From assembly GCF_019104765.1 (NCBI RefSeq), contig NZ_JAHRXJ010000010.1, positions 1 through 64,000 of the forward strand: a DNA stretch of 64,000 nt, in the 5' to 3' direction. The position numbers were made by a program, and so were the translations under genes. A model generated the notes under the pieces. It was not told the origin of the DNA. It made no database searches and worked only from the letters and a program-made list of their open reading frames with translations. Positions 1-64,000 of the stretch are shown here, piece after piece (position 1 is the stretch's first letter; every line of letters begins with the position of its first letter). The stretch is from Synechococcus sp. HK05 (GTDB lineage: Bacteria; Cyanobacteriota; Cyanobacteriia; PCC-6307; Cyanobiaceae).

Positions 1-317
1 CGGCATGCGCTTGCTGAAAATTCAGGTTCCCGGAAGCTGTAGCCGAGACCTGCATACTTGCGCCACGGCAGCATCCATACGGTCAGCCTGCGTTGCGCCG
101 GGGTATGGCGCTGGAGGCAACTGCTTGAGCTGAAGGATCCCATAGGCCTCGGGTCCGGTGATACGGCGATTGCTCCATCGAGCACAGACCCCTTGGATCT
201 GGGCACCACTCAGCCCGATCAGCAGAGCCAGACTTCCTGCGAGCACGTGTCGTGAACCTGCAACACCACGATGGTGCAAAAGACATGTTGGATTGTCAGC
301 CGTTGAGGCTGGTCCAT

Positions 318-585
318 TCACTCCCGCTCCACAACAGGCGCCCACTCAGCCCGGATTCCGATGGCAGGCACATCCGGTTCCTCGTTGGTCTTCGCCAGCC
401 ATTGGGAGCGAAGGATCCGATACCCCTTGCGCACATTCCGCAGTCCCACCGGTGCCTGCGCCGCTGTACAGGACTTTCCTCCATAGCTGCAGGGCGAAGG
501 TTGACTACTAAAGCCAGGCGGCCAGGATCAGCGCCGCAAGAAGGAAGTGTCTCTGCGGATCGGTGGTGCAGAGCTCAGTTGGGAA
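318..585 (-). pseudogene. Remnant of a small secreted Cys protein
   Basis: On the minus strand one frame reads a hydrophobic signal-like stretch (HFLLAALILAAWL) ending at a stop. A different frame continues at the same place with a plausible mature region containing CSYGGKSC and RILRSQWLAKTNEEPDVPAI, ending at a TGA at 318-320. A frameshift joins the two parts and no good start codon is present, so this looks like a decayed small secreted protein gene. The family is not recognised. The rest of 1-716 shows no convincing gene; minus-strand 22-345 also has a weak signal-like stretch (HVLAGSLALLIGLSGAQIQG). Confidence 0.3.
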
Positions 586-716
586 TCAACCATCTGTGCA
601 CCACGCCTTCATCTTCTGCACCGGACGTAGCGACAACCATCATCTGATCGTTGCAGCGTCGGCGCTGCACTGGGAAGTATTAAATTACTCTCACTTCGAT
701 CTTGAACCAAGAACTA

Positions 717-911
717 TCAGCTCAAGAAACGACTCTCATCAACGAGCAATGGCTTGCGCGGCCTATGCGGAAGGACCTCAATTAGAGCACGCCTATTAGT
801 CGGCGCCTCATCCGTAGCTCTTTGAGAGACTGCCTGTAGAGCCGCATTGTACGCCCGATCAAAACATTGGTCAGCCACCTGCTCCCAATAGCACCGTATA
901 GCCTCATCCAT
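717..911 (-). CDS. Small hypothetical protein, possible pilin-like C-terminal part
   Basis: This 64-residue frame starts with ATG inside the stop region of the upstream pilin-like ORF (overlap 904-911). It has balanced composition with two cysteines (IRCYWEQVADQCFDRAY) and no membrane segment. The overlap and the shared hypothetical nature suggest that the two frames were once one type IV pilin-like gene now split by a frameshift. It could also be an independent short gene or a chance frame. No family is recognised. Confidence 0.3.
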   Translation of the reverse strand: MDEAIRCYWEQVADQCFDRAYNAALQAVSQRATDEAPTNRRALIEVLPHRPRKPLLVDESRFLS

Positions 912-1053
912 TGGAGACAGCGCTTCTTAGTGGAGTCAGTCGAGGGCGCTGGCTCAACTGATAAGCCATCCCGAGACTGATCGAGATGACCACGACTACG
1001 AGACTGACAATAAGCCGGTAAAGGGTGAATCCAGATTTTCTATCCCGTCGCAT
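904..1053 (-). CDS. Short prepilin-like protein, possibly truncated
   Basis: The 49-residue product begins MRRDRKSGFTLYRLIVSLVV. A short basic leader, a glycine followed by FTL, and then about 20 hydrophobic residues is the layout of a type IV prepilin or pseudopilin cleavage site. The usual glutamate at mature position 5 is replaced by arginine. The frame stops soon after the helix, and the next minus-strand frame (717-911) overlaps its stop. It may therefore be a frameshifted pilin-like gene. Function is inferred from the motif only. Confidence 0.35.
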   Translation of the reverse strand: MRRDRKSGFTLYRLIVSLVVVVISISLGMAYQLSQRPRLTPLRSAVSNG

Positions 1054-1222
1054 GTTCTAATTGCACTTTTGCGCATTGAACCAGCAGAGTGGCCAGGGCG
1101 CAGGGGATTATTCACTGGGTGCATACTGGGAATCACGGGGCGCATACCACACGGGTCAAGACAACTTCATCCGGTGCAAGTACGTTCGGATCGCGACGAC
1201 CGATTCCGCCCCCATCGTGCAT

Positions 1223-1615
1223 CTAGCGGAAGTTCACCGTATTCAACGATGGTGAGCCCCGACGCGTAGACACTCGGATTTGGATAAAGATTATTTGTTC
1301 ATCTAGCTTAAAGCCCATCCCCGTTCCGGAGCGGGCGCTCAGGCTCACCAGGTTGTACCCGGCGCGTTCTCGCTCAAACGGCAGCGGCTCCTGCTCTGGC
1401 TGCGGTGACCAGCCAGCAGCAAGAAGATGGGCATTCACCACTGCGATCGGTTCGTTGACCGCCAACGCAGGAGCTCCGGCGGAGTAGCCATCGGATCGGA
1501 GAGCCTGCGTCAGAGCTAGTGCGGCTATGGCTCCAGTTTTCGATGTTGCCTGACAAGAGGCCCGCACCATCGACTGGAGGCTGCTCCTGACGACATGACC
1601 GCGTGCTCCACGCAT
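1223..1615 (-). CDS. Hypothetical protein, small cyanobacterial type
   Basis: This open frame of up to 130 residues ends about 55 bp past the end of the primase gene on the same strand. The centre (AAGWSPQPEQEPLPFERERA followed by SARSGTGMGF) resembles small secreted cyanobacterial proteins that carry a SxCSGTGMGFC-like signature, but here the cysteines are missing. No clear signal peptide is visible, and the start is uncertain (ATG at 1615 or a later GTG/ATG). It may be a degraded member of that group. No function can be assigned. Confidence 0.35.
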   Translation of the reverse strand: MRGARGHVVRSSLQSMVRASCQATSKTGAIAALALTQALRSDGYSAGAPALAVNEPIAVVNAHLLAAGWSPQPEQEPLPFERERAGYNLVSLSARSGTGMGFKLDEQIIFIQIRVSTRRGSPSLNTVNFR

Positions 1616-1669
1616 CGACTGGATTCCAGCAACAACAGGCGAGGGTGAGGGTTGAGACCCGGGTTGTTT

Positions 1670-3322
1670 TCAGATTGGCTCGAGAGCATCGAGCAGGGCC
1701 TGCAGTTCCGTCTGCGGATCTCGCTGCAACACGGCGATCACATCAGGGCTGGTGGCAGCGGCCTGAGCGATGGCAGCGCCAATGGCACCAGGCAACTGAT
1801 CCGCCAGCTGCAATCCCATCGCTGTGATCTCCCCGTCAACGGTGACCAAGGCCAGATTGCTCAGCCACTCCATGGCGGTTCGGCAGACGGGGTTCTTGAA
1901 CGCGATGCACTGCAGCAGTTCGCGGCACTCTGCTGCATACAGAAAGAGCCGCAGGGCGCGGTGCTCGGCCCGCTGGCGAGCGGTGGATGCGGAGGGCTCG
2001 ATGAGCGCAGCGTTGCCCGGGGCCTTGGCCTGGGTTGAAGCCGGCGCGTCGCACTGGCCCTGGAGAGCCGTGTTCAAGCGCTGCTCCGCCGAGTGGCGCA
2101 ACACCCCATCGGGCAGCTGCTCAATCAGGGCCTGACCGGCCTGCTCCACCGCTTGGAGAGTCTCCAGTGATGGGGAAGCACTGCCTGCGGCCAGCGGAGC
2201 CAGAAGCCGGTCCAGGCGCCACTCCAGCCAATGCCTGGCTGAGGCAATCAAGCCCTCAACAGAGGTTGGACCCTGGCTGCGAATCAAGCCATCGGCGTCC
2301 TGGCCCTCGGGCAATTGCACTACCGATGCACTCAAACCACCAGCCACCAACTGCGACTGCAACTGTTCAATCAGGCGTTCGGTGGCGGCCTGACCTGCGC
2401 TGTCGCCATCGAGGGCGATCAGCAGGTGCTTCATCCCCTGGCGCCTGAGGAGCTGCAGCTGCAACTCCGACACGCTCGTGCCCAGGCAAGCCACCGCATG
2501 GGTGAACCCCGCCTGGTGAAGCTGGATTACATCCAGCGGGCCTTCCACCAACAGCGCGGTGCCTTGCTTACGGATCGCCTCTGCGGCTTGATCCAGGCCG
2601 AACACCAACCCATTGCGTTGGAAGAGCAGGTCTCCTGTGCTGTTGCGGTACTTGGGCTCTTGGTTGCCAGTGGCGCGGCCGCAGAAGCCCACGGTCTGGC
2701 CGGAGGCGTCGTTGAGGGGGATCACCAGCCGGCCAGAGGCAAACCCGAGCTGCCAGGTGGTAGCGATCTCGGGGCTGATGCCCCGGGAGCGGAGGTAGTC
2801 AGCGCCAGCGCCGCCCTGCTCCAGCTGTTGCAATAGGGCCTGGTGGAATTGCTGGCGTTGCTCGCTGCGCTGAGCCATCAACTGACGGCGCTCTCGCCAC
2901 TCCTGCTCAAAACGCGCCTGCGCCTCAGGGTCACCCTCAGCCACACTCACGCCGGTGCGGCGCGCCAGCTCGAGCACCGCTTCCTGAAAGCTCAATCCCT
3001 GCCTGTCCTGCAGCCAGCCGATGGCATCGGTGCCCTTGCCGCAGACAAAGCAGTGCACCCGGTTGCGCGTCGGGCTGACGGATAGCGAGGGATGGCGATC
3101 GTCGTGCCAGGGGCAGCGGGTCACGAACTCCCGGCCAGTCTTCTTGAGTTCAGCGGGCCCAAAGAGATCGGTGATCTGGGCCCGTTCACGCACGCTCTCC
3201 AACACCGCCGGTGTGAGCAGACCAGCCGGGCGTCCGGTGGGGTGCCCACTTGGGGCGCGCCGGCCCGCACCTGCAACCACCCGGTGAGAGGCGGCCATGC
3301 CGCCGGCTTTGCCGTTGCTCAT
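1670..3322 (-). CDS. DnaG-like DNA primase of the element
   Basis: Synthesises RNA primers at replication forks. The N-terminal third carries a CHC2 zinc finger (CPWHDDRHPSLS followed by HCFVCG). The middle has the primase catalytic core, and a Toprim motif is visible around LLIALDGDSAGQAA. At 550 residues it is close to bacterial DnaG length, but the C-terminal helicase-binding part is not recognisable. The ATG at 3322 overlaps the helicase stop (ATGA), so translation is coupled. Its place in the replication operon of the element, behind an iteron array, suggests it replicates the element and not the host chromosome. Confidence 0.85.
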   Translation of the reverse strand: MSNGKAGGMAASHRVVAGAGRRAPSGHPTGRPAGLLTPAVLESVRERAQITDLFGPAELKKTGREFVTRCPWHDDRHPSLSVSPTRNRVHCFVCGKGTDAIGWLQDRQGLSFQEAVLELARRTGVSVAEGDPEAQARFEQEWRERRQLMAQRSEQRQQFHQALLQQLEQGGAGADYLRSRGISPEIATTWQLGFASGRLVIPLNDASGQTVGFCGRATGNQEPKYRNSTGDLLFQRNGLVFGLDQAAEAIRKQGTALLVEGPLDVIQLHQAGFTHAVACLGTSVSELQLQLLRRQGMKHLLIALDGDSAGQAATERLIEQLQSQLVAGGLSASVVQLPEGQDADGLIRSQGPTSVEGLIASARHWLEWRLDRLLAPLAAGSASPSLETLQAVEQAGQALIEQLPDGVLRHSAEQRLNTALQGQCDAPASTQAKAPGNAALIEPSASTARQRAEHRALRLFLYAAECRELLQCIAFKNPVCRTAMEWLSNLALVTVDGEITAMGLQLADQLPGAIGAAIAQAAATSPDVIAVLQRDPQTELQALLDALEPI

Positions 3323-5070
3323 AGGCACTCCACGCCGGGGTAGAGGTCGCTGCCGGTGAACAGCTTTCGAGCCTCATCGCCTTCCAGGTAGCAGTGGCTG
3401 CGGTCCAGGCGGATGGTGGTTTTACTCAGCTCGTTGCCGCTGGCCATCTGGCCGTGGCGGAACTTGCCGTGGTGCACCTCCAGCAATCCCGGCTGGGCCG
3501 GTGTGAACTCATCAAGCTTGGGGCGATCGATCAGCCACACCGCTGAGGCATAACGCTCCAGCTCAGACGTCCCCGCCAGATGGGAGACATCAGGGCCGGT
3601 GGGGTTGCCGTAGGCGCCGCGGTTGAGCTGCGCCACCACGAACATGTCGAGTTCACAGCGGCCGGCAATCGCTTTGATCGTCGTGGCCCGGGCCGCCAGT
3701 TCAGCAGTGGTGTTGCTGCCAAAGCCGGGGGTGGGCCCCATGGCGTGAAAGTGATCGAGGAACACCGCCGAGAGGTTGGGGTTGGCGCTCTTGCAGTCCT
3801 CCACCAGCGCGGCCAGCGCCTCAACAGTGGCCGCAAATTTGCTCTGGTACAGCACCTCGCCCATGCGCTCGCCATTGGGGGCGATGCCGGCGGAGAACTG
3901 AGCCTCAAGTTGCTGGAGACGCTCCAGATCGCGGCCCTCAATCACCTCTCCGCGGCCCTCGAGTTCATTGGCGGAGTAGCGCGAGGAAAACACCCCGCTG
4001 GCCTTGCGGCAGTAGTTGGCAAACAGGCGAGCACCAATCGCCTGGCGGCTCAATTCGCAAGAAAGCACCAACACTGAGGCGCCGTTGTAGGCCAGCCCCA
4101 TCGCTGCGGCGATGCCCACGGTGGTCTTGCCCACGCCCGAACGGGCTGCGAGCACCCAAGTGCTGTCGCCGGTCCCAGGGATCACGCCACCACGCATGTC
4201 GATGTCCAGCGAGGGGATCCCCGTCGAAATGGGCTTGGGGCGTTGGTCGGCGGGCAACGACGCCAGCGTGAGACATTTGCGGCCTGCATCGCTCGCCCTG
4301 CAGACCTGGAAGCTCTGGCTATAACGCCCTGCGGTGATCGAAGTGGCGTCATTGAGCAGTTGGCGGCAGCTCTCCAGTTCGCCGTCGATGCCGCAGTCGA
4401 TCTGCTCCCGCGCCAGGAGCTTGCGCAGCCCTGGATAAAACACAGCCCTGGCCTTAGCGCTCTGGAAAAGACGGCAGGCAATTTTGAAGTCCAGCTCGGG
4501 GTGAATCAGCCCGTCATCACCCCAGGCGATCACCTCCGAGAGAGCTTCTTCGATCTGCAGCAGCGAGCCGCGGAAACGGCCGTCCAGGGCTCGCTGGCGC
4601 ACGTCCTCCCGGATCGCGTAGGCGTTGAGCACATCGATGTCGCGGCGGCCGCGGAACAGCTCATCGATCTCCAGTGCCAGGGCCCTGAGGCCCGGTTGGG
4701 TCCAGATCGAGCCCGGCACCACCTCGTCAAACCGCAGCCCGATGGCGCGGCGGAAAAGGCCCCAGCGTTCGCGTTGGTCATCGGTTCCAACCAACACAGC
4801 CGCCAGCAGATTTTTTTCGTGCTCGGCGAGTGAGTGATCCGCGGGAACCTCCGGCACCTCGGCCGCCATCAGGCCTGCGGCGGTCTCGATGAACAGCCCC
4901 TGGTCGATCATCCGTTGGATCAGCGCCGGGTCAAAGGCGCCGGGGATGGTGGTCTTGAGCTCCTCGTTGCCGTTGTGGTCAGCTCCAGCGTTGCCGGCTC
5001 CGGAGTTGGCGTTTGGGGTGGTGGTCATGGCGTACACAGCGATGGGACGTGTGGACCCTGGATTCAGCAC
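3319..5070 (-). CDS. DnaB-like replicative helicase of the element
   Basis: A predicted hexameric RecA-fold helicase that unwinds DNA at the fork. A DnaB N-terminal-like region (about residues 45-220) precedes the ATPase core, with Walker A ARSGVGKTT and Walker B-like AVFLDHFHAMG, and a following VVAQLNRG stretch typical of DnaB family motif 3. The GTG start at 5070 has AGGAGG four bases upstream and overlaps the initiator stop; an ATG at 5028 lacks such a site. Its own stop overlaps the primase ATG. Phages and plasmids often encode such helicase-primase pairs. Confidence 0.85.
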   Translation of the reverse strand: MLNPGSTRPIAVYAMTTTPNANSGAGNAGADHNGNEELKTTIPGAFDPALIQRMIDQGLFIETAAGLMAAEVPEVPADHSLAEHEKNLLAAVLVGTDDQRERWGLFRRAIGLRFDEVVPGSIWTQPGLRALALEIDELFRGRRDIDVLNAYAIREDVRQRALDGRFRGSLLQIEEALSEVIAWGDDGLIHPELDFKIACRLFQSAKARAVFYPGLRKLLAREQIDCGIDGELESCRQLLNDATSITAGRYSQSFQVCRASDAGRKCLTLASLPADQRPKPISTGIPSLDIDMRGGVIPGTGDSTWVLAARSGVGKTTVGIAAAMGLAYNGASVLVLSCELSRQAIGARLFANYCRKASGVFSSRYSANELEGRGEVIEGRDLERLQQLEAQFSAGIAPNGERMGEVLYQSKFAATVEALAALVEDCKSANPNLSAVFLDHFHAMGPTPGFGSNTTAELAARATTIKAIAGRCELDMFVVAQLNRGAYGNPTGPDVSHLAGTSELERYASAVWLIDRPKLDEFTPAQPGLLEVHHGKFRHGQMASGNELSKTTIRLDRSHCYLEGDEARKLFTGSDLYPGVECL

Positions 5071-6110
5071 CTGGCCTCCTGGGCGAACTGTTCAGCGGCT
5101 GTGCCGGGTTTGCCGAAACCGGCGGCCTCCAGGATTTCCGCCAGACGTTGCAGTTCGCTTGCCGGGAGTGAGGCGGCCTCCATACCGCGCCCCGTCCACT
5201 GGTGGCCGTCCCAGGCGAGTAGTTCGCAGGCACGGCGGTGTTCGGGGTGGTAGGTGGCAGCCGGGCGGTGATGGCCCACTCCTGGAGTGTTCCCACCGAT
5301 GCCGCATGAGGGCCGTCCGGTGTAAGCGCCCCAGGCAAAAACGTGCCAGTGCTCCACCCCCCGCCCTTCTGAGGCGCGATCCACCTGGAGCAAAGCGCGA
5401 GCACAGTCGGAGCCGTTGCGGTCGATGGGGTACTCCGTTCGCCAGAACTCGGGCATCCCCCGAAGTGCCTGAATCAGTGCTGCCTCAAACGCCTCTGCGC
5501 CACCGGCGTGACGGATCGCCTGGCGTAGGCGACTGCCCAACACCGTGCCTGTGGGTGTGTAAGTCGGCCAAGACCCCGGTTTGTGTTGGTTGTAGATGGC
5601 AGCGAACTGTGCAATCAACTTGCTTTGCGGGGGAGTGCTCTCGGGCGCAACGGAGGGTTCCGGGGAGGGTTCCCTCCCGCTTGGCTCTGCTTGCAACGGG
5701 AGAAGCTGTGCAAGCTCCTGCTCGGAAGACGGAGCGTCAGCGCTGGTCTGCCCCGCCTGCTCTCTGGTGCCCTGGAGTAGTTCCAGGTTGTGCGCCTGAG
5801 GCTCAACAACCTCCAGGAGCTGCACCTGCGTGCCAAAGGCATCGCCGCTGTAGGTGAGCCAGCCGATCGCTTGCAGATCCGCAAGGTCCTCGCGCAACAG
5901 ACGCGGCTGTAGATGCCAGGCGGTGGCCAGCTCCCGCAGGGCCAGTTGCACACAACCACCGGGATCAGCTCTGCATTGCAGGTGGCCATAGAGCGTGGCC
6001 ACGCGAATCGCTCGGCTGGGATTCAATGAGCCTTTGCGGCGCTGATTGAGCAGCTGCAGCGCGCTGTAGGTCTTCTGGATCGCTTCTGTGCGCGTGGCGT
6101 AGAAGCGCAT
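5064..6110 (-). CDS. Replication initiator-like protein with N-terminal winged helix
   Basis: First gene of the replication operon. Residues about 1-110 read as a helix-turn-helix region (LYGHLQ, then LATAWHLQPRLLREDLADLQ and IGWLTYSGD), followed by a Pro/Ser/Glu-rich linker and a C-terminal domain around FWRTEYPIDRNGSDCARALL. This layout matches phage O or plasmid initiator and helicase-loader proteins. The iteron array at 6290-6422 lies immediately upstream and is the likely binding site. Start ATG at 6110 is preferred; a GTG at 6146 would add 12 residues. The C-terminal domain was not matched to a named family. Confidence 0.6.
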   Translation of the reverse strand: MRFYATRTEAIQKTYSALQLLNQRRKGSLNPSRAIRVATLYGHLQCRADPGGCVQLALRELATAWHLQPRLLREDLADLQAIGWLTYSGDAFGTQVQLLEVVEPQAHNLELLQGTREQAGQTSADAPSSEQELAQLLPLQAEPSGREPSPEPSVAPESTPPQSKLIAQFAAIYNQHKPGSWPTYTPTGTVLGSRLRQAIRHAGGAEAFEAALIQALRGMPEFWRTEYPIDRNGSDCARALLQVDRASEGRGVEHWHVFAWGAYTGRPSCGIGGNTPGVGHHRPAATYHPEHRRACELLAWDGHQWTGRGMEAASLPASELQRLAEILEAAGFGKPGTAAEQFAQEARC

Positions 6111-6260
6111 GGGGCAGATCAGGAGAACCAGCTCCTGGCGACACACCAGAGGCTATGGGGGGCGTCTGGTGAACGTGCTCAGATTTGGCTGGCTCAGCGC
6201 TGGCCAGAGCATCCCGAATCCACCCGATCCAGGGAGCCGGCTGTGTTCTTTGGGCTGTTG

Positions 6261-6422
6261 TTTCTAAAAAGCTTTTCAGATATTTAGATGTGAGGCACAG
6301 GGTGCCCCACCCCTGAGGCATGGGGTGCTCCACCCGTGAGGCATCCAGTGCTCCACCGGTGAGGCATGGGGTACTCCAGGGTGAGGCACCGGGTGCCACA
6401 CCTGGGTGAGCATCAACGGGGT
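6261..6422 (+). repeat. Iteron array and AT-rich stretch, putative replication origin
   Basis: Tandem copies of GTGAGGCATGGGGTGCTCCA-like repeats start at 6290, 6313, 6336, 6359 and 6381, with a degenerate sixth at 6406. The spacing is 23, 23, 23, 22 and 25 bp, about two helical turns. An AT-rich segment (6261-6289) adjoins the array on the side of the initiator gene. Together these match an iteron-type origin with a DNA-unwinding region. No long reading frame is credible here; this covers most of the gene-free stretch 6111-6464. Confidence 0.7.
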
Positions 6423-6464
6423 CGAATCTCCACCCAGGGTTGTCCGCTGCGCTGCGCTGCCAGA

Positions 6465-6659
6465 TCACATGCGGCGATGGGCCGCGTAGCGCAGGGCAGC
6501 CTCCAGGTCCTCGGCCTCCAGATCCGGATCGTCCGCCAGGATCTGGGCGCTGCTCAAGCCAGCGGCATCGAGCTCAAGGATGTCAGCCACACGGATGCGC
6601 ATCCCACGGATGCACGGCTGACCGCCGCATTGCTGAGGGTTGGTGGTGATCAGCTCCAT
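6465..6659 (-). CDS. DUF433 antitoxin-like protein
   Basis: A 64-residue DUF433 protein with the family signature around GGQPCIRGMRIRVADILEL and the helical part SSAQILADDPDLEAEDLEAA. DUF433 proteins have a MerR/VapB-like DNA-binding fold and usually act as antitoxins partnered with a PIN-like DUF5615 toxin. No DUF5615 gene follows; downstream is the iteron region. The ATG lies three bases beyond the hicA stop, so it is the third gene of the hicB-hicA operon. Confidence 0.75.
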   Translation of the reverse strand: MELITTNPQQCGGQPCIRGMRIRVADILELDAAGLSSAQILADDPDLEAEDLEAALRYAAHRRM

Positions 6660-6662
6660 CGC

Positions 6663-6908
6663 TCAACCCTCCAGCTGAGCCAGCAGATCACTGAGTTCGA
6701 TCAGGCACTGGCTGGCCACATCTTTCAGGATCTGACGGAGCGTGCCGACCCGTAAGGGCTTGTGCGCAGGAATGGTGATGTGCTGCTGCCCATGCGGTCC
6801 CTGGCGCGTCAGCCGCATGTGACTGCCACTCTGGCGCGTCACTGCGTAACCCAGGCGCTGCAGGCGTCTGGCCAGCTCAACCCCGTTGAGATCACTGGGC
6901 AGTTTCAC
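6663..6908 (-). CDS. hicA: HicA-like mRNA interferase toxin
   Basis: An 81-residue HicA/YcfA-type toxin with a dsRBD-like fold that cleaves mRNA and arrests translation. The family layout is visible: LARRLQRLGYAVTRQSGSHM with the catalytic histidine in GSH, then ITIPAHKPLRVGTLRQILKD. The GTG start overlaps the hicB stop in a GTGA quartet, so toxin translation depends on the antitoxin. The longer upstream open frame (to 6980) runs inside hicB and is not needed. The antitoxin-before-toxin order is unusual for classical hicAB but common for YcfA-type cassettes. Confidence 0.8.
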   Translation of the reverse strand: MKLPSDLNGVELARRLQRLGYAVTRQSGSHMRLTRQGPHGQQHITIPAHKPLRVGTLRQILKDVASQCLIELSDLLAQLEG

Positions 6909-7111
6909 AGAGCCAGCAGTTCCTGCCTGACGAGGTGGAGGCGCAGAAGCGACGGCGTCGCCCCCTCCTCGAAATGACACTGCACGGCATCGCGGATCTC
7001 ACGGCGGAGATCCTCCAGCGTGTCGGCCTCGGTATGGATGGCCTCCCCGACCGCCTGAGCGCGGAAAGAACCGTCGTCGGCTTCCTCTACCAGAAAGAGC
7101 AGCTCGTTCAT
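6905..7111 (-). CDS. hicB: HicB-like antitoxin
   Basis: A 68-residue HicB/DUF1902-type protein, the partner that neutralises HicA. The typical partial RNase H-like fold is suggested by MNELLFLVEEADDGSFRAQA, then HTEADTLEDLRREIRDAVQCHF. The ATG at 7111 gives the normal compact length. No added DNA-binding domain is present, so the DUF433 protein may supply operator binding. It is divergent from the sigma-like gene that begins at 7246. Confidence 0.75.
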   Translation of the reverse strand: MNELLFLVEEADDGSFRAQAVGEAIHTEADTLEDLRREIRDAVQCHFEEGATPSLLRLHLVRQELLAL

Positions 7112-7245
7112 CACCGCCTGGCCAGTGCATCCACTCTGGCGCCCGCAACGTCTCCTGGGCTGCTTGCCATCGCCATAACCCAACTCCAGCGAACGGCGCA
7201 AGGGTGAAACCACGGGGAATGCTCCACGCAGTTGCGCCCCTCCCC

Positions 7246-8184
7246 ATGACCCACCGTCCTTCCGCGCCTGGCTCAGCCGTCAGAACCTGGATCGATCACA
7301 GCTCCAGCCGTCAACCGCTGTGCGAACGCGCTGTTCTGGAGCTCTCCCGCCGCGTGCAGCGCTGGCAGCAACACCCCGCTGGTCCAAGCCACGCACCCAA
7401 GCCCGTGCGTCGCAGTGCCCTGCGCGCCCGTGACCAGCTGGTGAATCACAACCTGCGCCTGGTGGCTCACACTTGGCAGCGCCAATGCAACAGCGCCTCC
7501 TTGCCAGCCCGTGAGGAAGGCACCGTCGATGCCCTGCAGGAAGCCGCTTTCAACCTGGTGCGGGCTGCCGAGAAATTCGATCCCGCGAGGGGTTATCGCT
7601 TCTCCACCTACGCCACCTTCTGGGTGCAACGAGGTCTCAACGACTATCAGCAGCGCTGCATGCGCTCGATCCGCTTCCCGGCCGATCGTGCCGCTGCGAT
7701 GATGAAGGCTGAGCGGTTGATCGGACAGCACACGCTGCGCACCGGTGAACCACCATCCCTGACCTGGGTGGCCTCGCAGCTGAAAGTGGATCGTCAACCA
7801 CTCAGCCTGGAGAAGTTCAACGAGCTGTTCGACCAGTGGCAGTTGACCCGCGCTGACTCGCTGGATGCGGGGGAGCAGAGCAACGAGGAACGCACAGAGC
7901 TCAGCCTCGTGGATCAAGCGTCCCTCTACCGCGAGGCTCAGCAGCAGCTGGAGGATCAGAACAAGCGCGAGTTCCGCATGGTGGGTGAGCTGGTGCAACA
8001 GCTGGACGAACAAGAGCAGCGGCTGATCCGCAATCGCTACCTGCGCCGCCCGCCCCTGAGCCCCTGCCAGATGCGCAGGTCCATGGGCGGCCTCAAGCAG
8101 GAGCAAATCGAAGAGATGGAGGAGCGCGCTCTCGCCAAACTGCGCCATGCCGCAGAAGAGCGCAAACACGAGTTCACCCGCTGA
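7246..8184 (+). CDS. Sigma-70 family factor of the element
   Basis: Directs RNA polymerase to promoters. Region 2 is clear: LVNHNLRLVAHTWQRQ, then FDPARGYRFSTYATFWVQRG. Region 3-like helices follow (LTWVASQLKVDRQPLS), and region 4 is weak, with QQLDEQEQRLIRNRYL and QIEEMEERALAKLRHA. At 312 residues it is near the size of group 2/3 cyanobacterial sigma factors, but divergence from them and its position between a toxin cassette and a LuxR gene suggest it serves the element. The ATG at 7246 is chosen over 7204 (GTG) and 7219. A strong terminator follows at 8215-8244. Confidence 0.75.
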   Translation: MTHRPSAPGSAVRTWIDHSSSRQPLCERAVLELSRRVQRWQQHPAGPSHAPKPVRRSALRARDQLVNHNLRLVAHTWQRQCNSASLPAREEGTVDALQEAAFNLVRAAEKFDPARGYRFSTYATFWVQRGLNDYQQRCMRSIRFPADRAAAMMKAERLIGQHTLRTGEPPSLTWVASQLKVDRQPLSLEKFNELFDQWQLTRADSLDAGEQSNEERTELSLVDQASLYREAQQQLEDQNKREFRMVGELVQQLDEQEQRLIRNRYLRRPPLSPCQMRRSMGGLKQEQIEEMEERALAKLRHAAEERKHEFTR

Positions 8185-8214
8185 TTCACCACCGGAGAAT
8201 GCGCGGAGAACAAC

Positions 8215-8244
8215 CCCCAGGGGTAAGTCACCCCTGGGGATTTT
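8215..8244 (+). terminator. Rho-independent terminator
   Basis: A perfect 10-bp stem (CCCCAGGGGT / ACCCCTGGGG) around a 5-base loop, followed by ATTTT, just after the sigma-like gene. Confidence 0.8.
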
Positions 8245-8301
8245 GCTGCTGTGGTGCAACTCGTGGTTGTGTTGCTACAGCGGGGTGATCGGCGAAGGGT
8301 G

Positions 8302-9096
8302 ATGACCCCGGACGACTTGCGCTGCCAGATCCAGACGTTGCAGCAGACGATTGAGCACCTTCTGGAGGGCTGGACTCTGGTGGTTTGCTCCAGTCATCAA
8401 CGCTTTGTGGACACCGCAGCGTTGCTCTTACCGGCGTTGCGGTTCACCTCCCATTCCACAGCCGAATGCTTGGCGTTGGCCCTGCCCAGCGACGGCAAGT
8501 TGCTGGTGCTCTGTGATGACGACGGCGCCGATGGCGGGGCCGTGGAATTGATCGCACAAATGCGCGAGCGCCATGGTGCAGAACGCTGTCGCTTTCTCCT
8601 CTGCCTCGACGCAGACGTCGCCGCCTCACGCCTGGTGCACCTCTGGCGTCTGCGCCCCGATGGCCTCAGCTGCCGTGAGCGCTGCGGCAGTGGCCGCCTC
8701 TTGCAGTGCATTGCCGTTCTCCTGCGCAACGGCCGCTACGAAGACCCTCACCTCTCCGATCGCCTGCGGCAGCTGTTTGCTGATGTCACGCCCGCCAGTG
8801 AAGGCGTCGGGCTGACCCTCAAAGAGGAGCGCATCGTGCGGATGGTGGCGGGCGGCCGCAGTAGCCGCGAGATCGGCGCACAACTGGTGATGCGGGCTGA
8901 TTCGGTGCGCAAGGTGTTCTGCGACCTCTACGACAAAACAGGCGCCTCCGGTAGAAGCGCCTTGCTGATCTGGGGCCTGGAGCATGGGGTGCTCAAGCAG
9001 CAAGATCTCGCCTCTCAGCTGCGCACGCCACGGCCGAAAGGGAGAGCCGCCGCGGGAGGTGGCAGCAAGCGCCAGAGCCGGGCAACACATCGCTGA
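8302..9096 (+). CDS. LuxR-type response-regulator-like transcription factor
   Basis: A 264-residue predicted regulator. Residues about 20-110 look like a receiver-type fold (LVVCSSHQRFVDTAAL, LLVLCDDDGADGG), but the canonical phosphorylation Asp context is not clear. Residues about 185-245 form a LuxR/NarL helix-turn-helix (LTLKEERIVRMVAGGRSSRE, IGAQLVMRADSVRKVFCDLY). A basic Gly/Arg-rich tail follows. The ATG at 8302 gives the natural start. The 3' end overlaps the opposite-strand gene at 8993-9448. It probably regulates element genes. Confidence 0.7.
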   Translation: MTPDDLRCQIQTLQQTIEHLLEGWTLVVCSSHQRFVDTAALLLPALRFTSHSTAECLALALPSDGKLLVLCDDDGADGGAVELIAQMRERHGAERCRFLLCLDADVAASRLVHLWRLRPDGLSCRERCGSGRLLQCIAVLLRNGRYEDPHLSDRLRQLFADVTPASEGVGLTLKEERIVRMVAGGRSSREIGAQLVMRADSVRKVFCDLYDKTGASGRSALLIWGLEHGVLKQQDLASQLRTPRPKGRAAAGGGSKRQSRATHR

Positions 9097-9448
9097 GTCG
9101 TTCAGCCGCAAGCAGGGCATCGAGCTCGATGATTTGCACTGCCTCACGCTGACGGGGCAACCAACCGGCGAGCAGGCCGCGATCACCAAGGGGCAGCGGC
9201 TTGGGGAGATCGAGCCGTTGGCCGAGGAACGGCAACCAGCGCTCGAGGCCATCGGCCTCACGCCAGGGCTCAAAGCTGGCCACCTCCACCAGCTGCTTGA
9301 GCGTGGTTTCGCCGTAGCTGAGCGAGGTGAGATACATCACGTCCTTGAGTTGCTCGGCCTCAAGGGGAAGCGGCATCCAGAAGCCGCGATCGGCGGCGTT
9401 CTCCAGGGCATCGCGGTGGTGGTGGGTGAGCAGAACCTTTGTGGTCAT
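8993..9448 (-). CDS. Hypothetical protein, convergent with the LuxR-type gene
   Basis: A 151-residue frame starting MTTKVLLTHHHRDALENAAD, with a composed N-terminal half (FWMPLPLEAEQLKDVMYLTS) that reads like a real protein. The last about 35 residues overlap the LuxR-type gene antisense and are Arg/Ala/Cys-rich, so the natural stop may have been lost. No family is recognised. Phased TGTGGG repeats lie upstream at 9504-9572 and may control it. Confidence 0.5.
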   Translation of the reverse strand: MTTKVLLTHHHRDALENAADRGFWMPLPLEAEQLKDVMYLTSLSYGETTLKQLVEVASFEPWREADGLERWLPFLGQRLDLPKPLPLGDRGLLAGWLPRQREAVQIIELDALLAAERLSDVLPGSGACCHLPRRLSLSAVACAAERRDLAA

Positions 9449-9503
9449 GGCAGCGAGGAATCACTGCACCGGTTCTGGCTTTGAGGCCGCGGTTTGCACC
9501 GCC

Positions 9504-9572
9504 CACAGCTGTGGGCTCACCTACCCCACAGGTGTGGGATCAGCGCGTCACAGATGTGGGATGAGTGTGGGC
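9504..9572 (+). promoter_or_regulatory. Phased TGTGGG repeats, possible operators
   Basis: Four TGTGGG motifs begin at 9510, 9533, 9555 and 9566. The spacing is 23, 22 and 11 bp, so all lie on one face of the helix. The first three sit in a longer unit (CACAG-N-TGTGGG-N-TCA). They are upstream of the minus-strand gene starting at 9448. The rest of 9449-9743 holds nothing convincing except a GC-rich hairpin near 9698-9712. Confidence 0.4.
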
Positions 9573-9743
9573 GATCAGTTGGCGACATCAAGTCGCGATG
9601 GGCGATTTCACGGAACGGGGTGTGGCTCAAGCGCGCCATTCCCTCAGCCTTTCTTCCAGTGCCACACCCTCCAGCGAAGCCCCAATCCCACCCAAAAGGG
9701 GGCCACGCCCCCCTCGGAACCCTTGGGGAGTTGCGAGCTGTTC

Positions 9744-9962
9744 ATGCCTGTTGTGTTGCGCGGGGCCGCCATCGGCGGCGTGTTGGCTCTGGTGGTGCAG
9801 GTGTGCGGGCCCACACCGCTCGGGGCAGTGGTGCGTGGGACGTTGATGCAACCGATTCAGGCCAGCCAATCGACTGCAGTGACAGAAATCCAGACGGACC
9901 TCCATAGCCTCCAGTCCCTGCCATTTTCTCCATGCCACGACGCTGTCTGCGCCGGCCGATGA
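9744..9962 (+). CDS. Small one-helix protein coupled to a sigma-like gene
   Basis: A 72-residue product with an N-terminal hydrophobic segment (GAAIGGVLALVVQVCG), a predicted signal anchor or lipoprotein-like helix, and a hydrophilic tail. Its TGA overlaps the ATG of the sigma-like gene (ATGA), so the two are translationally coupled. That position is often taken by anti-sigma factors, but nothing in the tail identifies one. No family recognised. Confidence 0.45.
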   Translation: MPVVLRGAAIGGVLALVVQVCGPTPLGAVVRGTLMQPIQASQSTAVTEIQTDLHSLQSLPFSPCHDAVCAGR

Positions 9963-10372
9963 CCAGTGAACAGCGAGCCTTTGCCTGTCAACATCTGGGC
10001 CTGGCGCATCAACAGGCGCACCGCTTTGCTCGACGCTGGTCGATGTCGGTTGATGACCTGCTCGGCCCTGCTTATGAGGGTCTGTGCAAGGGCGCAATCG
10101 GCTTTGATCCAGAGCTTGGGCATCGCCCATCCAGCTATCTCGTCCCCAAGGTGAAGGGCGAGTTGCTGCATTACATGCGCGACACCGGTTTTTCGTTGCG
10201 CATCAGCCACCGGCTGCGGGAGCTGTGGATCAAGGCCCGTCGATCGGTGGCTCAGGGCCTCAGTGATCAGCAGATCGCCGATCAGCTCCAGGTGCCGCTT
10301 GAGCGTTGGCTGGAGTGCCGCCGCGCCTGCGGACAACGTCCAATTCCGCTGCATGAACTCCAGCGCGATTGA
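9959..10372 (+). CDS. Short sigma-70-like protein
   Basis: A 137-residue protein resembling sigma-70 region 2 (HLGLAHQQAHRFARRWSMSV, DDLLGPAYEGLCKGAIGFDP) and part of region 3 (LSDQQIADQLQVPLERWLEC). Region 4, which binds the -35 element, is missing. The second sigma-like gene of the element, it overlaps the upstream small membrane protein gene by four bases. It could act as a partial sigma factor, or as a regulator derived from one. Confidence 0.6.
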   Translation: MTSEQRAFACQHLGLAHQQAHRFARRWSMSVDDLLGPAYEGLCKGAIGFDPELGHRPSSYLVPKVKGELLHYMRDTGFSLRISHRLRELWIKARRSVAQGLSDQQIADQLQVPLERWLECRRACGQRPIPLHELQRD

Positions 10373-10437
10373 GCTGCAAGGCATTCAGCCGGTTTTTACA
10401 GACGTCCCCCATAGCCTCTCGTTAGTCGCCCTTGCTT

Positions 10438-11610
10438 ATGGGTTCAGCCAAACACCGCCACCAACCATCCCGTCATCTCCCTGGCAGTGGACATCAACCG
10501 GTTACAAATAACGAACAAGACCGCGAACTGCTGCGGTTCAACGTGCGTCTGGCCAAGGCCCGTCAGGCCCAGGCCGACACCAACCGGATCGAACGCAAGG
10601 CCTTTCGCGAGCACGCCCGCGTGGAAAACGCCGTGGCTGCCTACACCCGCGAACTGTGTTCTCTCCTGGATGAGCGGGGATTCACTCAGGGCGTCCAGCT
10701 CTCCCGCATCCCGGAGGGCGGTGAGTCCGTGTTGATCGTGCAGCTCAGTGACTTGCACTTCAACGAGCGCGTTGAACTCCCCTCCAACCGCTACGACTTC
10801 ACCGTCGCGGCGCAGCGCCTGGCCAAGCTGGCTCAGCGTGTAAAGCAGCTGGGCAAGAGCTACGGCGCCCGCAAGGTGGTCGTTGCCTGTTTGGGGGATT
10901 TCCTCAACAGCGATCGCCGTCTCGACGAGTTGCTCAGCAACAGCACCAACCGCTCCAAGGCCACACTCCTGGCGGCGGACATCCTGCGGGCGTTTCTGCT
11001 CGATCTACGCGAGCAGTTCCAGGTCGAGGTGTACGGAATCACCGGCAATGAAAGCCGCGTGAACAAAGAGCTCGGCTGGAGCGATGAACTCGCCACCGAC
11101 AGCTACGACCTGATGATCTACGAGATCCTCAAGCGCGGCTTTGCCGGCACCGATGGCATCGCCTTCTGCGGCTTCCGGGCGAATGAGCTGTTGTTTGAGG
11201 TAATGGGGCGGACGTTCCTGTGCCTGCACGGCCACCAGATCGGCGCGAACGTGCAGAAGTCCGTGCAGGAAATCGCCGGCAAGTACGCCGCCCAAGGCAT
11301 CACAGTGGACTACACGCTGTTCGGCCACCTGCACGCCAGCGCCATCGGCGACTACCACGCGCGCAATGCCTCGCTGGTGGGCAGCAACGCGTACTCCGAG
11401 GCGGGACTGAACTTCTGCAGCAAGGCCGCCCAGAACGTCCACATCGTGACCGGTGCGAAAGGCACGGGCGCCATTGATGGCGTGAAGGTCGACCTGCAGG
11501 ACGTGACCGGCATCGAGCCCTATCCCTTTGCCGCCGAATGGGAGGCCTACTGCCCCAAGAGCGAGCGCAAACTCCACACCCCTTCTGTCGTTTATCAGGT
11601 TGTCGTCTGA
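10438..11610 (+). CDS. Phage-like metallophosphoesterase
   Basis: A 390-residue calcineurin-like phosphoesterase, probably a nuclease or phosphodiesterase. Metal-binding motifs appear in order: QLSDLHFNE (D-x-H), CLGDFLNSDR (GD), ITGNESR (normally GNH), CLHGHQIG and LFGHLHAS. The His-to-Glu change in the third motif recurs in phage-encoded members. A basic coiled N-terminal region (about residues 25-75) precedes the domain. The ATG at 10438 is chosen. The stop overlaps the next start by one base. A role in DNA processing is inferred from the family and context only. Confidence 0.7.
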   Translation: MGSAKHRHQPSRHLPGSGHQPVTNNEQDRELLRFNVRLAKARQAQADTNRIERKAFREHARVENAVAAYTRELCSLLDERGFTQGVQLSRIPEGGESVLIVQLSDLHFNERVELPSNRYDFTVAAQRLAKLAQRVKQLGKSYGARKVVVACLGDFLNSDRRLDELLSNSTNRSKATLLAADILRAFLLDLREQFQVEVYGITGNESRVNKELGWSDELATDSYDLMIYEILKRGFAGTDGIAFCGFRANELLFEVMGRTFLCLHGHQIGANVQKSVQEIAGKYAAQGITVDYTLFGHLHASAIGDYHARNASLVGSNAYSEAGLNFCSKAAQNVHIVTGAKGTGAIDGVKVDLQDVTGIEPYPFAAEWEAYCPKSERKLHTPSVVYQVVV

Positions 11611-11975
11611 TGTGCATCTCCACTTCCAGCTGCAGCGCCAAGCAGAGCGCTGAGATCCAAGCCGCCCTGCTCCAGGCGATCACCGGCCTCTCCCAACTGG
11701 TGAGCCAACTGGCAAGCCAGTTCCCCATCAGCCAAGCCGCCATTCCGGCAGCAGAGCCCTGGATGGAGGAGCAGGGCACCACTGGAGAGGAAACCCGTTC
11801 ACCACGCTGCGTTCCCAACCTCAGCCCCCTGTGGGATGAGCTCTCCGTTGTGGAACTGCGCTCACTGCTGCGCAGCTACCCGATCGATCGCACCTCCCTG
11901 CCCGCCGCGATCGAGCGCCTGCGCCGGTCCGAACTCATCGAAGCCCTCAACCAGATCCAGGCAATGACCATGTGA
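11610..11975 (+). CDS. Hypothetical protein with N-terminal Cys/Ser-rich segment
   Basis: A 121-residue product coupled to the metallophosphoesterase through a TGATG junction. The N-terminal half has an amphipathic helix (QAALLQAITGLSQLVSQLAS). The C-terminal half reads as a compact helical domain (DELSVVELRSLLRSYPIDRT), similar in feel to SAP/Rho-N-like DNA-binding helices; that comparison is tentative. No family is assigned. Confidence 0.5.
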   Translation: MCISTSSCSAKQSAEIQAALLQAITGLSQLVSQLASQFPISQAAIPAAEPWMEEQGTTGEETRSPRCVPNLSPLWDELSVVELRSLLRSYPIDRTSLPAAIERLRRSELIEALNQIQAMTM

Positions 11976-12026
11976 GGCGCCCTTGCGATTCAGATCCCAC
12001 CCACTCCACACACAACTGCGACGCGT

Positions 12027-12503
12027 ATGACCACAACCCTCACCACCACCAATCCCACCGCCCTTGGCGAACCCACCCCTGGATCACCAGAAGCCCTGCT
12101 GCTTCTGGCGAATGCCGGAGTTCTCCCAGCCAGCTCAGGCACAGAGGATCCGCGTTTCACCGCTGACGCCATCACCACCTGCGTCTCTCGGCTGCTCGAG
12201 GTGAAGCAACAGCAGGAGCTCCTCGCCAGCGAGCAGAAAGAACTGAACGAACAGCTGCGTCTGGCGCACCTACGCGGCGATCTGCTCACACTCCTGCCCG
12301 CCGGCAAAGACGGGAATGGTTATCAGATCACCCCCGACCTGGTGCTCAACCGGCGCCCCGGCCGCAAGCAGTGGAGCTATTCGATCGACTGCAAAGAGAT
12401 CGAGTGCCAGCTCAAGGCACGCCAGAGCTACGAGCAGCAGAGCGGCCTAGCCAGCTACTCCGTGGGGGCTGCGTTCTGGGAGGTGCGGGCTGGGAAGGGC
12501 TGA
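12027..12503 (+). CDS. Hypothetical phage-like protein with coiled coil
   Basis: A 158-residue protein with a Thr/Pro-rich N-terminus, a predicted coiled coil (LLEVKQQQELLASEQKELNE) and a C-terminal part (QWSYSIDCKEIECQLKARQS, FWEVR) resembling unannotated proteins of cyanophages and satellites. It lies 51 bp after the preceding gene in the same direction and before a terminator at 12533-12560. Function unknown. Confidence 0.55.
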   Translation: MTTTLTTTNPTALGEPTPGSPEALLLLANAGVLPASSGTEDPRFTADAITTCVSRLLEVKQQQELLASEQKELNEQLRLAHLRGDLLTLLPAGKDGNGYQITPDLVLNRRPGRKQWSYSIDCKEIECQLKARQSYEQQSGLASYSVGAAFWEVRAGKG

Positions 12504-12532
12504 CGCGCCACAACACGGATCACGCGATCAAG

Positions 12533-12560
12533 AGCCCTGGGTCATGGCCCGGGGCTTTTT
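12533..12560 (+). terminator. Rho-independent terminator
   Basis: Stem AGCCCTGGG / CCCGGGGCT with one T-G wobble, loop TCATGG, followed by TTTTT. It closes the metallophosphoesterase operon. Confidence 0.8.
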
Positions 12561-12631
12561 GCTGTGAACCGTCGCCGCACCTCCTCGCCACAGCCAACCG
12601 TCGCTACGACAGAGGCAGCCGTTCACTGGCC

Positions 12632-12793
12632 ATGGGGCTCCTCTACGAACTGATCGTCGACACCGAAGCCGGCACCAGCACCATCCAGATCGAAGCCAAC
12701 AGCAAGGAGGAGGCGCTGGAGAACGGCCAAGAGCTCTACCCCGGCTGCCGCCTGGCCTTGGTGAACCCCGAACCGGGGGAGCAGAACGGCTGA
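12632..12793 (+). CDS. Small acidic hypothetical protein
   Basis: A 53-residue acidic protein (MGLLYELIVDTEAGTSTIQI, then NSKEEALENGQELYPGCRL) with alternating strand-helix character. It has a good ATG, and its base composition matches its neighbours. It may be a small regulatory or anti-host protein of the element, but nothing identifies it. Confidence 0.4.
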   Translation: MGLLYELIVDTEAGTSTIQIEANSKEEALENGQELYPGCRLALVNPEPGEQNG

Positions 12794-12813
12794 GCCCAAC
12801 CAGGCGCGCACAC

Positions 12814-12841
12814 CAAAAACCCCCGAGCAGCGCACGAGGGT
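12814..12841 (-). terminator. Terminator for the minus-strand DUF1651 operon
   Basis: On the minus strand CCCTCG pairs with CGGGGG (one wobble) across a short loop and is followed by TTTTT. The remaining 12842-13216 contains no convincing gene or repeat. Confidence 0.5.
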
Positions 12842-13216
12842 CAAGGGTTAATCAACATTCCAATGGCAAGTGGTGATCGAAGCTGCTGGCGTTGGCACCT
12901 GGGGCCGAACGTTCTAGGTGTGAGCGATTGGTTCTCCTGGGGCACCTGTGGCGGTGCATGCGGAGTGTCGACGGTTCAGACGTCCCTAGTCAGTGTCCGA
13001 ACTGACGACCTGCCCACGGTTGGGTGAAGACTGTTGGAGCAGGGGCCTGCAGTCAGCGTGCTTCTGGCAGGTAGCGGGGTGGCGTGTCGTCCATCCGGGC
13101 GCCTCCTTGGTTGATGGCTGCAGCATCGCCACTCCACGAGGGCTTGTGCAATCGGGATTTACACGCATTGCCTTGGCCGCCAAGGGCGACGAGATTGGTT
13201 GGTTTGGCGCGGCCTC

Positions 13217-13513
13217 TCAGCGCAGAAACACCATCCGCGGTGGTTGCGGCGGCTGCCACTGCGGCGCACATGGTGCCCAGCCCTCAGCGCGGCGTTGACG
13301 CCACAGCTCCAGGGCCTGCTCACGGCTGAGCTGTTGACGCCGCTTGAGAAGTGGCGCTTCCTGATCAGTCAGCCATTCCCCACTGGTCACCTCCAGCTCC
13401 TGCTGCCACTGGTCCCAAATCACCGGCTTGAAGTGCAACACCCGCTGGCCGTCGCTCAGCCAGCCCTCGGCCGGACAGGCCGGGATCTTGGTTTTGCGCT
13501 GACTGACGTGCAC
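13217..13513 (-). CDS. DUF1651 protein
   Basis: A 98-residue member of DUF1651, a family known from marine and freshwater picocyanobacteria. Family features are GWLSDGQRVLHFKPVIWDQW and VTSGEWLTDQEAPLLKRRQQ, then ALELWRQRRAEGW. The GTG start at 13513 gives a typical length; the longer upstream frame overlaps the preceding gene. It lies 17 bp after the Cys-rich gene, so both probably form one transcript under a LexA-type operator at 13833-13846. The biochemical role of DUF1651 is not known to me. Confidence 0.75.
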   Translation of the reverse strand: MHVSQRKTKIPACPAEGWLSDGQRVLHFKPVIWDQWQQELEVTSGEWLTDQEAPLLKRRQQLSREQALELWRQRRAEGWAPCAPQWQPPQPPRMVFLR

Positions 13514-13530
13514 GGACCGCCGCCCCAGCC

Positions 13531-13818
13531 TCAGCCCACCTCCGGTGCCCAACCCCGTTGGCGCACCATGTCGTCCGTCCAGCCCTGGCAGCGGCGAATC
13601 AGGTGCTCGCCCTGGGCAATCAAGCCCTGGTGCAGCTGGCAGGTGAGCACGGGGATGCACTCCGGCCCAGCGTGATGCCTGAACCAGTGGCAGGTCATGC
13701 AGACCTTGCGGCTACGGCTCGGACGCAGCACGCCCAGATCGAGATACGACCAGGCCTCGCAGTCGCCCTGCGCCGCAGGCGTCCCCGAGCGGTTTGCCCT
13801 GGTTCGAGATAGCGCCAT
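13531..13818 (-). CDS. Small Cys/His-rich protein
   Basis: A 95-residue product with a probable metal-binding C-terminal half: CMTCHWFRHHAG, CIPVLTCQLHQGLIAQGEHL and RRCQGW. Several Cys and His residues could bind zinc. Similar short proteins occur in picocyanobacteria, sometimes under doubtful annotations such as galactose oxidase; at this size it is not an oxidase. A LexA-type operator sits 15 bp upstream of the ATG, so it is probably induced by DNA damage. Confidence 0.6.
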   Translation of the reverse strand: MALSRTRANRSGTPAAQGDCEAWSYLDLGVLRPSRSRKVCMTCHWFRHHAGPECIPVLTCQLHQGLIAQGEHLIRRCQGWTDDMVRQRGWAPEVG

Positions 13819-13832
13819 CACACTCCTTCATG

Positions 13833-13846
13833 CGTACACCAGTACT
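13833..13846 (-). promoter_or_regulatory. LexA-type SOS operator
   Basis: The minus strand reads AGTACTGGTGTACG, matching the published cyanobacterial LexA consensus RGTAC-N3-DGTWCB. It lies between the divergent genes starting at 13818 (minus) and 13897 (plus) and could control both. Confidence 0.6.
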
Positions 13847-13896
13847 AGCAGCGATGGAGTGACGTCGGAACCCTTCAGGGCCTCACGCGATTCCTT

Positions 13897-14262
13897 TTGC
13901 TCGCCTTCTTCCGTTTCTGTCTGCCCTTTCTGCCCTCCCTGCTGCCAATAGTCAGCTGGTTCAGGCCCGCTGCCGCCTCAGCTTCTTCCGCGGCGCTGAC
14001 CTGTCCAACCGCCGAGCTCCCTCCTTACCAGCAAGACCATGCCCTCGCGGCCTTTGAGCAGGGCGACTGGTTGGCGGAGCTCGAACTCCTCCAGCTCGCC
14101 AACGCTCTGCAGCGCACCGCCATCACCCGCGGTGGTTACGACGGCCGCTCCTTTGATCTGATGTTTGCCATCGCCGACGTGCTCGAGAGCGATCACGGCT
14201 GGAGCTTTGAGCAATCCGATGCCTGGCTTGAGCGCATGGGGCTCTGGGAGGAGGAGTTCTGA
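13897..14262 (+). CDS. Hypothetical protein with hydrophobic N-terminus
   Basis: A 121-residue frame with a hydrophobic N-terminal segment (FFRFCLPFLPSLLPIVSWF), followed by a helical acidic domain (YQQDHALAAFEQGDWLAELE, then SDAWLERMGLWEEEF). The only start in range is TTG at 13897, so the start is uncertain and the mature part could begin later. It is convergent with the integrase gene, five bases apart. Unknown function. Confidence 0.45.
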   Translation: MLAFFRFCLPFLPSLLPIVSWFRPAAASASSAALTCPTAELPPYQQDHALAAFEQGDWLAELELLQLANALQRTAITRGGYDGRSFDLMFAIADVLESDHGWSFEQSDAWLERMGLWEEEF

Positions 14263-14266
14263 TTTC

Positions 14267-15487
14267 TCAGAGCGCGGCACTGGCACGAGCAAAAGCGGCC
14301 GCTGTATTGCTCGCCGAAGCCCACGGGTAACTGCGCAAATGAACCTCAAGCGAATGGCCCATGCTGTGGGCCATCGCGCCTGCATCAATCCCGCGGCGGT
14401 GGCCGCGCAGGCTGTAGGTGTGCCGGAAGCTGTAAGGAACAAGCCTGCGACCTTCCAGGCTTGCGGCGTCACGAACCTGCGCCCAGGCAGACTGGCGATT
14501 CAGGTAGGTCCCGAACGAGTCACCGGCACCGTTGCCGCTTCGGAGCGGAGGAAGCTCGATCTCCCCTTCCTGCCAACGACTCAGAAGCTGCCAGTCGCTC
14601 AGGCCCCCCATGCCATCGAGGGGCAAAGGGAACACCCGACGCGCAGCGGTATCTCCGCCGCCTGATCGTTTCTGGTAGCTGCACCACCAGTAAGCCTCTC
14701 CCGTTGCGCCGTCCATTCGAACCGACAGGTGAAGCAACTCGATCGGTCGCAGCCCGAGTTCCGCCAGCAGCTTCAGGGCATCGCACCAACGCTTGCCAGC
14801 GTCATCAGTGGGCAGGGCCTCCAGGAGATCAAGGATCTGTTGATCTGTGGTGAATGGATCACCCTTTTGGATGCGGTTCACGGTCGCGTCCTTGCGGCCG
14901 ACATGACGCTTCAGATCCGCCGGTGGGAGCCACAGGTCGGGAAAGCGTTCCCGCTGAACGCAGTGGTTCAGGAACTGGGCAAGGGACTGTGCACGGATCT
15001 GGCGCATCCGACTGCCCGGTGCCCAGTCGCGGATGCAGGCATCCAGAAGATCGGCCGGGTTCCCTGGGGGCTTACGCCCGTTGAGGAGCTCAACGGCCAT
15101 CGAAACCACCGGCTCATAGGCGTGGTTCCAGGTGGCCTCCTTGATGTGGTTCCCGTGGTTGCGCTTCTGCTCCTGAAAACCGGCTGCCGCCTGGCACCAG
15201 TTCAGAACGGTGCTCGGCGACTTGCCGTCAGCCAGCTCCGCAGCCGCGCGGAGGGTGTGCCCGTCGCTCCAGTGGACATAGATGTTGCGGATGCGCGTGT
15301 AAGCGTCGCCGCGGGTAGCGCGGTCCCAGGCAAACGGGAGCGTGATGCTCTCCGGGGTCTCGCCACGGCGCCTGACCGTCAGTCGCACCTTTCCATAGTC
15401 TTCACGCACGGTCCAGCCGGTGGCAATTCCGCTCACCTCCTCACGGAAGAGAACCTCCCAGGCCTGTTGCCGTCTGACTTCTGGCAC
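14267..15487 (-). CDS. Tyrosine recombinase (integrase)
   Basis: A 406-residue site-specific recombinase that would integrate and excise the element. Catalytic residues can be read in order: Arg in LLAELGLRPIELLHL, the SFRHTYSLRG box (first His replaced by Ser, Arg and second His kept), MGHSLEVH, and the Tyr in LRSYPWA. A core-binding region precedes (about residues 100-230). The GTG at 15487 is the first start; a later one is possible. It lies about 120 bp from the tRNA-Pro fragment. Confidence 0.85.
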   Translation of the reverse strand: MPEVRRQQAWEVLFREEVSGIATGWTVREDYGKVRLTVRRRGETPESITLPFAWDRATRGDAYTRIRNIYVHWSDGHTLRAAAELADGKSPSTVLNWCQAAAGFQEQKRNHGNHIKEATWNHAYEPVVSMAVELLNGRKPPGNPADLLDACIRDWAPGSRMRQIRAQSLAQFLNHCVQRERFPDLWLPPADLKRHVGRKDATVNRIQKGDPFTTDQQILDLLEALPTDDAGKRWCDALKLLAELGLRPIELLHLSVRMDGATGEAYWWCSYQKRSGGGDTAARRVFPLPLDGMGGLSDWQLLSRWQEGEIELPPLRSGNGAGDSFGTYLNRQSAWAQVRDAASLEGRRLVPYSFRHTYSLRGHRRGIDAGAMAHSMGHSLEVHLRSYPWASASNTAAAFARASAAL

Positions 15488-15605
15488 CGAAGACTTCCGC
15501 TCAAATCCCGCTCAAAACTAGCCAATTCGGGCCAGACAGGCCATGACAGCCTCCGCCAAAACCATTGCAGTGACTGAGATCGCAGTTCTGGACTCAACCC
15601 ACGAT

Positions 15606-15651
15606 CTGCTTTGGGAGCACTAGGTCGCAGGTTCGAATCCTGTCGCCCCGA
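15606..15651 (+). other. tRNA-Pro(TGG) 3' fragment, element attachment site
   Basis: The segment reads as a tRNA 3' half: anticodon loop TTTGGGA, a T-arm GCAGG-TTCGAAT-CCTGT and acceptor 3' strand CGCCCCG plus A. No matching 5' acceptor strand (CGGGGCG) occurs upstream, and the anticodon stem is partly mismatched. It is therefore a duplicated 3' end and not a working tRNA. This is the normal product of integration into a tRNA gene. Confidence 0.8.
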
Positions 15652-15833
15652 TTGACTTCTCACAGACCGAGCACCACCCCTCCGTGCAGATTTCGTGCAG
15701 CCCCCTCCAGTGGGGCAGCTCGATTTGCACGGGAGTTCCCTGCATTGGCTTGCGTAGCCCTGCAGTAGCCGTGGGGTTCTAGCAGCGAAGTCTGGAGCCC
15801 CGACCTCACGACCCGACCCGACCAACGGCGACC

Positions 15834-15965
15834 TCACGCCACGGGTGACGAATCCACCAGCGTCACGGAGAAGGAGCGGTGGCGCAGATCACGGCCGAGT
15901 TAGTAGAGGGCGTCGCAGATGTGGCGCCAATCGCCTGAGGTCAGCTCAGGTTGCGGCTGTGTCAT
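15834..15965 (-). pseudogene. Small ORF broken by an in-frame stop
   Basis: From an ATG at 15965 the minus strand reads MTQPQPELTSGDWRHICDAL followed by Y, a TAA stop, and then LGRDLRHRSFSVTLVDS in the same frame to a TGA at 15834. A single C-to-T change of a CAA codon would explain the stop. It resembles short picocyanobacterial hypothetical proteins. The rest of 15652-16041 shows nothing clear. Confidence 0.35.
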
Positions 15966-16041
15966 GGACTGATTTTGGTCGGCAGCTTGGTATTTCGCCG
16001 GGCATCTCTCGAGGAGATAGATCCATTAAGCCTTGTCCCCA

Positions 16042-17046
16042 ATGAGCCACAACAACAAAGCCCCCCCTAGCGTCAAAGCCTCGGGCTCAAGAGACACCAT
16101 GGCGGACATGTCTTCGAAGGCTGCCACTGATGCACAGGCTTGGCCTCTTGAGGCGTGCTTCAAGGCAAAGCGCGAGCGGATCGAAACAAAAGCAGGGCCG
16201 ATTGAAATTGCCTGCATGGGTGAAGGAGCACCTCTTCTAACCATCCATGGAGGTCCTGGCGGCTGTGACCAGGGCCTGGTGCTTGCCATGCCATTTGTAA
16301 GGGCCAGCTTTCACGTGATTTCGGTCTCGCGCCCGGGCTATCTCGGAACACCGCTTGAAAGCGGCATGAGCTTTAACGATCAAGCCAACCTGCTGGCCTC
16401 TCTGATGGATGCTTTGGGCTTCGACTCCTTGCCCGTTGTGGGCGCTTCTGCAGGAGGGCCTGTGGCCTACCTGCTTGCTCAGCGCCATTCAAAACGCGTA
16501 CAGGCACTCGTGGTCATTGATGGTGTGACCCAGACGTACAGCAAGGAAGAGCAATTATCAGTGTTAGAGGAAGCCATTTTTCTGAGCCAACCTGGGTTGT
16601 GGTTGATGGATTGGATGGGCCGTCACTTCCCAGCCTCTGTCGTTAAGGGGCTTCTAACGACAGAAAGCACACTCAGGGAAGACGCTCTCGCTGAGCGCGT
16701 GCAGGAGGTTGTGCAGGATCCCGAGAAATTGTCATTCGTGCACATGATGATGCGCACCATGACTGAGCAGTTCAAGCAGCGTCAGCAGGGACTCAGGAAT
16801 GACCTCAGCAAACTGGCAGCGATCACGAAGCTTCAACTGGATGCGATTCGCTGCCCAACACTGATCATTCACGGCGATGCTGACGCTGACGTTCCAGCCG
16901 ATGACGCCCAATGGGCTCATCAGCAAATCCAACACTCCAGGCTTCACACCATCCCAGGCGGCTCGCATCTGGCCTTCTGGATTGCACCCGGCGCTGCAGA
17001 AGCCCAAGAGCTGGCCATCTCCTGGATGAGGCAGACCTCGGACTGA
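16042..17046 (+). CDS. Alpha/beta hydrolase
   Basis: A 334-residue serine hydrolase of the alpha/beta fold. An HGGPGG oxyanion motif (TIHGGPGGCDQG), nucleophile elbow GASAGGP, acid residue in IIHGDADADVP and catalytic His in GGSHLAFW are all present in the correct order. HGGPGG is common in prolyl-iminopeptidase-like and lipase-like members; the substrate cannot be told. About 40 polar residues precede the domain. ATG at 16042 is preferred over TTG at 16033. First intact gene to the right of the attachment site. Confidence 0.8.
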   Translation: MSHNNKAPPSVKASGSRDTMADMSSKAATDAQAWPLEACFKAKRERIETKAGPIEIACMGEGAPLLTIHGGPGGCDQGLVLAMPFVRASFHVISVSRPGYLGTPLESGMSFNDQANLLASLMDALGFDSLPVVGASAGGPVAYLLAQRHSKRVQALVVIDGVTQTYSKEEQLSVLEEAIFLSQPGLWLMDWMGRHFPASVVKGLLTTESTLREDALAERVQEVVQDPEKLSFVHMMMRTMTEQFKQRQQGLRNDLSKLAAITKLQLDAIRCPTLIIHGDADADVPADDAQWAHQQIQHSRLHTIPGGSHLAFWIAPGAAEAQELAISWMRQTSD

Positions 17047-17127
17047 GCTGTGGCGGCGCCGGGGAAGATCTCCACGAATCGGCCAAGGACATGCCGTCCC
17101 GGAGGGTCTCAACCAGCGCCGCAGCAG

Positions 17128-17694
17128 CTATACAGCGGCATAAATCTCGCTGATCTTCGTGAAGATTCCATCCCCATCAGGATCCGTGAAGGTGCTGATT
17201 TCACTCCCATAGCGCTCACGCTCGGTCTTGATCAGGCTCATGCCATCAAACGTCCAGGTTTCGTTGGAGTCGATCCGCTCGCTTGTCCAGCGGCTATCAT
17301 CGAACTCCTGAAGGTTGGTTACCCGGCCGTTGACCCAATCAAAGCGATGGGCGTCATCGCGATCCCAGGAGTCGTCGCTTCGGGATGATGCAGCAGGCAG
17401 ACCACCTGCAATCACCGGATCGCTGTTCACATCGGCAGTCAGACTGCTAGATCCAGGCTTGCTCGTGCGACGCCAAATCCCATCACCGTTCGTGTCTTCG
17501 TAGTAGCGGGTTCTGTTGCGCTCCTTGTGCACAAGAAGGTCATCTTGGAGGTAGTAGCGCTCATTGCGGTCGATGTCCTCCCGCTTCCAGCGACCGTCGT
17601 CCCACTCCTTCACCTTCACCACACGAGAACCTCGGGTGCGGATCTTCAGGGCATCATCACGGTCGTCACCGCGATCGCGATCATCACGAGACAT
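17128..17694 (-). CDS. Asp/Arg-rich protein with two EF-hand-like calcium loops
   Basis: A 188-residue soluble protein beginning MSRDDRDRGDDRDD. Two repeats each end in a calcium-loop motif: EDTNGDGIWRR (about residues 66-76) and TDPDGDGIFTK (about 171-181), each preceded by a W-x-x-E-x-I-D-x-N-E segment. The protein is thus an internal duplication. The N-terminus and a SDPVIAGG segment resemble the Asp/His-rich protein at 23578-23922. A CTTCAC-type operator lies 44 bp upstream. Likely calcium- or metal-responsive; no enzyme motif. Confidence 0.65.
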   Translation of the reverse strand: MSRDDRDRGDDRDDALKIRTRGSRVVKVKEWDDGRWKREDIDRNERYYLQDDLLVHKERNRTRYYEDTNGDGIWRRTSKPGSSSLTADVNSDPVIAGGLPAASSRSDDSWDRDDAHRFDWVNGRVTNLQEFDDSRWTSERIDSNETWTFDGMSLIKTERERYGSEISTFTDPDGDGIFTKISEIYAAV

Positions 17695-17737
17695 GAGGGA
17701 ACTCCTGCTTCACGTTCTTAACCGTAAGCAAGCACTT

Positions 17738-17754
17738 GGGGAGAACTCGTGAAG
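17738..17754 (-). promoter_or_regulatory. CTTCAC-type response-regulator box
   Basis: The minus strand reads CTTCAC-GAGTT-CTCCCC, one perfect and one degenerate half-site 11 bp apart, 44 bp upstream of the Asp-rich gene. It matches the boxes at 19728, 21827 and 23520. Confidence 0.45.
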
Positions 17755-17843
17755 CCAAGAGTCGGCCGCCATGCAAATCTATTTGCAAGCATTGGGTGAC
17801 GCCTTGGCAGCATTGGCTTCAGGCGCATCCCACATCTCATCAT

Positions 17844-17860
17844 CTTCACGGCTTTTCCCC
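17844..17860 (+). promoter_or_regulatory. CTTCAC-type half box
   Basis: CTTCAC-GGCTT-TTCCCC, one clear half-site and a weak second one, about 50 bp upstream of the secreted protein gene at 17909. Confidence 0.3.
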
Positions 17861-17908
17861 TGCTGCCTGTCTAAAGCTCAATTTGAAGAGAGCGACCGGT
17901 TCGAAACG

Positions 17909-18160
17909 ATGACCCATCGAGCGCTCATCAGCAGCCTGGGCGGACTCGCCATCGCCGCGTTCACGCTGCCGGCCCCAGCGTCTCCCCATCGTCCTGGCCC
18001 CTGCAGCGGCCGACTCCAGAGCCTGGGATACTCCCGGGTTGAATTGGATACCACCAGCGCCCATGCCTCGGTCTACGAGGCCAGGCGAGCAGGAGACGAG
18101 GTGAAGCTGATGGTGCAGAACGGCAGCTGCATCGTGGAGAAGGTGTGGCTCGACGACTAA
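17909..18160 (+). CDS. Small secreted PepSY-like protein
   Basis: An 83-residue protein with a signal peptide (LISSLGGLAIAAFTLPAPAS) and a short mature domain (LQSLGYSRVELDTTSAHASV, YEARRAGDEVKLMVQNGSC) that resembles a single PepSY-like beta-alpha unit. Two cysteines (in PCSG and NGSCIVEKV) may pair. The ATG at 17909 gives a proper signal peptide; longer upstream frames do not. PepSY proteins often accompany two-component systems and cytochrome b561, both of which are nearby. Confidence 0.55.
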   Translation: MTHRALISSLGGLAIAAFTLPAPASPHRPGPCSGRLQSLGYSRVELDTTSAHASVYEARRAGDEVKLMVQNGSCIVEKVWLDD

Positions 18161-18894
18161 CGCAATGCATCAAGGCAGGCAGACGGGGCAAGGGCTTGCG
18201 CCAAGGCCGTTGGCAGGGCTGTATCCACACTCAAGACGCGATCACCCAGGTGAACCCGTTGGGCGATCACCTGCTCGGCCAACGCCACCTCAAACGGAAC
18301 AAAACCTCCTTCTGGACCGATCATCACCACGGCGGGCACCGGAGGCACGTCAGCCAGGGATCGGGCGCCGCCCATGTGGGCGATCCAGCAGGGTCTGCCG
18401 GCGCAAAGCGGCACCAGCTCGTCTTCCACAAAGGGACGAAATCGCTTGTGAACATGAATCAAGGGTGCCACCGTGTCGCTGGACCGCTCCATCCCAGCCA
18501 ACAGCGCTTCTTCGATCTTGTCTGGCCGTAGCAGCGGGCTTTGCCAATAGCTCTTCTCCACCCGTGCGGTGTTGATCAGGTGCACGTGAGCCACACCGAA
18601 TTCAGCAACCGTGCGCAGAATGCGGCGCAACATCTTCGGCCGAGGCAGGGCTAAAACCACGTCGTAGCGATGCCGTGGCGGCGGCGGTTGATGCAGGTCA
18701 ACCTTGAGCTGCACTGCAGTGGTCGTGATCTCCACCACCACACCCTCACCCCGCAGGCCGCCAATCTGCCCAACTCGAACCCGATCACCCAACTGAACAT
18801 TCAGAAGATGACGAAGATGATCGGCGCGATGATCCTGCAAAAGCACAAGATCGGTGGAGAGCCAATCACGATCACGCAGAAGAACCAGGTTCAT
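18157..18894 (-). CDS. rsmE: 16S rRNA (uracil-1498-N3) methyltransferase
   Basis: A 245-residue SPOUT-class methyltransferase that methylates U1498 of 16S rRNA. The N-terminal PUA-like part contains HLRHLLNVQLGDRVRVGQIG. The catalytic knot contains VLALPRPKMLRRILRTVAEF, then IGPEGGFVPFE and GDRVLSVDTALPTALAQAL, all standard for RsmE. The ATG at 18894 (MNLVLLRD) is preferred over 18915. The 3' end overlaps the upstream small gene by four bases on the opposite strand. Confidence 0.9.
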   Translation of the reverse strand: MNLVLLRDRDWLSTDLVLLQDHRADHLRHLLNVQLGDRVRVGQIGGLRGEGVVVEITTTAVQLKVDLHQPPPPRHRYDVVLALPRPKMLRRILRTVAEFGVAHVHLINTARVEKSYWQSPLLRPDKIEEALLAGMERSSDTVAPLIHVHKRFRPFVEDELVPLCAGRPCWIAHMGGARSLADVPPVPAVVMIGPEGGFVPFEVALAEQVIAQRVHLGDRVLSVDTALPTALAQALAPSACLDALR

Positions 18895-19043
18895 CAAATC
18901 AGCTCTCCTCTCCAAAAGGATACAAAAGCAGCACCCTCAAACAGGGAGGTTGGTGAGCTCAGCCCGAGAAATCGAAATCAACTCTTGAGATTGCGGGCAT
19001 GTCTCCGAGGCACTCGCCATGCTCTGCCGCAGCGGGCAAACCC

Positions 19044-19223
19044 ATGGATCAACAACTGGGGCGCGCCTTCAGCACCGAGCTGGTGAGGCGCGAAATCGAT
19101 GCGATCACCTCGCTTGAGGAAGCCAAACGCGCAGCACACCTGCTGCTCCAACAAATTGAAATCCAACGCCAAGCCATGGATCTGTTGATCCGGATGGACT
19201 GGGACAGCAACGACATCCTCTGA
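19044..19223 (+). CDS. Small helical hypothetical protein
   Basis: A 59-residue, fully helical and charged protein (FSTELVRREIDAITSLEEAK, RAAHLLLQQIEIQRQAMDLL). Such short proteins are common and conserved in picocyanobacteria. The ATG at 19044 gives a compact start. No function can be given. Confidence 0.5.
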   Translation: MDQQLGRAFSTELVRREIDAITSLEEAKRAAHLLLQQIEIQRQAMDLLIRMDWDSNDIL

Positions 19224-19277
19224 CGCCAGCCAACGGCAACCCACAGGCCCCATAGCCTCAAACCACCCATCACAAGC

Positions 19278-19715
19278 GTGACCTCTGTGCAGACCTGGCA
19301 GCTCTGGGCCGCCGCTGCGGCAGTGTTTGCCGCCTTCACCGCCCTGCTCACCAAGCTTGGTGTTCAAGGCATCGAGGCGGGTCTGGCCACATGGGTGCGA
19401 ACCCTGGTTGTTGGCGTTGCCTTCACCCTGGTGCTCGCCAGCAGCGGACAACTGCGCTGGGCTCCGCTGCTGGCGCTGCCCCGCCTGGGCTTATTCACCC
19501 TGGTGCTCTCCGGTGTAGCCACCGGACTCTCCTGGTTCTGCTACAACCGCGCCCTGCAGCTTGGGCCTGTGGCAGCGGTGGCCGCCCTCGACAAGTTGAG
19601 TGTGGTGCTCGTGGCGCTTCTGGCCTGGCTGCTGCTGGCGGAACCGCTGGGGCTTAAAGCCTGGATTGGGGTGGTGTTCATGGCCCTCGGTGCCGCCCTG
19701 GTGGCCTGGGCGTAA
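19278..19715 (+). CDS. Half-size EamA/DMT transporter
   Basis: A 145-residue membrane protein with about five hydrophobic helices and one EamA domain, ending in the typical AEPLGLKAWIGVVFMALGAA. Full DMT proteins carry two such repeats, so this one probably works as a dimer, like other 140-residue EamA proteins. GTG start at 19278. Substrate unknown. Confidence 0.75.
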   Translation: MTSVQTWQLWAAAAAVFAAFTALLTKLGVQGIEAGLATWVRTLVVGVAFTLVLASSGQLRWAPLLALPRLGLFTLVLSGVATGLSWFCYNRALQLGPVAAVAALDKLSVVLVALLAWLLLAEPLGLKAWIGVVFMALGAALVAWA

Positions 19716-19727
19716 CCCCGCCATGGG

Positions 19728-19744
19728 CTTCACGACTTCTTCAC
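19728..19744 (+). promoter_or_regulatory. CTTCAC direct repeat upstream of the response regulator
   Basis: CTTCAC-GACTT-CTTCAC: two perfect half-sites 11 bp apart, 56 bp before the response-regulator ATG. The layout equals a PmrA/OmpR-type box and suggests autoregulation. Confidence 0.6.
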
Positions 19745-19799
19745 AGCCAGGGCCGCACGATGCAGGGAGCATGAAGCCTGCACGGGGCCTGCCTTTGGC

Positions 19800-20483
19800 A
19801 TGAAGGTGTTGATCGTGGAAGACGATCCCGTCATCCGTGACGCGGTGGCTGAACTCCTGCAGCACTGGGGTCTGGTGGCTGAAGCCACGGGCAATGGCCT
19901 GGAAGCGTTGGCGTTGCTGGAAGCCAGCCCGTTTGACCTCGTGCTGCTCGATCTCAACCTGCCAGGCCTCGATGGGCTCGAGGTGTGCCGCCGGCTCAGG
20001 CGCCTCCCGGGCAATCAGCCCCTGGTGCTGATGCTCACGGCTCGCGACAGCCTCGACGACAACGTTCTCGGATTGGACCAGGGCGCTGACGACTATCTGG
20101 TGAAGCCGTTCGAGCCCGCACTGCTCAAGGCGCGCATCCAGGCGCTGCTACGCCGCGCCTCACGCCCGCTGCAAGAGAACTGGTGCTGGGGCGGACTCAC
20201 ACTCAGCCTCGATGGCCGCACCGCCAACTTCGGCAGCCAAGACCTGCGATTAACGCCCAAGGAACACGCGCTGCTCGAGGCACTGCTGAAGGCCGGAGGC
20301 CGAACCTGCTCCAAAGACCAATTGATTGAAGCCGCCTGGGCCTGGGCGGATGTGCCGGGGGATGAAAGCGTGAAAACCCATGTGAAAAACATCCGAGCCA
20401 AACTCAACCAAGCGGGCGCACCAGCCGACCTGATCGAAACTGTCTATGGCGTGGGCTTCCGCCTTAACGCCAGCCACGCGTAA
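19800..20483 (+). CDS. OmpR/PmrA-type response regulator
   Basis: A 227-residue two-component regulator. The receiver domain starts MKVLIVEDDP, has the phospho-acceptor at Asp51 (LLDLNLPG) and Lys in VKPFEPA. The C-terminal winged helix includes LRLTPKEHALLEALLKAGG and HVKNIRAKL, then TVYGVGFRL. The histidine kinase gene follows after 17 bp. CTTCAC direct repeats upstream of this gene and of nearby genes are its probable binding sites. Most similar in organisation to PmrA/QseB regulators. Confidence 0.9.
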   Translation: MKVLIVEDDPVIRDAVAELLQHWGLVAEATGNGLEALALLEASPFDLVLLDLNLPGLDGLEVCRRLRRLPGNQPLVLMLTARDSLDDNVLGLDQGADDYLVKPFEPALLKARIQALLRRASRPLQENWCWGGLTLSLDGRTANFGSQDLRLTPKEHALLEALLKAGGRTCSKDQLIEAAWAWADVPGDESVKTHVKNIRAKLNQAGAPADLIETVYGVGFRLNASHA

Positions 20484-20500
20484 CCAGTCGATCTGCCGCC

Positions 20501-21817
20501 ATGGAGCCCGATCTCAGCCGGATCCGCTGGAAGCTCACCGGGCGATACGTGGTGATCTCCAGCTTTGTGCTGGTGATGTTTGGCATCGCTGTGTTTTTGG
20601 AGGTGAGCCGCGCCCGCACCGCTTTGTTGCGCGAACAGGTGCAGCAGCTGGCCTCCACGGCGGCCTCGCAAATGCCGCTGATCCTGCATGAAATGGAGGA
20701 GTACAACCAGCTGCCCCATCAACAGCTGCTGCGTGAATCAGGCCATACCGCACGCTTGGAATCGCAGGCTTCCACGTTGCAGCACAAGAAGATTGTTCTT
20801 TTCGATAAAGACCGCACGATCCTCAGCCAATTCGGTGCCATGCCTGCCGATCTCAAGGCGCTAGAGGCCTTGGCCCAGCCAGAGGAGCGCCAGTTCATCA
20901 CCGTGCCCAACGGCGTGGCCTATTGGCGGCCGGTGTATTTGCGGGAGAGCACCGCCTCCAACCGTGAGCTGGAGGGCTACGTGTTCACATCAATCTCCAC
21001 AACCCAAACCGACCGTGAGATGTTGCGCCTGCGCAATGGCCTGGTGGTGGGTGGTGCCGTGGGCGCCCTGGCCGCAGCGGTGCTGAGCCAATGGATGGTG
21101 GGCAGTTCACTCAAACCGATTCGCGATCAACTGCGCCGCTTGATGCGCTTCACCAGCGATGCCTCCCATGAACTGCGCCATCCCCTCACCGCCATTCGCG
21201 CGGTGATTGGTGCGGCCCGGGAACGGGGGCAACTGGAGCGTGCTGACCCGGAACTGGCCGACAAAATCGCTCGCATCGACCAGGCCACAGCGGAGATGAG
21301 CAGCCTGGTGGATGATCTACTGCTGCTCACGCGCCTGGATCGCTCCGCACCGGATCAGCAGCACTGGCAGCGCTTTGACATCTGCGATCTCGCGGAGGAT
21401 TTGGTGGCGTTGTACCAGGATCGAGCCACCAGCCAACAGCTCCAGTTGAAGGCGGCCCTACAACGGCCGGCCCTGATTCACGGCAACCCCGACCAGCTCC
21501 GGCGCTTGCTCAGCAATCTGCTGGTGAATGCCATGCAATTCACCCCGCCGGGTAAGGGCGTGGATGTGCGGATCCACCCCCACGGCCATCAGGTGATGGT
21601 GGTGGTGGACGACCAGGGTCCAGGCATTCCCGCCGCGCAACGCCGGCTGGTGTTTGAGCGGTTCTGGCAAGCCGATGCGGCCCGCAGCGGGCCGAACGCA
21701 GGGCTTGGGCTCTCGATTGCCCGCGGGATCGCACGGGTGCATGGGGGCGCAATCGAAGCGAAGACCGCCAGCAGCGGTGGCTGCCGCATGGTGGTGCAAC
21801 TGCCAGCGGCGGCCTGA
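20501..21817 (+). CDS. Sensor histidine kinase
   Basis: A 438-residue membrane kinase and partner of the preceding regulator. A first membrane helix near residues 16-35 (VVISSFVLVMFGIAVFLEVS), a periplasmic sensor of about 140 residues, and a second helix near 180-200 (VGGAVGALAAAVLSQWMVGS) are visible. The H-box is SDASHELRHPLTAIRA, the N-box NLLVNAMQFTPPG, and G-boxes DDQGPGIP and GLGLSIARG. No separate HAMP domain is obvious. The ligand is unknown. Confidence 0.9.
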   Translation: MEPDLSRIRWKLTGRYVVISSFVLVMFGIAVFLEVSRARTALLREQVQQLASTAASQMPLILHEMEEYNQLPHQQLLRESGHTARLESQASTLQHKKIVLFDKDRTILSQFGAMPADLKALEALAQPEERQFITVPNGVAYWRPVYLRESTASNRELEGYVFTSISTTQTDREMLRLRNGLVVGGAVGALAAAVLSQWMVGSSLKPIRDQLRRLMRFTSDASHELRHPLTAIRAVIGAARERGQLERADPELADKIARIDQATAEMSSLVDDLLLLTRLDRSAPDQQHWQRFDICDLAEDLVALYQDRATSQQLQLKAALQRPALIHGNPDQLRRLLSNLLVNAMQFTPPGKGVDVRIHPHGHQVMVVVDDQGPGIPAAQRRLVFERFWQADAARSGPNAGLGLSIARGIARVHGGAIEAKTASSGGCRMVVQLPAAA

Positions 21818-21826
21818 GGATCCAAT

Positions 21827-21854
21827 CTTCACCGCTCCTTCACGAGTTCTTCAC
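21827..21854 (+). promoter_or_regulatory. Triple CTTCAC repeat upstream of the glycosyltransferase
   Basis: Three perfect CTTCAC half-sites at 21827, 21838 and 21849, each 11 bp apart, in the 82 bp between the kinase stop and the glycosyltransferase start. Confidence 0.65.
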
Positions 21855-21899
21855 CCAACCCTGAAAGGGTGAGTTTTTGGGCGCCGCGGCGCCGCCTCC

Positions 21900-23516
21900 A
21901 TGGTGTGGCGTTGGTGGGTTGGTCTGCTCTGGCTTGGGGCAATCCTGCTGTTGTTCAGCCACCTCGGTGATCTCCCCCTGCGGGATTGGGACGAGGCCCT
22001 CGTGGCTCGGGTAGCGCAGGAAATCAGCCTCCGCCCCTTCCCCGCCAACTTGTTGCCCACGCTCTGGGGCGAGCCCTACCTCAACAAGCCGCCCTTACTG
22101 CACACCCTGATCGCCGCAGCCATTGGGCTCTGGCGCAGCGTGGCTGGGGTTGAGGCCGCGGCGGCGGTGCCACCCGAATGGGTGGTGCGGGCGATTCCAG
22201 CTCTGGGCTCCAGCTTGATCGTGCCCTTGCTGGCCCTGGTGCAATGGCGCCTGCGACCGGGGGATCGTCTGGCAGCCGTTTGCAGCGCAGCCATCGCCCT
22301 CACCTTGCTGCCCCTGATGCGTCATGGGCGCCTCGCGATGCTCGATGGCAGCCTGATCAGCGCCGTGGCTCTGCAATGGTGGGCCCTGCTGAGCCTGCCG
22401 CCGGATCCGAAGCCCGCTGACCAGTGCCGCTGGGGGCTGATCGCCGGCGGGGCTGCTTCAGCGATCATGCTGTTGAAAGCCCCCGCCAGCCTGCCGTTGC
22501 TCGCGGGGGCTTGCCTGATGCTGGGCTTGGAGCGGCGCTGGCGGCCTCGGCAATGGCTGCCCTTACTCAGCTGGATCGCCATCGGGCTCCTGCCTGGGAT
22601 CCTTTGGCATGGCTGGCACCTCCTGGCGCGAGGGCCTGAAGGCCTCACCATGTGGGGCAGCCAAGGCCTGGCACGGGTGGTGAGCTCGCTGGAGGGCCAC
22701 AGCGGTGGCTGGCTGGTGCCCGTAACGGAAGTGCTGGAGGGCGGCTGGCCCTGGCTCTCACTCTGGCCGCTGGCCATGGTGGTGGCCCTGCAAGAGCGCG
22801 GCACGCGCTGGGGGTTCTGGAGTATTGGCCTCACCGTGATCACCGCCGCGGCCGTGCTGCCGCTGCGCACCCAGCTGCCCTGGTACAGCCATTTGCTTTG
22901 GCCGTCGTTTGTGATCAGCGTGGGTCCGCTGTTGGCTCAACTGATCCAACGCCACAGCTCCAAGTTGTGGCTCTGCAGGCGCGTGCTGCCATGGGTGCCC
23001 TGGCTCTGGATCGTGGCGGGGGCTGGGTTTCTGGTGGCCCATAGGCAACTGCCGCTGCCCGTTGGGGTGAGCCTGCCCGTGGCATTCGCCCTGCTGCTGG
23101 GGGGAAGCTTGCTGATCAGCAGTCAGCGGCGCTGGCGCCAGTGGGGCGCCGCTGTGCTCGTGGCGCTGCTCTGGTTGGCCTTGTTTGATCTCTTTGCCAG
23201 CCGGATCTGGCTGTGGGAGTTGGCGGAGAGCTGGAGCGTGCCGCCGGTGGCGGCCTGGATGCAGCCACGGCTGGGCGCGGATGGGTCAGCCCCCCTGCTG
23301 CTGCAAGGTGATGAGCGGCCCAGCCTCAACTGGTATCTGGATCGAGAGCTGATCACAGGAGCCAAAGCGCGCCGCCAACTGCGCCACAGCGAGCAGCAGC
23401 AGTGGGTGCTGAGCGATCAGGATCCATCCAGCCCCAAGCTCAGCTGCCGGCTGGAAGAGAAGGCTTCCGAGATCACGCCACAAGGGCCTGATCTCTACAG
23501 CTGCCAGCCACGCTGA
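21900..23516 (+). CDS. ArnT/PMT-like membrane glycosyltransferase
   Basis: A 538-residue polytopic protein of the GT39/GT83 clan, which transfers sugars from polyprenyl phosphates to envelope targets. The diagnostic first loop is clear: LPLRDWDEALVARVAQEI with the catalytic-type Asp-Glu, then GEPYLNKPPLLHTL. About twelve hydrophobic helices follow. A periplasmic-type C-terminal tail of about 90 residues carries two cysteines. ArnT modifies lipid A in enteric bacteria under PmrA control; here a PmrA-like box also precedes the gene. Acceptor and donor are unknown. Confidence 0.75.
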   Translation: MVWRWWVGLLWLGAILLLFSHLGDLPLRDWDEALVARVAQEISLRPFPANLLPTLWGEPYLNKPPLLHTLIAAAIGLWRSVAGVEAAAAVPPEWVVRAIPALGSSLIVPLLALVQWRLRPGDRLAAVCSAAIALTLLPLMRHGRLAMLDGSLISAVALQWWALLSLPPDPKPADQCRWGLIAGGAASAIMLLKAPASLPLLAGACLMLGLERRWRPRQWLPLLSWIAIGLLPGILWHGWHLLARGPEGLTMWGSQGLARVVSSLEGHSGGWLVPVTEVLEGGWPWLSLWPLAMVVALQERGTRWGFWSIGLTVITAAAVLPLRTQLPWYSHLLWPSFVISVGPLLAQLIQRHSSKLWLCRRVLPWVPWLWIVAGAGFLVAHRQLPLPVGVSLPVAFALLLGGSLLISSQRRWRQWGAAVLVALLWLALFDLFASRIWLWELAESWSVPPVAAWMQPRLGADGSAPLLLQGDERPSLNWYLDRELITGAKARRQLRHSEQQQWVLSDQDPSSPKLSCRLEEKASEITPQGPDLYSCQPR

Positions 23517-23519
23517 GGG

Positions 23520-23536
23520 CCTCACGAGTTCCTCAC
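23520..23536 (+). promoter_or_regulatory. CCTCAC direct repeat upstream of the Asp/His-rich gene
   Basis: CCTCAC-GAGTT-CCTCAC, two identical half-sites 11 bp apart, 42 bp before the ATG at 23578. The spacer GAGTT equals that of other boxes of this locus. Confidence 0.55.
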
Positions 23537-23577
23537 GGGAGGCTGCATACGGTGAAAACGTTCTCCGGGATCAGCCC

Positions 23578-23922
23578 ATGTCTCGCGACCACAAACGCAA
23601 TCGGCGTGATCGAGATCACCGCCGCAACCATCGTGACCGCAACCGTGAGCGCAACCACGATTCGCTCACGACAGCTTCAACGGCATTCAGCGACGACCCG
23701 ATCATTTCAGGTGGCGACTCCGGCTACCACGAGAGAGATCATTCCCATGAACGCCACGACGGCGGCCGCGAGGATCATCACGATGACGATGTTCGCAGCG
23801 TTGGCGGCGTTGTGTATCACGACGACGGCGAGCATTCCCTCGGAAGCAGCGATGGGCACGACAGCGATGATCACGATCGCGATCACTTCAGCTTGATGGC
23901 AGCCCCTGATCCCTTGGCTTAA
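23578..23922 (+). CDS. Asp/His/Arg-rich acidic protein
   Basis: A 114-residue, low-complexity hydrophilic protein starting MSRDHKRNRRDRDHRRNHRD, then SDDPIISGGDSGYHERDHS and a strongly Asp/His-rich tail (EDHHDDDV, DGHDSDDHDRDH). It has no signal peptide. The composition suggests binding of divalent metals such as Zn, Ni, Cu or Ca. The start and the SDDPIISGG segment echo the protein at 17128-17694. It is read from the frame that keeps a good ATG; another frame (23552-23896) is Thr/Ile/Ala-rich and less likely. Confidence 0.6.
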   Translation: MSRDHKRNRRDRDHRRNHRDRNRERNHDSLTTASTAFSDDPIISGGDSGYHERDHSHERHDGGREDHHDDDVRSVGGVVYHDDGEHSLGSSDGHDSDDHDRDHFSLMAAPDPLA

Positions 23923-23953
23923 AAGATCACCCTCACCGCGGCCGGCAGGCGAC

Positions 23954-24475
23954 ATGAACCGCCCCATCCCCTACCAACCCTCGCTGCTGCGACTGCTGCA
24001 CGGATGCACCGCCCTGCTCATGCCCCTGGCCTGGCTGAGCGGGCTGGTGGTGTTCGCCAATCACGATGGCCGGTGGTTCAGCCTGCCGGCACTGCCCGGC
24101 GACTGGATTGACATCCACGGCACGGTGGGCGTTTTGCTCTGGCCGGTGGCGCTGCTATTTGCGCTCTATGCCCTGAGTGCTGGGCGGGCACGGCTCCGCC
24201 AACCGGCCAATGCCGCCGCACTGATCGGCCTGCTGCTGGCGATCGGCAGCGGCAAGTTGATGCAGGAAGACTGGCTACGCACAGGCCAACTCGATGCCTT
24301 TCCGTATCACCTGCACCTGCTGGCCTGGCTACTCCTCAGCGGTGCAGTGCTCTGGCATGGGGCAGACGTGCTGCGCCGCGGTGGCTTGCGCTTGGCATGC
24401 TCCATGGCGCAACTGCAGGTGCGCGACAATGACGGCCCACGCAGCTGGCCCAAGCAACTGCTGCGCCGCCGCTGA
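23954..24475 (+). CDS. Cytochrome b561-like membrane protein
   Basis: A 173-residue protein with four predicted helices and conserved histidines placed as in bacterial cytochrome b561: LLRLLHGCTALLMPLAWLSG, IDIHGTVGVLLWPVALLF, and FPYHLHLLAWLLLSGAVLWH. These would bind two b hemes and move electrons across the membrane. C-terminal tail is basic. It follows the Asp/His-rich gene by 31 bp and may share its transcript. Confidence 0.65.
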   Translation: MNRPIPYQPSLLRLLHGCTALLMPLAWLSGLVVFANHDGRWFSLPALPGDWIDIHGTVGVLLWPVALLFALYALSAGRARLRQPANAAALIGLLLAIGSGKLMQEDWLRTGQLDAFPYHLHLLAWLLLSGAVLWHGADVLRRGGLRLACSMAQLQVRDNDGPRSWPKQLLRRR

Positions 24476-24679
24476 TCAAACCCACAAGCCACCCGGCATC
24501 CCAGCCACCACAGGGAACAGCTCTCCTTGCACAGCGCCCTTCACGCGGCGCTTGCGAGGCCGGCGCACGGGAGCGGCGGCGGTGGGCACATGGTGAGCCA
24601 CTGCCTCCACCGACGGCGCCTGGGGCGGCCAGATCACATCAACAGCGCGGAACACGGCATACGGGGACGCAACAGCCAT
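24476..24679 (-). CDS. Small basic protein downstream of a LexA-type box
   Basis: A 67-residue protein (MAVASPYAVFRAVDVIWPPQ) with a basic patch (VRRPRKRRVKG) and a hydrophobic end (ELFPVVAGMPGGLWV). The ATG at 24679 lies 15 bp from the LexA-type box at 24694-24707. It is convergent with the cytochrome gene. A DNA-damage-related role is an inference from the operator only. Confidence 0.45.
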   Translation of the reverse strand: MAVASPYAVFRAVDVIWPPQAPSVEAVAHHVPTAAAPVRRPRKRRVKGAVQGELFPVVAGMPGGLWV

Positions 24680-24693
24680 CACCCCAGGAGCGA

Positions 24694-24707
24694 AGTACAC
24701 CTGTACT
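24694..24707 (+). promoter_or_regulatory. LexA-type SOS operator
   Basis: AGTACACCTGTACT, an almost perfect palindrome matching the cyanobacterial LexA consensus on both strands. It lies between the divergent small genes at 24679 (minus) and 24764 (plus). Confidence 0.65.
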
Positions 24708-24763
24708 AGCCACGCCGCAGCGCGCTGTCAACGGGGCATCATCAGCGCAGTCGTCAGACCGCG

Positions 24764-25021
24764 ATGAGCGATCACACCGCGCAACAGCTCACGCCGCGCG
24801 AGATGGTGCGCGCCCACGCCTACCCCGTGCTGGCTGCCATCAGCAGCCTCAGCCTCGCAGCGATCGCCCTGCTTCAGATCCCCCAGGCCGTGAAAGCGCA
24901 TCGCTACAACCGCTGCGTGGATGCCCAGATCCAGCTGCGCGAGAACAAAGCGCTGCAGGGGCAGAGCGGCCCCGGAAAACTCATCTACCTCAAGGCTGTG
25001 CAGCACTGCGAAGGCCTCTAA
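24764..25021 (+). CDS. Small one-helix hypothetical protein
   Basis: An 85-residue protein with one membrane helix (YPVLAAISSLSLAAIALLQI) and a hydrophilic Cys-containing tail (HRYNRCVDAQIQLRENKALQ, LKAVQHCEGL). The tail would face the periplasm if the N-terminus is inside. Divergent from the LexA-linked gene. Conserved-looking but unassigned. Confidence 0.5.
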   Translation: MSDHTAQQLTPREMVRAHAYPVLAAISSLSLAAIALLQIPQAVKAHRYNRCVDAQIQLRENKALQGQSGPGKLIYLKAVQHCEGL

Positions 25022-25085
25022 AGCAGAAGACGCCGGCAAGCCACGGCATAGTGAAGGTTCGCGATCTGATGCCGAAGGCAGGCCC

Positions 25086-25253
25086 TTGATCCAGCGCCCG
25101 TTGATCTGGAAAGCCCTGGCCTACAGGGTGGTCGCCATTGCCTTTACGGCCCTGTTCACCGGCATCCAGCAGTCGCTCGAAATCCACATCGGCCTCACCC
25201 TGATCTACGTCCTGTTCGACCTGGCCTGGGAGCGCATCACCCCTCGCCGGTGA
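25086..25253 (+). CDS. DUF2061 membrane protein
   Basis: A 55-residue protein of the DUF2061 type: RPLIWKALAYRVVAIAFTAL followed by a second short helix ending in YVLFDLAWERI. The family has two helices and unknown function. No ATG is available; TTG at 25086 is the best start. Confidence 0.55.
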   Translation: MIQRPLIWKALAYRVVAIAFTALFTGIQQSLEIHIGLTLIYVLFDLAWERITPRR

Positions 25254-25297
25254 GCGCCCAAGCGGGTTGATTCCGAGCCGACAACAAAGCGATGACA

Positions 25298-25338
25298 CCA
25301 CTAGATGTGGCGACTAGCGTCCGCCACATCCCCAGTGG
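25298..25338. repeat. Imperfect inverted repeat
   Basis: CCACTAGATGTGGCG and CGCCACATCCCCAGTGG form an interrupted stem around a short spacer, just before the small gene at 25350. No T-run follows, so an operator or RNA hairpin is more likely than a terminator. Confidence 0.35.
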
Positions 25339-25349
25339 TAGAGCCCCCC

Positions 25350-25544
25350 GTGACGGATCTCGCCAGCGCCCGCCTGGGCTGCATCGACCCTCACGCCCTC
25401 GCCGAGCTGCTCCAATTGAGCCCCGAACAGCGGGCCCAACTGCTGCAGGCCCTGCACTCCACCCCTCAGGCCCTACGGCCTGATGGAACGGTGCCGATCG
25501 AGGTGGGCCTTGGCATCAGCACGCGCCTTCGCGCCGCCGGCTGA
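25350..25544 (+). CDS. Small hypothetical protein
   Basis: A 64-residue frame (MTDLASARLGCIDPHALAEL, then LQLSPEQRAQLLQALHSTPQ) with helical character and GTG start at 25350. Its end overlaps the zinc-ribbon gene on the other strand by 29 bp. Evidence is limited to composition. Confidence 0.35.
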   Translation: MTDLASARLGCIDPHALAELLQLSPEQRAQLLQALHSTPQALRPDGTVPIEVGLGISTRLRAAG

Positions 25545-25710
25545 CGCGCTGAAGCAGGCGACGCCAGAACCCGGGCCGTGCCTGAGCCGCCTCAGCCTGC
25601 CTTGCATCCGAGCAGCTGGAACAGAGCACCTGCCCCTTCACCCGCCGGTAGTGCTGGGTTGAGCGCTCGATGAACGTGCCGCAACCCTTGCAGGGAAAGA
25701 TCGGGCTCAT
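25516..25710 (-). CDS. Small zinc-ribbon protein
   Basis: A 64-residue protein with a four-cysteine zinc ribbon: CKGCGTFIERSTQHYRR followed by VLCSSCSDARQAE, and a basic C-terminus. The ATG at 25710 is chosen (MSPIFPCKGC). Likely nucleic-acid or protein binding; no named family. Confidence 0.55.
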   Translation of the reverse strand: MSPIFPCKGCGTFIERSTQHYRRVKGQVLCSSCSDARQAEAAQARPGFWRRLLQRVSRRREGAC

Positions 25711-25854
25711 CCGCAAAACGCCCTTCTAGCGAGGCGGCCTGGAAGGCACTGTCCAGCCAGAACCGCTCCAACAGCCCTAACCCATCGGCCGGGCGCCTGC
25801 GTGTTGGACCCCTCACCGGGATTTGCCCACCCATAGCCCAAAAGCCTTCACGAT

Positions 25855-25884
25855 CCGTTACGGTTGTTGAAACGTTCCGTTACG
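25855..25884 (+). promoter_or_regulatory. Direct repeats upstream of hli genes
   Basis: CCGTTACG occurs at 25855 and again at 25877, 22 bp apart, ending five bases before the hli start. Cyanobacterial hli promoters are commonly bound by RpaB at HLR1 sites (repeats of G/TTTACA). These repeats resemble that half-site but not the standard spacing. Confidence 0.35.
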
Positions 25885-25888
25885 TCTC

Positions 25889-26032
25889 ATGTCCGACTCC
25901 ACCTCCCGCTTCGGTTTCGTCGGCTTCGCCGAAACCTGGAACGGTCGCCTCGCCATGCTCGGCTTCGTGATCGGCCTCGGCACCGAGCTGCTCACCGGCC
26001 AGGGCATCCTCTCCCAGATCGGTCTGGGCTGA
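25889..26032 (+). CDS. High-light-inducible protein (Hli)
   Basis: A 47-residue one-helix chlorophyll-binding protein. The signature FAETWNGRLAMLGFVIGLGT contains the ExxNGRxAM motif, which binds chlorophyll through Glu and Asn. Hli proteins protect photosystem II and chlorophyll synthesis under stress. The next hli gene starts four bases after its stop, so the two form an operon. Confidence 0.9.
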   Translation: MSDSTSRFGFVGFAETWNGRLAMLGFVIGLGTELLTGQGILSQIGLG

Positions 26033-26036
26033 AGCC

Positions 26037-26273
26037 ATGACCAACAGCCCCGCCAACGACAAGTGGTATTGGGATCGCGCCACCCAGCAGATCCACATGG
26101 AACAGCTGAAGCGCGTTGAGCTGTTCAATGGCCGCGCCGCCATGCTCGGCATTGTGATCGGCATCCTCACGGAAGCCATCACTGGCGCGGGCATTGCGCA
26201 CCAGATTGGCCTGGGCCCACTGGTTGATGGCTATGCCGCCTGCCGCACCCAGTTCCTGCCCTTCTGCTTCTGA
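26037..26273 (+). CDS. High-light-inducible protein (Hli), second of pair
   Basis: A 78-residue Hli protein with an N-terminal hydrophilic extension and the signature VELFNGRAAMLGIVIGILTE. A C-terminal tail (DGYAACRTQFLPFCF) carries two cysteines, which is unusual for short Hli proteins. Co-transcribed with the preceding hli and followed by a terminator at 26302-26331. Confidence 0.9.
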   Translation: MTNSPANDKWYWDRATQQIHMEQLKRVELFNGRAAMLGIVIGILTEAITGAGIAHQIGLGPLVDGYAACRTQFLPFCF

Positions 26274-26301
26274 AGCTCTAGCTCCTGGAGCCGAATCGAT
26301 C

Positions 26302-26331
26302 AGCCCCAGGCGTTTGCCCGGGGCTTTTTTT
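26302..26331 (+). terminator. Rho-independent terminator after the hli operon
   Basis: AGCCCCAGGC / GCCCGGGGCT stem with a short loop, then seven T. The minus-strand hli gene ends five bases further on. Confidence 0.85.
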
Positions 26332-26335
26332 GTGC

Positions 26336-26563
26336 TTAGGAGAGATACCAGCGCAGCAAATCCAACACCTGACCGGCCGGGCCATGGCCCGTGATCCATT
26401 CACCCACCAGAGCTGCCGCAAAGCCGAGCATCGCCACACGACCGTTCAACCGCTCAACCCCAGCCAGAGCTGTGGTGTTCCAGGGCCGGCGGGTGGTGAG
26501 GCCTTCGCCGAAGGCTTCGTGCGGTTCGTAGAGGTATTGCGGTTGCGAGTCTGGCTTGGACAT
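26336..26563 (-). CDS. High-light-inducible protein (Hli), third copy
   Basis: A 75-residue Hli protein with a longer N-terminus (PQYLYEPHEAFGEGLTTRRP) and the signature GVERLNGRVAMLGFAAALVG, then EWITGHGPAGQV. The ATG at 26563 is chosen over the GTG-type start at 26587. Convergent with the first two hli genes. Confidence 0.9.
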   Translation of the reverse strand: MSKPDSQPQYLYEPHEAFGEGLTTRRPWNTTALAGVERLNGRVAMLGFAAALVGEWITGHGPAGQVLDLLRWYLS

Positions 26564-26612
26564 CGTCAAAAACGACCGGCCTCCCAACTTAGGTAGCTAG
26601 CTCACCAGGCGC

Positions 26613-27911
26613 TTAAACAACGGGGCTGGATGAAATCTGGCCGCGGGCAATGCCCTCCAACAGCAGGGCGTGATCATCCTGGGCCCACTGGGCATGCTCG
26701 AGCGCCCCAGGCAGGAGCCGCTGTGCAAAACGTTTCGGCGCTCCAACATCGGCGGCAATCGCTCGGCGATCACCCGAGCGAGCATGAGCCTTGGCCAAGG
26801 TCCAGCCGCAAATTCTCGCGTAATCCTTCAGGCCATCGGCATCCAGGCACTCCACCTCCACAGAGCCTTTCCAATCGCGAAAATGGCGCCAGTAGAAGTC
26901 GTGGTGGAGCAGCGATCGGGTCCAACCGAGGAACGCATCGCTGGCGGTTTGCAACAAGCGCTGGCCTTGCACCACCCGCTCGCCTTGATGCTCCGGTGCT
27001 GGCCCTGGTAAGTAGGGAGCCAGCACCGATGGCACGGCTTGCTTGCTCTGGAGCACAAGCACATCATCGGGGCATTCGCCCAGAAACAACCCCACTGCAC
27101 AGCGGGTACCCACCGACCCCACCCCCACGGCCTTGAGCGCTGCATCCACGAGGCGATAGCGCGAGAGCAGATGCTGCATCTCAGCCCGCAGCGTGTCTTT
27201 GTAGCTCTCAAACAAATGCTCCGCCCACTCCCGCCAATGCAGTCCACCCAGTAAATCTGGAGGCAATTCCCCATGCCGCCAAAGCAAGGGCGGATCGTGG
27301 CGAAAGCGAAGCCCGCCATTGGCGTCGGTTTCGCACAGCTTGCGCACGGCCTGGCGGCTGTCGCGATGCAATGCAGAAGCCACCACGCGGCGCAGGTGCT
27401 CCCGGAACGACCGGCTGCCGCGCTCCTTGATCCAGAGCTCCAGCGGCAAACGGGCCACCCACATCGGGATGAATGGCATGGCCGCAAACTGATGCATGGC
27501 TTTGGCGTAGCTGCGCAGGACCCGGCAACAGATGGCCTCCTGCTCCGCCTCAGCCAGGCCATTGCTGCGGGCCGCCAGCAGAAAACTGGTGGCCAGGCGC
27601 ATCACATCCCACTCGTAGGGGCCCGGGAAGGTTTCATCGAAATCATTGATGCCAAACAACAGCTGCCGTTCCGGCGAGCCAAAGAAGCCAAAATTCAGCA
27701 AGTGGGCATCACCACAGAGCTGCACCATCAGGCCGGAGTGGTTCTGGCGAGCTAGATCAGCCGCCATCACTGCCGCCGCGCCGCGGAAGTAAGCAAACGC
27801 GCTTTCCGCCATGCGGCTGTGGCGCACCGGCAGCAACCACTGCAGGCGCTGGCTTTCCTGATCCAGCAACAGCTTCAGCGGGTCGCGCTCCACGCCCACG
27901 GAACCCACCAT
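26613..27911 (-). CDS. DUF2252 protein
   Basis: A 432-residue DUF2252 family protein with a predicted aminoglycoside-kinase-like fold. Family motifs are LCGDAHLLNFGFFGSPER, FGINDFDETFPGPYEWDVMR and VGSVGTRC, with KSFR-type helices later in the protein. Substrate and reaction are unknown for the family. ATG at 27911. Confidence 0.75.
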   Translation of the reverse strand: MVGSVGVERDPLKLLLDQESQRLQWLLPVRHSRMAESAFAYFRGAAAVMAADLARQNHSGLMVQLCGDAHLLNFGFFGSPERQLLFGINDFDETFPGPYEWDVMRLATSFLLAARSNGLAEAEQEAICCRVLRSYAKAMHQFAAMPFIPMWVARLPLELWIKERGSRSFREHLRRVVASALHRDSRQAVRKLCETDANGGLRFRHDPPLLWRHGELPPDLLGGLHWREWAEHLFESYKDTLRAEMQHLLSRYRLVDAALKAVGVGSVGTRCAVGLFLGECPDDVLVLQSKQAVPSVLAPYLPGPAPEHQGERVVQGQRLLQTASDAFLGWTRSLLHHDFYWRHFRDWKGSVEVECLDADGLKDYARICGWTLAKAHARSGDRRAIAADVGAPKRFAQRLLPGALEHAQWAQDDHALLLEGIARGQISSSPVV

Positions 27912-27988
27912 CCACGGCTGCTTCAGCTGAATTCAGCATGGCAACGGCCGCAGCAACTTGGCCACAATGAACGCCGCCGCCAATCACC

Positions 27989-28408
27989 GTGGACACCTCC
28001 AGCCTGCGCGCCCTGTTCACCAAGCCCTATGGCACCCCAGGCCCGAGCCCAGAGCAATGGCGGGCGGCCTACAGCCAGGAGGTGGTGTTTGAAGACCCCA
28101 CCCAGAAACAGCAGGGGATCGAGGCCTACCTGGCGGCCCAGGAGGGCTTGCTGCGCCGCTGCGATGACGTGTATCTCACACCTGGCGCGATCGCGATGGA
28201 GGGCAACACCGCTTTTGTGGAGTGGGAGATGGGGCTGAAGATCAAAGGCATTGAGTTCATCTACCCCGGCACCACCCGCCTACTGTTCAACGAGGCCGGA
28301 TTGATCATCGATCACCGTGACTATTTCGATTTCGTGGGTCCCACGTTTGAACCCGTACCCGTGATCGGGGGGTTTGTGCGCTGGCTCTATAAACGTTTTG
28401 TGAACTGA
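27989..28408 (+). CDS. NTF2/SnoaL-like protein
   Basis: A 139-residue cone-shaped alpha/beta protein. The order of elements (helix LRALFTKPYG, then VVFEDPTQKQQGIEAYLAAQ, AFVEWEMGLKIKGIEFIYPG and LIIDHRDYFDFVG) follows the SnoaL/NTF2 layout with the conserved Phe-Glu-Asp and H-R-D-Y residues. A GTG start at 27989 fits. Possible isomerase or ligand-binding role. Confidence 0.65.
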   Translation: MDTSSLRALFTKPYGTPGPSPEQWRAAYSQEVVFEDPTQKQQGIEAYLAAQEGLLRRCDDVYLTPGAIAMEGNTAFVEWEMGLKIKGIEFIYPGTTRLLFNEAGLIIDHRDYFDFVGPTFEPVPVIGGFVRWLYKRFVN

Positions 28409-28478
28409 ACCCAGATCGACGTTCCCTGGGCCAGATCAACCTGCACCAGCACCTACCACAACACGGCATTAAACGCCA

Positions 28479-29027
28479 TCAAAAGATGGCGTACTTGAGC
28501 CCAAGCCCCACCAGCAGAATGCCGCCCAGGGTCTCGAGATGAGCGGAATAGCGAACAGGAAAGTTCTTGGCAACCAGCAACCCCAGCAGCACAAAGAGAA
28601 ACGCGCTCGATCCGATCACAAAAGCGTAAGGAAGCAACGACTTTCCAGCCAGTGAGAGGGTCACGCCGACGGCCGCATTATCGATGCTCGTGGCAATCGA
28701 AACAAGCAGGATTTTCAAGAAGCGCTGCTTCTTCTTTTTCGCCACTTCAGTAGAGACCTGCGGATCCACGGATAGGCCATTACTGATCATGCGCGCACCG
28801 ATGCAACCCAGCACCAAGAAGATGGCCCAGTGCTGATAGGCGCCGACATAACTTTTCGTGAGATCGCCCAGAATAAATCCAAGAGCAATAGCCAAGGCTC
28901 CAGACAACGCCGCAGAAGCCCCATAGGACAAAGCCCGCCGCCGCGAGAAGCGCCTGGCGCCCATGGCGAAGGCCGCACAAAAGGTATCGATATTCAAGAC
29001 GCAGGCAAAAGCAATCAACTCAAACAT
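28479..29027 (-). CDS. mntP: Manganese efflux protein MntP family
   Basis: A 182-residue, six-helix membrane protein of the MntP (DUF204/YebN) family. The two pseudo-repeats are visible: LNIDTFCAAFAMGA and SIATSIDNAAVGVTLSLA, each with the conserved Asp, then LETLGGILLVGLGLKY. MntP exports Mn2+. A yybP-ykoY-type manganese riboswitch was looked for upstream and not seen. Confidence 0.75.
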   Translation of the reverse strand: MFELIAFACVLNIDTFCAAFAMGARRFSRRRALSYGASAALSGALAIALGFILGDLTKSYVGAYQHWAIFLVLGCIGARMISNGLSVDPQVSTEVAKKKKQRFLKILLVSIATSIDNAAVGVTLSLAGKSLLPYAFVIGSSAFLFVLLGLLVAKNFPVRYSAHLETLGGILLVGLGLKYAIF

Positions 29028-29143
29028 CGAAGGCCCGACACGGCGTCGCCAACAGTGTTAGCGATACCAGAAAATCTTGCTGTCGCGCTTAGCACACTGC
29101 AACGCTGCAAGGCAGACAGTACAAGCCGGATCGATCCAGAACG

Positions 29144-29815
29144 TCAGCCCGATGTGATGAGGTTAACCACCGCCGAGATAACAGTGGAATAAAACAAAAA
29201 ACTGACAACCGAGTGAAACAACACCACACGCCTGACGGAGCTGTCTTCGAGGTTGGTATCACTCATCGCATAGGTGAGGCCAACAGCGTAAGAAACGTAC
29301 AGGAAATCAGTAAATTCCGGTTCATCCGAGCCTGCAAACACGAAACCCTGAGGATTGGGGCCATCAGCAGACGGCAGCGGATTGAGACTAAAATATTTTT
29401 TAGCGTAATAAATGGCGAAGCCATTATGCATTTGCAGCCAAACCGCAAACAATGAGGCGAAATAGACCAGCGTGCGCCATTCCTGCGGCAACACTGAGTC
29501 GCCGCTATGCACATCACGCACGCAGAGGCTGAGGAGGCCCACGCTGATAAACGTGAAGATCACGGTGCGCTCGAGCAGCAGAGCCCGGCTCGGCAGCCAA
29601 CGGCCAAAGATCTCGCGCGTTTCGCGTGCGTTCACACGAAACGACTCTAGAAAATAGATCGTTTGGTCAAACACGATTGCCGCCAGAAACCCAATCGGGA
29701 AGGCCTCTCGCAAACGGATTGGCTCCATCAGCACGAGGGTGACCACGATCCCCACGGACAAGGCGCGCAGGAAGCGACTGCTATCGCGGAAACAGGCTGG
29801 ATGAGATGCACTCAC
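29144..29815 (-). CDS. DUF1345 membrane protein, copy 1
   Basis: A 223-residue membrane protein with about five helices. Typical DUF1345 stretches are TREIFGRWLPSRALLLERTV, FAIYYAKKYFSLNP and FTDFLYVSYAVGLTYAMSDT. It is a paralog of the protein at 38719-39387; both lie beside the metal-ATPase cluster. GTG at 29815 removes a poorly supported upstream extension. Function unknown. Confidence 0.7.
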   Translation of the reverse strand: MSASHPACFRDSSRFLRALSVGIVVTLVLMEPIRLREAFPIGFLAAIVFDQTIYFLESFRVNARETREIFGRWLPSRALLLERTVIFTFISVGLLSLCVRDVHSGDSVLPQEWRTLVYFASLFAVWLQMHNGFAIYYAKKYFSLNPLPSADGPNPQGFVFAGSDEPEFTDFLYVSYAVGLTYAMSDTNLEDSSVRRVVLFHSVVSFLFYSTVISAVVNLITSG

Positions 29816-29850
29816 GGCACAATCGCCTCGCGAGCGGCACACTAACCAGC

Positions 29851-30462
29851 ATGACCTCTCCTGCCAGCCCCTCTGAAGTGATCCAAGCCCTGCAGCAGGG
29901 CAATGAACGCTTCCGCGAGGCGCGATCGATCCACCCCCATGCCAGCCAAGCTCGGTTGCACGAGCTGGAGACGGGCCAAACACCTCAGGCCGCCGTGCTC
30001 ACCTGCTCGGACTCGCGCGTGGCCGTTGAACTGTTATTCGACAGCGGCTTCGGTGATTTATTCGTGATCCGCAACGCCGGTAACGCCTCCACACCCGGCA
30101 GCCTCGCTTCCGTGGAATACGCCGTGGAGGCCCTGAATGTGCCGGTGGTGGTGGTGATGAGCCACTCCGGTTGCGGAGCGGTGGGGGCCGCCTGCGCTCC
30201 CGAGCACCTGCTCACACCCACGCTGATGGATCACGTGGGGCACATTCGCAACGGGCTCAAGGCCGGTGGATTAGCGCTTGTACCTCCGGTTGATCTATCC
30301 GCGGCGTACAACATCCATTCGAAAATCACAGCACGCGAGCTGATCAACACCAGTGCCTTGCTGCGCGAGCGCATTGAGAGCGGGCAGCTTGAGGTGCATG
30401 CGGCCTGTTTTGAGCTCCACACCCTCGCCGTTACGTGGCTGGGAGTGGAGACCGGGGCTTGA
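29851..30462 (+). CDS. Beta-carbonic anhydrase
   Basis: A 203-residue zinc enzyme interconverting CO2 and bicarbonate. Zinc ligands can be read: Cys in VLTCSDSRV (Asp-Arg dyad included) and His/Cys in MSHSGCGAV. No signal peptide, so it acts in the cytoplasm; it is not a carboxysomal CsoSCA. The C-terminal ELHTLAVTWLG is usual. The ATG at 29851 is chosen. The 3' end overlaps the neighbouring minus-strand gene by 32 bp. Confidence 0.85.
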   Translation: MTSPASPSEVIQALQQGNERFREARSIHPHASQARLHELETGQTPQAAVLTCSDSRVAVELLFDSGFGDLFVIRNAGNASTPGSLASVEYAVEALNVPVVVVMSHSGCGAVGAACAPEHLLTPTLMDHVGHIRNGLKAGGLALVPPVDLSAAYNIHSKITARELINTSALLRERIESGQLEVHAACFELHTLAVTWLGVETGA

Positions 30463-31339
30463 TCCGGCTCACCAGTTGACGGCGGCTCCAACTGCTGGCC
30501 CAATCAATCTTGCGGCCCACCGAAGCGCCCAATCGGGTGCCCAGGCGAGCGCCCCACTCCTGGCCACCACTGAGACCTCGGCCTAATCCACCCATCACCG
30601 TTTCGGTGACGCGCTCACCGGCTTGATCCTCACCAAGCGCGACCAGCCAACTCAGCCGGCCAACCCCCTTGGCACGGCCATGGTTCTGAATCAGATCTTC
30701 CACGGCTTGGCCGGCCACGATGGAGCCCAGGGTCATTCCCGCCACGGCTCCGGCGGGCCCAGCCAAGGCCGCACCAATGGCGCCACCGGTGCTCCAACCA
30801 GCCTCCTCGCCGAGCTTGCCGCCGATCTTGCGGATGGAGATGGCCCCCAGATCGCCCTTGCGCAACGGGCTCTCGCCATCGGCCAGCTCGCCTCCAGCCA
30901 CGGATCCCACCACCGACCCCACCACAGCCCCAGCCGCTCCAGCCATCAAGCCGGCGCGCGGTCCAAGCAACCAAGCCCCCACCAGTCCAGCCCCTGTACC
31001 CAGCACCACCTGGCCCACCGCGGCTCCCACGATGTTTCCGCCGATCTGGCGGGTCATGCGTTCCCAGGGCGAATCGGTTATGGGGTCGTGGCGGCGCTGA
31101 TCCACCAGCGCGCAGCCGAGATCCGTGAGCGCCAGCTGCCAGCGCAGCTCAGAACAGCCGCTGGCCAGCTCAATCACCACACTGCGGCTGGCCTGCCGCC
31201 ATTGCACGTCCCGCACCCAGGCCTGAGCCGAAAGGGCTGCCACCAGATCCTCCACAACCGAGGCCGGCTGGTCAGCCGGGTAGCGCAGGCGCAGTCTCTG
31301 CGCTGTGGCGTGCATCAACTGACAAGGCAAGGCGTGCAC
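30431..31339 (-). CDS. HMA-like plus glycine-zipper protein
   Basis: A 302-residue protein. Residues about 10-75 look like a ferredoxin-fold HMA domain without the metal-binding CxxC (AQRLRLRYPADQP, then VRDVQWRQASRSVVIEL). The middle is extremely Gly/Ala-rich with glycine zippers (GGNIVGAAVGQVVLGTGAGL, GAAGAVVGSVVGSVAGGELA), which would insert into or permeabilise a membrane. Divergent from the DUF5132/HMA pair at 31458-32218. Function unknown; part of the P-type ATPase cluster. Confidence 0.55.
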   Translation of the reverse strand: MHALPCQLMHATAQRLRLRYPADQPASVVEDLVAALSAQAWVRDVQWRQASRSVVIELASGCSELRWQLALTDLGCALVDQRRHDPITDSPWERMTRQIGGNIVGAAVGQVVLGTGAGLVGAWLLGPRAGLMAGAAGAVVGSVVGSVAGGELADGESPLRKGDLGAISIRKIGGKLGEEAGWSTGGAIGAALAGPAGAVAGMTLGSIVAGQAVEDLIQNHGRAKGVGRLSWLVALGEDQAGERVTETVMGGLGRGLSGGQEWGARLGTRLGASVGRKIDWASSWSRRQLVSRIKPRSPLPAT

Positions 31340-31457
31340 CTGGGGCTCCCGATCGATGTGCCGACACGCACACCATGCTGCTCAATCCCGAGCGGAATGG
31401 AAGCGAGAGCCGCCAGCGAGCGTTACTCTTCGGGCGCAACATCCACTCTGATTCGTC

Positions 31458-31748
31458 ATGCTGGAGCTCGAGACTCTGCTGGCCTTCGGTCTCGGTGCCG
31501 GATTGATGGCTCTGGCCCCCGTGGTGGCAGCCGTGGCTGGAAAGGACAGCAAGATCACTGGCGCCGTGAGCGGCACCGGTCGCAGCATTACCAAGCAAGG
31601 ACTGAAACTTGGTCTGGTGGTGGCCGACAAAACCTCCAGCGCCGTGAAGGGCATCGGCCGTGGCCTCGCTGAGGTGGGCGAGAGCTTCACCGATGTGCTC
31701 GCCGAAGCCCGCGCCGATCTGGCTCAGCCCAGCAAAGCGGCCAAGTGA
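31458..31748 (+). CDS. DUF5132 small membrane protein, copy 1
   Basis: A 96-residue protein with an N-terminal hydrophobic helix (LLAFGLGAGLMALAPVVAAV) and an amphipathic tail ending GESFTDVLAEARADL. The layout resembles mycobacterial PacL proteins (DUF1490), which sit beside P-type ATPases CtpC, CtpG and CtpV and scaffold metal efflux. Its stop overlaps the next gene start (GTGA). Paralog of 33303-33635. Confidence 0.6.
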   Translation: MLELETLLAFGLGAGLMALAPVVAAVAGKDSKITGAVSGTGRSITKQGLKLGLVVADKTSSAVKGIGRGLAEVGESFTDVLAEARADLAQPSKAAK

Positions 31749-32218
31749 GTCGATCCGGAGCCTTGAGCGCACTGGTGATTCGTCATCAGCTGCCCCATCG
31801 GCTCCGGATCCACTGCACCACTGAAATCAGCGCCGCTCAGCTGGAGCTGATCCGCAACCAGCTGGAGCGGATCCACCCTGGTGTGGAGGTGAGGGCTACA
31901 GCTCACCGCCACGGCGTGGTGATCAGCCATCATCCCGACCGGGTGGTCTGCCCAGCTTTGGCTGCGGATCTGCTTCAGGCGGCCTTGGATGCCCAACAGC
32001 TGCATGGTCCGGCGACGCCACCCACCCCGCTGGAGCTCTGGTTGGGCGAGACGCGGCAGGGATCCATCAAGGTGTTGATGGCGTTGGCGATCGCCGGTTG
32101 GGCCCTGCCCATCCTGCCTGGCACTCCGTTTTTTCTGATGGCGTGGTGGCTGGGTTGGCGGCCCGAGAAGTCAGAGGAAGCGCAACTCGAGCCAGCCGCT
32201 CTCCAGCCGGGCACCTGA
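31745..32218 (+). CDS. HMA-like protein with C-terminal membrane helices
   Basis: A 157-residue protein. Residues about 10-85 form a Cys-free HMA-like domain starting VIRHQLPHRLRIH. A hydrophobic hairpin follows (IKVLMALAIAGWALPILPGT, PFFLMAWWLGW). The gene at 36163-36684 has the same architecture. GTG start coupled to the DUF5132 gene; its 3' end overlaps the minus-strand ArsA-like gene by 48 bp. Confidence 0.55.
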   Translation: MSRSGALSALVIRHQLPHRLRIHCTTEISAAQLELIRNQLERIHPGVEVRATAHRHGVVISHHPDRVVCPALAADLLQAALDAQQLHGPATPPTPLELWLGETRQGSIKVLMALAIAGWALPILPGTPFFLMAWWLGWRPEKSEEAQLEPAALQPGT

Positions 32219-33208
32219 GCAGGTTTTGCCCGCAAGGCTTGCCGGAACATCCACCAGGCGCCGCTGCCCTCCCACCAGCAACACCACTGTGGTGCCGCTC
32301 TGCTGCACGTCGAGCTCGGCCTTGATCACACCAGGCAGGGGCAGCCTCAGCGTGCCTGCGGCGGCATCCACAGCCCCCTCCAGCCCAAACGCCTCCACTT
32401 GCAACAGGGCTGCCACAGCATCTGGAGCAAAGGGATGGGCGAGCTCCACGCCGGGCAGTTGCTCGGGCCACCAATCGGGCCGTTGTGCCAACACCGTTGC
32501 GGCCGCCGGGCCATGCAAGCCCAGGCGCGTGGGCATGAAACCGCGCAAGCTGTAGCAGCTCATCCGCTGCCGCAGCAGCTCGGCCTTGGGGCCAGCACAC
32601 TCCAGCGCCAGGCTCAGTTGCCAAGGCCCCCCGGGGGCGAGCAAAGCCGCCATGTGCTCCAGCCGGCTGCGCCAGCGCTGATCCAATCGCAAGCTTGCGG
32701 AGGATGGCAAACGCAGGCGCAGCACCAACTCCAGGCTGGCCAGGGATTGGCGGGTCTGATCCCACCAACTCAACAGGGGCTCCAGCAGGGTTTCCACCAG
32801 GGAGGGCCCGGTGCGAGCCAGCTCCAGCAAAGCCAGGGCCTCAGCCGGCGCGGGCAGCAGCACCGTGAGCTCAGCAGCCTTCTCCAGCGCTTCTGCGAGC
32901 ACCAAACAGCGCAGAAGCATGTCAACCCCGGGTAGAGGCGGAATCAACAAAGGCTGCACGGCCTGCAGCTCCAGCAATTGCAACCAATCGGCCAAACGCG
33001 GCTCGAGCTGCTGCCAAAGCGCGAGCGCATCAGGAACGGCGCTGTAGGTGCGCAGCTCAAGCGCAGGCTCTACCCCGGCAAGCTGCGAGAGCCACTGCTC
33101 GCCACTGAGATCGAGCACCGCACCGCGGGGCTGTGCGGCGACAACCGCACAGGCCAGGGAGGGCAGGTCAGCGCTCACAAAGTGCAAACCCAATCCCGGT
33201 AAATCCAT
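32171..33208 (-). CDS. ArsA/Get3-like protein without P-loop
   Basis: A 345-residue protein with ArsA/Get3 features but no ATP-binding loop. The segment PPLPGVDMLLRCLVLAEALE followed by TVLLPAPAEALALLEL matches the switch and helical region of ArsA, and the last 80 residues (LRLPLPGVIKAELDVQQSG to the end) match the ArsA_HSP20-like domain. The N-terminus (LGLHFVSADLPS) replaces the Walker A region. It is probably a non-catalytic relative. Divergent from the second DUF5132 gene. Confidence 0.5.
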   Translation of the reverse strand: MDLPGLGLHFVSADLPSLACAVVAAQPRGAVLDLSGEQWLSQLAGVEPALELRTYSAVPDALALWQQLEPRLADWLQLLELQAVQPLLIPPLPGVDMLLRCLVLAEALEKAAELTVLLPAPAEALALLELARTGPSLVETLLEPLLSWWDQTRQSLASLELVLRLRLPSSASLRLDQRWRSRLEHMAALLAPGGPWQLSLALECAGPKAELLRQRMSCYSLRGFMPTRLGLHGPAAATVLAQRPDWWPEQLPGVELAHPFAPDAVAALLQVEAFGLEGAVDAAAGTLRLPLPGVIKAELDVQQSGTTVVLLVGGQRRLVDVPASLAGKTCSGARLESGWLELRFL

Positions 33209-33302
33209 TGATAACTACTTGTTTGCTGATGTGTGCCGCGGTGCAGCGTCAGACCTGCAGATTCGCTTTACAGTGCGTCGAATTCTGGCAAGGCGCCTCC
33301 CC

Positions 33303-33635
33303 ATGTTCGAGTTCGAAACCGTCCTCGCCTTTGGGGTTGGCGCCAGTCTCGTTGCACTCGCTCCCATGGTGCGTCGCATGGGCAATCACCAGCTCGGCGA
33401 CTCGATGAGCAGCGTGGGCAAATCCATGGCCAAGAACGGCATCAAGGTGGGCGTCACCGTGGCTGGGGTGGCTGGCACCGCCGCCCGCAACGTGGCCCGC
33501 ACCGCAGCGGAAGCAGCCGAGTCGCTCGTGGATCTGGTGGCTGAAGCGAAATCCGAGATGGACGACACCGCCACGGACACCGACGCCAGCCCTGCAGCCA
33601 GCGAGAAGGCCATCACGAAGGTGAAGGTCGACTGA
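33303..33635 (+). CDS. DUF5132 small membrane protein, copy 2
   Basis: A 110-residue paralog of the protein at 31458-31748: hydrophobic start (TVLAFGVGASLVALAPMVRR), middle helix (KNGIKVGVTVAGVAGTAARN) and acidic tail (AAESLVDLVAEAKSEMDD). It is the first gene of the ATPase operon, 49 bp before the P-type ATPase. The position next to the ATPase supports a PacL-like accessory role. Confidence 0.6.
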   Translation: MFEFETVLAFGVGASLVALAPMVRRMGNHQLGDSMSSVGKSMAKNGIKVGVTVAGVAGTAARNVARTAAEAAESLVDLVAEAKSEMDDTATDTDASPAASEKAITKVKVD

Positions 33636-33684
33636 GCGCGCCAACGCTCCCTGCCTGTCGCTGATCCCTTCTCCCCCTGCTGCC

Positions 33685-36159
33685 GTGCTCGCTGAAACGC
33701 ATCGTCCCACTCACCTCTCGGTTGTACCCGTGGCGCGGGGCGGCCAATCGGCTGTGGGTTACACCGTGGAGCAGGTGCTGCACCACAGCCCACGGCGGGT
33801 GCGCTTCCGCGTGGGCGGCAGCAGCAGCAGCTGGCCCCAGTTGGAGCAGGCCTTGGGCCAGGCCAGCGAGGTGAAGCATGTCCGCCTCAACAGCGTGGCT
33901 GGATGCTGCGTGGTGGAATTCGAGCGTCAGGCCGGGATTGATCCCCTGCAATGGCTGAAACAGCTGCCTGGAGCGCTGCCAGCCCTTGAAAAGCTGGCCG
34001 CCCAACCCAGCGGCCAAGCGGCCAGCAAACCAGCGGCCAACAATGCTGAAGGCGAGGACGACGACAGCTTCGTTCCGAGCCGCATCATCCTGCCGGTGAG
34101 CTCCCTGGCCCTGGCCCTGCTGGCCGGCCCGCTCGCCCTGCCGCCGTTGGCGGTGGCCGGCTTCATCCTTGTATCGGCCCACCTGAGCTTCAAGCGCGCC
34201 TGGCAAGGCCTGAAGGAAGAACGGAAGATCAACGTTGACTTCCTCGATGCCCTAGCGGTGACCCTCCACAGCCTGGAGGGCTTCCTGGTGGGCCCGGCGA
34301 TGATGATCACCATGATCGAGGGCGGTGAAGCGGTGCGCGACGCCACCCAGCGCATCGCCCACTCGGCGAACACCGATCTGCTCGCCAGCCTGCAGACCGA
34401 TGTGCGCCTGCTGGTGGATGGCGCCGAGGTGATCGTGCCCAGCACAAGCCTGCAGGCGGGCGATCGCATCGCCCTCTTCCCCGGCGATCAGATACCGGTG
34501 GACGGCCGCATCGACAGCGGCGAGGGTTCACTGGATGTGGTGAAGCTCACCGGTGAATCCGTCCCCCGCCACGCCGGCCCCGGCGATGAAGTGCTGGCGG
34601 GCTTCATCCTGCTGGAGGGCAACCTCGTGGTGGAAACCCAGGCCGTGGGCGAAGCCACCCGGGTGGGTCAGATCACCGCGATGATCGAATCGGCCCCCGT
34701 GTACGACACCCGCGTGGGCAACGTGGCCGGCAAGGTAGCCAACCGCTTCGTGTTGCCCACGTTGGCGCTGGCTGGCCTGTCGCTGCTGCTGAGCGGCGGC
34801 AACATCGCCCAAGCCGCCTCGCTGCTCATGTTCGATCTGGGCACCGGCCTGCGCGTGTCCGTGCCCACGGCGATCATGGCCGCCCTCACCCGCGCCGGCA
34901 GCCAGGGCCTCTTGATCCGCAGCGGCCGCTCCCTCGAGCAGCTGGTGGATATCGATGTGGTGGTGTTCGATAAGACCGGCACCCTCACCCAGGGCCACCC
35001 CTCCGTGGTGCATGTAGAAGTGGTGAGCGGCGCCCACTCGATCAACAAGCTGGTGCAGCTTGCTGCCTCAGCGGAGCAGGGCCTCAACCACCCGGTGGCC
35101 GAGGCGATCGTGAAGCACGCCGAAGAGCTCGGCGTGAGTGCCGATGAATGCGAGGCCTGGGATTACCGCATCGGTCGGGGCGTCGCCGCCACGATCCATG
35201 GCCACCAGGTGCTGGTGGGCAACGCCAAGCTCCTGCGCGAAGAAAACCTCGAGCCCGCCACGCCGAGCGTGGATCCCGAGCTGGAAACCGCTACCCCGGT
35301 GTATCTGGCGGTGGATGGCACCGTGGTGGCGGTGATCTACGCCGCCGATGCGCTGCGGCCCGACAGCCAGGCGATGGTGGCTGAGCTGCACCGCCGCGGC
35401 ATTCAGGCCCACATGCTCACCGGTGATGTGAGCAGCGTGGCCCACGCCGTAGCCAAGCGCCTGGGCCTCCGGCCTGAGGAAGTGCACGCCGATGCCCTCC
35501 CCGATGAGAAGGCGAAGCTGGTGCAACAACTGAGCCAGCAGGGCCACAAGGTGGCCTTCGTGGGCGACGGCATCAACGACTCCGCAGCCCTTGCCTACGC
35601 CGATGTGTCGATTTCGTTTGCCTCCGGAAGCGATCTGGCCCGCGAAACGGCCGACATCGTGCTCACCAACGACAAGGTGTCGGATCTGATCGTGGCCCAG
35701 GATTTGGCCCGCGAAACCTTCGGCCTTGTGAAGCAGAACATCGGCATCGTGGGTGTGCCGAACCTGTCCGCCCTCGTGCTGGGCACCTTCCTGCCGGTGA
35801 GCCCGATCGCCGCCGTGTTGCTCAACAACGGCTCCTGCCTGGTGGCTGCCGCCAACGCCATGCGCGTGCTGGGGTTCAAAGGCAAGCAACTGGCCCCAGC
35901 CGCTGCCAACCCTGCACCCGCCGCGCAAGACAAAGCCCCAGCGGTTGTAAAGCCGGTGGCTGTTCAACAACCCACCGTGGAACACCCCCAAGCCATCAGC
36001 CTGGCGGCGCTCTCCAAGCGACTGGGTGTTGCCCACCAGAGCATCACCGCACGGCGCAAGCGCGGCGATTTCGGCAGCTGGATTCAATCGCTCGATCCAG
36101 CAGGCATTGCCTGGTCGTATTGCGACCGCTCCAACACCTACCGCCAAGCCAGCGCTTGA
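33685..36159 (+). CDS. P1B-like P-type ATPase with C-terminal HTH-like tail
   Basis: An 824-residue cation pump. A Cys-free HMA-like domain (about residues 25-95; HSPRRVRFRV) is followed by membrane helices, the actuator TGES (289-292), phosphorylation motif DKTGTLTQ (Asp429), a HP motif in EQGLNHPVAEAIVK, and GDGINDSAAL (627-636). The membrane motif where many P1B pumps have CPC reads LLMFDLGTGLRVSVPTA, so metal choice is unclear. The last 60 residues add a helix-turn-helix-like segment (ISLAALSKRLGVAHQSITAR). GTG start. Confidence 0.85.
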   Translation: MLAETHRPTHLSVVPVARGGQSAVGYTVEQVLHHSPRRVRFRVGGSSSSWPQLEQALGQASEVKHVRLNSVAGCCVVEFERQAGIDPLQWLKQLPGALPALEKLAAQPSGQAASKPAANNAEGEDDDSFVPSRIILPVSSLALALLAGPLALPPLAVAGFILVSAHLSFKRAWQGLKEERKINVDFLDALAVTLHSLEGFLVGPAMMITMIEGGEAVRDATQRIAHSANTDLLASLQTDVRLLVDGAEVIVPSTSLQAGDRIALFPGDQIPVDGRIDSGEGSLDVVKLTGESVPRHAGPGDEVLAGFILLEGNLVVETQAVGEATRVGQITAMIESAPVYDTRVGNVAGKVANRFVLPTLALAGLSLLLSGGNIAQAASLLMFDLGTGLRVSVPTAIMAALTRAGSQGLLIRSGRSLEQLVDIDVVVFDKTGTLTQGHPSVVHVEVVSGAHSINKLVQLAASAEQGLNHPVAEAIVKHAEELGVSADECEAWDYRIGRGVAATIHGHQVLVGNAKLLREENLEPATPSVDPELETATPVYLAVDGTVVAVIYAADALRPDSQAMVAELHRRGIQAHMLTGDVSSVAHAVAKRLGLRPEEVHADALPDEKAKLVQQLSQQGHKVAFVGDGINDSAALAYADVSISFASGSDLARETADIVLTNDKVSDLIVAQDLARETFGLVKQNIGIVGVPNLSALVLGTFLPVSPIAAVLLNNGSCLVAAANAMRVLGFKGKQLAPAAANPAPAAQDKAPAVVKPVAVQQPTVEHPQAISLAALSKRLGVAHQSITARRKRGDFGSWIQSLDPAGIAWSYCDRSNTYRQASA

Positions 36160-36162
36160 TCG

Positions 36163-36684
36163 ATGCTGGCCAGCTGCGCTGAACTGGTGCATTCCCTGCC
36201 GGGGCGGTGGCGCTACCGCCTGCGCAGCGCCACACCGATTCAGTGGGATCAACTGCAGCGGGAACTGGAAGCGGCCCTGCAATCTTCAGCCTGGCGCTGG
36301 CGCCTCAATCGCCACTGCAGCACGCTGCTGCTCGAAGCCAAAGCCGCAGACCACGATCAACAGCAAGAGGGCTGGCAAACGCTGGTGGCCGCCCTGGCGC
36401 GCAGTGGGGCCACCCCACCTGAGCCCGAGGTGGTGCAGGTGAAGGTGCAGGTGGTGCGCGATCAGCCCTCCTGCGTGAAGCGTTGGCTGCTCGCACCGGC
36501 CAATCTGATCAGCTTTCTGATGGCCAGCGGATTGCTCAGCCTGGCCGCGGTGCTTCTGCTGGGGGGAATTGTGGGGTTAATCCTGCCGCTGGCCCCTGGC
36601 TTGCCCCTGCTGCTCCTGGCCTTTGTGCTGGTGGAAACAGCGTTCAAGCTGCGGCGCCCCTTCACCACGGCCACGGCAGCCTGA
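36163..36684 (+). CDS. HMA-like protein with two membrane helices
   Basis: A 173-residue protein with a Cys-free HMA-like domain (VHSLPGRWRYRLRSATPIQW) and two C-terminal helices (LISFLMASGLLSLAAVLLLG, VGLILPLAPGLPLLLLAFVL). Same build as 31745-32218. It starts three bases after the ATPase stop and is separated by one base from the next gene, so it belongs to the operon. Possible membrane accessory subunit. Confidence 0.6.
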   Translation: MLASCAELVHSLPGRWRYRLRSATPIQWDQLQRELEAALQSSAWRWRLNRHCSTLLLEAKAADHDQQQEGWQTLVAALARSGATPPEPEVVQVKVQVVRDQPSCVKRWLLAPANLISFLMASGLLSLAAVLLLGGIVGLILPLAPGLPLLLLAFVLVETAFKLRRPFTTATAA

Positions 36685-36685
36685 G

Positions 36686-38722
36686 GTGGGAGTGATCGCA
36701 CCGTCTCCGATCTGGGAGATCCGCAGCGATCTGCCGGGCCGGGTCAGGCTGCGCTGCAGCGGGCTCGGTGACTCAGAGGCGCTGCGACGCCACTGCCGCA
36801 CCGTGCTCACGGGCTGTCACTGGCTGGAAGGCTTCCGCATCAACCCCATGGCCGGAAGCCTCAGCCTGCGCTTCCCGGCCAAACGTCGAGGGGGGCTGGA
36901 CGCGCTCCTGCAGCTGGCGCTCAACCTGCCCCATGGCTTCACGGCGCTTCAAGACATCAGCCAGCGCGCCCCCCGCAGCCACCGAACTCTGCGCCACGCG
37001 GCCTTCTGCGCTGGTGTTCTGGGGGTGGATTGGTTGGTGGGGGTGCCACTGCTGGCATTGCAGGGGGCGACAGCCCTCTTGATGCTGCCCGTGGTGCTGG
37101 AGCTGCTTCGCACCTTGCGGCAACGGCGCATCGTGCCTGTGGAGGCATTGGATCTCGGCTTCAGCGCTGTGTTGCTGCAGCAAGGGCTGCCGCGCGAGGC
37201 ACTGATGGATCTCGCCCTCGACGACGGCAGCAAGATCCTGCAGGAGGTGAGCCACCACGAACTGAGCCGGGCTGACTACCGCAATCTGATCAGCAGGCTC
37301 GCCGAGCAGGAAACGGTGCGCACGGCACCCGATGGGATGGAGCAACCGATCGGCGAGCTCCACCAGGGAGCACGCATCCAGTTGCAGAGCGGTGATCCGC
37401 TCTTCGTTCCCTGCCGGATCATCCAAGGTGAACTGGTGGCCATCAATCGCCAACTCACGGGCGACTGGCATCCGCGGCAATACAACCAAGGCGATGCGCT
37501 GGAGCCGGGTTGCCTGGTGCTCTCCGGCTCCGCTGAGCTGGAGGTGCTGCAGGCCTTCGCCGACTGCCCCCTCTTCCAACTGCCGCCACCGCCGCCAGAG
37601 CATGGAAATGCGTTGACACGGATGGCGGGCCAGCGCTTGATCAATCCGCTGCTCTTCGCCCTGGGCAGCTTCTGGGCCCTACGCGGTTCCAGCGAGCAAG
37701 CCCTGGCCGCCTTCCAGTTCAATCCCATCAACGACTGGGAAACCAGCCGCAATGCCAACCGCCTGGCGGCAGCCGCCGAGCTTCGCCTGCATGGCATCAA
37801 CATCGCCAACCCCAACGTGTTGAGCGATCTGGGGCGCATCCAGCGGCTGTTGATCAGCCACAGCTGCGCAGAGCGGCTGAATCAGATCCAGCTCAGCGAA
37901 GAACTCGCGCCCGAGAGCACGGTTCACCACGGCGACCTGGTCCGCATCCTCGCCGGCGTGCAGGCCTTCCTGGCGCAGGACAGCACCGTGGCGCTGTGCA
38001 ACGCACAGTTGGAGAACGTGATCGATCCAATGCCGGTGAAGCGGCTACAGCTGCACGATCTCAACCAGGAAGGATGGCAGGTTGAGCTTGAAGACGGTCG
38101 CCGCCTCCAGGTGCGGAACGGCGGCGAGCGCAACCCCTCGGGATTGAGCAGAAGTGTGGTGGTGGAGCCCCTGGAATTTCGCGAGGGGGAGCAATGCCTG
38201 GGCTGGGTGAAGCTCAAACGCACCCCGAATCAAGGTTGGATGCAGGTGCGCCAGCAGCTCGAGGAGCTCGGTATCGCTGTAACCATCGTGGGCCGCTCGG
38301 TGGATGATCCAGCGGAGGCCAGCCAACGGTTGCAGCGGCTGGAGGCTTACCAGGCCGAAGGAGAACGGGTGGGCTACCTCGGTGATGTGATCCACGACCT
38401 CCCAGCCCTGGCCCGAGCCGATGTGGCCATCGGCCTCGATTTCGATGAAGCCGGAATGCTCACCAACAAGCTGTGTGATCTCTCCTTGAGCCGTGATCCC
38501 CAGTGGCTGCCACGGCTGGTGGTGCTGAGCCGCAGCCTCCAACGCACCGCCGATGGCAATGCCGTGATGATCGGCCTCACCCATGTGCTCTCATCGGTGG
38601 CCACCGCAGGGCTGGCAATCAGCCCCCTGCAAACGGTGCTCCTGGCCGACATCCCCTTGCTGCTGGCGGAGCTGCGCAACATCAACAGCTTCCGCAGCCA
38701 CACCCGCCAGGCCTCGAGCTAA
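36686..38722 (+). CDS. Degenerate P-type ATPase-like protein
   Basis: A 678-residue protein with the overall order of a P1B ATPase but lacking its catalytic core residues. It starts with a Cys-free HMA-like domain (SDLPGRVRLRCSG), has membrane helices, an actuator-like part (CRIIQGELVAINRQLTGDWH in place of TGES), a segment SDLGRIQRLLISHSC where DKTGT is expected, and GDVIHDLPALARADVAIGLD in place of GDGINDSPAL. It probably cannot be phosphorylated. Start GTG at 36686 or 36692. Confidence 0.7.
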   Translation: MGVIAPSPIWEIRSDLPGRVRLRCSGLGDSEALRRHCRTVLTGCHWLEGFRINPMAGSLSLRFPAKRRGGLDALLQLALNLPHGFTALQDISQRAPRSHRTLRHAAFCAGVLGVDWLVGVPLLALQGATALLMLPVVLELLRTLRQRRIVPVEALDLGFSAVLLQQGLPREALMDLALDDGSKILQEVSHHELSRADYRNLISRLAEQETVRTAPDGMEQPIGELHQGARIQLQSGDPLFVPCRIIQGELVAINRQLTGDWHPRQYNQGDALEPGCLVLSGSAELEVLQAFADCPLFQLPPPPPEHGNALTRMAGQRLINPLLFALGSFWALRGSSEQALAAFQFNPINDWETSRNANRLAAAAELRLHGINIANPNVLSDLGRIQRLLISHSCAERLNQIQLSEELAPESTVHHGDLVRILAGVQAFLAQDSTVALCNAQLENVIDPMPVKRLQLHDLNQEGWQVELEDGRRLQVRNGGERNPSGLSRSVVVEPLEFREGEQCLGWVKLKRTPNQGWMQVRQQLEELGIAVTIVGRSVDDPAEASQRLQRLEAYQAEGERVGYLGDVIHDLPALARADVAIGLDFDEAGMLTNKLCDLSLSRDPQWLPRLVVLSRSLQRTADGNAVMIGLTHVLSSVATAGLAISPLQTVLLADIPLLLAELRNINSFRSHTRQASS

Positions 38723-39387
38723 CTCACCATCAAGTTGGTGACCATACTGAAGATGGTGGAATAAAAGAGGAAGCTCACAATCGCCTGCAGCAATACAATC
38801 CGCCGAGCCAAGCCATCTTCCAGATCCACATCGCTCATCGCAAAGGTGAGCGCCACGGAATAGGCCACATACAGGAAGTCTGTAAACAATGGCTCATCAG
38901 TTCCAGGAAAGATAAACACCTGCGCCCCATCGCCATCAGCTGATGGCTGGGGATTGCCCGCGAAATACACCTTGGCGTAGTACACAGCGAAGCTGAGGTG
39001 CAATTCCAACCAGGTGGTGAACAGCGCCGCAAAAAACAAGCTGATGCGCAAGGGAGCAGGCAGCAACCCCTGCCCCGATTTCACATCGTGCACACAGAAG
39101 CTCAGCACCAACACGCTCAGGAAGGCCAGCAACACCGTGCGCTGCAACAGGCGGGCTCCATTGGGGCGCCAGGTGGAGAAGATCTCGCGGGTCCGCGCGG
39201 CATCCAACCGCAGCGAGGTCCGCACCATGCGCAGCAGATCGGCCAAGGTGGTGGCGAGAATCGCCAGGGTGAGCGCCTCAGCCGGGTGAAAGCGGGCCAC
39301 AAGACCCACCACCATCACCGCGGTTCCGAAGGCAAAGGCTCGCAGGCAACGAGCCAGATCCTCAAAGGCAACAGGATGCTTAGCCAT
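38719..39387 (-). CDS. DUF1345 membrane protein, copy 2
   Basis: A 222-residue paralog of 29144-29815: TREIFSTWRPNGARLLQRTV, FAVYYAKVYFAGNPQPSADG and FTDFLYVAYSVALTFAMSDV are closely matched. About five helices. The ATG at 39387 (MAKHPVAF) is chosen. The 3' end overlaps the pseudo-ATPase stop by four bases. Function unknown; repeated association with the cluster may be meaningful. Confidence 0.7.
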   Translation of the reverse strand: MAKHPVAFEDLARCLRAFAFGTAVMVVGLVARFHPAEALTLAILATTLADLLRMVRTSLRLDAARTREIFSTWRPNGARLLQRTVLLAFLSVLVLSFCVHDVKSGQGLLPAPLRISLFFAALFTTWLELHLSFAVYYAKVYFAGNPQPSADGDGAQVFIFPGTDEPLFTDFLYVAYSVALTFAMSDVDLEDGLARRIVLLQAIVSFLFYSTIFSMVTNLMVS

Positions 39388-39392
39388 CCGGT

Positions 39393-39893
39393 TCAGGCTC
39401 GGCTGATCCGCCAGCTGCTGCGCTGGCCAGGCCGCTGCATGCGGGAAAACTGCAGGCCCAGCCGAATGAAGCCAATCGAGCCATCCTCTAAAGGCTGAGC
39501 TGCGGGCAAGCGACGCACCTCCAATAGATCGCACAACGGGCGACTATCGAGCTCGATGCCGCTGCGCATCAGCGTCTCCAGAATCTCCAGGCGCTCGCGC
39601 AACAACCGCAGCTGGGCATAGCGGGCCGCCTCACCCCAGCTATCCACCATCGGAACCGGCAGAGCCTCCTGGCCGGGTTCATCAAAAACCAACTCCGCTG
39701 TGATCGGCTCCAGCGGCGCACCGGAGCCCACATGCGCCGCCAGCTGTTCGGCCTGATCAACGCTGAGCAGCGTGCGCATGCCACGCCGGACTGGCTGGAT
39801 CCCAAGCCGGCGCAGCAGCAAGAGCAGATCAACGCGGCTGATTCCCAGCTCCTGCTCAAGCTGGGAGAGGGGAACCAGGTCAGGCTGGGCCAC
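39393..39893 (-). CDS. Hypothetical protein with N-terminal HTH-like segment
   Basis: A 166-residue protein. Its N-terminus reads as a MerR/HTH-17-like helix-turn-helix (VPLSQLEQELGISRVDLLLL, LRRLGIQPVRRG), followed by a helical central part (EAARYAQLRLLRERLEILET) and a Gln/Arg-rich tail. It lies six bases upstream of the DUF1345 gene on the same strand, so the two are probably co-transcribed. Possible regulator; no family name assigned. Confidence 0.5.
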   Translation of the reverse strand: MAQPDLVPLSQLEQELGISRVDLLLLLRRLGIQPVRRGMRTLLSVDQAEQLAAHVGSGAPLEPITAELVFDEPGQEALPVPMVDSWGEAARYAQLRLLRERLEILETLMRSGIELDSRPLCDLLEVRRLPAAQPLEDGSIGFIRLGLQFSRMQRPGQRSSWRISRA

Positions 39894-39984
39894 AACGGAT
39901 CACAGGATGCGGGCGCATTGTGACCGGATCAGCCCAAATCCGCCGCAACAGAGATCACGTTGGGCCGCTTGGGCCCTGTGGTGA

Positions 39985-40104
39985 TCAGGTTTTGGGCACA
40001 AACAACTGTGACAGGAAAATCAGAATCCCGGCACCGGCGAGCGCAGGAAGAATCACCGGCAGGCCCTTGGGGGCTACGGCTGAGGCAAACAGCAGGGCAT
40101 GCAT
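39985..40104 (-). CDS. 39-residue single-helix membrane protein
   Basis: ATG at 40104 opens a frame MHALLFASAVAPKGLPVILP followed by ALAGAGILIFLSQLFVPKT and TGA. It is one hydrophobic helix with a short tail, the size of small photosystem or cytochrome subunits, but it does not match those I know (PsbX, PsbY, PsaM, PetN, PetM). The region otherwise has no gene. Confidence 0.45.
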   Translation of the reverse strand: MHALLFASAVAPKGLPVILPALAGAGILIFLSQLFVPKT

Positions 40105-40131
40105 GACCTGTGCATCAGAGGCGACCTGTTG

Positions 40132-40368
40132 TTAGCACCGCTTCAGGGGTGCGGCAGCCGGTGCGCAACCTCTCGCAAACTGAACCCGCCGCCTTAATCG
40201 CACGCGATAGGCCACATGACTGGGCCCGTAGTGCCCCATCAACGCATCGCGGGCTTCGTGCTGGAGATCCTCGAGGTTGGTGGCCTGGATCTGCAGGTGC
40301 TGGGCGCGAGCGGTGGCCACCAGCTGGCCCGGCTGATCACGGATCAGCTCAAACACCACGTCTTGCAT
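40132..40368 (-). CDS. HicB-like hypothetical protein
   Basis: A 78-residue protein whose order of elements (VVFELIRDQPGQLVATARAQ, then NLEDLQHEARDALMGHYGP) follows the HicB/DUF1902 antitoxin fold seen at 6905-7111. No HicA-like gene lies next to it, so it may be a solitary regulator. It is divergent from rpaB. Confidence 0.45.
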   Translation of the reverse strand: MQDVVFELIRDQPGQLVATARAQHLQIQATNLEDLQHEARDALMGHYGPSHVAYRVRLRRRVQFARGCAPAAAPLKRC

Positions 40369-40526
40369 CTCAACTCCCGCGTCCTGAAACCAGCCTGGCT
40401 GGGATGCAGGCCCGTGGCGGGTGCCGCAGACGACGGAAAACCGTTCTCCCTGGGCTTGTAACAGTCGCCCCGAAACAGGCGAACATCCGCCACTCGAGGG
40501 TGAAACTGCCAGAAGTAGTGGTCGTG

Positions 40527-41294
40527 ATGATGAGTCAAACCAGTGATGGAAGCCGTCCCGAAGGGCTCAAGATCCTGGTTGCCGACGATGAGGCCAACAT
40601 CCGCCGCATCCTCGAAACCCGCCTGACGATGCAGGGCCACGAGGTGCTGATGGCCAGCAATGGCGCCGAAGCGCTCGAGCTGTTCCGCGGCTCCGAGCCC
40701 GACCTGGTGGTGCTCGACGTGATGATGCCGGAACTGGACGGCTTCGCCGTGGTGGAGCGGATCCGGGCCCAATCGGAGGTGCCGATCATCCTGCTCACCG
40801 CCCTGGGCGATGTGGCCGATCGAATCACCGGGCTGCAGCTGGGCGCCGACGATTACATGGTGAAGCCCTTCAGCCCGAAGGAACTGGAGGCCCGGATTCG
40901 CTGCGTGATGCGCCGCGCCAGCACCAGCCAAGCCGGCGGTGGCAGCGGTGGTGGTTCAGCCGCCAATGTGGTGGTGGTGGGTGATCTGAGTGTGGATTTC
41001 AACCGCCGTCAGGCCTTCCGCGCCGAGGAACGCATCCGCCTCACCGGCATGGAATTCAACCTGCTGGAGCTGTTAATCAGCCGCTCCGGCGAGCCAATCA
41101 GCCGTCTCGACATGCTCGAGAAGGTGTGGGGCTACAAGCCAGAGCGCTCCTCCGACAGCCGGGTGGTGGATGTGCACATCTCACGGCTGCGGGCCAAGCT
41201 GGAACACGATCCCGAAAACCCTGAGCTGATCCTCACCGCCCGGGGAATGGGATACATGTTCCAGCGCATTGCCCAGGCGGTGAAGGTGGGCTGA
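40527..41294 (+). CDS. rpaB: RpaB-type response regulator
   Basis: A 255-residue OmpR-family regulator of photosynthesis and high-light genes. Receiver: ILVADDEANIRRILETRLTM, phospho-acceptor Asp64 in VVLDVMMPELDG, VKPFSPKELE. A Gly/Ser linker follows, then the winged helix with TGMEFNLLELLISRSG, LEKVWGYKPERSSDSRVVDV and ARGMGYMFQRIA. The YKPERSSDSRVVDVHISRLR stretch is close to RpaB/Ycf27. Start at 40527 or 40530. RpaB binds hli promoters in other cyanobacteria. Confidence 0.85.
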   Translation: MMSQTSDGSRPEGLKILVADDEANIRRILETRLTMQGHEVLMASNGAEALELFRGSEPDLVVLDVMMPELDGFAVVERIRAQSEVPIILLTALGDVADRITGLQLGADDYMVKPFSPKELEARIRCVMRRASTSQAGGGSGGGSAANVVVVGDLSVDFNRRQAFRAEERIRLTGMEFNLLELLISRSGEPISRLDMLEKVWGYKPERSSDSRVVDVHISRLRAKLEHDPENPELILTARGMGYMFQRIAQAVKVG

Positions 41295-41311
41295 GGAGCG
41301 GCGCTCCTCAG
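41291..41311. terminator. Bidirectional hairpin between rpaB and the DUF4912 gene
   Basis: CTGAGGAGC-GGC-GCTCCTCAG: a perfect 9-bp stem that contains the stop codons of both convergent genes. No T-run. Confidence 0.45.
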
Positions 41312-42300
41312 AACCACTCGGCCACGGCGTCTTCGCGGGTGTTCACACGCGCTTCGGGGGTGCGGCGCTCAAACTCGAGGCGAATCGAACGCTCCTGCTC
41401 GCCATCGGCAGCAACCGCACGGATCGGATAGAGCTGCTGGCCATCGCGGAACGGCACGTGCACCCGGAAAGTGCCGTCAGCCGACAGCGCCACCTGCTGA
41501 TCACCGATGAACAGGCTGGCGCTGGGGTCGGTGGCGCCATACACAATCAATTCCGCGTCGGCAACGAGCCAGAAGGAGCGCTGACGCACCAGGCCACTGC
41601 CGGATTCACTGCGGCCGCTGGCCCACACGCCGGCGCCCGAGTCGTTGAGGAGGCCCTGCTGGCCAGCATCGCCTTCATGCAGCACCTCGGAACCCACCCG
41701 GCGGCTGCGCAGCCCTGCCGCCGTGGCGATCTGATACACCTGCTCGTGCTGCACGCCGCCCCCACCGCCTTGCTCCGGCATGGCGAACTGCTGGGGTTGG
41801 TCGAGGCTGAAGGGCACAAACGCATCGGCCACCCGCTGGCTCGGCTCGAGGGCCGGCACCTGAGCCACGGCTGAAAACGCCAGGGAATACCAACCACCAT
41901 TGCGGAGGCGGAAGCCGAGCTCCACCCGGTAGTCGCGCCCATCCACGGGCACCGGCAGGAACCACTCGCTGGCGTGGTTGTCCACCACCAACTCCTGGAG
42001 CGCATGGGGGTGGGATTGATCCGCGGCCAAGCCAGTCACATCGGCCACCCGCAGACACAGGCTGGTGGCACCGGCCTGACGGGCCTTCTCGCGGTCGCTG
42101 TCGCTAATCGCCCAGAAGCAGTAAGCCCACTGGGGATCGCGGGGCAGAAACACCACGTGGGTGTTCACAGGAGCCGGTGCGGGCGCCATGGCGGGCACTG
42201 GCGAGGTTGAGGCAGGCGCAACAGACTTCGTTGTGCTCGAGCGCAGGGCTGAGGGGACCAACTTCTTCAGCCAGCTCAGCGGTCGCTTGGCCTCGGTCAT
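41308..42300 (-). CDS. DUF4912 protein
   Basis: A 330-residue protein with a DUF4912 domain (VVFLPRDPQWAYCFWAISDS, then WFLPVPVDGRDYRVELGFRL) and a C-terminal segment resembling a second sugar-binding-like or Ig-like fold (LIVYGATDPSASLFIGDQQV, VHVPFRDGQQLYPIRAVAAD). The N-terminus is basic and Ala/Pro-rich. Cyanobacterial DUF4912 proteins are of this size; function unknown. Confidence 0.75.
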   Translation of the reverse strand: MTEAKRPLSWLKKLVPSALRSSTTKSVAPASTSPVPAMAPAPAPVNTHVVFLPRDPQWAYCFWAISDSDREKARQAGATSLCLRVADVTGLAADQSHPHALQELVVDNHASEWFLPVPVDGRDYRVELGFRLRNGGWYSLAFSAVAQVPALEPSQRVADAFVPFSLDQPQQFAMPEQGGGGGVQHEQVYQIATAAGLRSRRVGSEVLHEGDAGQQGLLNDSGAGVWASGRSESGSGLVRQRSFWLVADAELIVYGATDPSASLFIGDQQVALSADGTFRVHVPFRDGQQLYPIRAVAADGEQERSIRLEFERRTPEARVNTREDAVAEWF

Positions 42301-42410
42301 CCCGTTGCTCCATTTACATCGCTCAATCGTCGCCGGATCCCCGGGTCGGGGAGCGCCCGTGTCAGCACATGCCTACGAGCGGTACGGTTGCCGAACGATG
42401 GAGGCAACAG

Positions 42411-43499
42411 ATGAAGCTGAAGCGGTCTTGGCTGGCAGGCCTGATCAGCTTCCTGGCCGTTGGGATCTTCAGCCTCACCACGCTGGGGGTGAACGACGAG
42501 CCAGCCCCAACCCTTAAACCGGCCCCTGCCGTGAGCCCGGCTCGACAGATCGAGACGGGCATGCACATCAAAAATATCTACAACCTGTCGCTGAAAGATA
42601 AAACGTTCAATGCAGAAGGATGGTTCTGGCTGAAATGGCCAGAATCCGTGCAGACGATCATCGAAACCAACCAGATCCCCATCACCGAATTGGTGGAGCT
42701 CGTGAATCAGGTGGAGGGCTTCGACTCACAAATTGAGCCCGACAGCAGCGAGCCTGAGCGGCTACCCGGCAATCGCTACCTTCAGGCCTTCAAATTCTCC
42801 AGCAAGTTTTACGACGACCAACAGAACCTGCGCGACTTCCCCTTCGAATCCCTGGAGCTGCCCATCTCAGTGGAAACACGTCCCTCGGTGTTTTCGATGG
42901 GATCGGAGGGAATCATCCTGGTTCCCAATCCCGATCTCAACGAAATCAAAGGCGATTCGATCAACCTGAATGGCTACAGCACGGAGGCAAGCCGTGTTTC
43001 CAGTGGGATTCACACCTACACCACCAGCTTCGGCGAAGAAGGTGTTGCCAATGCCGGCGACTACAGCATGGCAACCTTTGAAATCACCTATCGCACCAAC
43101 GGCTGGGCGGCCTTTTATCGGTTTGTGCTGCCCTGGATGGCCGTGATGGTGATCCTGCTGCTGGCACCCAATCTTGAAGGCGATCTCAACGACCTTCGCC
43201 TCGCGATTCCCTCAACCGCACTGCTCACGTTGGTGTTCCTGCAGGAGGGCGCCCATGCGGAACTTCCTGCGCTCGACTACCTCACTTTTCTCGACAAGCT
43301 CTATTTGTTTGGCTACCTGATGGCCACGGCTGAATTCTGGCTGTTCGTGTGGAGCACCAACCTGATCAGCCGCGCCCAAGAAAGCGATCATGCCGCCGTG
43401 ATGCAACGCATCAATCGCGTTGACCTCACTTACCAGATCACGACCATCGCCGGCGCCGTCTGCCTGCTGATCCTGGGGCGACTGGGCAGCGGCGGCTAA
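42411..43499 (+). CDS. Putative pentameric ligand-gated ion channel
   Basis: A 362-residue protein with a signal anchor (LAGLISFLAVGIFSLTTLGV), an extracellular beta-rich domain of about 200 residues (IKNIYNLSLKDKTFNAEGWF, then FPFESLELPISVE matching the FPFD region of the Cys-loop fold), and four membrane helices (FYRFVLPWMAVMVILLLAP, then LRLAIPSTALLTLVFLQEG as the pore-like second helix). This is the order in prokaryotic channels such as GLIC. Ligand unknown; family membership was judged by layout, not by search. Confidence 0.6.
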   Translation: MKLKRSWLAGLISFLAVGIFSLTTLGVNDEPAPTLKPAPAVSPARQIETGMHIKNIYNLSLKDKTFNAEGWFWLKWPESVQTIIETNQIPITELVELVNQVEGFDSQIEPDSSEPERLPGNRYLQAFKFSSKFYDDQQNLRDFPFESLELPISVETRPSVFSMGSEGIILVPNPDLNEIKGDSINLNGYSTEASRVSSGIHTYTTSFGEEGVANAGDYSMATFEITYRTNGWAAFYRFVLPWMAVMVILLLAPNLEGDLNDLRLAIPSTALLTLVFLQEGAHAELPALDYLTFLDKLYLFGYLMATAEFWLFVWSTNLISRAQESDHAAVMQRINRVDLTYQITTIAGAVCLLILGRLGSGG

Positions 43500-43521
43500 C
43501 TCAGCACCTCAACTCCGCGCT

Positions 43522-44409
43522 TCACTCCTCCAGCAACTGCTTGCGGGCGTCGGCCAAGGCATGTCGTGCGTCGTCACTCACCGTTGGATAGGCGAGGTTG
43601 AGGGATTCAAGCGCGTCAATCACAGCATCGGCCACCACTTGGCGGGTGAACCACTTGTGGTCGGCGGGCACCACATACCAAGGGGCCTGTTCCGTGGCGG
43701 TGTGGCGAATCATCTGCTGGTAGCTGTCCATGTAGGCGTCCCAGTGGGCCCGCTCACGGATATCCGCCGCCGAAAATTTCCAGTTCTTCTCCGGGTTGTC
43801 CAACCGTTCGAGAAAGCGCCTCTTCTGCTCTTTCTTCGACACATGCAAAAAAAACTTGCGCACCACCACGCCATTGCGGCCCAGGTAATCCTCGTAGTGG
43901 CGAATGTCGCGGTAGCGCTGCTGCCAGATGTCGTCGCCCACCAGCTCGGGGGGAATGGGTTGCCGGGCCAGGATGTCTGGGTGCACGCGCACCACCAGGG
44001 TTTCCTCGTAGTAGCTGCGGTTGAAGATGCCGATGCGTCCGCGCTCCGGCAGGCACTGGTTGGCGCGCCAGAGGTAATCGTGATCGAGATCGATGGCTGA
44101 AGGCGCTTTGAAGGAGCTCACCTGACAGCCCTGGGGATTCACCCCACTCATCACATGCTTGATCGTGCCGTCCTTACCGGCGGCATCCATGGCTTGAAAG
44201 ATGAGCAACAACGCCCAGCGGTCCTGGGCATAGAGCTTGTCTTGCAGCTCCGCCATGCGCTCCACCCCCTGCGCCAAAGCCTCGGCAGCCATCTGCTTGC
44301 CACCCGGCTGAGCGTGGTCGGTGCTGCCGGGATCGATGTGTTTGAGCGCAAAACCGTCGCCATTGCAGACGCGGAACTGACGGCTGATCTGATGACGGGA
44401 GTCGGCCAT
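43522..44409 (-). CDS. ppk2: Polyphosphate kinase 2
   Basis: A 295-residue PPK2-family enzyme that uses polyphosphate to phosphorylate nucleotides. Walker A-like FQAMDAAGKDGTIKHVMSG, the GVNPQGCQVSSFKAP loop, IGIFNRSYYEETLVVRVHP (Walker B/lid region) and FFLHVSKKEQKRRFLERLD are standard. Start at ATG 44409 removes an upstream unlike extension. PPK2 class I by length and motifs. Confidence 0.9.
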   Translation of the reverse strand: MADSRHQISRQFRVCNGDGFALKHIDPGSTDHAQPGGKQMAAEALAQGVERMAELQDKLYAQDRWALLLIFQAMDAAGKDGTIKHVMSGVNPQGCQVSSFKAPSAIDLDHDYLWRANQCLPERGRIGIFNRSYYEETLVVRVHPDILARQPIPPELVGDDIWQQRYRDIRHYEDYLGRNGVVVRKFFLHVSKKEQKRRFLERLDNPEKNWKFSAADIRERAHWDAYMDSYQQMIRHTATEQAPWYVVPADHKWFTRQVVADAVIDALESLNLAYPTVSDDARHALADARKQLLEE

Positions 44410-44496
44410 CGACACACAGGCGCTGTCAACAAGCTGGCGAGAACCTGGAGGGTTGTCAGCAGCGGCGCCACAATCGGTGGCGAACGGACCCGATCG

Positions 44497-44829
44497 ATGT
44501 TCCTCCGCCGCCCCCTGCATCGCACCCTCATGGCCCTGATGGTGCTCAGCGCCGGCTCCGCCGTGGCGGGCCAAAGCCTCTGGACCCTGGAGACGGGTGT
44601 GCAGTCGTGCATTGAAACCAGCAGCGCCCAGGCCTGCCGGCAAGCCGAAGCACGGGTGAGTTCGCTCAAGAGCAACCCCGCCTACAGCCGCAGCTCCCAC
44701 CTCTGCAAGGAAGAAATCAGCGAACTGGAAGAGCTGATCAAGCTGCTGCCGATGCGCGATGCCGTGCCCACCGAGGTGATGGCCTCAGTGGCTGACGTGC
44801 AGCAGGCCTGCCTGCCATACGGCTTCTGA
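44497..44829 (+). CDS. Secreted cysteine-containing hypothetical protein
   Basis: A 110-residue protein with an N-terminal signal peptide (LMALMVLSAGSAVAG) and a helical mature part with four cysteines (GVQSCIETSSAQACRQAEAR, HLCKEEISELEELIKLLP, QQACLPYGF), likely forming two disulfides. It starts on the opposite strand 87 bp beyond the PPK2 start. Typical of picocyanobacterial secreted proteins. Confidence 0.6.
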   Translation: MFLRRPLHRTLMALMVLSAGSAVAGQSLWTLETGVQSCIETSSAQACRQAEARVSSLKSNPAYSRSSHLCKEEISELEELIKLLPMRDAVPTEVMASVADVQQACLPYGF

Positions 44830-44919
44830 GGGCGGGTGCCAGCCAGGCAACCGGATTTCGGTTCACCAGCGAAAAACAATGCCGCCTAGTTGTCATCAGC
44901 TCTGCGCTGATGACACTGG

Positions 44920-45429
44920 ATGCCCCTGCCGATGCTGCTTGCTGCCACAACGCTGGAGTTGGGCATGGCCTCACCGCCGGCAACGCTGCAGCCGAGGCCA
45001 CTGCTCACCCTGGAGCGCACCGCACGGCGGCTGCCACGCACTGGGGACCCGATCTGGGATCTGCGGCTCGACATTCCCGGTGAGCCCGTGCGCCATTTCG
45101 ATGCCGTGAGTGGCCGGGCCGACCGCCAAGGCGCCAACCGCGATCAGATGGGCAGCGAAGCCCCTCTCCCCGTAGGCCGCTATCGCCTGGGTGCGATCGA
45201 ACCCCTGGGACCCCGCGACCCCAAGGAGCTGGGCCCGATCTGGATCGGCATCGAACCGGAATTCAGCACCGGCCGGCGTGTGCTGGGCATCCACCTTGAC
45301 CCCAGCGCGGGCCGCAACTGGAATAGCGGCACCGCCGGCTGCATCGGCCTGATCCGCTCCAACGACATGGTTGCCCTCGCCGAGCTGGTGCGCCGCAGCG
45401 GCACCAACACCCTGGTTGTGGCGCAGTAG
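44920..45429 (+). CDS. L,D-transpeptidase (YkuD-like)
   Basis: A 169-residue periplasmic protein that may crosslink peptidoglycan or attach proteins to it. The catalytic signature H-x-D plus S-x-x-G-C is present as LGIHLDPSAGRNWN and SGTAGCIGLIRSND; Cys is the nucleophile. Glycan-side preparation is suggested by LPVGRYRLG. The N-terminus is hydrophobic but a clean signal peptidase site is not obvious. ATG at 44920. Confidence 0.75.
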   Translation: MPLPMLLAATTLELGMASPPATLQPRPLLTLERTARRLPRTGDPIWDLRLDIPGEPVRHFDAVSGRADRQGANRDQMGSEAPLPVGRYRLGAIEPLGPRDPKELGPIWIGIEPEFSTGRRVLGIHLDPSAGRNWNSGTAGCIGLIRSNDMVALAELVRRSGTNTLVVAQ

Positions 45430-45547
45430 AGCCAGCGTTGCTAGCGATGGGGTACCGCCGAGGTGACGGCGCGGCCACCAGCGCCCCACTGCTCCAAGCC
45501 GGCGGCAATGGGCACCTCACTGAGATGCACCATTCCTCACACCACCC

Positions 45548-45571
45548 GCCCCGGCGCAAGCCGGGGCTTTT
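45548..45571 (+). terminator. Rho-independent terminator
   Basis: GCCCCGGC-GCAA-GCCGGGGC followed by TTTT, a perfect 8-bp stem with a tetraloop, after the L,D-transpeptidase gene and before the nitroreductase gene. Confidence 0.8.
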
Positions 45572-45597
45572 CGCATGGAGCGAGGCCAACACGGAGA

Positions 45598-46269
45598 ATG
45601 CAGGCCATCTGGCCCGATGGCATGCCCGCCGACTCCACCACCCTGCTCGAAGCCCTGCGTTGGCGGTACGCCACCAAAGCGTTTGACGCCAACCGGCAGA
45701 TTGATGCCCCCACCTGGAGCGCCCTGGAGGAGGCGCTGGTGCTCACCGCCTCCAGCTACGGCCTGCAGCCCTGGACGTTCCTGGTGATCACCGATGCAGC
45801 GATCCGCGCCGAGCTCCGCCCCCACTCCTGGAACCAGAGCCAGATCACCGATTGCTCCCATCTGGTGGTGCTGCTGAAGAAGCGCACGATCACCGCCTCC
45901 GATGCCGATCGCCTGATCCAGGCCACCGCAAGCACCCGCGGCATCGAGGCCAGCGTGCTCGATGGCTACCGCCAGATGATCCAGGTGGATCTGATCGATG
46001 GCCCCCGCAGCCAGATCATCAGCCAGTGGGCCGCCAACCAGGTGTACATCTCCCTGGGCAACCTGCTCACCAGCGCCGCCCTGCTGGGCGTGGACACCTG
46101 CGCGATCGAAGGCTTCAGCCCCGCCGACTACGACCGCATCCTTGGCCTGGAGACCAGCGACTACCAGAGCTGCGTGGTGTGCGCCTGCGGCTATCGCAGC
46201 GCCGACGACAAATACGCCAGCCTCGCCAAGGTGCGCTACGCCGCCAGCGATCTGATCGAACACCGCTGA
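45598..46269 (+). CDS. Nitroreductase family protein
   Basis: A 223-residue FMN-dependent NAD(P)H oxidoreductase of the NfsB type. RWRYATKAFDANRQI is the N-terminal FMN phosphate-binding part (RxSxRxF-like), SSYGLQPWTFLVITD follows, and ISLGNLLTSAALLGVDTCAI with EGFSPADYDRILGL matches the C-terminal core. Acts as a dimer in the cytoplasm. ATG at 45598 or 45622. Confidence 0.8.
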   Translation: MQAIWPDGMPADSTTLLEALRWRYATKAFDANRQIDAPTWSALEEALVLTASSYGLQPWTFLVITDAAIRAELRPHSWNQSQITDCSHLVVLLKKRTITASDADRLIQATASTRGIEASVLDGYRQMIQVDLIDGPRSQIISQWAANQVYISLGNLLTSAALLGVDTCAIEGFSPADYDRILGLETSDYQSCVVCACGYRSADDKYASLAKVRYAASDLIEHR

Positions 46270-46289
46270 TCCCCCATCCCCACAAAGCC

Positions 46290-46442
46290 ATGGCAAGCAA
46301 ATCCAAAACCCCAACCAAGGCACCGGTGGCGAAGCCTGTGCTCAGCGAAGGCGCCCAAATCAAGCTGCAGATCGCCGCCACCGTGTTTGTGCCGATGCTG
46401 GCGCTGGGGATCTGGCTCAACAGCAAAGGGTTCTTCAATTAA
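46290..46442 (+). CDS. 50-residue single-helix membrane protein
   Basis: A basic N-terminus (MASKSKTPTKAPVAKPVL) precedes one helix (IAATVFVPMLALGIWLNSKG). It begins 20 bp after the nitroreductase stop and may share its transcript. Short one-helix proteins of this kind are conserved in picocyanobacteria, but no role can be assigned. Confidence 0.5.
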   Translation: MASKSKTPTKAPVAKPVLSEGAQIKLQIAATVFVPMLALGIWLNSKGFFN

Positions 46443-46463
46443 CGGCGAATCAGCCCGAAACGC

Positions 46464-47513
46464 TCAACAGCAGCCGCCGGATTCTGCGGCAGCTGCTGTC
46501 ACCAAGCTGCGATCAAACGGAATCACGCTTCCGCAGCCTTCAAACAGGCCGTAGTGGCGATCGAAATCACCAATGAACTCGAAGTGCGAGGCAAACCGCG
46601 TTTGCTGCAACATTCGATAAGTGTTACCGCACACCGGAAATACCCGGCCGGCCTCGATGCTGTGGTGTTTGTCGAACTCCAGCCGCGTGGGTGATTCGCC
46701 AATGGAACCCCGGTAGATCACGGCCTGGCCATGGTCTTCGCAGGCATCTTCGAGTTCGGAGATGTTGAACAGGCGGTAGGTGGCGGAATAAAAGCGTGCT
46801 TCGCCCACAAGGGCGGCCAGCTCGGGCTCAGTGATCTCCAGCGGCCGGTCGCTCACCAGGCGCGGATCGGCAAAGCCGGCGGCGCGGGCCATGCGCAGGA
46901 AGTCGTTCCAATAGAGCGCGCCGCCCAGGCACTCGCCGTAGAGCACCGGATGGCTCTGCACCGCCGCCGGTAGGCGTCGATCGGCATACACATCGGAGAA
47001 ATAGAACTCTCCACCGGGCTTGAGCAGCCGCTGGGCACCCCGCAGCACCGCAGGCTTGTCGGTGGAGAGATTGAGCACACAGTTGCTCACGATCACATCG
47101 AAGCTGGCGGGCTCCAGATCCAGCGCCTCCAACGCTTCGATGCGCCCCTCCAGGAAACGCACGTTGGCGTAGCCGAACTGTTCGGCATGAAACGCTTCGT
47201 GCCGGCGCGCCACCTCCAACTGCTCCGGCGTCATATCGACACCCACCACCTCGCCGCTTCCGCCCACCAGCTGGGCCAGCAGATACACATCACGGCCGCT
47301 GCCGCTGCCGAGATCGAGGATCCGGCAGCCCTCCAACAGGGGCGGGCACACCAGGCCACAGCCGTAATAGCGGCTGCTCACCTCCGGATGCACCCGGGCC
47401 AGCAGTGGCTTCAGCCAAGCAGGCACCGCATCGGCATCACAGCAGGCGCTGGTTTTGAGATCGGCACTGCTCTGCAGCTCCTGGCCGTAGTAGGCCTGCA
47501 CCAACTCCTGCAT
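46464..47513 (-). CDS. arsM: Arsenite methyltransferase-like protein
   Basis: A 349-residue SAM-dependent methyltransferase that methylates As(III). Cysteine motifs are present: KTSACCDAD near the N-terminus, RYYGCGLVCPP and, late in the protein, FPVCGNTYRML. The SAM motif is ILDLGSGSGRDVYLLA. An N-terminal MQELVQAYYGQELQ supports ATG 47513. A C-terminal ESGGCC end is unusual. Assigned as ArsM by these cysteines. Confidence 0.8.
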   Translation of the reverse strand: MQELVQAYYGQELQSSADLKTSACCDADAVPAWLKPLLARVHPEVSSRYYGCGLVCPPLLEGCRILDLGSGSGRDVYLLAQLVGGSGEVVGVDMTPEQLEVARRHEAFHAEQFGYANVRFLEGRIEALEALDLEPASFDVIVSNCVLNLSTDKPAVLRGAQRLLKPGGEFYFSDVYADRRLPAAVQSHPVLYGECLGGALYWNDFLRMARAAGFADPRLVSDRPLEITEPELAALVGEARFYSATYRLFNISELEDACEDHGQAVIYRGSIGESPTRLEFDKHHSIEAGRVFPVCGNTYRMLQQTRFASHFEFIGDFDRHYGLFEGCGSVIPFDRSLVTAAAAESGGCC

Positions 47514-47574
47514 CGGTTCCTGAGGCTGATCGGGGCTTTGGCTCAACCGTAGGGAAAGGGGCTGTGCGAAGGGA

Positions 47575-48024
47575 TCAGCCGGGATCCTGCACGCTTTCGA
47601 GGGAAGGCCCAAAGGAGCGCCCACCCGCGGCCGGTTGATAAACGCCAGGCAACGACGGATCGGGAGCCAGCCAGGCGGGCAGGCGCTCACCCGCCTTCAG
47701 CAATGGCAGCGGGGCGGGGCCAGCCCAGCCGGCGGGACGGCTGACAGGTAGGGCGTAACGCAGCGTGATCGCGTCACCGGCCCGGAGCCGGGACGCGGCC
47801 GGCTGCCGCTTCACCTCCAGCACCTGGGCCTGGGCCCGCAGCTGCTCGGGCTCAGCGCCGGCGGCCATGGTGTGCACGCTGCGCACCAGCAGCTCCAACA
47901 CGTAAGGCGCCTGGCGCTGCTCCTGGCCATACACCCAGGGGGGCAGCTCAGCGTGAGCGCTGGGCAACCAGCCCAGGGCGATGGCGCCCAAGACGGGCAG
48001 CAGCGGCAAGCGAGGTGCGTTCAT
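47575..48024 (-). CDS. Secreted hypothetical protein
   Basis: A 149-residue protein with a signal peptide ([20 protein letters not shown]), then a Pro-rich beta-type domain ([32 protein letters not shown]). No cysteine pair or catalytic motif is seen. It is divergent from cpcB, with only 65 bp between their starts. Confidence 0.55.
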
Positions 48025-48089
48025 CACCACACGCTCGCGGGGTCAGCATGCCGGTTCCTAGATTCATAACCTCGAGAACACAGTTCTTC

Positions 48090-48608
48090 ATGTTCGACGC
48101 CTTTACCAAGGTTGTTGCCCAGGCCGACGCCCGCGGCGAATTCCTGAACGCTGGTCAGATCGATGCCCTCGCCGCCATGGTGGCCGAGAGCAACAAGCGC
48201 ATGGATGCCGTGAACCGCATCACCTCCAATGCGTCCAAGATCGTCACTGGCGCAGCCCGTGATCTCTTCGATCAGCAGCCCGCCCTGATCGCCCCCGGCG
48301 GCAACGCCTACACCCACCGCCGCATGGCTGCCTGCCTGCGCGACATGGAGATCATCCTCCGCTACGTGACCTACGCCGTGTTCACCGGCGATGCGTCCGT
48401 GCTGGAAGACCGCTGCCTGAACGGCCTGCGTGAGACCTATCTGGCCCTGGGCGTGCCTGGCGCTTCCGTGGCTGAAGGCGTGCGCAAGATGAAGGACGCC
48501 GCCATCGCGATCGCCAACGACCGCAACGGCATCACCCCCGGCGACTGCTCCGCTCTGATGAGCGAGATCGGCACCTACTTCGATCGCGCTGCTGCCGCTG
48601 TTGCCTGA
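48090..48608 (+). CDS. cpcB: C-phycocyanin beta subunit, without a neighbouring alpha gene
   Basis: A 172-residue light-harvesting protein of phycobilisome rods, the exact length of CpcB. Chromophore cysteines at 82 ([13 protein letters not shown]) and 153 ([11 protein letters not shown]) are present, as is Asn72 in [12 protein letters not shown], the usual methylated asparagine. It starts [16 protein letters not shown]. No cpcA follows: downstream is a hairpin and a minus-strand thiol-oxidoreductase gene. Upstream leader is only 65 bp. The copy appears intact, so it may be a second beta gene. Confidence 0.9.
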
Positions 48609-48627
48609 TTCAGGCCAACACGCCCCC

Positions 48628-49020
48628 TCAGGCCTGCCGGAGTCCCGTTTGATCGGGATCCTCCGGCAGGCCCTTCCATTGCAGAGCGGTGCGCCGCGCC
48701 CAGAGCAACAGCGGATAGAGCTGCCGGGAGCGCGGCGGCGCCGCAAACAGCTGGCCGAGCAACGCCAGCAATGGGTCGCTGGGCTGCAGACGCTGGCATA
48801 GCTCCGCAATCGCCTCGGCACCATGCCAGGCCTGATCTCCCTCCAGCAGCACCGCACCGCGCGCCAGATCCAAACCACGCGCCTTCAGCTGGGTCCGCAG
48901 GCTGTGATCGGCGCGACCATCGCAGATCTGCAGCTCCGGCAAACCACCCACCAGCTCACTGCGGAGCGCGAAGTGGCGGCAGAACGGACAGCCGCCGTCG
49001 TAAACGAGCACCAGGGACAT
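48628..49020 (-). CDS. DCC-family thiol-disulfide oxidoreductase
   Basis: A 130-residue DUF393 (DCC) protein. It begins MSLVLVYDGGCPFCRHFAL, containing the family motif with a thioredoxin-like CPFC. The later part (DGRADHSLRTQLKARGLDL, LLEGDQAWHGAEAIAELC) fits. Substrate unknown. The ATG at 49020 is chosen. Its 3' end contains the cpcB hairpin. Confidence 0.75.
   Translation of the reverse strand: MSLVLVYDGGCPFCRHFALRSELVGGLPELQICDGRADHSLRTQLKARGLDLARGAVLLEGDQAWHGAEAIAELCQRLQPSDPLLALLGQLFAAPPRSRQLYPLLLWARRTALQWKGLPEDPDQTGLRQA
48631..48672 (+). terminator. Strong hairpin after cpcB
   Basis: GGCCTGCCGGAG pairs with CTCCGGCAGGCC, and an inner TCCCG/CGGGA pair extends the stem. No T-run. It overlaps the end of the minus-strand DCC gene. 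Confidence 0.6.
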
Positions 49021-49082
49021 TCCGCCATCCTGACGGTCGCCGCCGATCTGATGTGACCCGCCAGCCCCGGCTCCAGCCAGCC

Positions 49083-49442
49083 ATGCAAACACTGCTGGCT
49101 GCGCTGCTGGTCGTGCTCATCCCCCTGCTACCGCTGCTCCACCCAGCGAGCGCCGAAGCCGCCGAGCAGTACCTCTGCGCCGGTGATCCCCTCAGCGCGG
49201 AGGTGGTTGCCGGTGCCGTGGATGCCCCAGGCATTCCCAACAGCAGCGGGGGCACCGTTCCGGGAGCCTTCATCGTGCTGCAGTGGCGCGGCGTGAGCCT
49301 GCAGCTACCGCGCACCAACAACGCCGGCGTACCCAGCTACAGCGATGGCCGCTGGTGGTGGCAGGCCCTCGATCCCGACCAGCCCGACTTCGCCCAGCGG
49401 CGTGGCGACTGGGAGAGCTATCGCTGCGAGCGGCCCCGTTAG
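49083..49442 (+). CDS. Secreted hypothetical protein
   Basis: A 119-residue protein with a signal peptide (LLAALLVVLIPLLPLLHPAS) and a short mature domain with two cysteines (EQYLCAGDPLSAEVVAG, ESYRCERPR) that could form one disulfide. WRGVSLQLPRTNNAGVPSYS lies between. Common type of small secreted picocyanobacterial protein. Its end overlaps the MFS gene on the other strand by four bases. Confidence 0.55.
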   Translation: MQTLLAALLVVLIPLLPLLHPASAEAAEQYLCAGDPLSAEVVAGAVDAPGIPNSSGGTVPGAFIVLQWRGVSLQLPRTNNAGVPSYSDGRWWWQALDPDQPDFAQRRGDWESYRCERPR

Positions 49443-50959
49443 GCCGCCTGCTCCTGCTCTGCGCGTTGCTGCTGGTGGCCGATCACGAGCAGCAACAGGC
49501 TGATCGCCCCCAGCAATCCCACCAGCAGACCCACCACCACCATGGTTCCGGTGAGTCCGTTGGCGTAAGCACCGGCGAGAACCTTCTCCACGGTGGAAGC
49601 CGATGCCTTGCCGTGGCTCAGCACGCCGCTGCTCAGGGCCGCGCGGGCCTTGGCCTCCAAGGCCGGAATCTCAGCGGGGCTGGCCCCCAGCTTCAGCAAG
49701 CGCTCCCGCAGGCTGGCGAAACCGAAGCCATTCACCATGGCGCCGCTGGCGGCAAAGCCCAGGGCGAACCCCAGCTGGCCGGAGGTGGTACGGAAGGCGG
49801 TGACCGCACCGAAATAGCGGGCAGGAGCCTCCTGCACAAACAGGGCCGATTGAGGCACCGCCACGAACGCCAGCCCCAACCCCACCAGCAGCAGCCCAGG
49901 CACCAGCGACAGATAGGTGCTCTCGGGCTGAATCCAGCCCAGCCAGATCACACCCACCACCAGGGTGATGCAACCGCCGGCCATCAGCTGCGTGGTGCGG
50001 CGACCGGGCGCCATCAACCGGCCCACCACAACGCCGCCGGCACCAAAACAGATCAGCAGTGGGAGCTGAGCCAGAGCCACCTGACTGGTGCTGTAGTGCT
50101 GCACCAGCTGCCAGAAGTTGCTGGTTTGCAGCTGCACCACGGCCTGGGCGAAGTTCCAGGCGATGCCGCTCACGATCGCGGCGGCGAAACAGCCGCGGCT
50201 ATAGAGGGCCACCGGGAAGATCGGTTCGCTGCGGCGGCGCTCAATCGCCAGATGCACGGCGAACATCACCAAACCAGCGCCGGTGGGCGCCCAGAAGGCC
50301 GGCGCCTTGAACCCGGTGACGGCATGGCTCACACCGGTGAGCACCAGCACCATCGCCGCCGCGATCGTGATCAGCCCCGGCACATCGGCCTTGAGGTCGC
50401 GGTTGGCCGGCATCTCAGGCACGAGAACCGGCAGCAGCGGTAGACAGAGCAGCGCGATCACGGGCACCAGGCCAAGCGCCAGGCGCCAGCTGCTGTCGGC
50501 CAACACGCCCCCCAGCAGCGAGCCGAGGATGAAGCCCGCCACGATCAACAGGTTCCACAGGCCCAGAGCCCGGCCCAGCTGCTCGGGGCGGCTGACAAAA
50601 CGCACCGCCGCAAACGACGCCGCGAGGATCGAGCCCAGGGCAATGCCCACCAGGGCACGGCCGAGCAGGAACAGGCCAGCCGTGGGCGCCAGCAGAGCGA
50701 TCAGATCACCGGCGATGGTGAGCAGCAACGAGGCCGCCAGCACCCGGCGCCGGCCGAGGCGATCGCCCAGAAAGCCCATCAGCAGCACCGTGGCCGCCTG
50801 GGCCAGCGTGGAGATGCTGGCGGCGAAGGCCAGGGTGGAGCCGTGCATGTCGAGGGCGCGGCCGGCCTGCACCAGGGCGGTGTTGGCCACGGTGGGGTCG
50901 ATCAGCTGCAGGCTGGCCAACACCCCCAGGTAGGGAACAACGAGATTGCTGGGTTTCAC
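49439..50959 (-). CDS. MFS transporter (DHA2/EmrB type)
   Basis: A 506-residue polytopic transporter with about 14 hydrophobic segments. The DHA motif between helices 2 and 3 is GFLGDRLGRRRVLAASLLLT. The N-terminal ASLQLIDPTVANTALVQAGR matches EmrB/QacA members. GTG at 50959 follows the CobW stop by two bases, so it ends a three-gene operon with CobW and an amidohydrolase. Possible drug or metabolite exporter. Confidence 0.8.
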   Translation of the reverse strand: MKPSNLVVPYLGVLASLQLIDPTVANTALVQAGRALDMHGSTLAFAASISTLAQAATVLLMGFLGDRLGRRRVLAASLLLTIAGDLIALLAPTAGLFLLGRALVGIALGSILAASFAAVRFVSRPEQLGRALGLWNLLIVAGFILGSLLGGVLADSSWRLALGLVPVIALLCLPLLPVLVPEMPANRDLKADVPGLITIAAAMVLVLTGVSHAVTGFKAPAFWAPTGAGLVMFAVHLAIERRRSEPIFPVALYSRGCFAAAIVSGIAWNFAQAVVQLQTSNFWQLVQHYSTSQVALAQLPLLICFGAGGVVVGRLMAPGRRTTQLMAGGCITLVVGVIWLGWIQPESTYLSLVPGLLLVGLGLAFVAVPQSALFVQEAPARYFGAVTAFRTTSGQLGFALGFAASGAMVNGFGFASLRERLLKLGASPAEIPALEAKARAALSSGVLSHGKASASTVEKVLAGAYANGLTGTMVVVGLLVGLLGAISLLLLVIGHQQQRAEQEQAA

Positions 50960-50961
50960 AG

Positions 50962-51834
50962 TCAGGCGGCGAGGGGCCAGGAAGGAGAAGGGGCCGTGGC
51001 ACGGCTGATGGCCACGAGTTGTCCGCGGCGCTGGAGGGCGGAGCGCCAGGGCCGCTGCGGGGCAGACGCCAGCTCGATCCGATCGCCGACGCGATCGAAA
51101 CGCACAGGACCCTCGGGGGTTTCGGCCAGCCACACCTCCCCCTTCACCCGCAGCACCTCCGCCGGCAGGTTCGAAGCCCAGGCCCGGAGCTGAGCGCGGC
51201 TGATCGGCACCTGCTGCAGCCACAGATCACTGCGGGCCAGCTGGCGCTCCTCATGGACGGGCGGCAGCGGGTGCTCGCTGAGCTCCACCAGGCGCTGCTC
51301 CAGCCACCGGCGGCGCTCAGCCACCACGGAGGGCTCCAGCCGATCGCCCTTGCTGAACTGCAGCACATCCACCCCCGCAAACTGCTGCTGCACCAGTTCG
51401 CCCACCCAGGGATCAGCCCAGAGGGCCTCGATCCGCTCCAGATCCACCACCAACAGGGTGCGCGCCAGCGTGAGCCCATGCAGCTGCAGCTGGGCGGCCA
51501 CCCGCTCGGGAATCGCCATGCCGCTCGTTTCGATCAGCACGTGAGCGGGGGGATCGGGCCGCCGCGCCAGCTCCAGCAGCGCTGCCCCCAGGCCATCACG
51601 CAGGGTGCAGCAGACGCAGCCATCGGTGAGTTCGAGCACGCGGCCGTCACCGCGGCGCAGCCGCTCGGCATCCACGTTGATGCTGCCGAGATCATTCACG
51701 AGCACCGCCCAGCGCCGGTGGGCCGGATCCTGGAGCCAGCCATTGATCAGGGTGGTTTTACCGGATCCGAGGTAGCCGCCCACCACGGTGGCGGGCACAC
51801 CGTTCAGCGCAGCCAGGGGAGAGGAGGCGTTCAT
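50962..51834 (-). CDS. CobW/COG0523 metallochaperone GTPase
   Basis: A 290-residue G3E GTPase that inserts metal, commonly zinc, into client enzymes. Walker A VVGGYLGSGKTTLINGWLQ, the CVCCTLRDGLG (CxCC) metal-binding motif, ETSGMAIPE and a NKxD-like FSKGD are visible. The C-terminal CobW domain (VLRVKGEVWLAETPEGPVRF) is present. Its ATG overlaps the amidohydrolase stop (ATGA). The upstream amidohydrolase is a plausible metal client. Confidence 0.8.
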   Translation of the reverse strand: MNASSPLAALNGVPATVVGGYLGSGKTTLINGWLQDPAHRRWAVLVNDLGSINVDAERLRRGDGRVLELTDGCVCCTLRDGLGAALLELARRPDPPAHVLIETSGMAIPERVAAQLQLHGLTLARTLLVVDLERIEALWADPWVGELVQQQFAGVDVLQFSKGDRLEPSVVAERRRWLEQRLVELSEHPLPPVHEERQLARSDLWLQQVPISRAQLRAWASNLPAEVLRVKGEVWLAETPEGPVRFDRVGDRIELASAPQRPWRSALQRRGQLVAISRATAPSPSWPLAA

Positions 51835-53525
51835 CCGGCGACAGCTCCAGCGAGATCGCCATACACGCAGACGCCGTCCTTGACGGTGGCCACCACGTTG
51901 ATCGAGAGCAGCTCCTCGGGAGTGAGGGCAGTGGGGTCGTGATCCAGCACCACCAGATCAGCGCGCTTGCCCACCGCCAGGCTGCCCTTGCTGTCCTCCT
52001 CGCGGATCTGCCAGGCCGCCTCGATCGTGAGGGCGCGCAGGGCGGCGTTCACATCCACCCGTTCGTGCTCACCGAGCACCACGCCGCTGCGACTGCGGCG
52101 GGTCATCGCCGTCTCCATCATCCGCATCGGCTCGATCGGCGTCACCGAGAAGTCGTTGTGGTTGGAGCAGTGCAGGCCCAGAGCGATGGCGCTGGCCATC
52201 GGACTCATCCAGCTGGCGCGCTCAAGGCCGAGATTGGCGATGTGCACATCGCCGTAGAAGAAGGCATGCACCGTGAAGAAGCTCGGGTGCAGGCCCAGCT
52301 CCACATACTGCTCCAGCTGGCCCGGCACCATGAACTGGGAGTGGATGATCACCGTGCGGTGGTCCTGCTCCGGGCTGAGACCAGCCTTGCGGCAGGCCTC
52401 GATCATCATCGAAATGGCCGCATCGCCATTGCAGTGGGCGAACATCTGAAGCCCTTGGCCAGCCAACTGGGCCACGGTGTCGTTGAGCACCTCTGGCGGG
52501 AACAGAGGCTGGCCGCGCCAGTTGGCTTCACCGTTCGGTCCGGGGGTGAGCAGCGGTTCACTCCAGAAGGCGGTCTTGCCCTGGGGTGAGCCGTCCACCA
52601 GCAGCTTGATGCCCTGCAGCTTCAGGTGCTGGTGGTAGGTGCCGAAGGCGTCGCGAGCCGGCTGTGGCAGCTCCAGGGAGCCACCGTGAAAATCGGGAAA
52701 GCGCTCGCGCAGCATCGCCGGCACCTCCAGCACCAGCGGCAGCAACACCAGATCGAGCAGCAAGCGGCCCTGCTGGGCAGCCTTCTGGAACAGGCCGAGA
52801 TCAGCGGCACTGGTGGCGCCATCCTGGGCGGTGGTGATGCCCTGGCTCAGATAGAGCTGCTGCGCGTCGCCAAAGCGCTCCAACAGCTCCTCCTCCGAGG
52901 GCTTGGGCATGTGCACGAACAGCGGGATGAAGGCTGTTTCCATCACCAGGCCCGCCGGCTCGGTGCTGCCGGGCAGCCGCACGATCACCCCGCCGGCGGG
53001 ATCGGGGGTGCTGGCGTCGTAACCCACCAGCTTCAGGGCACAGCTGTTGAGCACCGCTCCGTGATTGGAGTTGTGGATCAACATCAGCGGGTTGTCTGGA
53101 AACAGCGGATCGAGATCACGCTTGTCCAGCGGGCGGCCATCGGAGAGACCGTCGGGGTCGTAGCCGTAGGCCACCAACCACTGCCCCGGCTGCAGCGGAT
53201 TGGCCTGCACGTGCTCCTGAAGCACCTGCTGCAGCGAGGCGATCGAGGTGACAGGTCCAGCCGGCGGCCGCTGGATGTTGGCCCACTTCACCACCTGCAG
53301 AGCATTGGTGAAATGCCCATGGGCATCGATGAAACCCGGCAGCAGGGTGCGTCCCTGGAGATCCACCCGGCGGGTCTGCGGGCCGGCGTGGACCATCACC
53401 TCATCCTTCGAGCCAACGGCAACGATGCATCCGCCGGCGATGGCGATCGCCTCAGCGCGGGGATGCGAAAACTCCATCGTGAGAATGGGGCCTCCAAAGA
53501 GAATCAGCTCGGCAACACTGGCCAT
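51831..53525 (-). CDS. YtcJ-like amidohydrolase, copy 1
   Basis: A 564-residue amidohydrolase-3 family enzyme. LLPGFIDAHGHFTNALQVV holds the HxH metal motif, LMIHNSNHGAVLNSC and FAHCNGDAAISMMIEAC further ligands, and GKRADLVVLDHDP the C-terminal beta domain. Substrate unknown. First gene of the operon with CobW and MFS. A paralog lies upstream at 53596-55359. Confidence 0.8.
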   Translation of the reverse strand: MASVAELILFGGPILTMEFSHPRAEAIAIAGGCIVAVGSKDEVMVHAGPQTRRVDLQGRTLLPGFIDAHGHFTNALQVVKWANIQRPPAGPVTSIASLQQVLQEHVQANPLQPGQWLVAYGYDPDGLSDGRPLDKRDLDPLFPDNPLMLIHNSNHGAVLNSCALKLVGYDASTPDPAGGVIVRLPGSTEPAGLVMETAFIPLFVHMPKPSEEELLERFGDAQQLYLSQGITTAQDGATSAADLGLFQKAAQQGRLLLDLVLLPLVLEVPAMLRERFPDFHGGSLELPQPARDAFGTYHQHLKLQGIKLLVDGSPQGKTAFWSEPLLTPGPNGEANWRGQPLFPPEVLNDTVAQLAGQGLQMFAHCNGDAAISMMIEACRKAGLSPEQDHRTVIIHSQFMVPGQLEQYVELGLHPSFFTVHAFFYGDVHIANLGLERASWMSPMASAIALGLHCSNHNDFSVTPIEPMRMMETAMTRRSRSGVVLGEHERVDVNAALRALTIEAAWQIREEDSKGSLAVGKRADLVVLDHDPTALTPEELLSINVVATVKDGVCVYGDLAGAVAG

Positions 53526-53559
53526 TCGGTCAACGTGTGTTTCTGAGGGTTAGCGGGAT

Positions 53560-53571
53560 CGGAAGCTTCCG
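53560..53571. promoter_or_regulatory. 12-bp perfect palindrome upstream of the amidohydrolase operon
   Basis: CGGAAGCTTCCG, 35 bp before the ATG at 53525, between two tandem amidohydrolase genes. Possible operator. Confidence 0.35.
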
Positions 53572-53595
53572 TCATCCAAGCGAGAGAACTGTTAA

Positions 53596-55359
53596 TCAAC
53601 AACAGCGACGCATGTACGCCGTGGCCAGATGCCGGTGCGGGGTGGGATCACTCACACCGGCAGCCTCTTGAAAGGCCATGACATCAATGCATGCACCGCT
53701 CAGCCAGGTGTTCCGAACACTGATGCCATCGTCGAGATGGATCGGATCCACGTCGTAGGGATCGCGATCAAGCTGAACGAAATCCGCCAGTTTTCCCACC
53801 TCAATCGAACCAACCTCGTGCTCGCGGCCGAGGATGAAGGCCGCATCGATGGTCTGCGCCCGCAGGGCCTGATCGAGGCTCACCCGCTGATCGAGGCCAT
53901 GGGCCTGTCCCGAAGTGGTGGTGCGGGTAACAGCCGTTTTGATGTTACCCAGAGGCGAGGGCGGACTCACCGAGCCATCGTTGTGATACGAGGGCCGCAG
54001 ACCGGCATCGGTGGCGTCCTTGATGCGACACCAGTAGGAACCCTGCTCGTGATCGAACATCTGACCATCCAGCAGATCGCCCCAGTACTGGAACTGAAAC
54101 ACCCCCATCGAGGCGTACACACCCAGACTGGCGGCTCGCTGGAGTTGATCGGGCCGGGCGGCACCGAGATGCTCCAGGCGCCAGCGGTGATCCGTGCCAA
54201 GCAGGTTATGACGAGTGAGGGCAGCCTCAAAGGCATCAAGCACCACATCGAGAGCGGCATCACCATTGACATGAATCGCCATCTGCCAGTTCTGACTGCA
54301 GATGGACGACTGATGCTGTAAATCAAACTGGAGGCGATCACCACTCAGCTGATCGAGGATCGTATCGAGCTGTTCACGGGTGTAATTCATCGCGGTGGGG
54401 ATCCCGGGCTTGATGCCGGCTGCCCGCACAACGGGTGTATCAAGATAAGGAAAAGTGAGGGCGATGTTGCCCACCCAAGGGGAGCCATCGGCCCAGAGCT
54501 TGATGCCCTTCTTCGCCAACATCTCCGGCGGCACCGTGGATTCCCAGGGCCCGGCACAGTCGCTCGCTGTGGACACGTGATAGAGCGAAATGCGCAAGGG
54601 GCAGTGCGGTAGCTGCGCGAGTGTCTCGAACGCTCCCTTCTGCGAACTGTTGTAGGTGAGCTCGGCCGCCGAAGTAATGCCATTGCCCGCCATCAGCGCA
54701 TACCACTGCGCTGCCGAGGCCAGGGGGTGGGGCACCAGCTCACCCATCAGCGCCTCGATCAGCAGCATCAGCGTCGGCGCTTCAAACGATTGACCGTTGG
54801 ACGTTCCATCAGCATTGCGCCCGAAGGAGCCCCCCACGGGATCGGGCGGCGGCGCCACACTCCAGCCCATCCGTTCAATCACCGCGGAATTGAAGTACGC
54901 CGCATGCCCGGAGTTATCGAGCACCAGCACCTCACGATCCGGGAAATAGACATCCAGCACAGTCCTGTCGGGAGCAGCGGTGCCGTGCAGCAGCCGATCA
55001 AAACCGTTGAACAGCAGGGCCTGACCCGGTGGCGCCTCAGCCTGAACCTTCTCAAACAGGGCTGTGACCGCAGCCCAGGTGGGATAGCCCACATAAGGAG
55101 CAATCCAGTAGGCAGGAGGCTGGGTCGCCACGCCGGACAACACGGGATGGGAATGGGACTCGACAAAACCTGGAAGCAGCACATCCGAACCCAGATCGAT
55201 CAGTTCGGCATCGGGCAACTGCCGCTCACAGTGGGCCTGATCACCCACGGCCTGGATCCGTCCGTCGGCCCCAACGCCCACCGCGCTGACCACAGGCTGC
55301 GCTGGATTCATCGTGAGGATGCGCGCAGCAACAAAAATGCGAGGGCGATCGATGGGCAA
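53596..55359 (-). CDS. YtcJ-like amidohydrolase, copy 2
   Basis: A 587-residue member of the same family: LLPGFVESHSHPVLSGVATQ with the HxH motif, VLDNSGHAAYFNSAVIERMG, AIHVNGDAALDVVLDAFEAA and VGKLADFVQLDRDP at the end. About 20 residues longer than copy 1. It is divergent from the pyruvate-decarboxylase-like gene (187 bp between starts). No signal peptide, so cytoplasmic. Confidence 0.8.
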   Translation of the reverse strand: MPIDRPRIFVAARILTMNPAQPVVSAVGVGADGRIQAVGDQAHCERQLPDAELIDLGSDVLLPGFVESHSHPVLSGVATQPPAYWIAPYVGYPTWAAVTALFEKVQAEAPPGQALLFNGFDRLLHGTAAPDRTVLDVYFPDREVLVLDNSGHAAYFNSAVIERMGWSVAPPPDPVGGSFGRNADGTSNGQSFEAPTLMLLIEALMGELVPHPLASAAQWYALMAGNGITSAAELTYNSSQKGAFETLAQLPHCPLRISLYHVSTASDCAGPWESTVPPEMLAKKGIKLWADGSPWVGNIALTFPYLDTPVVRAAGIKPGIPTAMNYTREQLDTILDQLSGDRLQFDLQHQSSICSQNWQMAIHVNGDAALDVVLDAFEAALTRHNLLGTDHRWRLEHLGAARPDQLQRAASLGVYASMGVFQFQYWGDLLDGQMFDHEQGSYWCRIKDATDAGLRPSYHNDGSVSPPSPLGNIKTAVTRTTTSGQAHGLDQRVSLDQALRAQTIDAAFILGREHEVGSIEVGKLADFVQLDRDPYDVDPIHLDDGISVRNTWLSGACIDVMAFQEAAGVSDPTPHRHLATAYMRRCC

Positions 55360-55546
55360 TGAAGAACTCCCGGATAAACGAAGACCCCCTCTTCACTAGC
55401 GAAGCCGGCTCATCTTGTCAGCCTGAAGCGAATGCACCAACAATATTTGTCACAAAGGCTGCAATAATGAAGTGTCATTTGCATTTATCAACAGACCTTT
55501 AGGAGCTCGCTAAGCCTTTAAAAGGTTCACGCCGCCAGCTTTGTCC

Positions 55547-57223
55547 ATGTCGAATCCCACCGTCGCCCACTACACCCTCAGCCGCCTCTCCCAGCTGGGC
55601 ATCGACCAGATCTTCGGCGTTCCCGGTGATTACGCCTTCTCGATCGACGATGCAGCCGAGGAGGTGCCCGGCCTGAGCTGGGTGGCCTGCGCCAATGAAC
55701 TCAATGCCGCCTACGCCGCTGATGGCTACGCCCGCATCCGCGGGGCGGCGCTGCTCTCCACCACCTACGGCGTGGGTGAACTCTCCGCCATCAACGGCGT
55801 GATGGGCAGCAAGGCGCATCGCCTACCGGTGTTTCACCTGGTGGGTATGCCCAGTGAACGCATCCAGAAGCAGGGGCTGATCACCCACCACAACCTGGGC
55901 GATGCGGTCTACGACCGCTTCCAGGCGCTGTCTGCCGAAGCAGCCTGTGTGAGCGCCGTGCTGACACCCGACAACTGCATTGATGAGCTCGAGCGCGTGA
56001 TTCGCGAGGCGCTGCGCCAGAGCAGGCCGGCCTACCTGGTGATCTCGGAGGTGAACGGGGGCCAGCCCGTGCTCGGCACGCCGGTGCAAGGCCAACCGCT
56101 TAACGCCGTGAAGCGGCAGCGCAGCGTGCCTGAAGAACTCGAAGCCGCCGTGGGCACGATCCTGGCCCGCCTGGAGGCAGCGCAGTGCCCTGTGGCCGTG
56201 CTCACCCACCTGGTGAGCCGCTACGGCGTGCGCGACCAGGCCCTGGAGCTGATCCGCAAAACCAATCTGCCCACCGCCCTCACCCCCAACGACAAGGGCA
56301 CCATCGACGAATCCATGCCGCAGTACGCCGGGCTCTACGCCGGCGACTGGTCATCGTCGGACGCGGTGCGCGATCTGGTGGGCGATGCCGATCTGGTGCT
56401 CGACATCGGCGGCATCGTGACGACTGAGCTCAACACCGGCTTGTGGACGGGCAACTACGACCCCGCCAAGGTGGTGTCGATCCAGGACAACTTTGTGCGC
56501 GCCGGCAACAAGGTGTTCGTGAATGTGGCCATCAACGATGTGCTGAACGCCCTGTGCGAGCGGGTGACTACCCGCTGCGGCGACCACGGGCTGAAGCAGG
56601 AGGCGATGCCGCTGGTGGGAGCCCCCACCGATGCCACCAGTTCAGCCAACTTCTATCCGCGCCTGCAGCGCCGCCTGCGCTCCGGCGACACGCTGGTGAT
56701 CGAAACCGGCACCTGCATGACCCATCTCAACCGGGTGCTGCTGCCGGAGGGCGTGAGCGCGGAAGGCCAGGGCCTCTGGGGATCGATCGGTTGGGCCACA
56801 CCAGCCTGCTTGGGGGTGGTGATGGCGAAGAGCTCGGGCCACACCTGGATGGTGACCGGCGATGGCTCCCATCAGCTCACCCTCAACGAGATCGCGGTGA
56901 TGGGTCGCTATGGGGTGAAGCCGCGCATTTTCGTGCTCAACAACGGCCTCTTCGGCATTGAGGATGTGATCAGCGAGCGCGGCCACGGCTACGACGATCT
57001 TGCGCCGGTGAACTACCACCTGCTGCCGGAAGCCTTCGGCTGCCGCAACTGGCTCAGCGCCCGGGTGAGCACCGTGGCGGAACTCGATGCGGTGCTCGAT
57101 CAGATCGACACCCACGACGGCGCCGCCTACATCGAGGTGATGATCCCCAACGAAGAGAGCCAGCCCCTGCCGCAGAGCACGATCGACAGCGGCTACAAAC
57201 TCAGCACACCTCCCATCGGCTGA
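55547..57223 (+). CDS. ThDP-dependent alpha-keto acid decarboxylase
   Basis: A 558-residue enzyme of the pyruvate/indolepyruvate decarboxylase group. It has the N-terminal GVPGDYAFSIDD motif, catalytic Glu in ANELNAAYAADGYAR, tandem His in THHNLGDAVYDRF (decarboxylase-specific), and the ThDP motif GDGSHQLTLNEI ending in FVLNN. Whether the substrate is pyruvate, indolepyruvate or another keto acid is not decidable. ATG at 55547 preferred over TTG 55541. The 187 bp upstream holds an AT-rich promoter region. Confidence 0.8.
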   Translation: MSNPTVAHYTLSRLSQLGIDQIFGVPGDYAFSIDDAAEEVPGLSWVACANELNAAYAADGYARIRGAALLSTTYGVGELSAINGVMGSKAHRLPVFHLVGMPSERIQKQGLITHHNLGDAVYDRFQALSAEAACVSAVLTPDNCIDELERVIREALRQSRPAYLVISEVNGGQPVLGTPVQGQPLNAVKRQRSVPEELEAAVGTILARLEAAQCPVAVLTHLVSRYGVRDQALELIRKTNLPTALTPNDKGTIDESMPQYAGLYAGDWSSSDAVRDLVGDADLVLDIGGIVTTELNTGLWTGNYDPAKVVSIQDNFVRAGNKVFVNVAINDVLNALCERVTTRCGDHGLKQEAMPLVGAPTDATSSANFYPRLQRRLRSGDTLVIETGTCMTHLNRVLLPEGVSAEGQGLWGSIGWATPACLGVVMAKSSGHTWMVTGDGSHQLTLNEIAVMGRYGVKPRIFVLNNGLFGIEDVISERGHGYDDLAPVNYHLLPEAFGCRNWLSARVSTVAELDAVLDQIDTHDGAAYIEVMIPNEESQPLPQSTIDSGYKLSTPPIG

Positions 57224-57230
57224 AGCCCCC

Positions 57231-57791
57231 ATGTCTCTCCCTCCCTGGCGGCCGTTGCTGCGCGGCGCCCGCCAGCGGGAGGGGAGATCCCCGCAAGCCC
57301 GCTGGCTGCAGCTGGCCACGCTGGGGGGCGATGGCGCGCCGCGGGTGCGCACGCTCGTGTTCCGCGGCTGGGCCGGACCCGCCGAGCTGGATCTGCTCAC
57401 CGACAGCCGCAGCGGCAAAGCCAGCGAGCTGATCGCCGAACCCCGCCTTGAGCTCTGCTGGTTGCTGCCGAAGGCGCGCTCGCAGTTCCGGCTGCGGGGC
57501 CGCCGATTCGAGCTGCCGCCAGAGGAGGAGCAGAACGCCCGCGAGCAGCACTGGCAGCAGCTCAACCCCGGCGCCCGCGCCCTCTGGGGCTGGCCGGAGC
57601 CTGGTGCGCCATTCGATGCCAGCGCCGCCTTCCCGTCCGAGCTGCCGGAGGGCACACCCTTACCGGCGTGCTTCACCCTGCTGCGCATCGCCGTGGCCCA
57701 GGTAGAGCTGCTGGAGCTCACCGGACACCCCCACCAGCGCCGCCGCTGGCGCGCTGAGCAGAACTGGGCCGAGGAGCGGCTGAACCCCTGA
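57231..57791 (+). CDS. Pyridoxamine-phosphate-oxidase-like FMN protein
   Basis: A 186-residue protein of the Alr4036 type FMN-binding family: WLQLATLGGDGAPRVRTLVF, DLLTDSRSGKASELIAEPRL and LCWLLPKARSQFRLRGR. Related proteins resemble PdxH but lack a proven vitamin B6 role. It starts seven bases after the decarboxylase stop. Confidence 0.75.
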   Translation: MSLPPWRPLLRGARQREGRSPQARWLQLATLGGDGAPRVRTLVFRGWAGPAELDLLTDSRSGKASELIAEPRLELCWLLPKARSQFRLRGRRFELPPEEEQNAREQHWQQLNPGARALWGWPEPGAPFDASAAFPSELPEGTPLPACFTLLRIAVAQVELLELTGHPHQRRRWRAEQNWAEERLNP

Positions 57792-57814
57792 ACTGCAGCA
57801 CCAGGGATCTGGTC

Positions 57815-57845
57815 TTGACTCTCCAGTAACTGGAGTAGCCACACT
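57815..57845 (+). promoter_or_regulatory. MerR-type promoter upstream of the glutaredoxin-MauE gene
   Basis: -35 TTGACT (57815-57820), 19-bp spacer containing CTCCAGTAACTGGAG and a -10 like CACACT (57840-57845). The long spacer with a central dyad is the hallmark of MerR-regulated promoters. It is near-identical in layout to 59832-59862. Confidence 0.7.
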
Positions 57846-57871
57846 GAAAAGATCCCCTGCCTGCCTGGGCT

Positions 57872-58600
57872 GTGAAAGCCACCCCCGCCCTTCGTGCTGT
57901 TCGGCTCTACCGGATGGATCTTCCGGAGCACCCCTGCCCATGGGGCTCGCGCGCCGTACGGTTGCTCGAGCAGCAGCAGATTCCCTTTGAAGACCATCGC
58001 CTCACCAGCACGGAGGCGGTGGAGGCCTTCAAAGCAACCCATGGTGTGGCCACCATGCCGCAGGTGTTCGCCGGCGATGAGCGGATCGGTGGCTACAGCG
58101 ATCTGGCCGCGCGGCTGGGGGTGCGCGCGGAATCCGCCGAGGTGTCGTATGCGCCGGTGGTGGCTGTGTTCGTCACCGCAGGTTTGATGGCCGCCGTGCT
58201 GGATGCGGGGCTCAGCGGCTTCATGGGGATCGCCATCAGCCTTTTGGCCATGCTCAAGCTGATGGATGTGGCCGCGTTCGCCACCAGCTTTCGCAAATAC
58301 GACCTGCTCAGCCAGCACTGGCCAGGCTGGGCGCGTCTCTATCCCGGCATCGAACTCCTGGTGGGGCTTGGCGTGCTGCAACAACCCGAAGCCAGCGGTG
58401 CCGCCCCACTGGTGGGAGCGGTGGCTCTGGTGCTCGGCGCGATGGGGATGGTGTCCGTGGGGAAAGCGGTGTTTGTGGATCACCTGGCGCTGAACTGCGC
58501 CTGTGTGGGCGGCAACTCCAAAACGCCTTTGGGCGTGGTGAGCTTCGCCGAAAACCTGCTGATGACTGGGATGGGCGTGGTGATGCTCGCCGGCCGCTGA
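57872..58600 (+). CDS. Glutaredoxin-like plus MauE/DoxX-like membrane fusion
   Basis: A 242-residue protein. The N-terminal 85 residues are glutaredoxin-like (RMDLPEHPCPWGSRAVRLLE, then VATMPQVFAGDERIGGYSDL), with CPWG in place of CPYC, thus a single thiol. The rest has about four membrane helices like MauE (VFVDHLALNCACVGGNSKTP between helices). Such fusions act in redox or metal stress. GTG start at 57872, under a MerR-type promoter. Confidence 0.65.
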   Translation: MKATPALRAVRLYRMDLPEHPCPWGSRAVRLLEQQQIPFEDHRLTSTEAVEAFKATHGVATMPQVFAGDERIGGYSDLAARLGVRAESAEVSYAPVVAVFVTAGLMAAVLDAGLSGFMGIAISLLAMLKLMDVAAFATSFRKYDLLSQHWPGWARLYPGIELLVGLGVLQQPEASGAAPLVGAVALVLGAMGMVSVGKAVFVDHLALNCACVGGNSKTPLGVVSFAENLLMTGMGVVMLAGR

Positions 58601-58608
58601 GGGCGCAC

Positions 58609-58884
58609 TTAGCCGGGCGCCCGGCCTCTGGGCAGGAGCAGCGTGGCCCCAGAGACGATCACCACCAGGGTGAGCAGACCCAGGAGCACTGAGTAATAGG
58701 GCTGCAGATTGATCGGCCCGAATCGCCCGGTGTGGATCTTGATCAGCCAGAAGGCATCAATGCCGCGCTCCAGGAGCAAGCTGTACAGAGAACCGCTGGC
58801 TGCGGTGAGCAACAGTGGTGCGGCGGCCACGGGCACCAGCACACGGTGCAGCGTCCGTAATCGGGTGCTGAGGGGGCGAGGCAT
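58609..58884 (-). CDS. PepSY-type two-helix membrane protein
   Basis: A 91-residue protein with two helices (HRVLVPVAAAPLLLTAASGS, YYSVLLGLLTLVVIVSGATL) joined by DAFWLIKIHTGRFGPINLQP, the layout of PepSY-associated membrane proteins that may handle iron or copper. Last gene of the DUF305 operon. ATG 58884. Confidence 0.6.
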   Translation of the reverse strand: MPRPLSTRLRTLHRVLVPVAAAPLLLTAASGSLYSLLLERGIDAFWLIKIHTGRFGPINLQPYYSVLLGLLTLVVIVSGATLLLPRGRAPG

Positions 58885-58889
58885 CGCAG

Positions 58890-59120
58890 TTACTCCTGGC
58901 GCAGTTCCTGGTGCAACGCCGCTTCGTGGGCGCAGGGCATCCATAGCCCCTTGTTTTGATGCGTTCCCTTGCAACCGAGCTCTCTAGCCCGCTTCTCCGC
59001 TTCGGCTTGCGTTTTGTAGAGGCCCTTGGCGTGGGCCAGAGCCTGACTGGACAGCTGCAGCGCGCAGAACAGCGCCACAACGGCCAACGCCAGGCGTTGA
59101 TCAGAGCGTGAACAAAGCAT
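58890..59120 (-). CDS. DUF3721 protein
   Basis: A 76-residue protein with a hydrophobic signal (LALAVVALFCALQLSSQALA) and a DUF3721 domain: KGLYKTQAEAEKRARELGC, then GLWMPCAHEA. Two cysteines are conserved in the family. It overlaps the DUF305 gene end by 20 bp, so it is part of that operon. Role unknown; family is common in picocyanobacteria. Confidence 0.75.
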   Translation of the reverse strand: MLCSRSDQRLALAVVALFCALQLSSQALAHAKGLYKTQAEAEKRARELGCKGTHQNKGLWMPCAHEAALHQELRQE

Positions 59121-59808
59121 CGAACTGGTAGTACTCCGGTTTGTTGAGTCCGTCGTGCTGGAGCATGCGGCGCAGCTCAAGGATTTCTCGGCGCTGCGCC
59201 ACGATGATCTGGCGGGCCAGGCGCCGGATCGTGGGATTGCTGCTCTTGCTCAGAGCATCGTGGGCCATCACCAAGGCACCGCCGTGGTGAGCAATCATTC
59301 CCTCCAAAAACCACGTCACCCGGTTGTTGCGGGTGGGGGTGGAGCCCATCATCTGCATGGCCTGGATCTGAGCGGTGCTCATGCGCGTGAGATCAGCCAT
59401 CGCATCGGGATTACCACCCGGCACGAGAACGACCGGATACACCGGGGCATCGGGATACCAGGCTTTGCGCCACTGCCCCATCGCCTTGATCTCCTGAGCC
59501 TGATCGCGCCAGATCTCCTTGCCGAGGGATCCCACCCCAGGCACACCGATATCGAACACAAATTCGCTCATGCGCAGGGCACCCGTGTGGTGCTGCACCA
59601 TTCCATCGAGCCAACGCAGGTCGTAGGTGCTGCCAGCAGGGCCAACGTCGTGGCTGTGGGCGCTGTGATCGGCCTTGGGTGAGCTGGTGGTGGGCGCCTC
59701 CAGCATCGGGTGATGGTGGTTGTGGTGGTGCTGATGATCAGCCTGCTGAGCGCGGGCTGCCGGGGCGAGCAGGCTGATCACCGCTAGGCAGGCCAGGGCG
59801 CGGCGCAT
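59101..59808 (-). CDS. DUF305 periplasmic metal-binding protein (CopM-like)
   Basis: A 235-residue secreted protein with a His-rich segment (ADHQHHHNHHHPM) and two DUF305 ferritin-like units: DLRWLDGMVQHHTGALRMSE and FLEGMIAHHGGALVMAHDAL, with the family HHxGA motif twice. CopM of Synechocystis, a periplasmic copper-binding protein, is a DUF305 member. First gene of an operon with DUF3721 and PepSY-type proteins; divergent from merR with a MerR-type promoter. Confidence 0.8.
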   Translation of the reverse strand: MRRALACLAVISLLAPAARAQQADHQHHHNHHHPMLEAPTTSSPKADHSAHSHDVGPAGSTYDLRWLDGMVQHHTGALRMSEFVFDIGVPGVGSLGKEIWRDQAQEIKAMGQWRKAWYPDAPVYPVVLVPGGNPDAMADLTRMSTAQIQAMQMMGSTPTRNNRVTWFLEGMIAHHGGALVMAHDALSKSSNPTIRRLARQIIVAQRREILELRRMLQHDGLNKPEYYQFDALFTL

Positions 59809-59831
59809 GAACACAGGAACGACGTCTTCCT

Positions 59832-59862
59832 ACGATGACCTCTCCCCTTACAGGAGAGTCAA
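59832..59862 (-). promoter_or_regulatory. MerR-type promoter of the DUF305 operon
   Basis: Minus strand: -35 TTGACT, 19-bp spacer with CTCTCC-TGTAAGG-GGAGAG, -10 CATCGT. Located between the divergent DUF305 and merR genes; the merR GTG starts at 59863, just beyond. Confidence 0.75.
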
Positions 59863-60243
59863 GTGGTAGCGACAGGGCTCCTCAAAATCGGGGATGTGGC
59901 GGCCCGATCAGGCCTCACGGTGAAAACCATCCGCTTCTACTGCGATGAGGGGCTGATCCATCCGGCCAGCCGCAGCGATGGCGGTTTTCGCTTGTTTAGC
60001 CCTGATGTATTCGACGAGCTCACGTTCATCCGAACGCTGCGGGCCTTGGAGATCCCCCTACCGGACGTCCTGAAAATTCTCGAGTCGCGCCGCTCGGGGA
60101 TCTGCACCTGCACGTCGTTGCAGAGCACGATCCGCAGCAAGGCCGGTGAAATCGAACAGAAAATCAGCGCACTGCGGGCCATGCACATTGAGCTGATGGA
60201 CTTACTCAACGACTGGCAAGACTGCGGCGGCAGGAAACCCTGA
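59863..60243 (+). CDS. MerR-family metal-responsive regulator
   Basis: A 126-residue MerR regulator. The N-terminal HTH is LKIGDVAARSGLTVKTIRFY, then GLIHPASRSDGGFRLFS. The dimerization helix ends in GICTCTSLQSTIRSKAGEIE, and a further Cys lies in WQDCGG; this arrangement of cysteines fits a Cu- or Zn-type sensor. Its likely targets are the two 19-bp-spacer promoters at 57815 and 59832. GTG start. Confidence 0.85.
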   Translation: MVATGLLKIGDVAARSGLTVKTIRFYCDEGLIHPASRSDGGFRLFSPDVFDELTFIRTLRALEIPLPDVLKILESRRSGICTCTSLQSTIRSKAGEIEQKISALRAMHIELMDLLNDWQDCGGRKP

Positions 60244-60260
60244 GCGCCAAGCCCCTGCCG

Positions 60261-60653
60261 TTAAGGAAGCTGCTGACGCAGTGCTGTTAGCCGCTGCGCA
60301 TTCACGCCCAGATCGGAATCCCCGAGGCGCGACACCGAGCGCGCCTGCAGCACACCACGAGCGGAATCGGCATAGAGCTCTAGATCATCCACAAAGCCGA
60401 ACAGAGCACTTGTGGCGGTGGCATGCAGGTAGCCATCGCCCTGCTCCAGCACCTCCGTGCGCGGCGTGGCCTCAATCACCGGCACCAGCGCCGCCAGGGC
60501 TGCCGCGGGATCCGCCACCGACCAATCGGCTCGGGCGCAATGGGCGGGGCTGGGGCAGGCAGAAAGAGCACCGTTGTGCACGCCCAGATCCGCCGGCACC
60601 GGTCCAACGAAATGAAACAGCGCCAGGGTGAGCGTGAGCAGCAGGTGGGTCAT
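60261..60653 (-). CDS. DUF1499 secreted protein
   Basis: A 130-residue protein with a signal peptide (LLLTLTLALFHFVGPVPA) and the DUF1499 domain: DLGVHNGALSACPSPAHC, then TATSALFGFVDDLELYADSA and QARSVSRLGDSDLGVNAQRL. Its ATG overlaps the stop of the upstream one-helix gene (ATGA). Function unknown. Confidence 0.8.
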   Translation of the reverse strand: MTHLLLTLTLALFHFVGPVPADLGVHNGALSACPSPAHCARADWSVADPAAALAALVPVIEATPRTEVLEQGDGYLHATATSALFGFVDDLELYADSARGVLQARSVSRLGDSDLGVNAQRLTALRQQLP

Positions 60654-60796
60654 GGCTGAGCGGGGGCGGCGGGAGCAGACGGTGGTGGTGGGCTGAGCGT
60701 GTCCTCCATGCCCAGATCGATCTCGCCGATCCAGAGCAATAGGCCGGCAATGCAGGCGACGGCGGCCAGCAACAGCAGCCAGTGGCGGCGATCCAT
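60650..60796 (-). CDS. 48-residue one-helix protein
   Basis: A short protein (MDRRHWLLLLAAVACIAGLL) with a Pro/Ala-rich tail (SPPPPSAPAAPAQP), coupled to the DUF1499 gene by an ATGA overlap. Starts at 60796 or 60808. Confidence 0.5.
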   Translation of the reverse strand: MDRRHWLLLLAAVACIAGLLLWIGEIDLGMEDTLSPPPPSAPAAPAQP

Positions 60797-60844
60797 GCGG
60801 TTGAGCATCCCTGGGTAGTTTGTGCCACCCGCACCACCGCAGGC

Positions 60845-61534
60845 ATGCAAGCGCCCGCCCCCCTGCTGCAGCGCCTACGGCAGACCCCAGGCCTGGAGAG
60901 CGGTCGCCGCCTGGTGCTGCTGCTCACGCAGCTGGGCGATTTCGATTCGATGGAGTACGCCCAGGCCCTGGTGCCAGCACTGCCGCAGCTGGAGGCCGCG
61001 GGGATCCGCACGCTGGCGATCGCCATCGGCGATGGGCCCGGCGCCGATCGCTTCTGCCGCTACACCGGTTTCCCGCGGCAGATGCTCCAGGTGGATGCCG
61101 AGCCCGCGCTGCACCGGGAACTAGGCCTCTACGAGGGTCTGCAGACACCGGGCGGCCCCTGGCCTGGGCTCTTGCTGATGTGTGCGGGCATCGGCTCGCC
61201 CGGCACGCTGGCGGAGGTGTTCCGCGGCTACCGGGGCGACCGCACGGCACCGCAGCGGATCCACAGCCCCCTGTTCCGCCTGGCCGGCGGCGAAGGGTTC
61301 CAGCGGCCGTTCGAGCTGGCCACGGTGCGGCTGCGCAACATGAACGAGGTGCTCGGTAACTGGCGCACCTACGTGCCGAGCGACAGCTTCATCACCCAAC
61401 GGGGCGGCACCTTCCTGATCGACACCGACGACACCCTCCTCTACAGCCATCGCGACCGAGGAATCCTGGGCTTCTCGGCCACCATGAACCGACCGCTCAG
61501 CTTTCTCGACCCGTTCCTGCCGGAAAGCGCTTGA
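60845..61534 (+). CDS. Peroxiredoxin-like (PRXL2/AhpC-type) protein
   Basis: A 229-residue protein of the AhpC/TSA-like group common in cyanobacteria. LLLTQLGDFDSMEYAQALVP and GADRFCRYTGFPRQMLQVDA are typical, and RGGTFLIDTDDTLLYSHRDR matches the C-terminal strand-helix. The canonical peroxidatic Cys context (TxxC) is not obvious, so peroxidase activity is uncertain. ATG at 60845. Confidence 0.65.
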   Translation: MQAPAPLLQRLRQTPGLESGRRLVLLLTQLGDFDSMEYAQALVPALPQLEAAGIRTLAIAIGDGPGADRFCRYTGFPRQMLQVDAEPALHRELGLYEGLQTPGGPWPGLLLMCAGIGSPGTLAEVFRGYRGDRTAPQRIHSPLFRLAGGEGFQRPFELATVRLRNMNEVLGNWRTYVPSDSFITQRGGTFLIDTDDTLLYSHRDRGILGFSATMNRPLSFLDPFLPESA

Positions 61535-61561
61535 CTTGTCAGCGTTGATACCGAAACAGTG

Positions 61562-62080
61562 ATGGTCTGGCGGCGGGTGCAGGCCGAGCGGGAGCGCGGG
61601 CGCGCCTATCAGCCCGGCTTTGAGCGCCATCAGGTGATCACAGCGTGGATGGGTGCCCTGCTGGCGATCACGGCACTGGGGTTGATCAGCACCTGGAGCC
61701 ACTACGGGCTGGTGGTGGCCCCGTTCGGCGCCTCCACCGTGCTCCTGTTCGGCCACCCCGAAAGCCCATTGGCCCAGCCGCGCAACATCGTGCTGGGCAA
61801 CACGCTGGCCGCTGTGGTGAGCGTGATCTGCGTGGCCCTGCTCGGGAACGGAGCCTGGGTGATGGGGATGGCCGTGGGGATCACGATCGCCCTGGGGCAG
61901 CTGCTGCGCTGCCTGCATCCGCCGGCCGGAGCCGTGGCCCTGCTGGGCGTTCTGCTGCAGGCCAGGCCTGGCTTCATCCTGGTGCCGGTGCTGAGCGGAT
62001 CATTGCTGCTGATGGCGCTGGCGGTGCTGTTCCATCGCCTGCCGGGCCGCAGCACTCCCTACCCGCACCACTGGCTGTGA
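61562..62080 (+). CDS. HPP family membrane protein
   Basis: A 172-residue membrane protein with about four helices. It carries the defining CLHPPAGAVALLG motif and VAPFGASTVLLFGHPESPLA, then PRNIVLGNTLAA. Plant chloroplast HPP proteins transport nitrite; no cyanobacterial substrate is assumed. ATG 61562. Confidence 0.8.
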   Translation: MVWRRVQAERERGRAYQPGFERHQVITAWMGALLAITALGLISTWSHYGLVVAPFGASTVLLFGHPESPLAQPRNIVLGNTLAAVVSVICVALLGNGAWVMGMAVGITIALGQLLRCLHPPAGAVALLGVLLQARPGFILVPVLSGSLLLMALAVLFHRLPGRSTPYPHHWL

Positions 62081-62105
62081 AACTGGCTCACCCGGCTCGG
62101 CCCTG

Positions 62106-62321
62106 ATGTCACTCGATCAACTGAAGGCCTTCCTGGCCCGCCTGCAAAAGGATGCAGCCTTGAAAAGCGAGGTGCTGGCGGCCGCCACGGCCGACGATGT
62201 TGCGCAGATCGCCCTGAAGCTGGGCTTTGAGTTCTCCGGCGATGAACTGCTGCGCGCGTCTGGGAAAAAGTTCGATCGCGTGACCGTTCACAAGAACGAC
62301 ATTCCGGGCGAATACAACTGA
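62106..62321 (+). CDS. Nif11-domain small protein
   Basis: A 71-residue protein with a Nif11-type domain (MSLDQLKAFLARLQKDAALK, then DVAQIALKLGFEFSGDELLR). Such leaders precede modified peptides (prochlorosins, TOMMs) or stand alone. Here no Gly-Gly cleavage site or Cys/Ser/Thr-rich core follows and no modification enzyme is nearby, so it is probably a solitary paralog. Confidence 0.75.
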   Translation: MSLDQLKAFLARLQKDAALKSEVLAAATADDVAQIALKLGFEFSGDELLRASGKKFDRVTVHKNDIPGEYN

Positions 62322-62370
62322 ACAAGGGCGCAGGATGTAAGCCAATTTTCATCACAACGGCAGGGTTAGG

Positions 62371-62520
62371 TTGCCAACCAGTGCAGCCAAGCCTGTGGAT
62401 GACTTTCAACAAGCGCTGCTGATCTTTGTCATCGGCGCTGTGGTCACGGCCGCCACGGCCGGGATGATCCTCAAGGGACATCTCAGCTGGCAGGGCCGGG
62501 ATCCCTGGGGGGAGGACTAA
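62371..62520 (+). CDS. Small one-helix protein next to the symporter
   Basis: A TTG-started frame of 49 residues: a hydrophilic start (SAAKPVDDFQQ), one helix (ALLIFVIGAVVTAATAGMIL) and a C-terminal KGHLSWQGRDPWGED. It ends three bases before the symporter gene, so the two are probably co-translated. Position and size match small accessory subunits reported for some solute symporters. No ATG is available near the start. Confidence 0.5.
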   Translation: MPTSAAKPVDDFQQALLIFVIGAVVTAATAGMILKGHLSWQGRDPWGED

Positions 62521-62523
62521 GCG

Positions 62524-63954
62524 ATGCCAATGCTGGCTACGACGCCCCTGCTCTCCCCCGGCATCGCCTGGGCGCTGGTGGTGATCTTCGCGGTGCTCTG
62601 GATCGCCCTCGGCGTGTCGTGGGGACGGGGCGGCAAGGGCGATGCCGACGATTACATGCTGGCGGGCCGCAACATCGGCTTAGCCCTGAGTACAGCCACC
62701 TTGATGGCCTCCTGGGTGACGGGCAACACCACCTTGCTCGCCCCGGAATTCGGCTACCGCAATGGCCTCTGGGGCATGTTCAGTTATGCCCTGGCCGGAC
62801 TGGGCCTGATCCTGTTTGCGCCATTGGCGATCCGCATCAAACGGCTGATGCCCCATGGCCGCACCAGCGGTGACTTCATCCGCCTGCGTTACGGCCGTGC
62901 GGCCTGGTGGGTGTTCATGCTGATCACAGCGGTTTACACCCTGGGATTCCTGATCACCCAAGCCATGGGCGCCGGCATCCTGCTGGAAGCGCTATCGGGC
63001 TTTGATTACAGGCTCGGCATGGTGGTGGTGATCGGGGTCTCAACCGTTTACACGCTTTACGGCGGCATGCGTGCGGTTGTGGGAACCGATTTCATTCAGT
63101 CGCTGCTGATCATGGCGCTGCTGGTGGTGGTGGCCGTGCTGGCCTTCCAACGCTTCCCACTGGAGCAGGTGCACAGCAGCCTGGCGGCCAGCCACCCGGA
63201 TCGGCTCAACCTGCTGTTGCCCGCCGGTTTGTTGATCGCCTGGAACTCAGCTCTCTTCTCGATGGGAGAGGTGTTTCACAACAACATCTGGTGGTCGCGG
63301 GTGTTCTCCAGCCGCAGCTCGGTGGTGTTCAACTCGTTCATCCTGGGCGGCCTGGCCTGGATGACCGTGCCCGTGGTGACCGGCTCCATCGGCCTGGTGG
63401 CCCTGGCTGACAACCTCGCACTGCCCCAGGTGAACATGGTGTTCCCGGTGATGGCCTCCCAGCTGCTGGGGGCCGGCGGCGCGGCACTGGTGTTTGTGGT
63501 GGTGTTCGCCTCGCTCACCTCCACGCTCGACTCCCTGCTCGCGTCCACAGCCGACCTGGTGGCTGAAGATGTGATCTTCAAGCTGCTCAATCCCCAGTTG
63601 AGCGATGCCCAGCTGCGCCAGGCCACCAAGCTCGTGGTGGTGGCGCTGGGCCTGATCACCCTGGCCCTCTCATGGCCGCGGCTGGATTCCCTGGCATCGG
63701 TGTTGTTCTTCACCGGCGCCCTGGTGGCCTCCACAATCTGGCCCGTGGCCTACGGCCTCTACTGGCCCCAAGCCAATCGGCAGGCCGCGATCGCCGCGAT
63801 GCTCACTGGAAGCGCTGCGGGCCTGATCGCTTACGTGCAGATCGCGCCCTACTGCGCGGCCCTGATCTCCGCCGCGGTGTCTGCCGTGGTGATGGCCGTT
63901 GGCACAGGCCTTCAGCCCGAACACTTCCAATGGCGCACCCTGCGGGGAGAGTGA
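62524..63954 (+). CDS. Sodium/solute symporter (SSS family)
   Basis: A 476-residue transporter with about 13 hydrophobic helices. Motifs are YMLAGRNIGLALSTATLMAS, then TSGDFIRLRYGRAAW, LYGGMRAVVGTDFIQSLLIM (the SSS signature) and VFASLTSTLDSLLASTADLV with the sodium-site Ser/Thr run. Substrate may be urea-like or an organic solute, but cannot be told. ATG 62524. Confidence 0.85.
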   Translation: MPMLATTPLLSPGIAWALVVIFAVLWIALGVSWGRGGKGDADDYMLAGRNIGLALSTATLMASWVTGNTTLLAPEFGYRNGLWGMFSYALAGLGLILFAPLAIRIKRLMPHGRTSGDFIRLRYGRAAWWVFMLITAVYTLGFLITQAMGAGILLEALSGFDYRLGMVVVIGVSTVYTLYGGMRAVVGTDFIQSLLIMALLVVVAVLAFQRFPLEQVHSSLAASHPDRLNLLLPAGLLIAWNSALFSMGEVFHNNIWWSRVFSSRSSVVFNSFILGGLAWMTVPVVTGSIGLVALADNLALPQVNMVFPVMASQLLGAGGAALVFVVVFASLTSTLDSLLASTADLVAEDVIFKLLNPQLSDAQLRQATKLVVVALGLITLALSWPRLDSLASVLFFTGALVASTIWPVAYGLYWPQANRQAAIAAMLTGSAAGLIAYVQIAPYCAALISAAVSAVVMAVGTGLQPEHFQWRTLRGE

Positions 63955-63958
63955 TCCC

Positions 63959-64000
63959 ATGACCCCAACCCTGGCCTTGGCCCTCCTGGCCAACAGCACC
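63959..64000 (+). CDS. Start of a further gene, cut by the window
   Basis: ATG at 63959 overlapping the symporter operon end opens MTPTLALALLANST, a hydrophobic start. The gene continues beyond the window, so nothing more can be said. Confidence 0.3.
   Translation, partial: MTPTLALALLANST

Follow-up and report, generated by a model that had tools for sequence, protein, structure and literature searches.

What does a locus do in which a P-type ATPase, a degenerate copy of such an ATPase and a glycine-zipper protein lie side by side in a freshwater picocyanobacterium? The locus belongs to Synechococcus sp. HK05 (Cyanobiaceae), contig NZ_JAHRXJ010000010.1, and was analysed within a window of 64,000 nucleotides of the forward strand, the window being the whole stretch of DNA considered here. 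The reading that we tentatively prefer, at a probability of roughly 0.45 and from sequence, is that the locus is a conserved Cyanobiaceae cation-pump module tied to calcyanin and carbonate chemistry, probably handling Ca2+ or Mn2+. A first-pass annotation had reported eight genes at 30431-38722, and all eight (g1 to g8) were recovered as open frames at those positions. The features are as follows.

28479..29027, minus strand: MntP-family cation exporter gene (Pfam Mntp, 1.7e-29), adjoining the block, outside the conserved core
29144..29983, minus strand: DUF1345 membrane protein, copy 1 (PF07077, 5.4e-31), adjoining the cluster in relatives too
29806..30462, plus strand: beta-carbonic anhydrase (PF00484, 4.9e-32)
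30431..31339, minus strand: g1, N-terminal HMA_2/CoBaHMA-type domain and three glycine-zipper blocks (profiles, alignment, model)
31458..31748, plus strand: g2, small DUF5132 membrane protein with a conserved E..E...D....A motif (PF17195, 6.7e-4, below cut-off)
31745..32218, plus strand: g3, HMA-like domain and two-helix DUF454-like tail (DUF454, 6.5e-6, below cut-off)
32171..33208, minus strand: g4, Get3d-like protein without P-loop, with a C-terminal alpha-crystallin-type domain (ArsA_HSP20, 3.2e-13)
33303..33635, plus strand: g5, the other DUF5132 protein, its start placed by comparison with relatives
33685..36159, plus strand: g6, active-looking P1B-6-like ATPase (TIGR01525, 476.8 bits; DKTGT, TGES and GDGIND intact)
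35989..36159, plus strand: C-terminal accessory domain of g6, about 56 aa, also in two glycine-zipper proteins
36163..36684, plus strand: g7, HMA-like domain and two-helix tail, a relative of g3 (hhalign g3-g7, 92.8%)
36686..38722, plus strand: g8, pseudo-P-type ATPase with HMA-like N-terminal domain, without DKTGT, TGE or GDGxND
38719..39534, minus strand: DUF1345 membrane protein, copy 2 (PF07077, 5.6e-29), kept in relatives

The conserved block is larger than these eight genes, and also includes the carbonic anhydrase gene (29806-30462) and the DUF1345 genes (29144-29983 and 38719-39534). Many relatives have the same gene order, and the convergent 3' overlap of g3 and g4 also persists in relatives; scattering of the genes, which would have spoken against the co-conservation first proposed, was looked for and did not refute it. 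Judged by the relatives, g5 probably starts at 33303. For all eight genes, dN/dS between the window and four relatives was 0.02-0.44, indicating purifying selection, the ratios being rough because many dS values are near 1. Of the 20 Cyanobiaceae loci with a flank on that side, 15 have the carbonic anhydrase gene next to the cluster, which counts for the preferred reading. Counted against it are the S. lacustris loci and three others, with no carbonic anhydrase gene in the stretch read, and four Cyanobiaceae of one genus that keep the module and the carbonic anhydrase and have no g1. An Rfam search returned nothing at gathering scores.

Do the five cysteine-free HMA-like N-terminal domains (g1, g3, g6, g7, g8) share an origin? 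This had been proposed from a P-x-R-x-R-x-R-like signature (LPHRLRIH, SPRRVRFR, LPGRWRYR, LPGRVRLR, AQRLRLRYP), and profile comparison bore it out: hhalign probabilities were 66-96% for all ten pairs of the five domain profiles (at least 84% in nine; 92-96% for g1 with the other four), versus about 1% at most for 15 control pairs, in which these profiles were set against three unrelated proteins from the locus, so that the signature is more than chance. All five domains are without CxxC, carry conserved basic residues, and are homologous to one another and to members of Pfam HMA_2 (PF19991), a domain type that we take to be the one named CoBaHMA. Some distant relatives are above the PF19991 cut-off, whereas the window's own domains are below it or unmatched (best g8, E 0.014). 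One of ten comparisons with distant profiles was weak, that of g3 with calcyanin-like N-terminal domains (15.7%). A structure check of the domains, also suggested at first pass, was run on two of the five and was successful for g1, with a confident HMA-type fold (residues 1-80, pLDDT 78-93), and poor for g8; the domains of g3, g6 and g7 were judged from profiles alone. Both models are weak overall (mean pLDDT 55.4 and 62.9), and use was made of the g1 N-terminal domain and the overall g8 fold only. Foldseek ranked a protease, not an HMA domain, first for the g1 model. Among the papers searched, none mentioned DUF5132 or CoBaHMA.

The basic residues conserved across five domains also suit a very improbable alternative, a membrane-lipid or envelope module in which the HMA-like domains bind anionic lipids while the ATPase and the DUF454/DUF1345 proteins transport or reshape lipids or maintain a compartment enclosed by membrane. 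CoBaHMA domains have a role in lipid binding, and on a plasmid of Gloeothece verrucosa PCC 7822 genes for a lipid kinase and a short-chain dehydrogenase come after DUF1345, DUF5132 and HMA2. Against such a module, the ATPase is plainly of P1B type by its heavy-metal profile, not a P4-type flippase.

What kind of protein is g1? Calcyanin (ccyA) is a marker of cyanobacterial intracellular amorphous calcium carbonate, and is defined by a C-terminal triple glycine zipper and an N-terminal domain of known type, for example HMA-like/CoBaHMA. The triple zipper at the C-terminus and the HMA-like N-terminal domain of g1 make up what we take to be this architecture. The description as an HMA-like/glycine-zipper gene in the first-pass annotation holds, its likeness to calcyanin having been missed. 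Since g1 looks like a calcyanin, the likely biology moves from general metal or envelope transport towards calcium and carbonate. Long relatives of g1 occur in six other cyanobacterial families sampled; in Cyanobiaceae the gene lies inside a P-type ATPase/pseudo-ATPase/DUF5132/carbonic anhydrase cluster. Distant relatives of g1 match HMA_2 at 2.9e-10 (above the cut-off) and 8e-6 (below it). The glycine-zipper part of the g1 model is without usable confidence, which counts against the preferred reading.

How tightly are g1 relatives and the ATPase associated? Among 388 genomes of the class, an HMA_2 ATPase was found in 24/24 with a long g1 relative versus 48/364 others (Fisher 7.5e-20, a statistic that ignores kinship). 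The five best g1 candidates per genome were scored and E <= 1e-16 was taken as positive, so that 49 of 73 matching genomes, with weaker and mostly short matches, were dropped (G404 and G344 among them). In five of the 24 positives (G165, G209, G248, G395, G396) the match spans the three zippers (about 99-300 of 308), not the N-terminus. For the ATPase count, as for the g8-profile search for full-length matches in other families, scoring was limited to two candidates per genome; in G395 the ATPase match crosses one stop codon. Of the 17 rows in the ATPase profile, 8 came from genomes with g1, a point against the preferred reading. In 48 genomes picked from families with and without g1 (40 with every first-look candidate scored, 8 with only 22), the ATPase was present in 21/21 with a g1 relative and 3/27 without. 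The control in the same genomes, the patchy MntP family, was much looser (8/21 versus 5/27, Fisher 0.12), and is imperfect because MntP is non-neutral in genus g74 (4/4 versus 0/3). Within-genus contrasts agree in the genera labelled g1 (here a genus, not the gene), g34, g74, g175 and g81, and in genus g85 only when the broken g1 relative of G339 is taken into account. The g1 relative and the ATPase are far apart or on other contigs in genera g34, g74, g85 and g175; the calcyanin-like gene lies inside the ATPase cluster in the window, its relatives and the distant locus L081, in favour of the preferred reading. With 72 of 388 genomes, this ATPase type is broader than calcyanin, and its basic job thus cannot be specific to calcium carbonate.

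Some of these data bear on whether g1 is instead a parallel HMA_2 and glycine-zipper protein, not calcyanin, with only some members of the class-wide family linked to mineral formation. We consider this rather unlikely. It draws on the naming of g1 from the definition of calcyanin rather than from a named sequence, and on glycine-zipper relatives, shorter or of another build, in the ATPase genomes G238, G341, G404 and G296 and in L173/L174. Those of the four genomes came from a wider profile search of 73 chosen genomes, 25 of them from genus g81 and 48 with the ATPase but no g1 in the first search. That search also showed long but broken relatives in G344 and G339, and none of the genus g81 genomes passed 46 bits; its finds are kept out of the 24/24 count because it covered only these 73 genomes. 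What speaks against a merely parallel protein is the alignment of g1 with its relatives across all three zipper blocks and a W...GET...G..GR tail, whether or not an HMA-type N-terminal domain is present.

Which cation might g6 move? It combines the catalytic motifs of P1B-type ATPases (DKTGT, TGE, GDGxND) with the P1B domain order, and this family match supports the cation-pump core of the transport role first proposed. M4 reads DLGTGLRVSVP (DYSCALKLATP in distant relatives); the CPx-type motif (Cys/Ser-Pro-Cys) is absent and DLGTG is invariant in 11/11 rows, window included, and g6 is therefore classed no further than P1B-like, within a cysteine-free branch. An HN motif in TM6 is given as a mark of P1B-6 in one description of that group (PMC9374683). 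M6 of g6 reads NNGS, versus HNGS in some cyanobacterial relatives and HNGT in Azospirillum and Arcobacter. The plasmid P1B-6-like ATPases of the latter two, next to YtxH (in Azospirillum also HMA2), share the basic N-domain motif, the M4 aspartate and the overall M4/M6 pattern, but have SCA for GTG in M4 and HN for NN in M6. On plasmids, no relative of the calcyanin-like L074 protein was found. The ATPase-DUF1345-DUF5132-HMA2 cluster of the Gloeothece plasmid has the same core family set, its ATPase being 55% identical to that of the distant member L127, but the annotation of the displayed plasmid stretch lists neither a calcyanin nor a pseudo-ATPase nor a carbonic anhydrase gene. The absence of cysteine ligands from the N-domain motif and M4 counts for the preferred reading. 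So does the C-terminal domain that g6 shares with two HMA/glycine-zipper proteins (matches at E 4e-12 and 9e-12). As a class-wide marker, FDLGTG(L)R was rejected: it matched 13 of 388 genomes, nine being Cyanobiaceae with the cluster, and three of the four other matches, when read, had no such ATPase, the fourth being G478.

The two DUF5132 calls made at first are supported at family level, with 18 of 22 aligned rows matching at E <= 1 (best 2.8e-18), the window proteins themselves scoring 20.1 and 15.5 bits against a Pfam cut-off of 25. Among the 22 g2/g5 rows no DUF1490/DUF6110 profile was listed, DUF5132 being the only common one, and no PacL-type C-terminal metal-binding motif was seen by eye. 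The plan resembles that of PacL-CtpC/CtpG effluxosomes (DUF1490; DUF6110 with P1B-6; Actinobacteria and others), in which a small membrane protein with an acidic/alanine motif lies beside a P1B-6-like ATPase. Here, however, the small membrane protein is DUF5132, M4 is without CPC or SC, and calcyanin-like, Get3d-like and pseudo-ATPase genes are added. It is a real possibility that the locus is an efflux platform of this kind for transition metals (Zn, Cd, Mn), with the DUF5132 proteins as scaffolds, g1 as one more and an indirect link to calcium carbonate. In its favour, Cu and Zn ATPases are the nearest solved structures to g6. The exporters near the cluster (MntP in the window, CDF elsewhere) also speak for it, and they weigh against the preferred reading because they fit Mn or Zn as well. 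CtpC and CtpG with PacL, the best-studied like systems, are described as handling Zn and Cd, with no Mn tolerance conferred in the experiments described (PMC9374683, PMC13043812). Their Zn/Cd handling was likewise counted against the preferred reading. An efflux platform sits poorly with the cysteine-free N-domain motif and M4 of the cyanobacterial branch, the tight co-occurrence with a calcyanin-like gene and the carbonic anhydrase in the block.

The two pseudo-ATPases first reported are indeed both degenerate, but belong to different families, g8 to P-type ATPases and g4 to Get3d-like proteins. The call of g4 as a P-loop-less ArsA/Get3-like protein stands, no P-loop being visible in 12/12 aligned rows, window included. 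Its match to PDB 3igf/8egk (2.2e-9) covers the C-terminal domain only, the alpha-crystallin-type domain that Get3d (Nostoc All4481, Arabidopsis At1g26090) also carries at its C-terminus; Get3d, unlike g4, is described as keeping its P-loop and hydrolysing ATP (PMC10248533). In g8, DKTGT with the phosphorylated Asp that marks a catalytic P-type ATPase is absent from 18/18 rows, yet dN/dS is 0.18-0.30 (window versus four relatives), indicating purifying selection. The fold is recognisable (Foldseek, ZntA 4umw, 2.5e-23), yet with a TM-score of 0.37-0.41. A wide distribution outside Cyanobiaceae was considered and rejected, the full-length profile matches in nine genomes of other families being DKTGT-bearing ATPases. 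Among the loci read there, only L081 has a pseudo-ATPase, with the phosphorylated Asp replaced by Ala; it sits among active ATPases in the tree, so its loss looks separate, in a tree with long branches of which the program warns.

Under the preferred reading, g6 would export a hard divalent cation, most likely Ca2+ and next Mn2+, from the cytosol or load it into a confined space. The g2 and g5 proteins may serve as membrane scaffolds in the manner of PacL, while the five basic HMA-like domains (g1, g3, g6, g7 and g8) may anchor the components to anionic lipid or to one another; g8, itself not pumping, could be a partner or a regulator. Local bicarbonate/carbonate would be set by the carbonic anhydrase, and in calcyanin genomes the module would provide or regulate the Ca2+ that goes into amorphous calcium carbonate inside the cell. 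A bolder version, which we consider unlikely, is that calcyanin works with a dedicated cysteine-free P1B-type Ca2+ pump, a heteromer with the pseudo-P-type ATPase on a DUF5132 scaffold in Cyanobiaceae, the pump having been overlooked so far on account of its heavy-metal ATPase annotation. If true, this would fill in the calcium route that is missing from the account of carbonate formation inside cyanobacterial cells, and would be a P-type ATPase system in which one partner subunit is dead. With its "heavy metal" label, its presence in 24/24 sampled genomes with long calcyanin-like genes and a domain in common with glycine-zipper proteins, this ATPase type is a candidate for the pump of calcium-carbonate-storing cells, and a selected family of pseudo-P-type ATPases is added. 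The range of possible hosts is also extended to picocyanobacteria of Vulcanococcus, Cyanobium and Synechococcus lacustris.

A GDT1 divalent cation/proton antiporter gene adjoins the cluster in the four genomes of genus g5 that were read and lies near it in S. lacustris, in favour of the preferred reading. By tblastn among the loci compared, an MntP gene lies next to the block in the window only; MntP was also seen near the ATPase in G214 and G296.

A P-type ATPase of the branch to which g6 of this locus belongs was found in every compared genome carrying a long relative of the calcyanin-like gene g1. The g1 product (302 aa) has no Pfam match in the domain search. The relatives aligned with it have in common three glycine-zipper blocks and a W...GET...G..GR tail; their N-termini differ, some being HMA-like and others unrelated. 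We take this build to be the architecture of calcyanin. Relatives spanning the three zippers were found with the g1 profile at E <= 1e-16 in 24 of 388 class genomes, from seven families, and records of Vulcanococcus, Cyanobium and Synechococcus lacustris are among the named hosts. In Cyanobacteriota, ccyA, which belongs to the calcyanin family, is linked to the formation of carbonates inside the cell (PMC11773610). A P-type ATPase going with calcyanin is not reported in the searched passages of the calcyanin literature, and the association makes an open question directly testable.

The ATPase branch was represented by the profile A7 (17 rows, 8 from genomes with g1; match threshold E <= 1e-140), which was matched in 72 of the 388 class genomes: 24/24 with a long g1 relative versus 48/364 others (Fisher 7.5e-20, kinship ignored). 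In a fuller search of 48 genomes, the ATPase was detected at >= 600 bits in 21/21 with and 3/27 without a g1 relative; the remaining 24 of the 27 reached 417 bits at most, the level of other P-type ATPases. Of the three ATPase-positive genomes without a relative, G339 carries a calcyanin-like gene that is broken; in G296 and G404, the ATPase contig also encodes glycine-zipper proteins. Six genera contain both states: in genera g1 (a taxon code, not the gene), g34, g74, g175 and g81 the contrast holds as it stands, and in g85 it holds only if the broken G339 gene is counted. Because the two genes share a cluster in genera g1 and g81, only the remaining four contrasts are independent of linkage. 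MntP, the control family, was found in 8/21 genomes with and 5/27 without a g1 relative. Divergent MntP-like genes were observed in calcyanin-bearing G165, G183, G209 and G248, not in their congeners G196, G229 and G239; MntP-like genes also lie near the ATPase in G214 (contig C2) and G296 (contig C134). Since the ATPase is more widely distributed than calcyanin, the best view is that calcyanin was added to a pre-existing pump module.

The eight genes of the first-pass annotation, g1 to g8, were verified as real open frames at 30431-38722. Its observation was confirmed and extended; its interpretation, a common origin and a shared membrane complex for cation or envelope transport, holds in part only. 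The N-terminal domains of g1, g3, g6, g7 and g8 are indeed related: 10/10 profile pairs match (hhalign, 66-96%), and the 15 control pairs, made with the profiles of g4, carbonic anhydrase and DUF1345, gave 1% at most. The five domains also match N-domain profiles of distant ATPases and calcyanin-like proteins, which include members assigned to HMA_2 by Pfam; 9/10 links are at 94% or more, and the remaining one, between g3 and the calcyanin-like set, is only at 15.7%. For the g1 N-domain model, matching solved folds include the ATP7B copper domain and MerP (Foldseek probability 1.0, TM 0.63-0.64 by target), with no E-value < 0.001 and a protease as the top-ranked match. The basic motif without CxxC is in keeping with a CoBaHMA domain. 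What we infer beyond this concerns the pump's substrate and direction, a complex and mineral formation.

The domain search identifies g6 as a complete P-type ATPase of the heavy-metal kind (TIGR01525, 476.8 bits); the same profiles match g8 only weakly. DUF5132 matches of g2 and g5 and DUF454-like tails of g3 and g7 are below cut-off; among relatives of g2/g5, DUF5132 is matched in 18/22 rows (E <= 1), with a common acidic/alanine motif. The ArsA_HSP20 match of g4 covers its last 58 residues, and this C-terminal domain matches Get3d structures (3igf/8egk, 2.2e-9; 8elf, 1.6e-5); no P-loop was seen in 12/12 aligned g4 rows. The flanking genes encode a beta-carbonic anhydrase, two membrane proteins of the DUF1345 family and an MntP exporter. 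In comparisons with four relatives, dN/dS values of 0.02-0.44 (g8, 0.18-0.30) indicate purifying selection on all genes. The 3' ends of the convergent genes g3 and g4 share 48 bases (32171-32218); 10/10 relatives looked at retain an overlap, of 48, 61 or 21-26 bases.

The genes are also kept together elsewhere. Besides the window, 14 Cyanobiaceae genomes (G064, G134, G118, G137, G127, G144, G112, G105, G080, G473, G476, G493, G446, G408) and three named loci (L088-L090) have the genes for the ATPase, the two-helix protein and the pseudo-ATPase side by side. A g1 relative stands among cluster genes in 12 loci (L037, L038, L049, L086-L090, L092-L095; the L086 contig ends before an ATPase could show). 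It is missing from the cluster in four genomes of genus g5 and in G137, and in G473 and G476 it lies at a distance of 365-400 kb. Carbonic anhydrase adjoins the cluster in 15 of the 20 loci that include the flank on its side; none was found there in G105, G080, G473, G476 and G144. A GDT1-family divalent cation/proton antiporter occurs near or beside the cluster at L045 12823-13431, L130 8751-9353, L131 7267-7866, L132 12816-13421 and L047 2411-3040. On a Gloeothece verrucosa PCC 7822 plasmid (L181 8965-17506), ATPase, DUF1345, DUF5132 and HMA2 genes are consecutive, and genes for a short-chain dehydrogenase and a lipid kinase come next.

In g6, DKTGT, TGES and GDGIND are all intact, and its M4 sequence, DLGTGLRVSVPT, is invariant in 11/11 rows including the window. 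In most of the aligned ATPases from cyanobacteria outside this family, M4 has D[LF].TG and M6 has [HN]NG or an NSG-like sequence. Plasmids of Azospirillum and Arcobacter carry distant relatives with DYSCALKLATP and HNGT instead; compared with these, the M4 cysteine is missing from the cyanobacterial branch. In PMC9374683, HN in TM6 is a feature of P1B-6 ATPases, and DUF1490/DUF6110 proteins are described adjoining such pumps. The loss of thiol ligands, the calcyanin-like partner and the carbonic anhydrase and GDT1 neighbours make Ca2+ or Mn2+ a likelier substrate of g6 than Zn, Cd or Cu. The strongest rival to this reading is a transition-metal platform of the PacL-CtpC kind.

The last 56 residues of g6 (35989-36159) form a small domain, with no fitting Pfam family in the window. 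Among frames >= 60 aa of the loci examined, it was found in ATPases of the g6 branch, in no pseudo-ATPase, and in two HMA/glycine-zipper proteins encoded near g6-type ATPases:

L173 1063-2046, glycine-zipper protein with the g6 C-terminal domain (L173 = L083; E 8.5e-12)
L174 1384-2454, glycine-zipper protein with the g6 C-terminal domain (E 4.3e-12)

In G134 (L038 12786-15244), the ATPase frame is broken near the C-terminus with the accessory domain in another frame, possibly a sequencing error.

None of DKTGT, TGE and GDGxND is present in g8, and DKTGT is missing in 18/18 aligned rows of its family, which include two tandem copies at another place in the same genome as the window (L031) and solitary copies in relatives. 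The g8 model still matches P1B ATPases (ZntA, E 2.5e-23, TM about 0.4). The ten Cyanobiaceae pseudo-ATPases included in the tree form one clade (100/100, with a long-branch warning), and the family search gave matches better than 1e-10 in 12/151 genomes. In a distant cyanobacterium (L081 2911-10906), the order is DUF5132, active-looking ATPase, calcyanin-like gene and pseudo-ATPase; this last ATPase reads FAKTGT (Asp to Ala) and is probably a second pseudo-ATPase that arose separately. ATPases of the calcyanin-bearing f16 genomes (L119, L120, L122) keep DKTGT and read SGEV for TGES and GEGIND for GDGIND; they are perhaps half-way to a pseudo-ATPase. At L036 357-1388, a CDF exporter gene lies near a solitary pseudo-ATPase. 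The tandem copies (L031 9631-11754 and 11981-14233; contig C10, ~167.6-172.2 kb) are preceded by genes that by eye resemble a branched-chain/urea-type ABC transporter.
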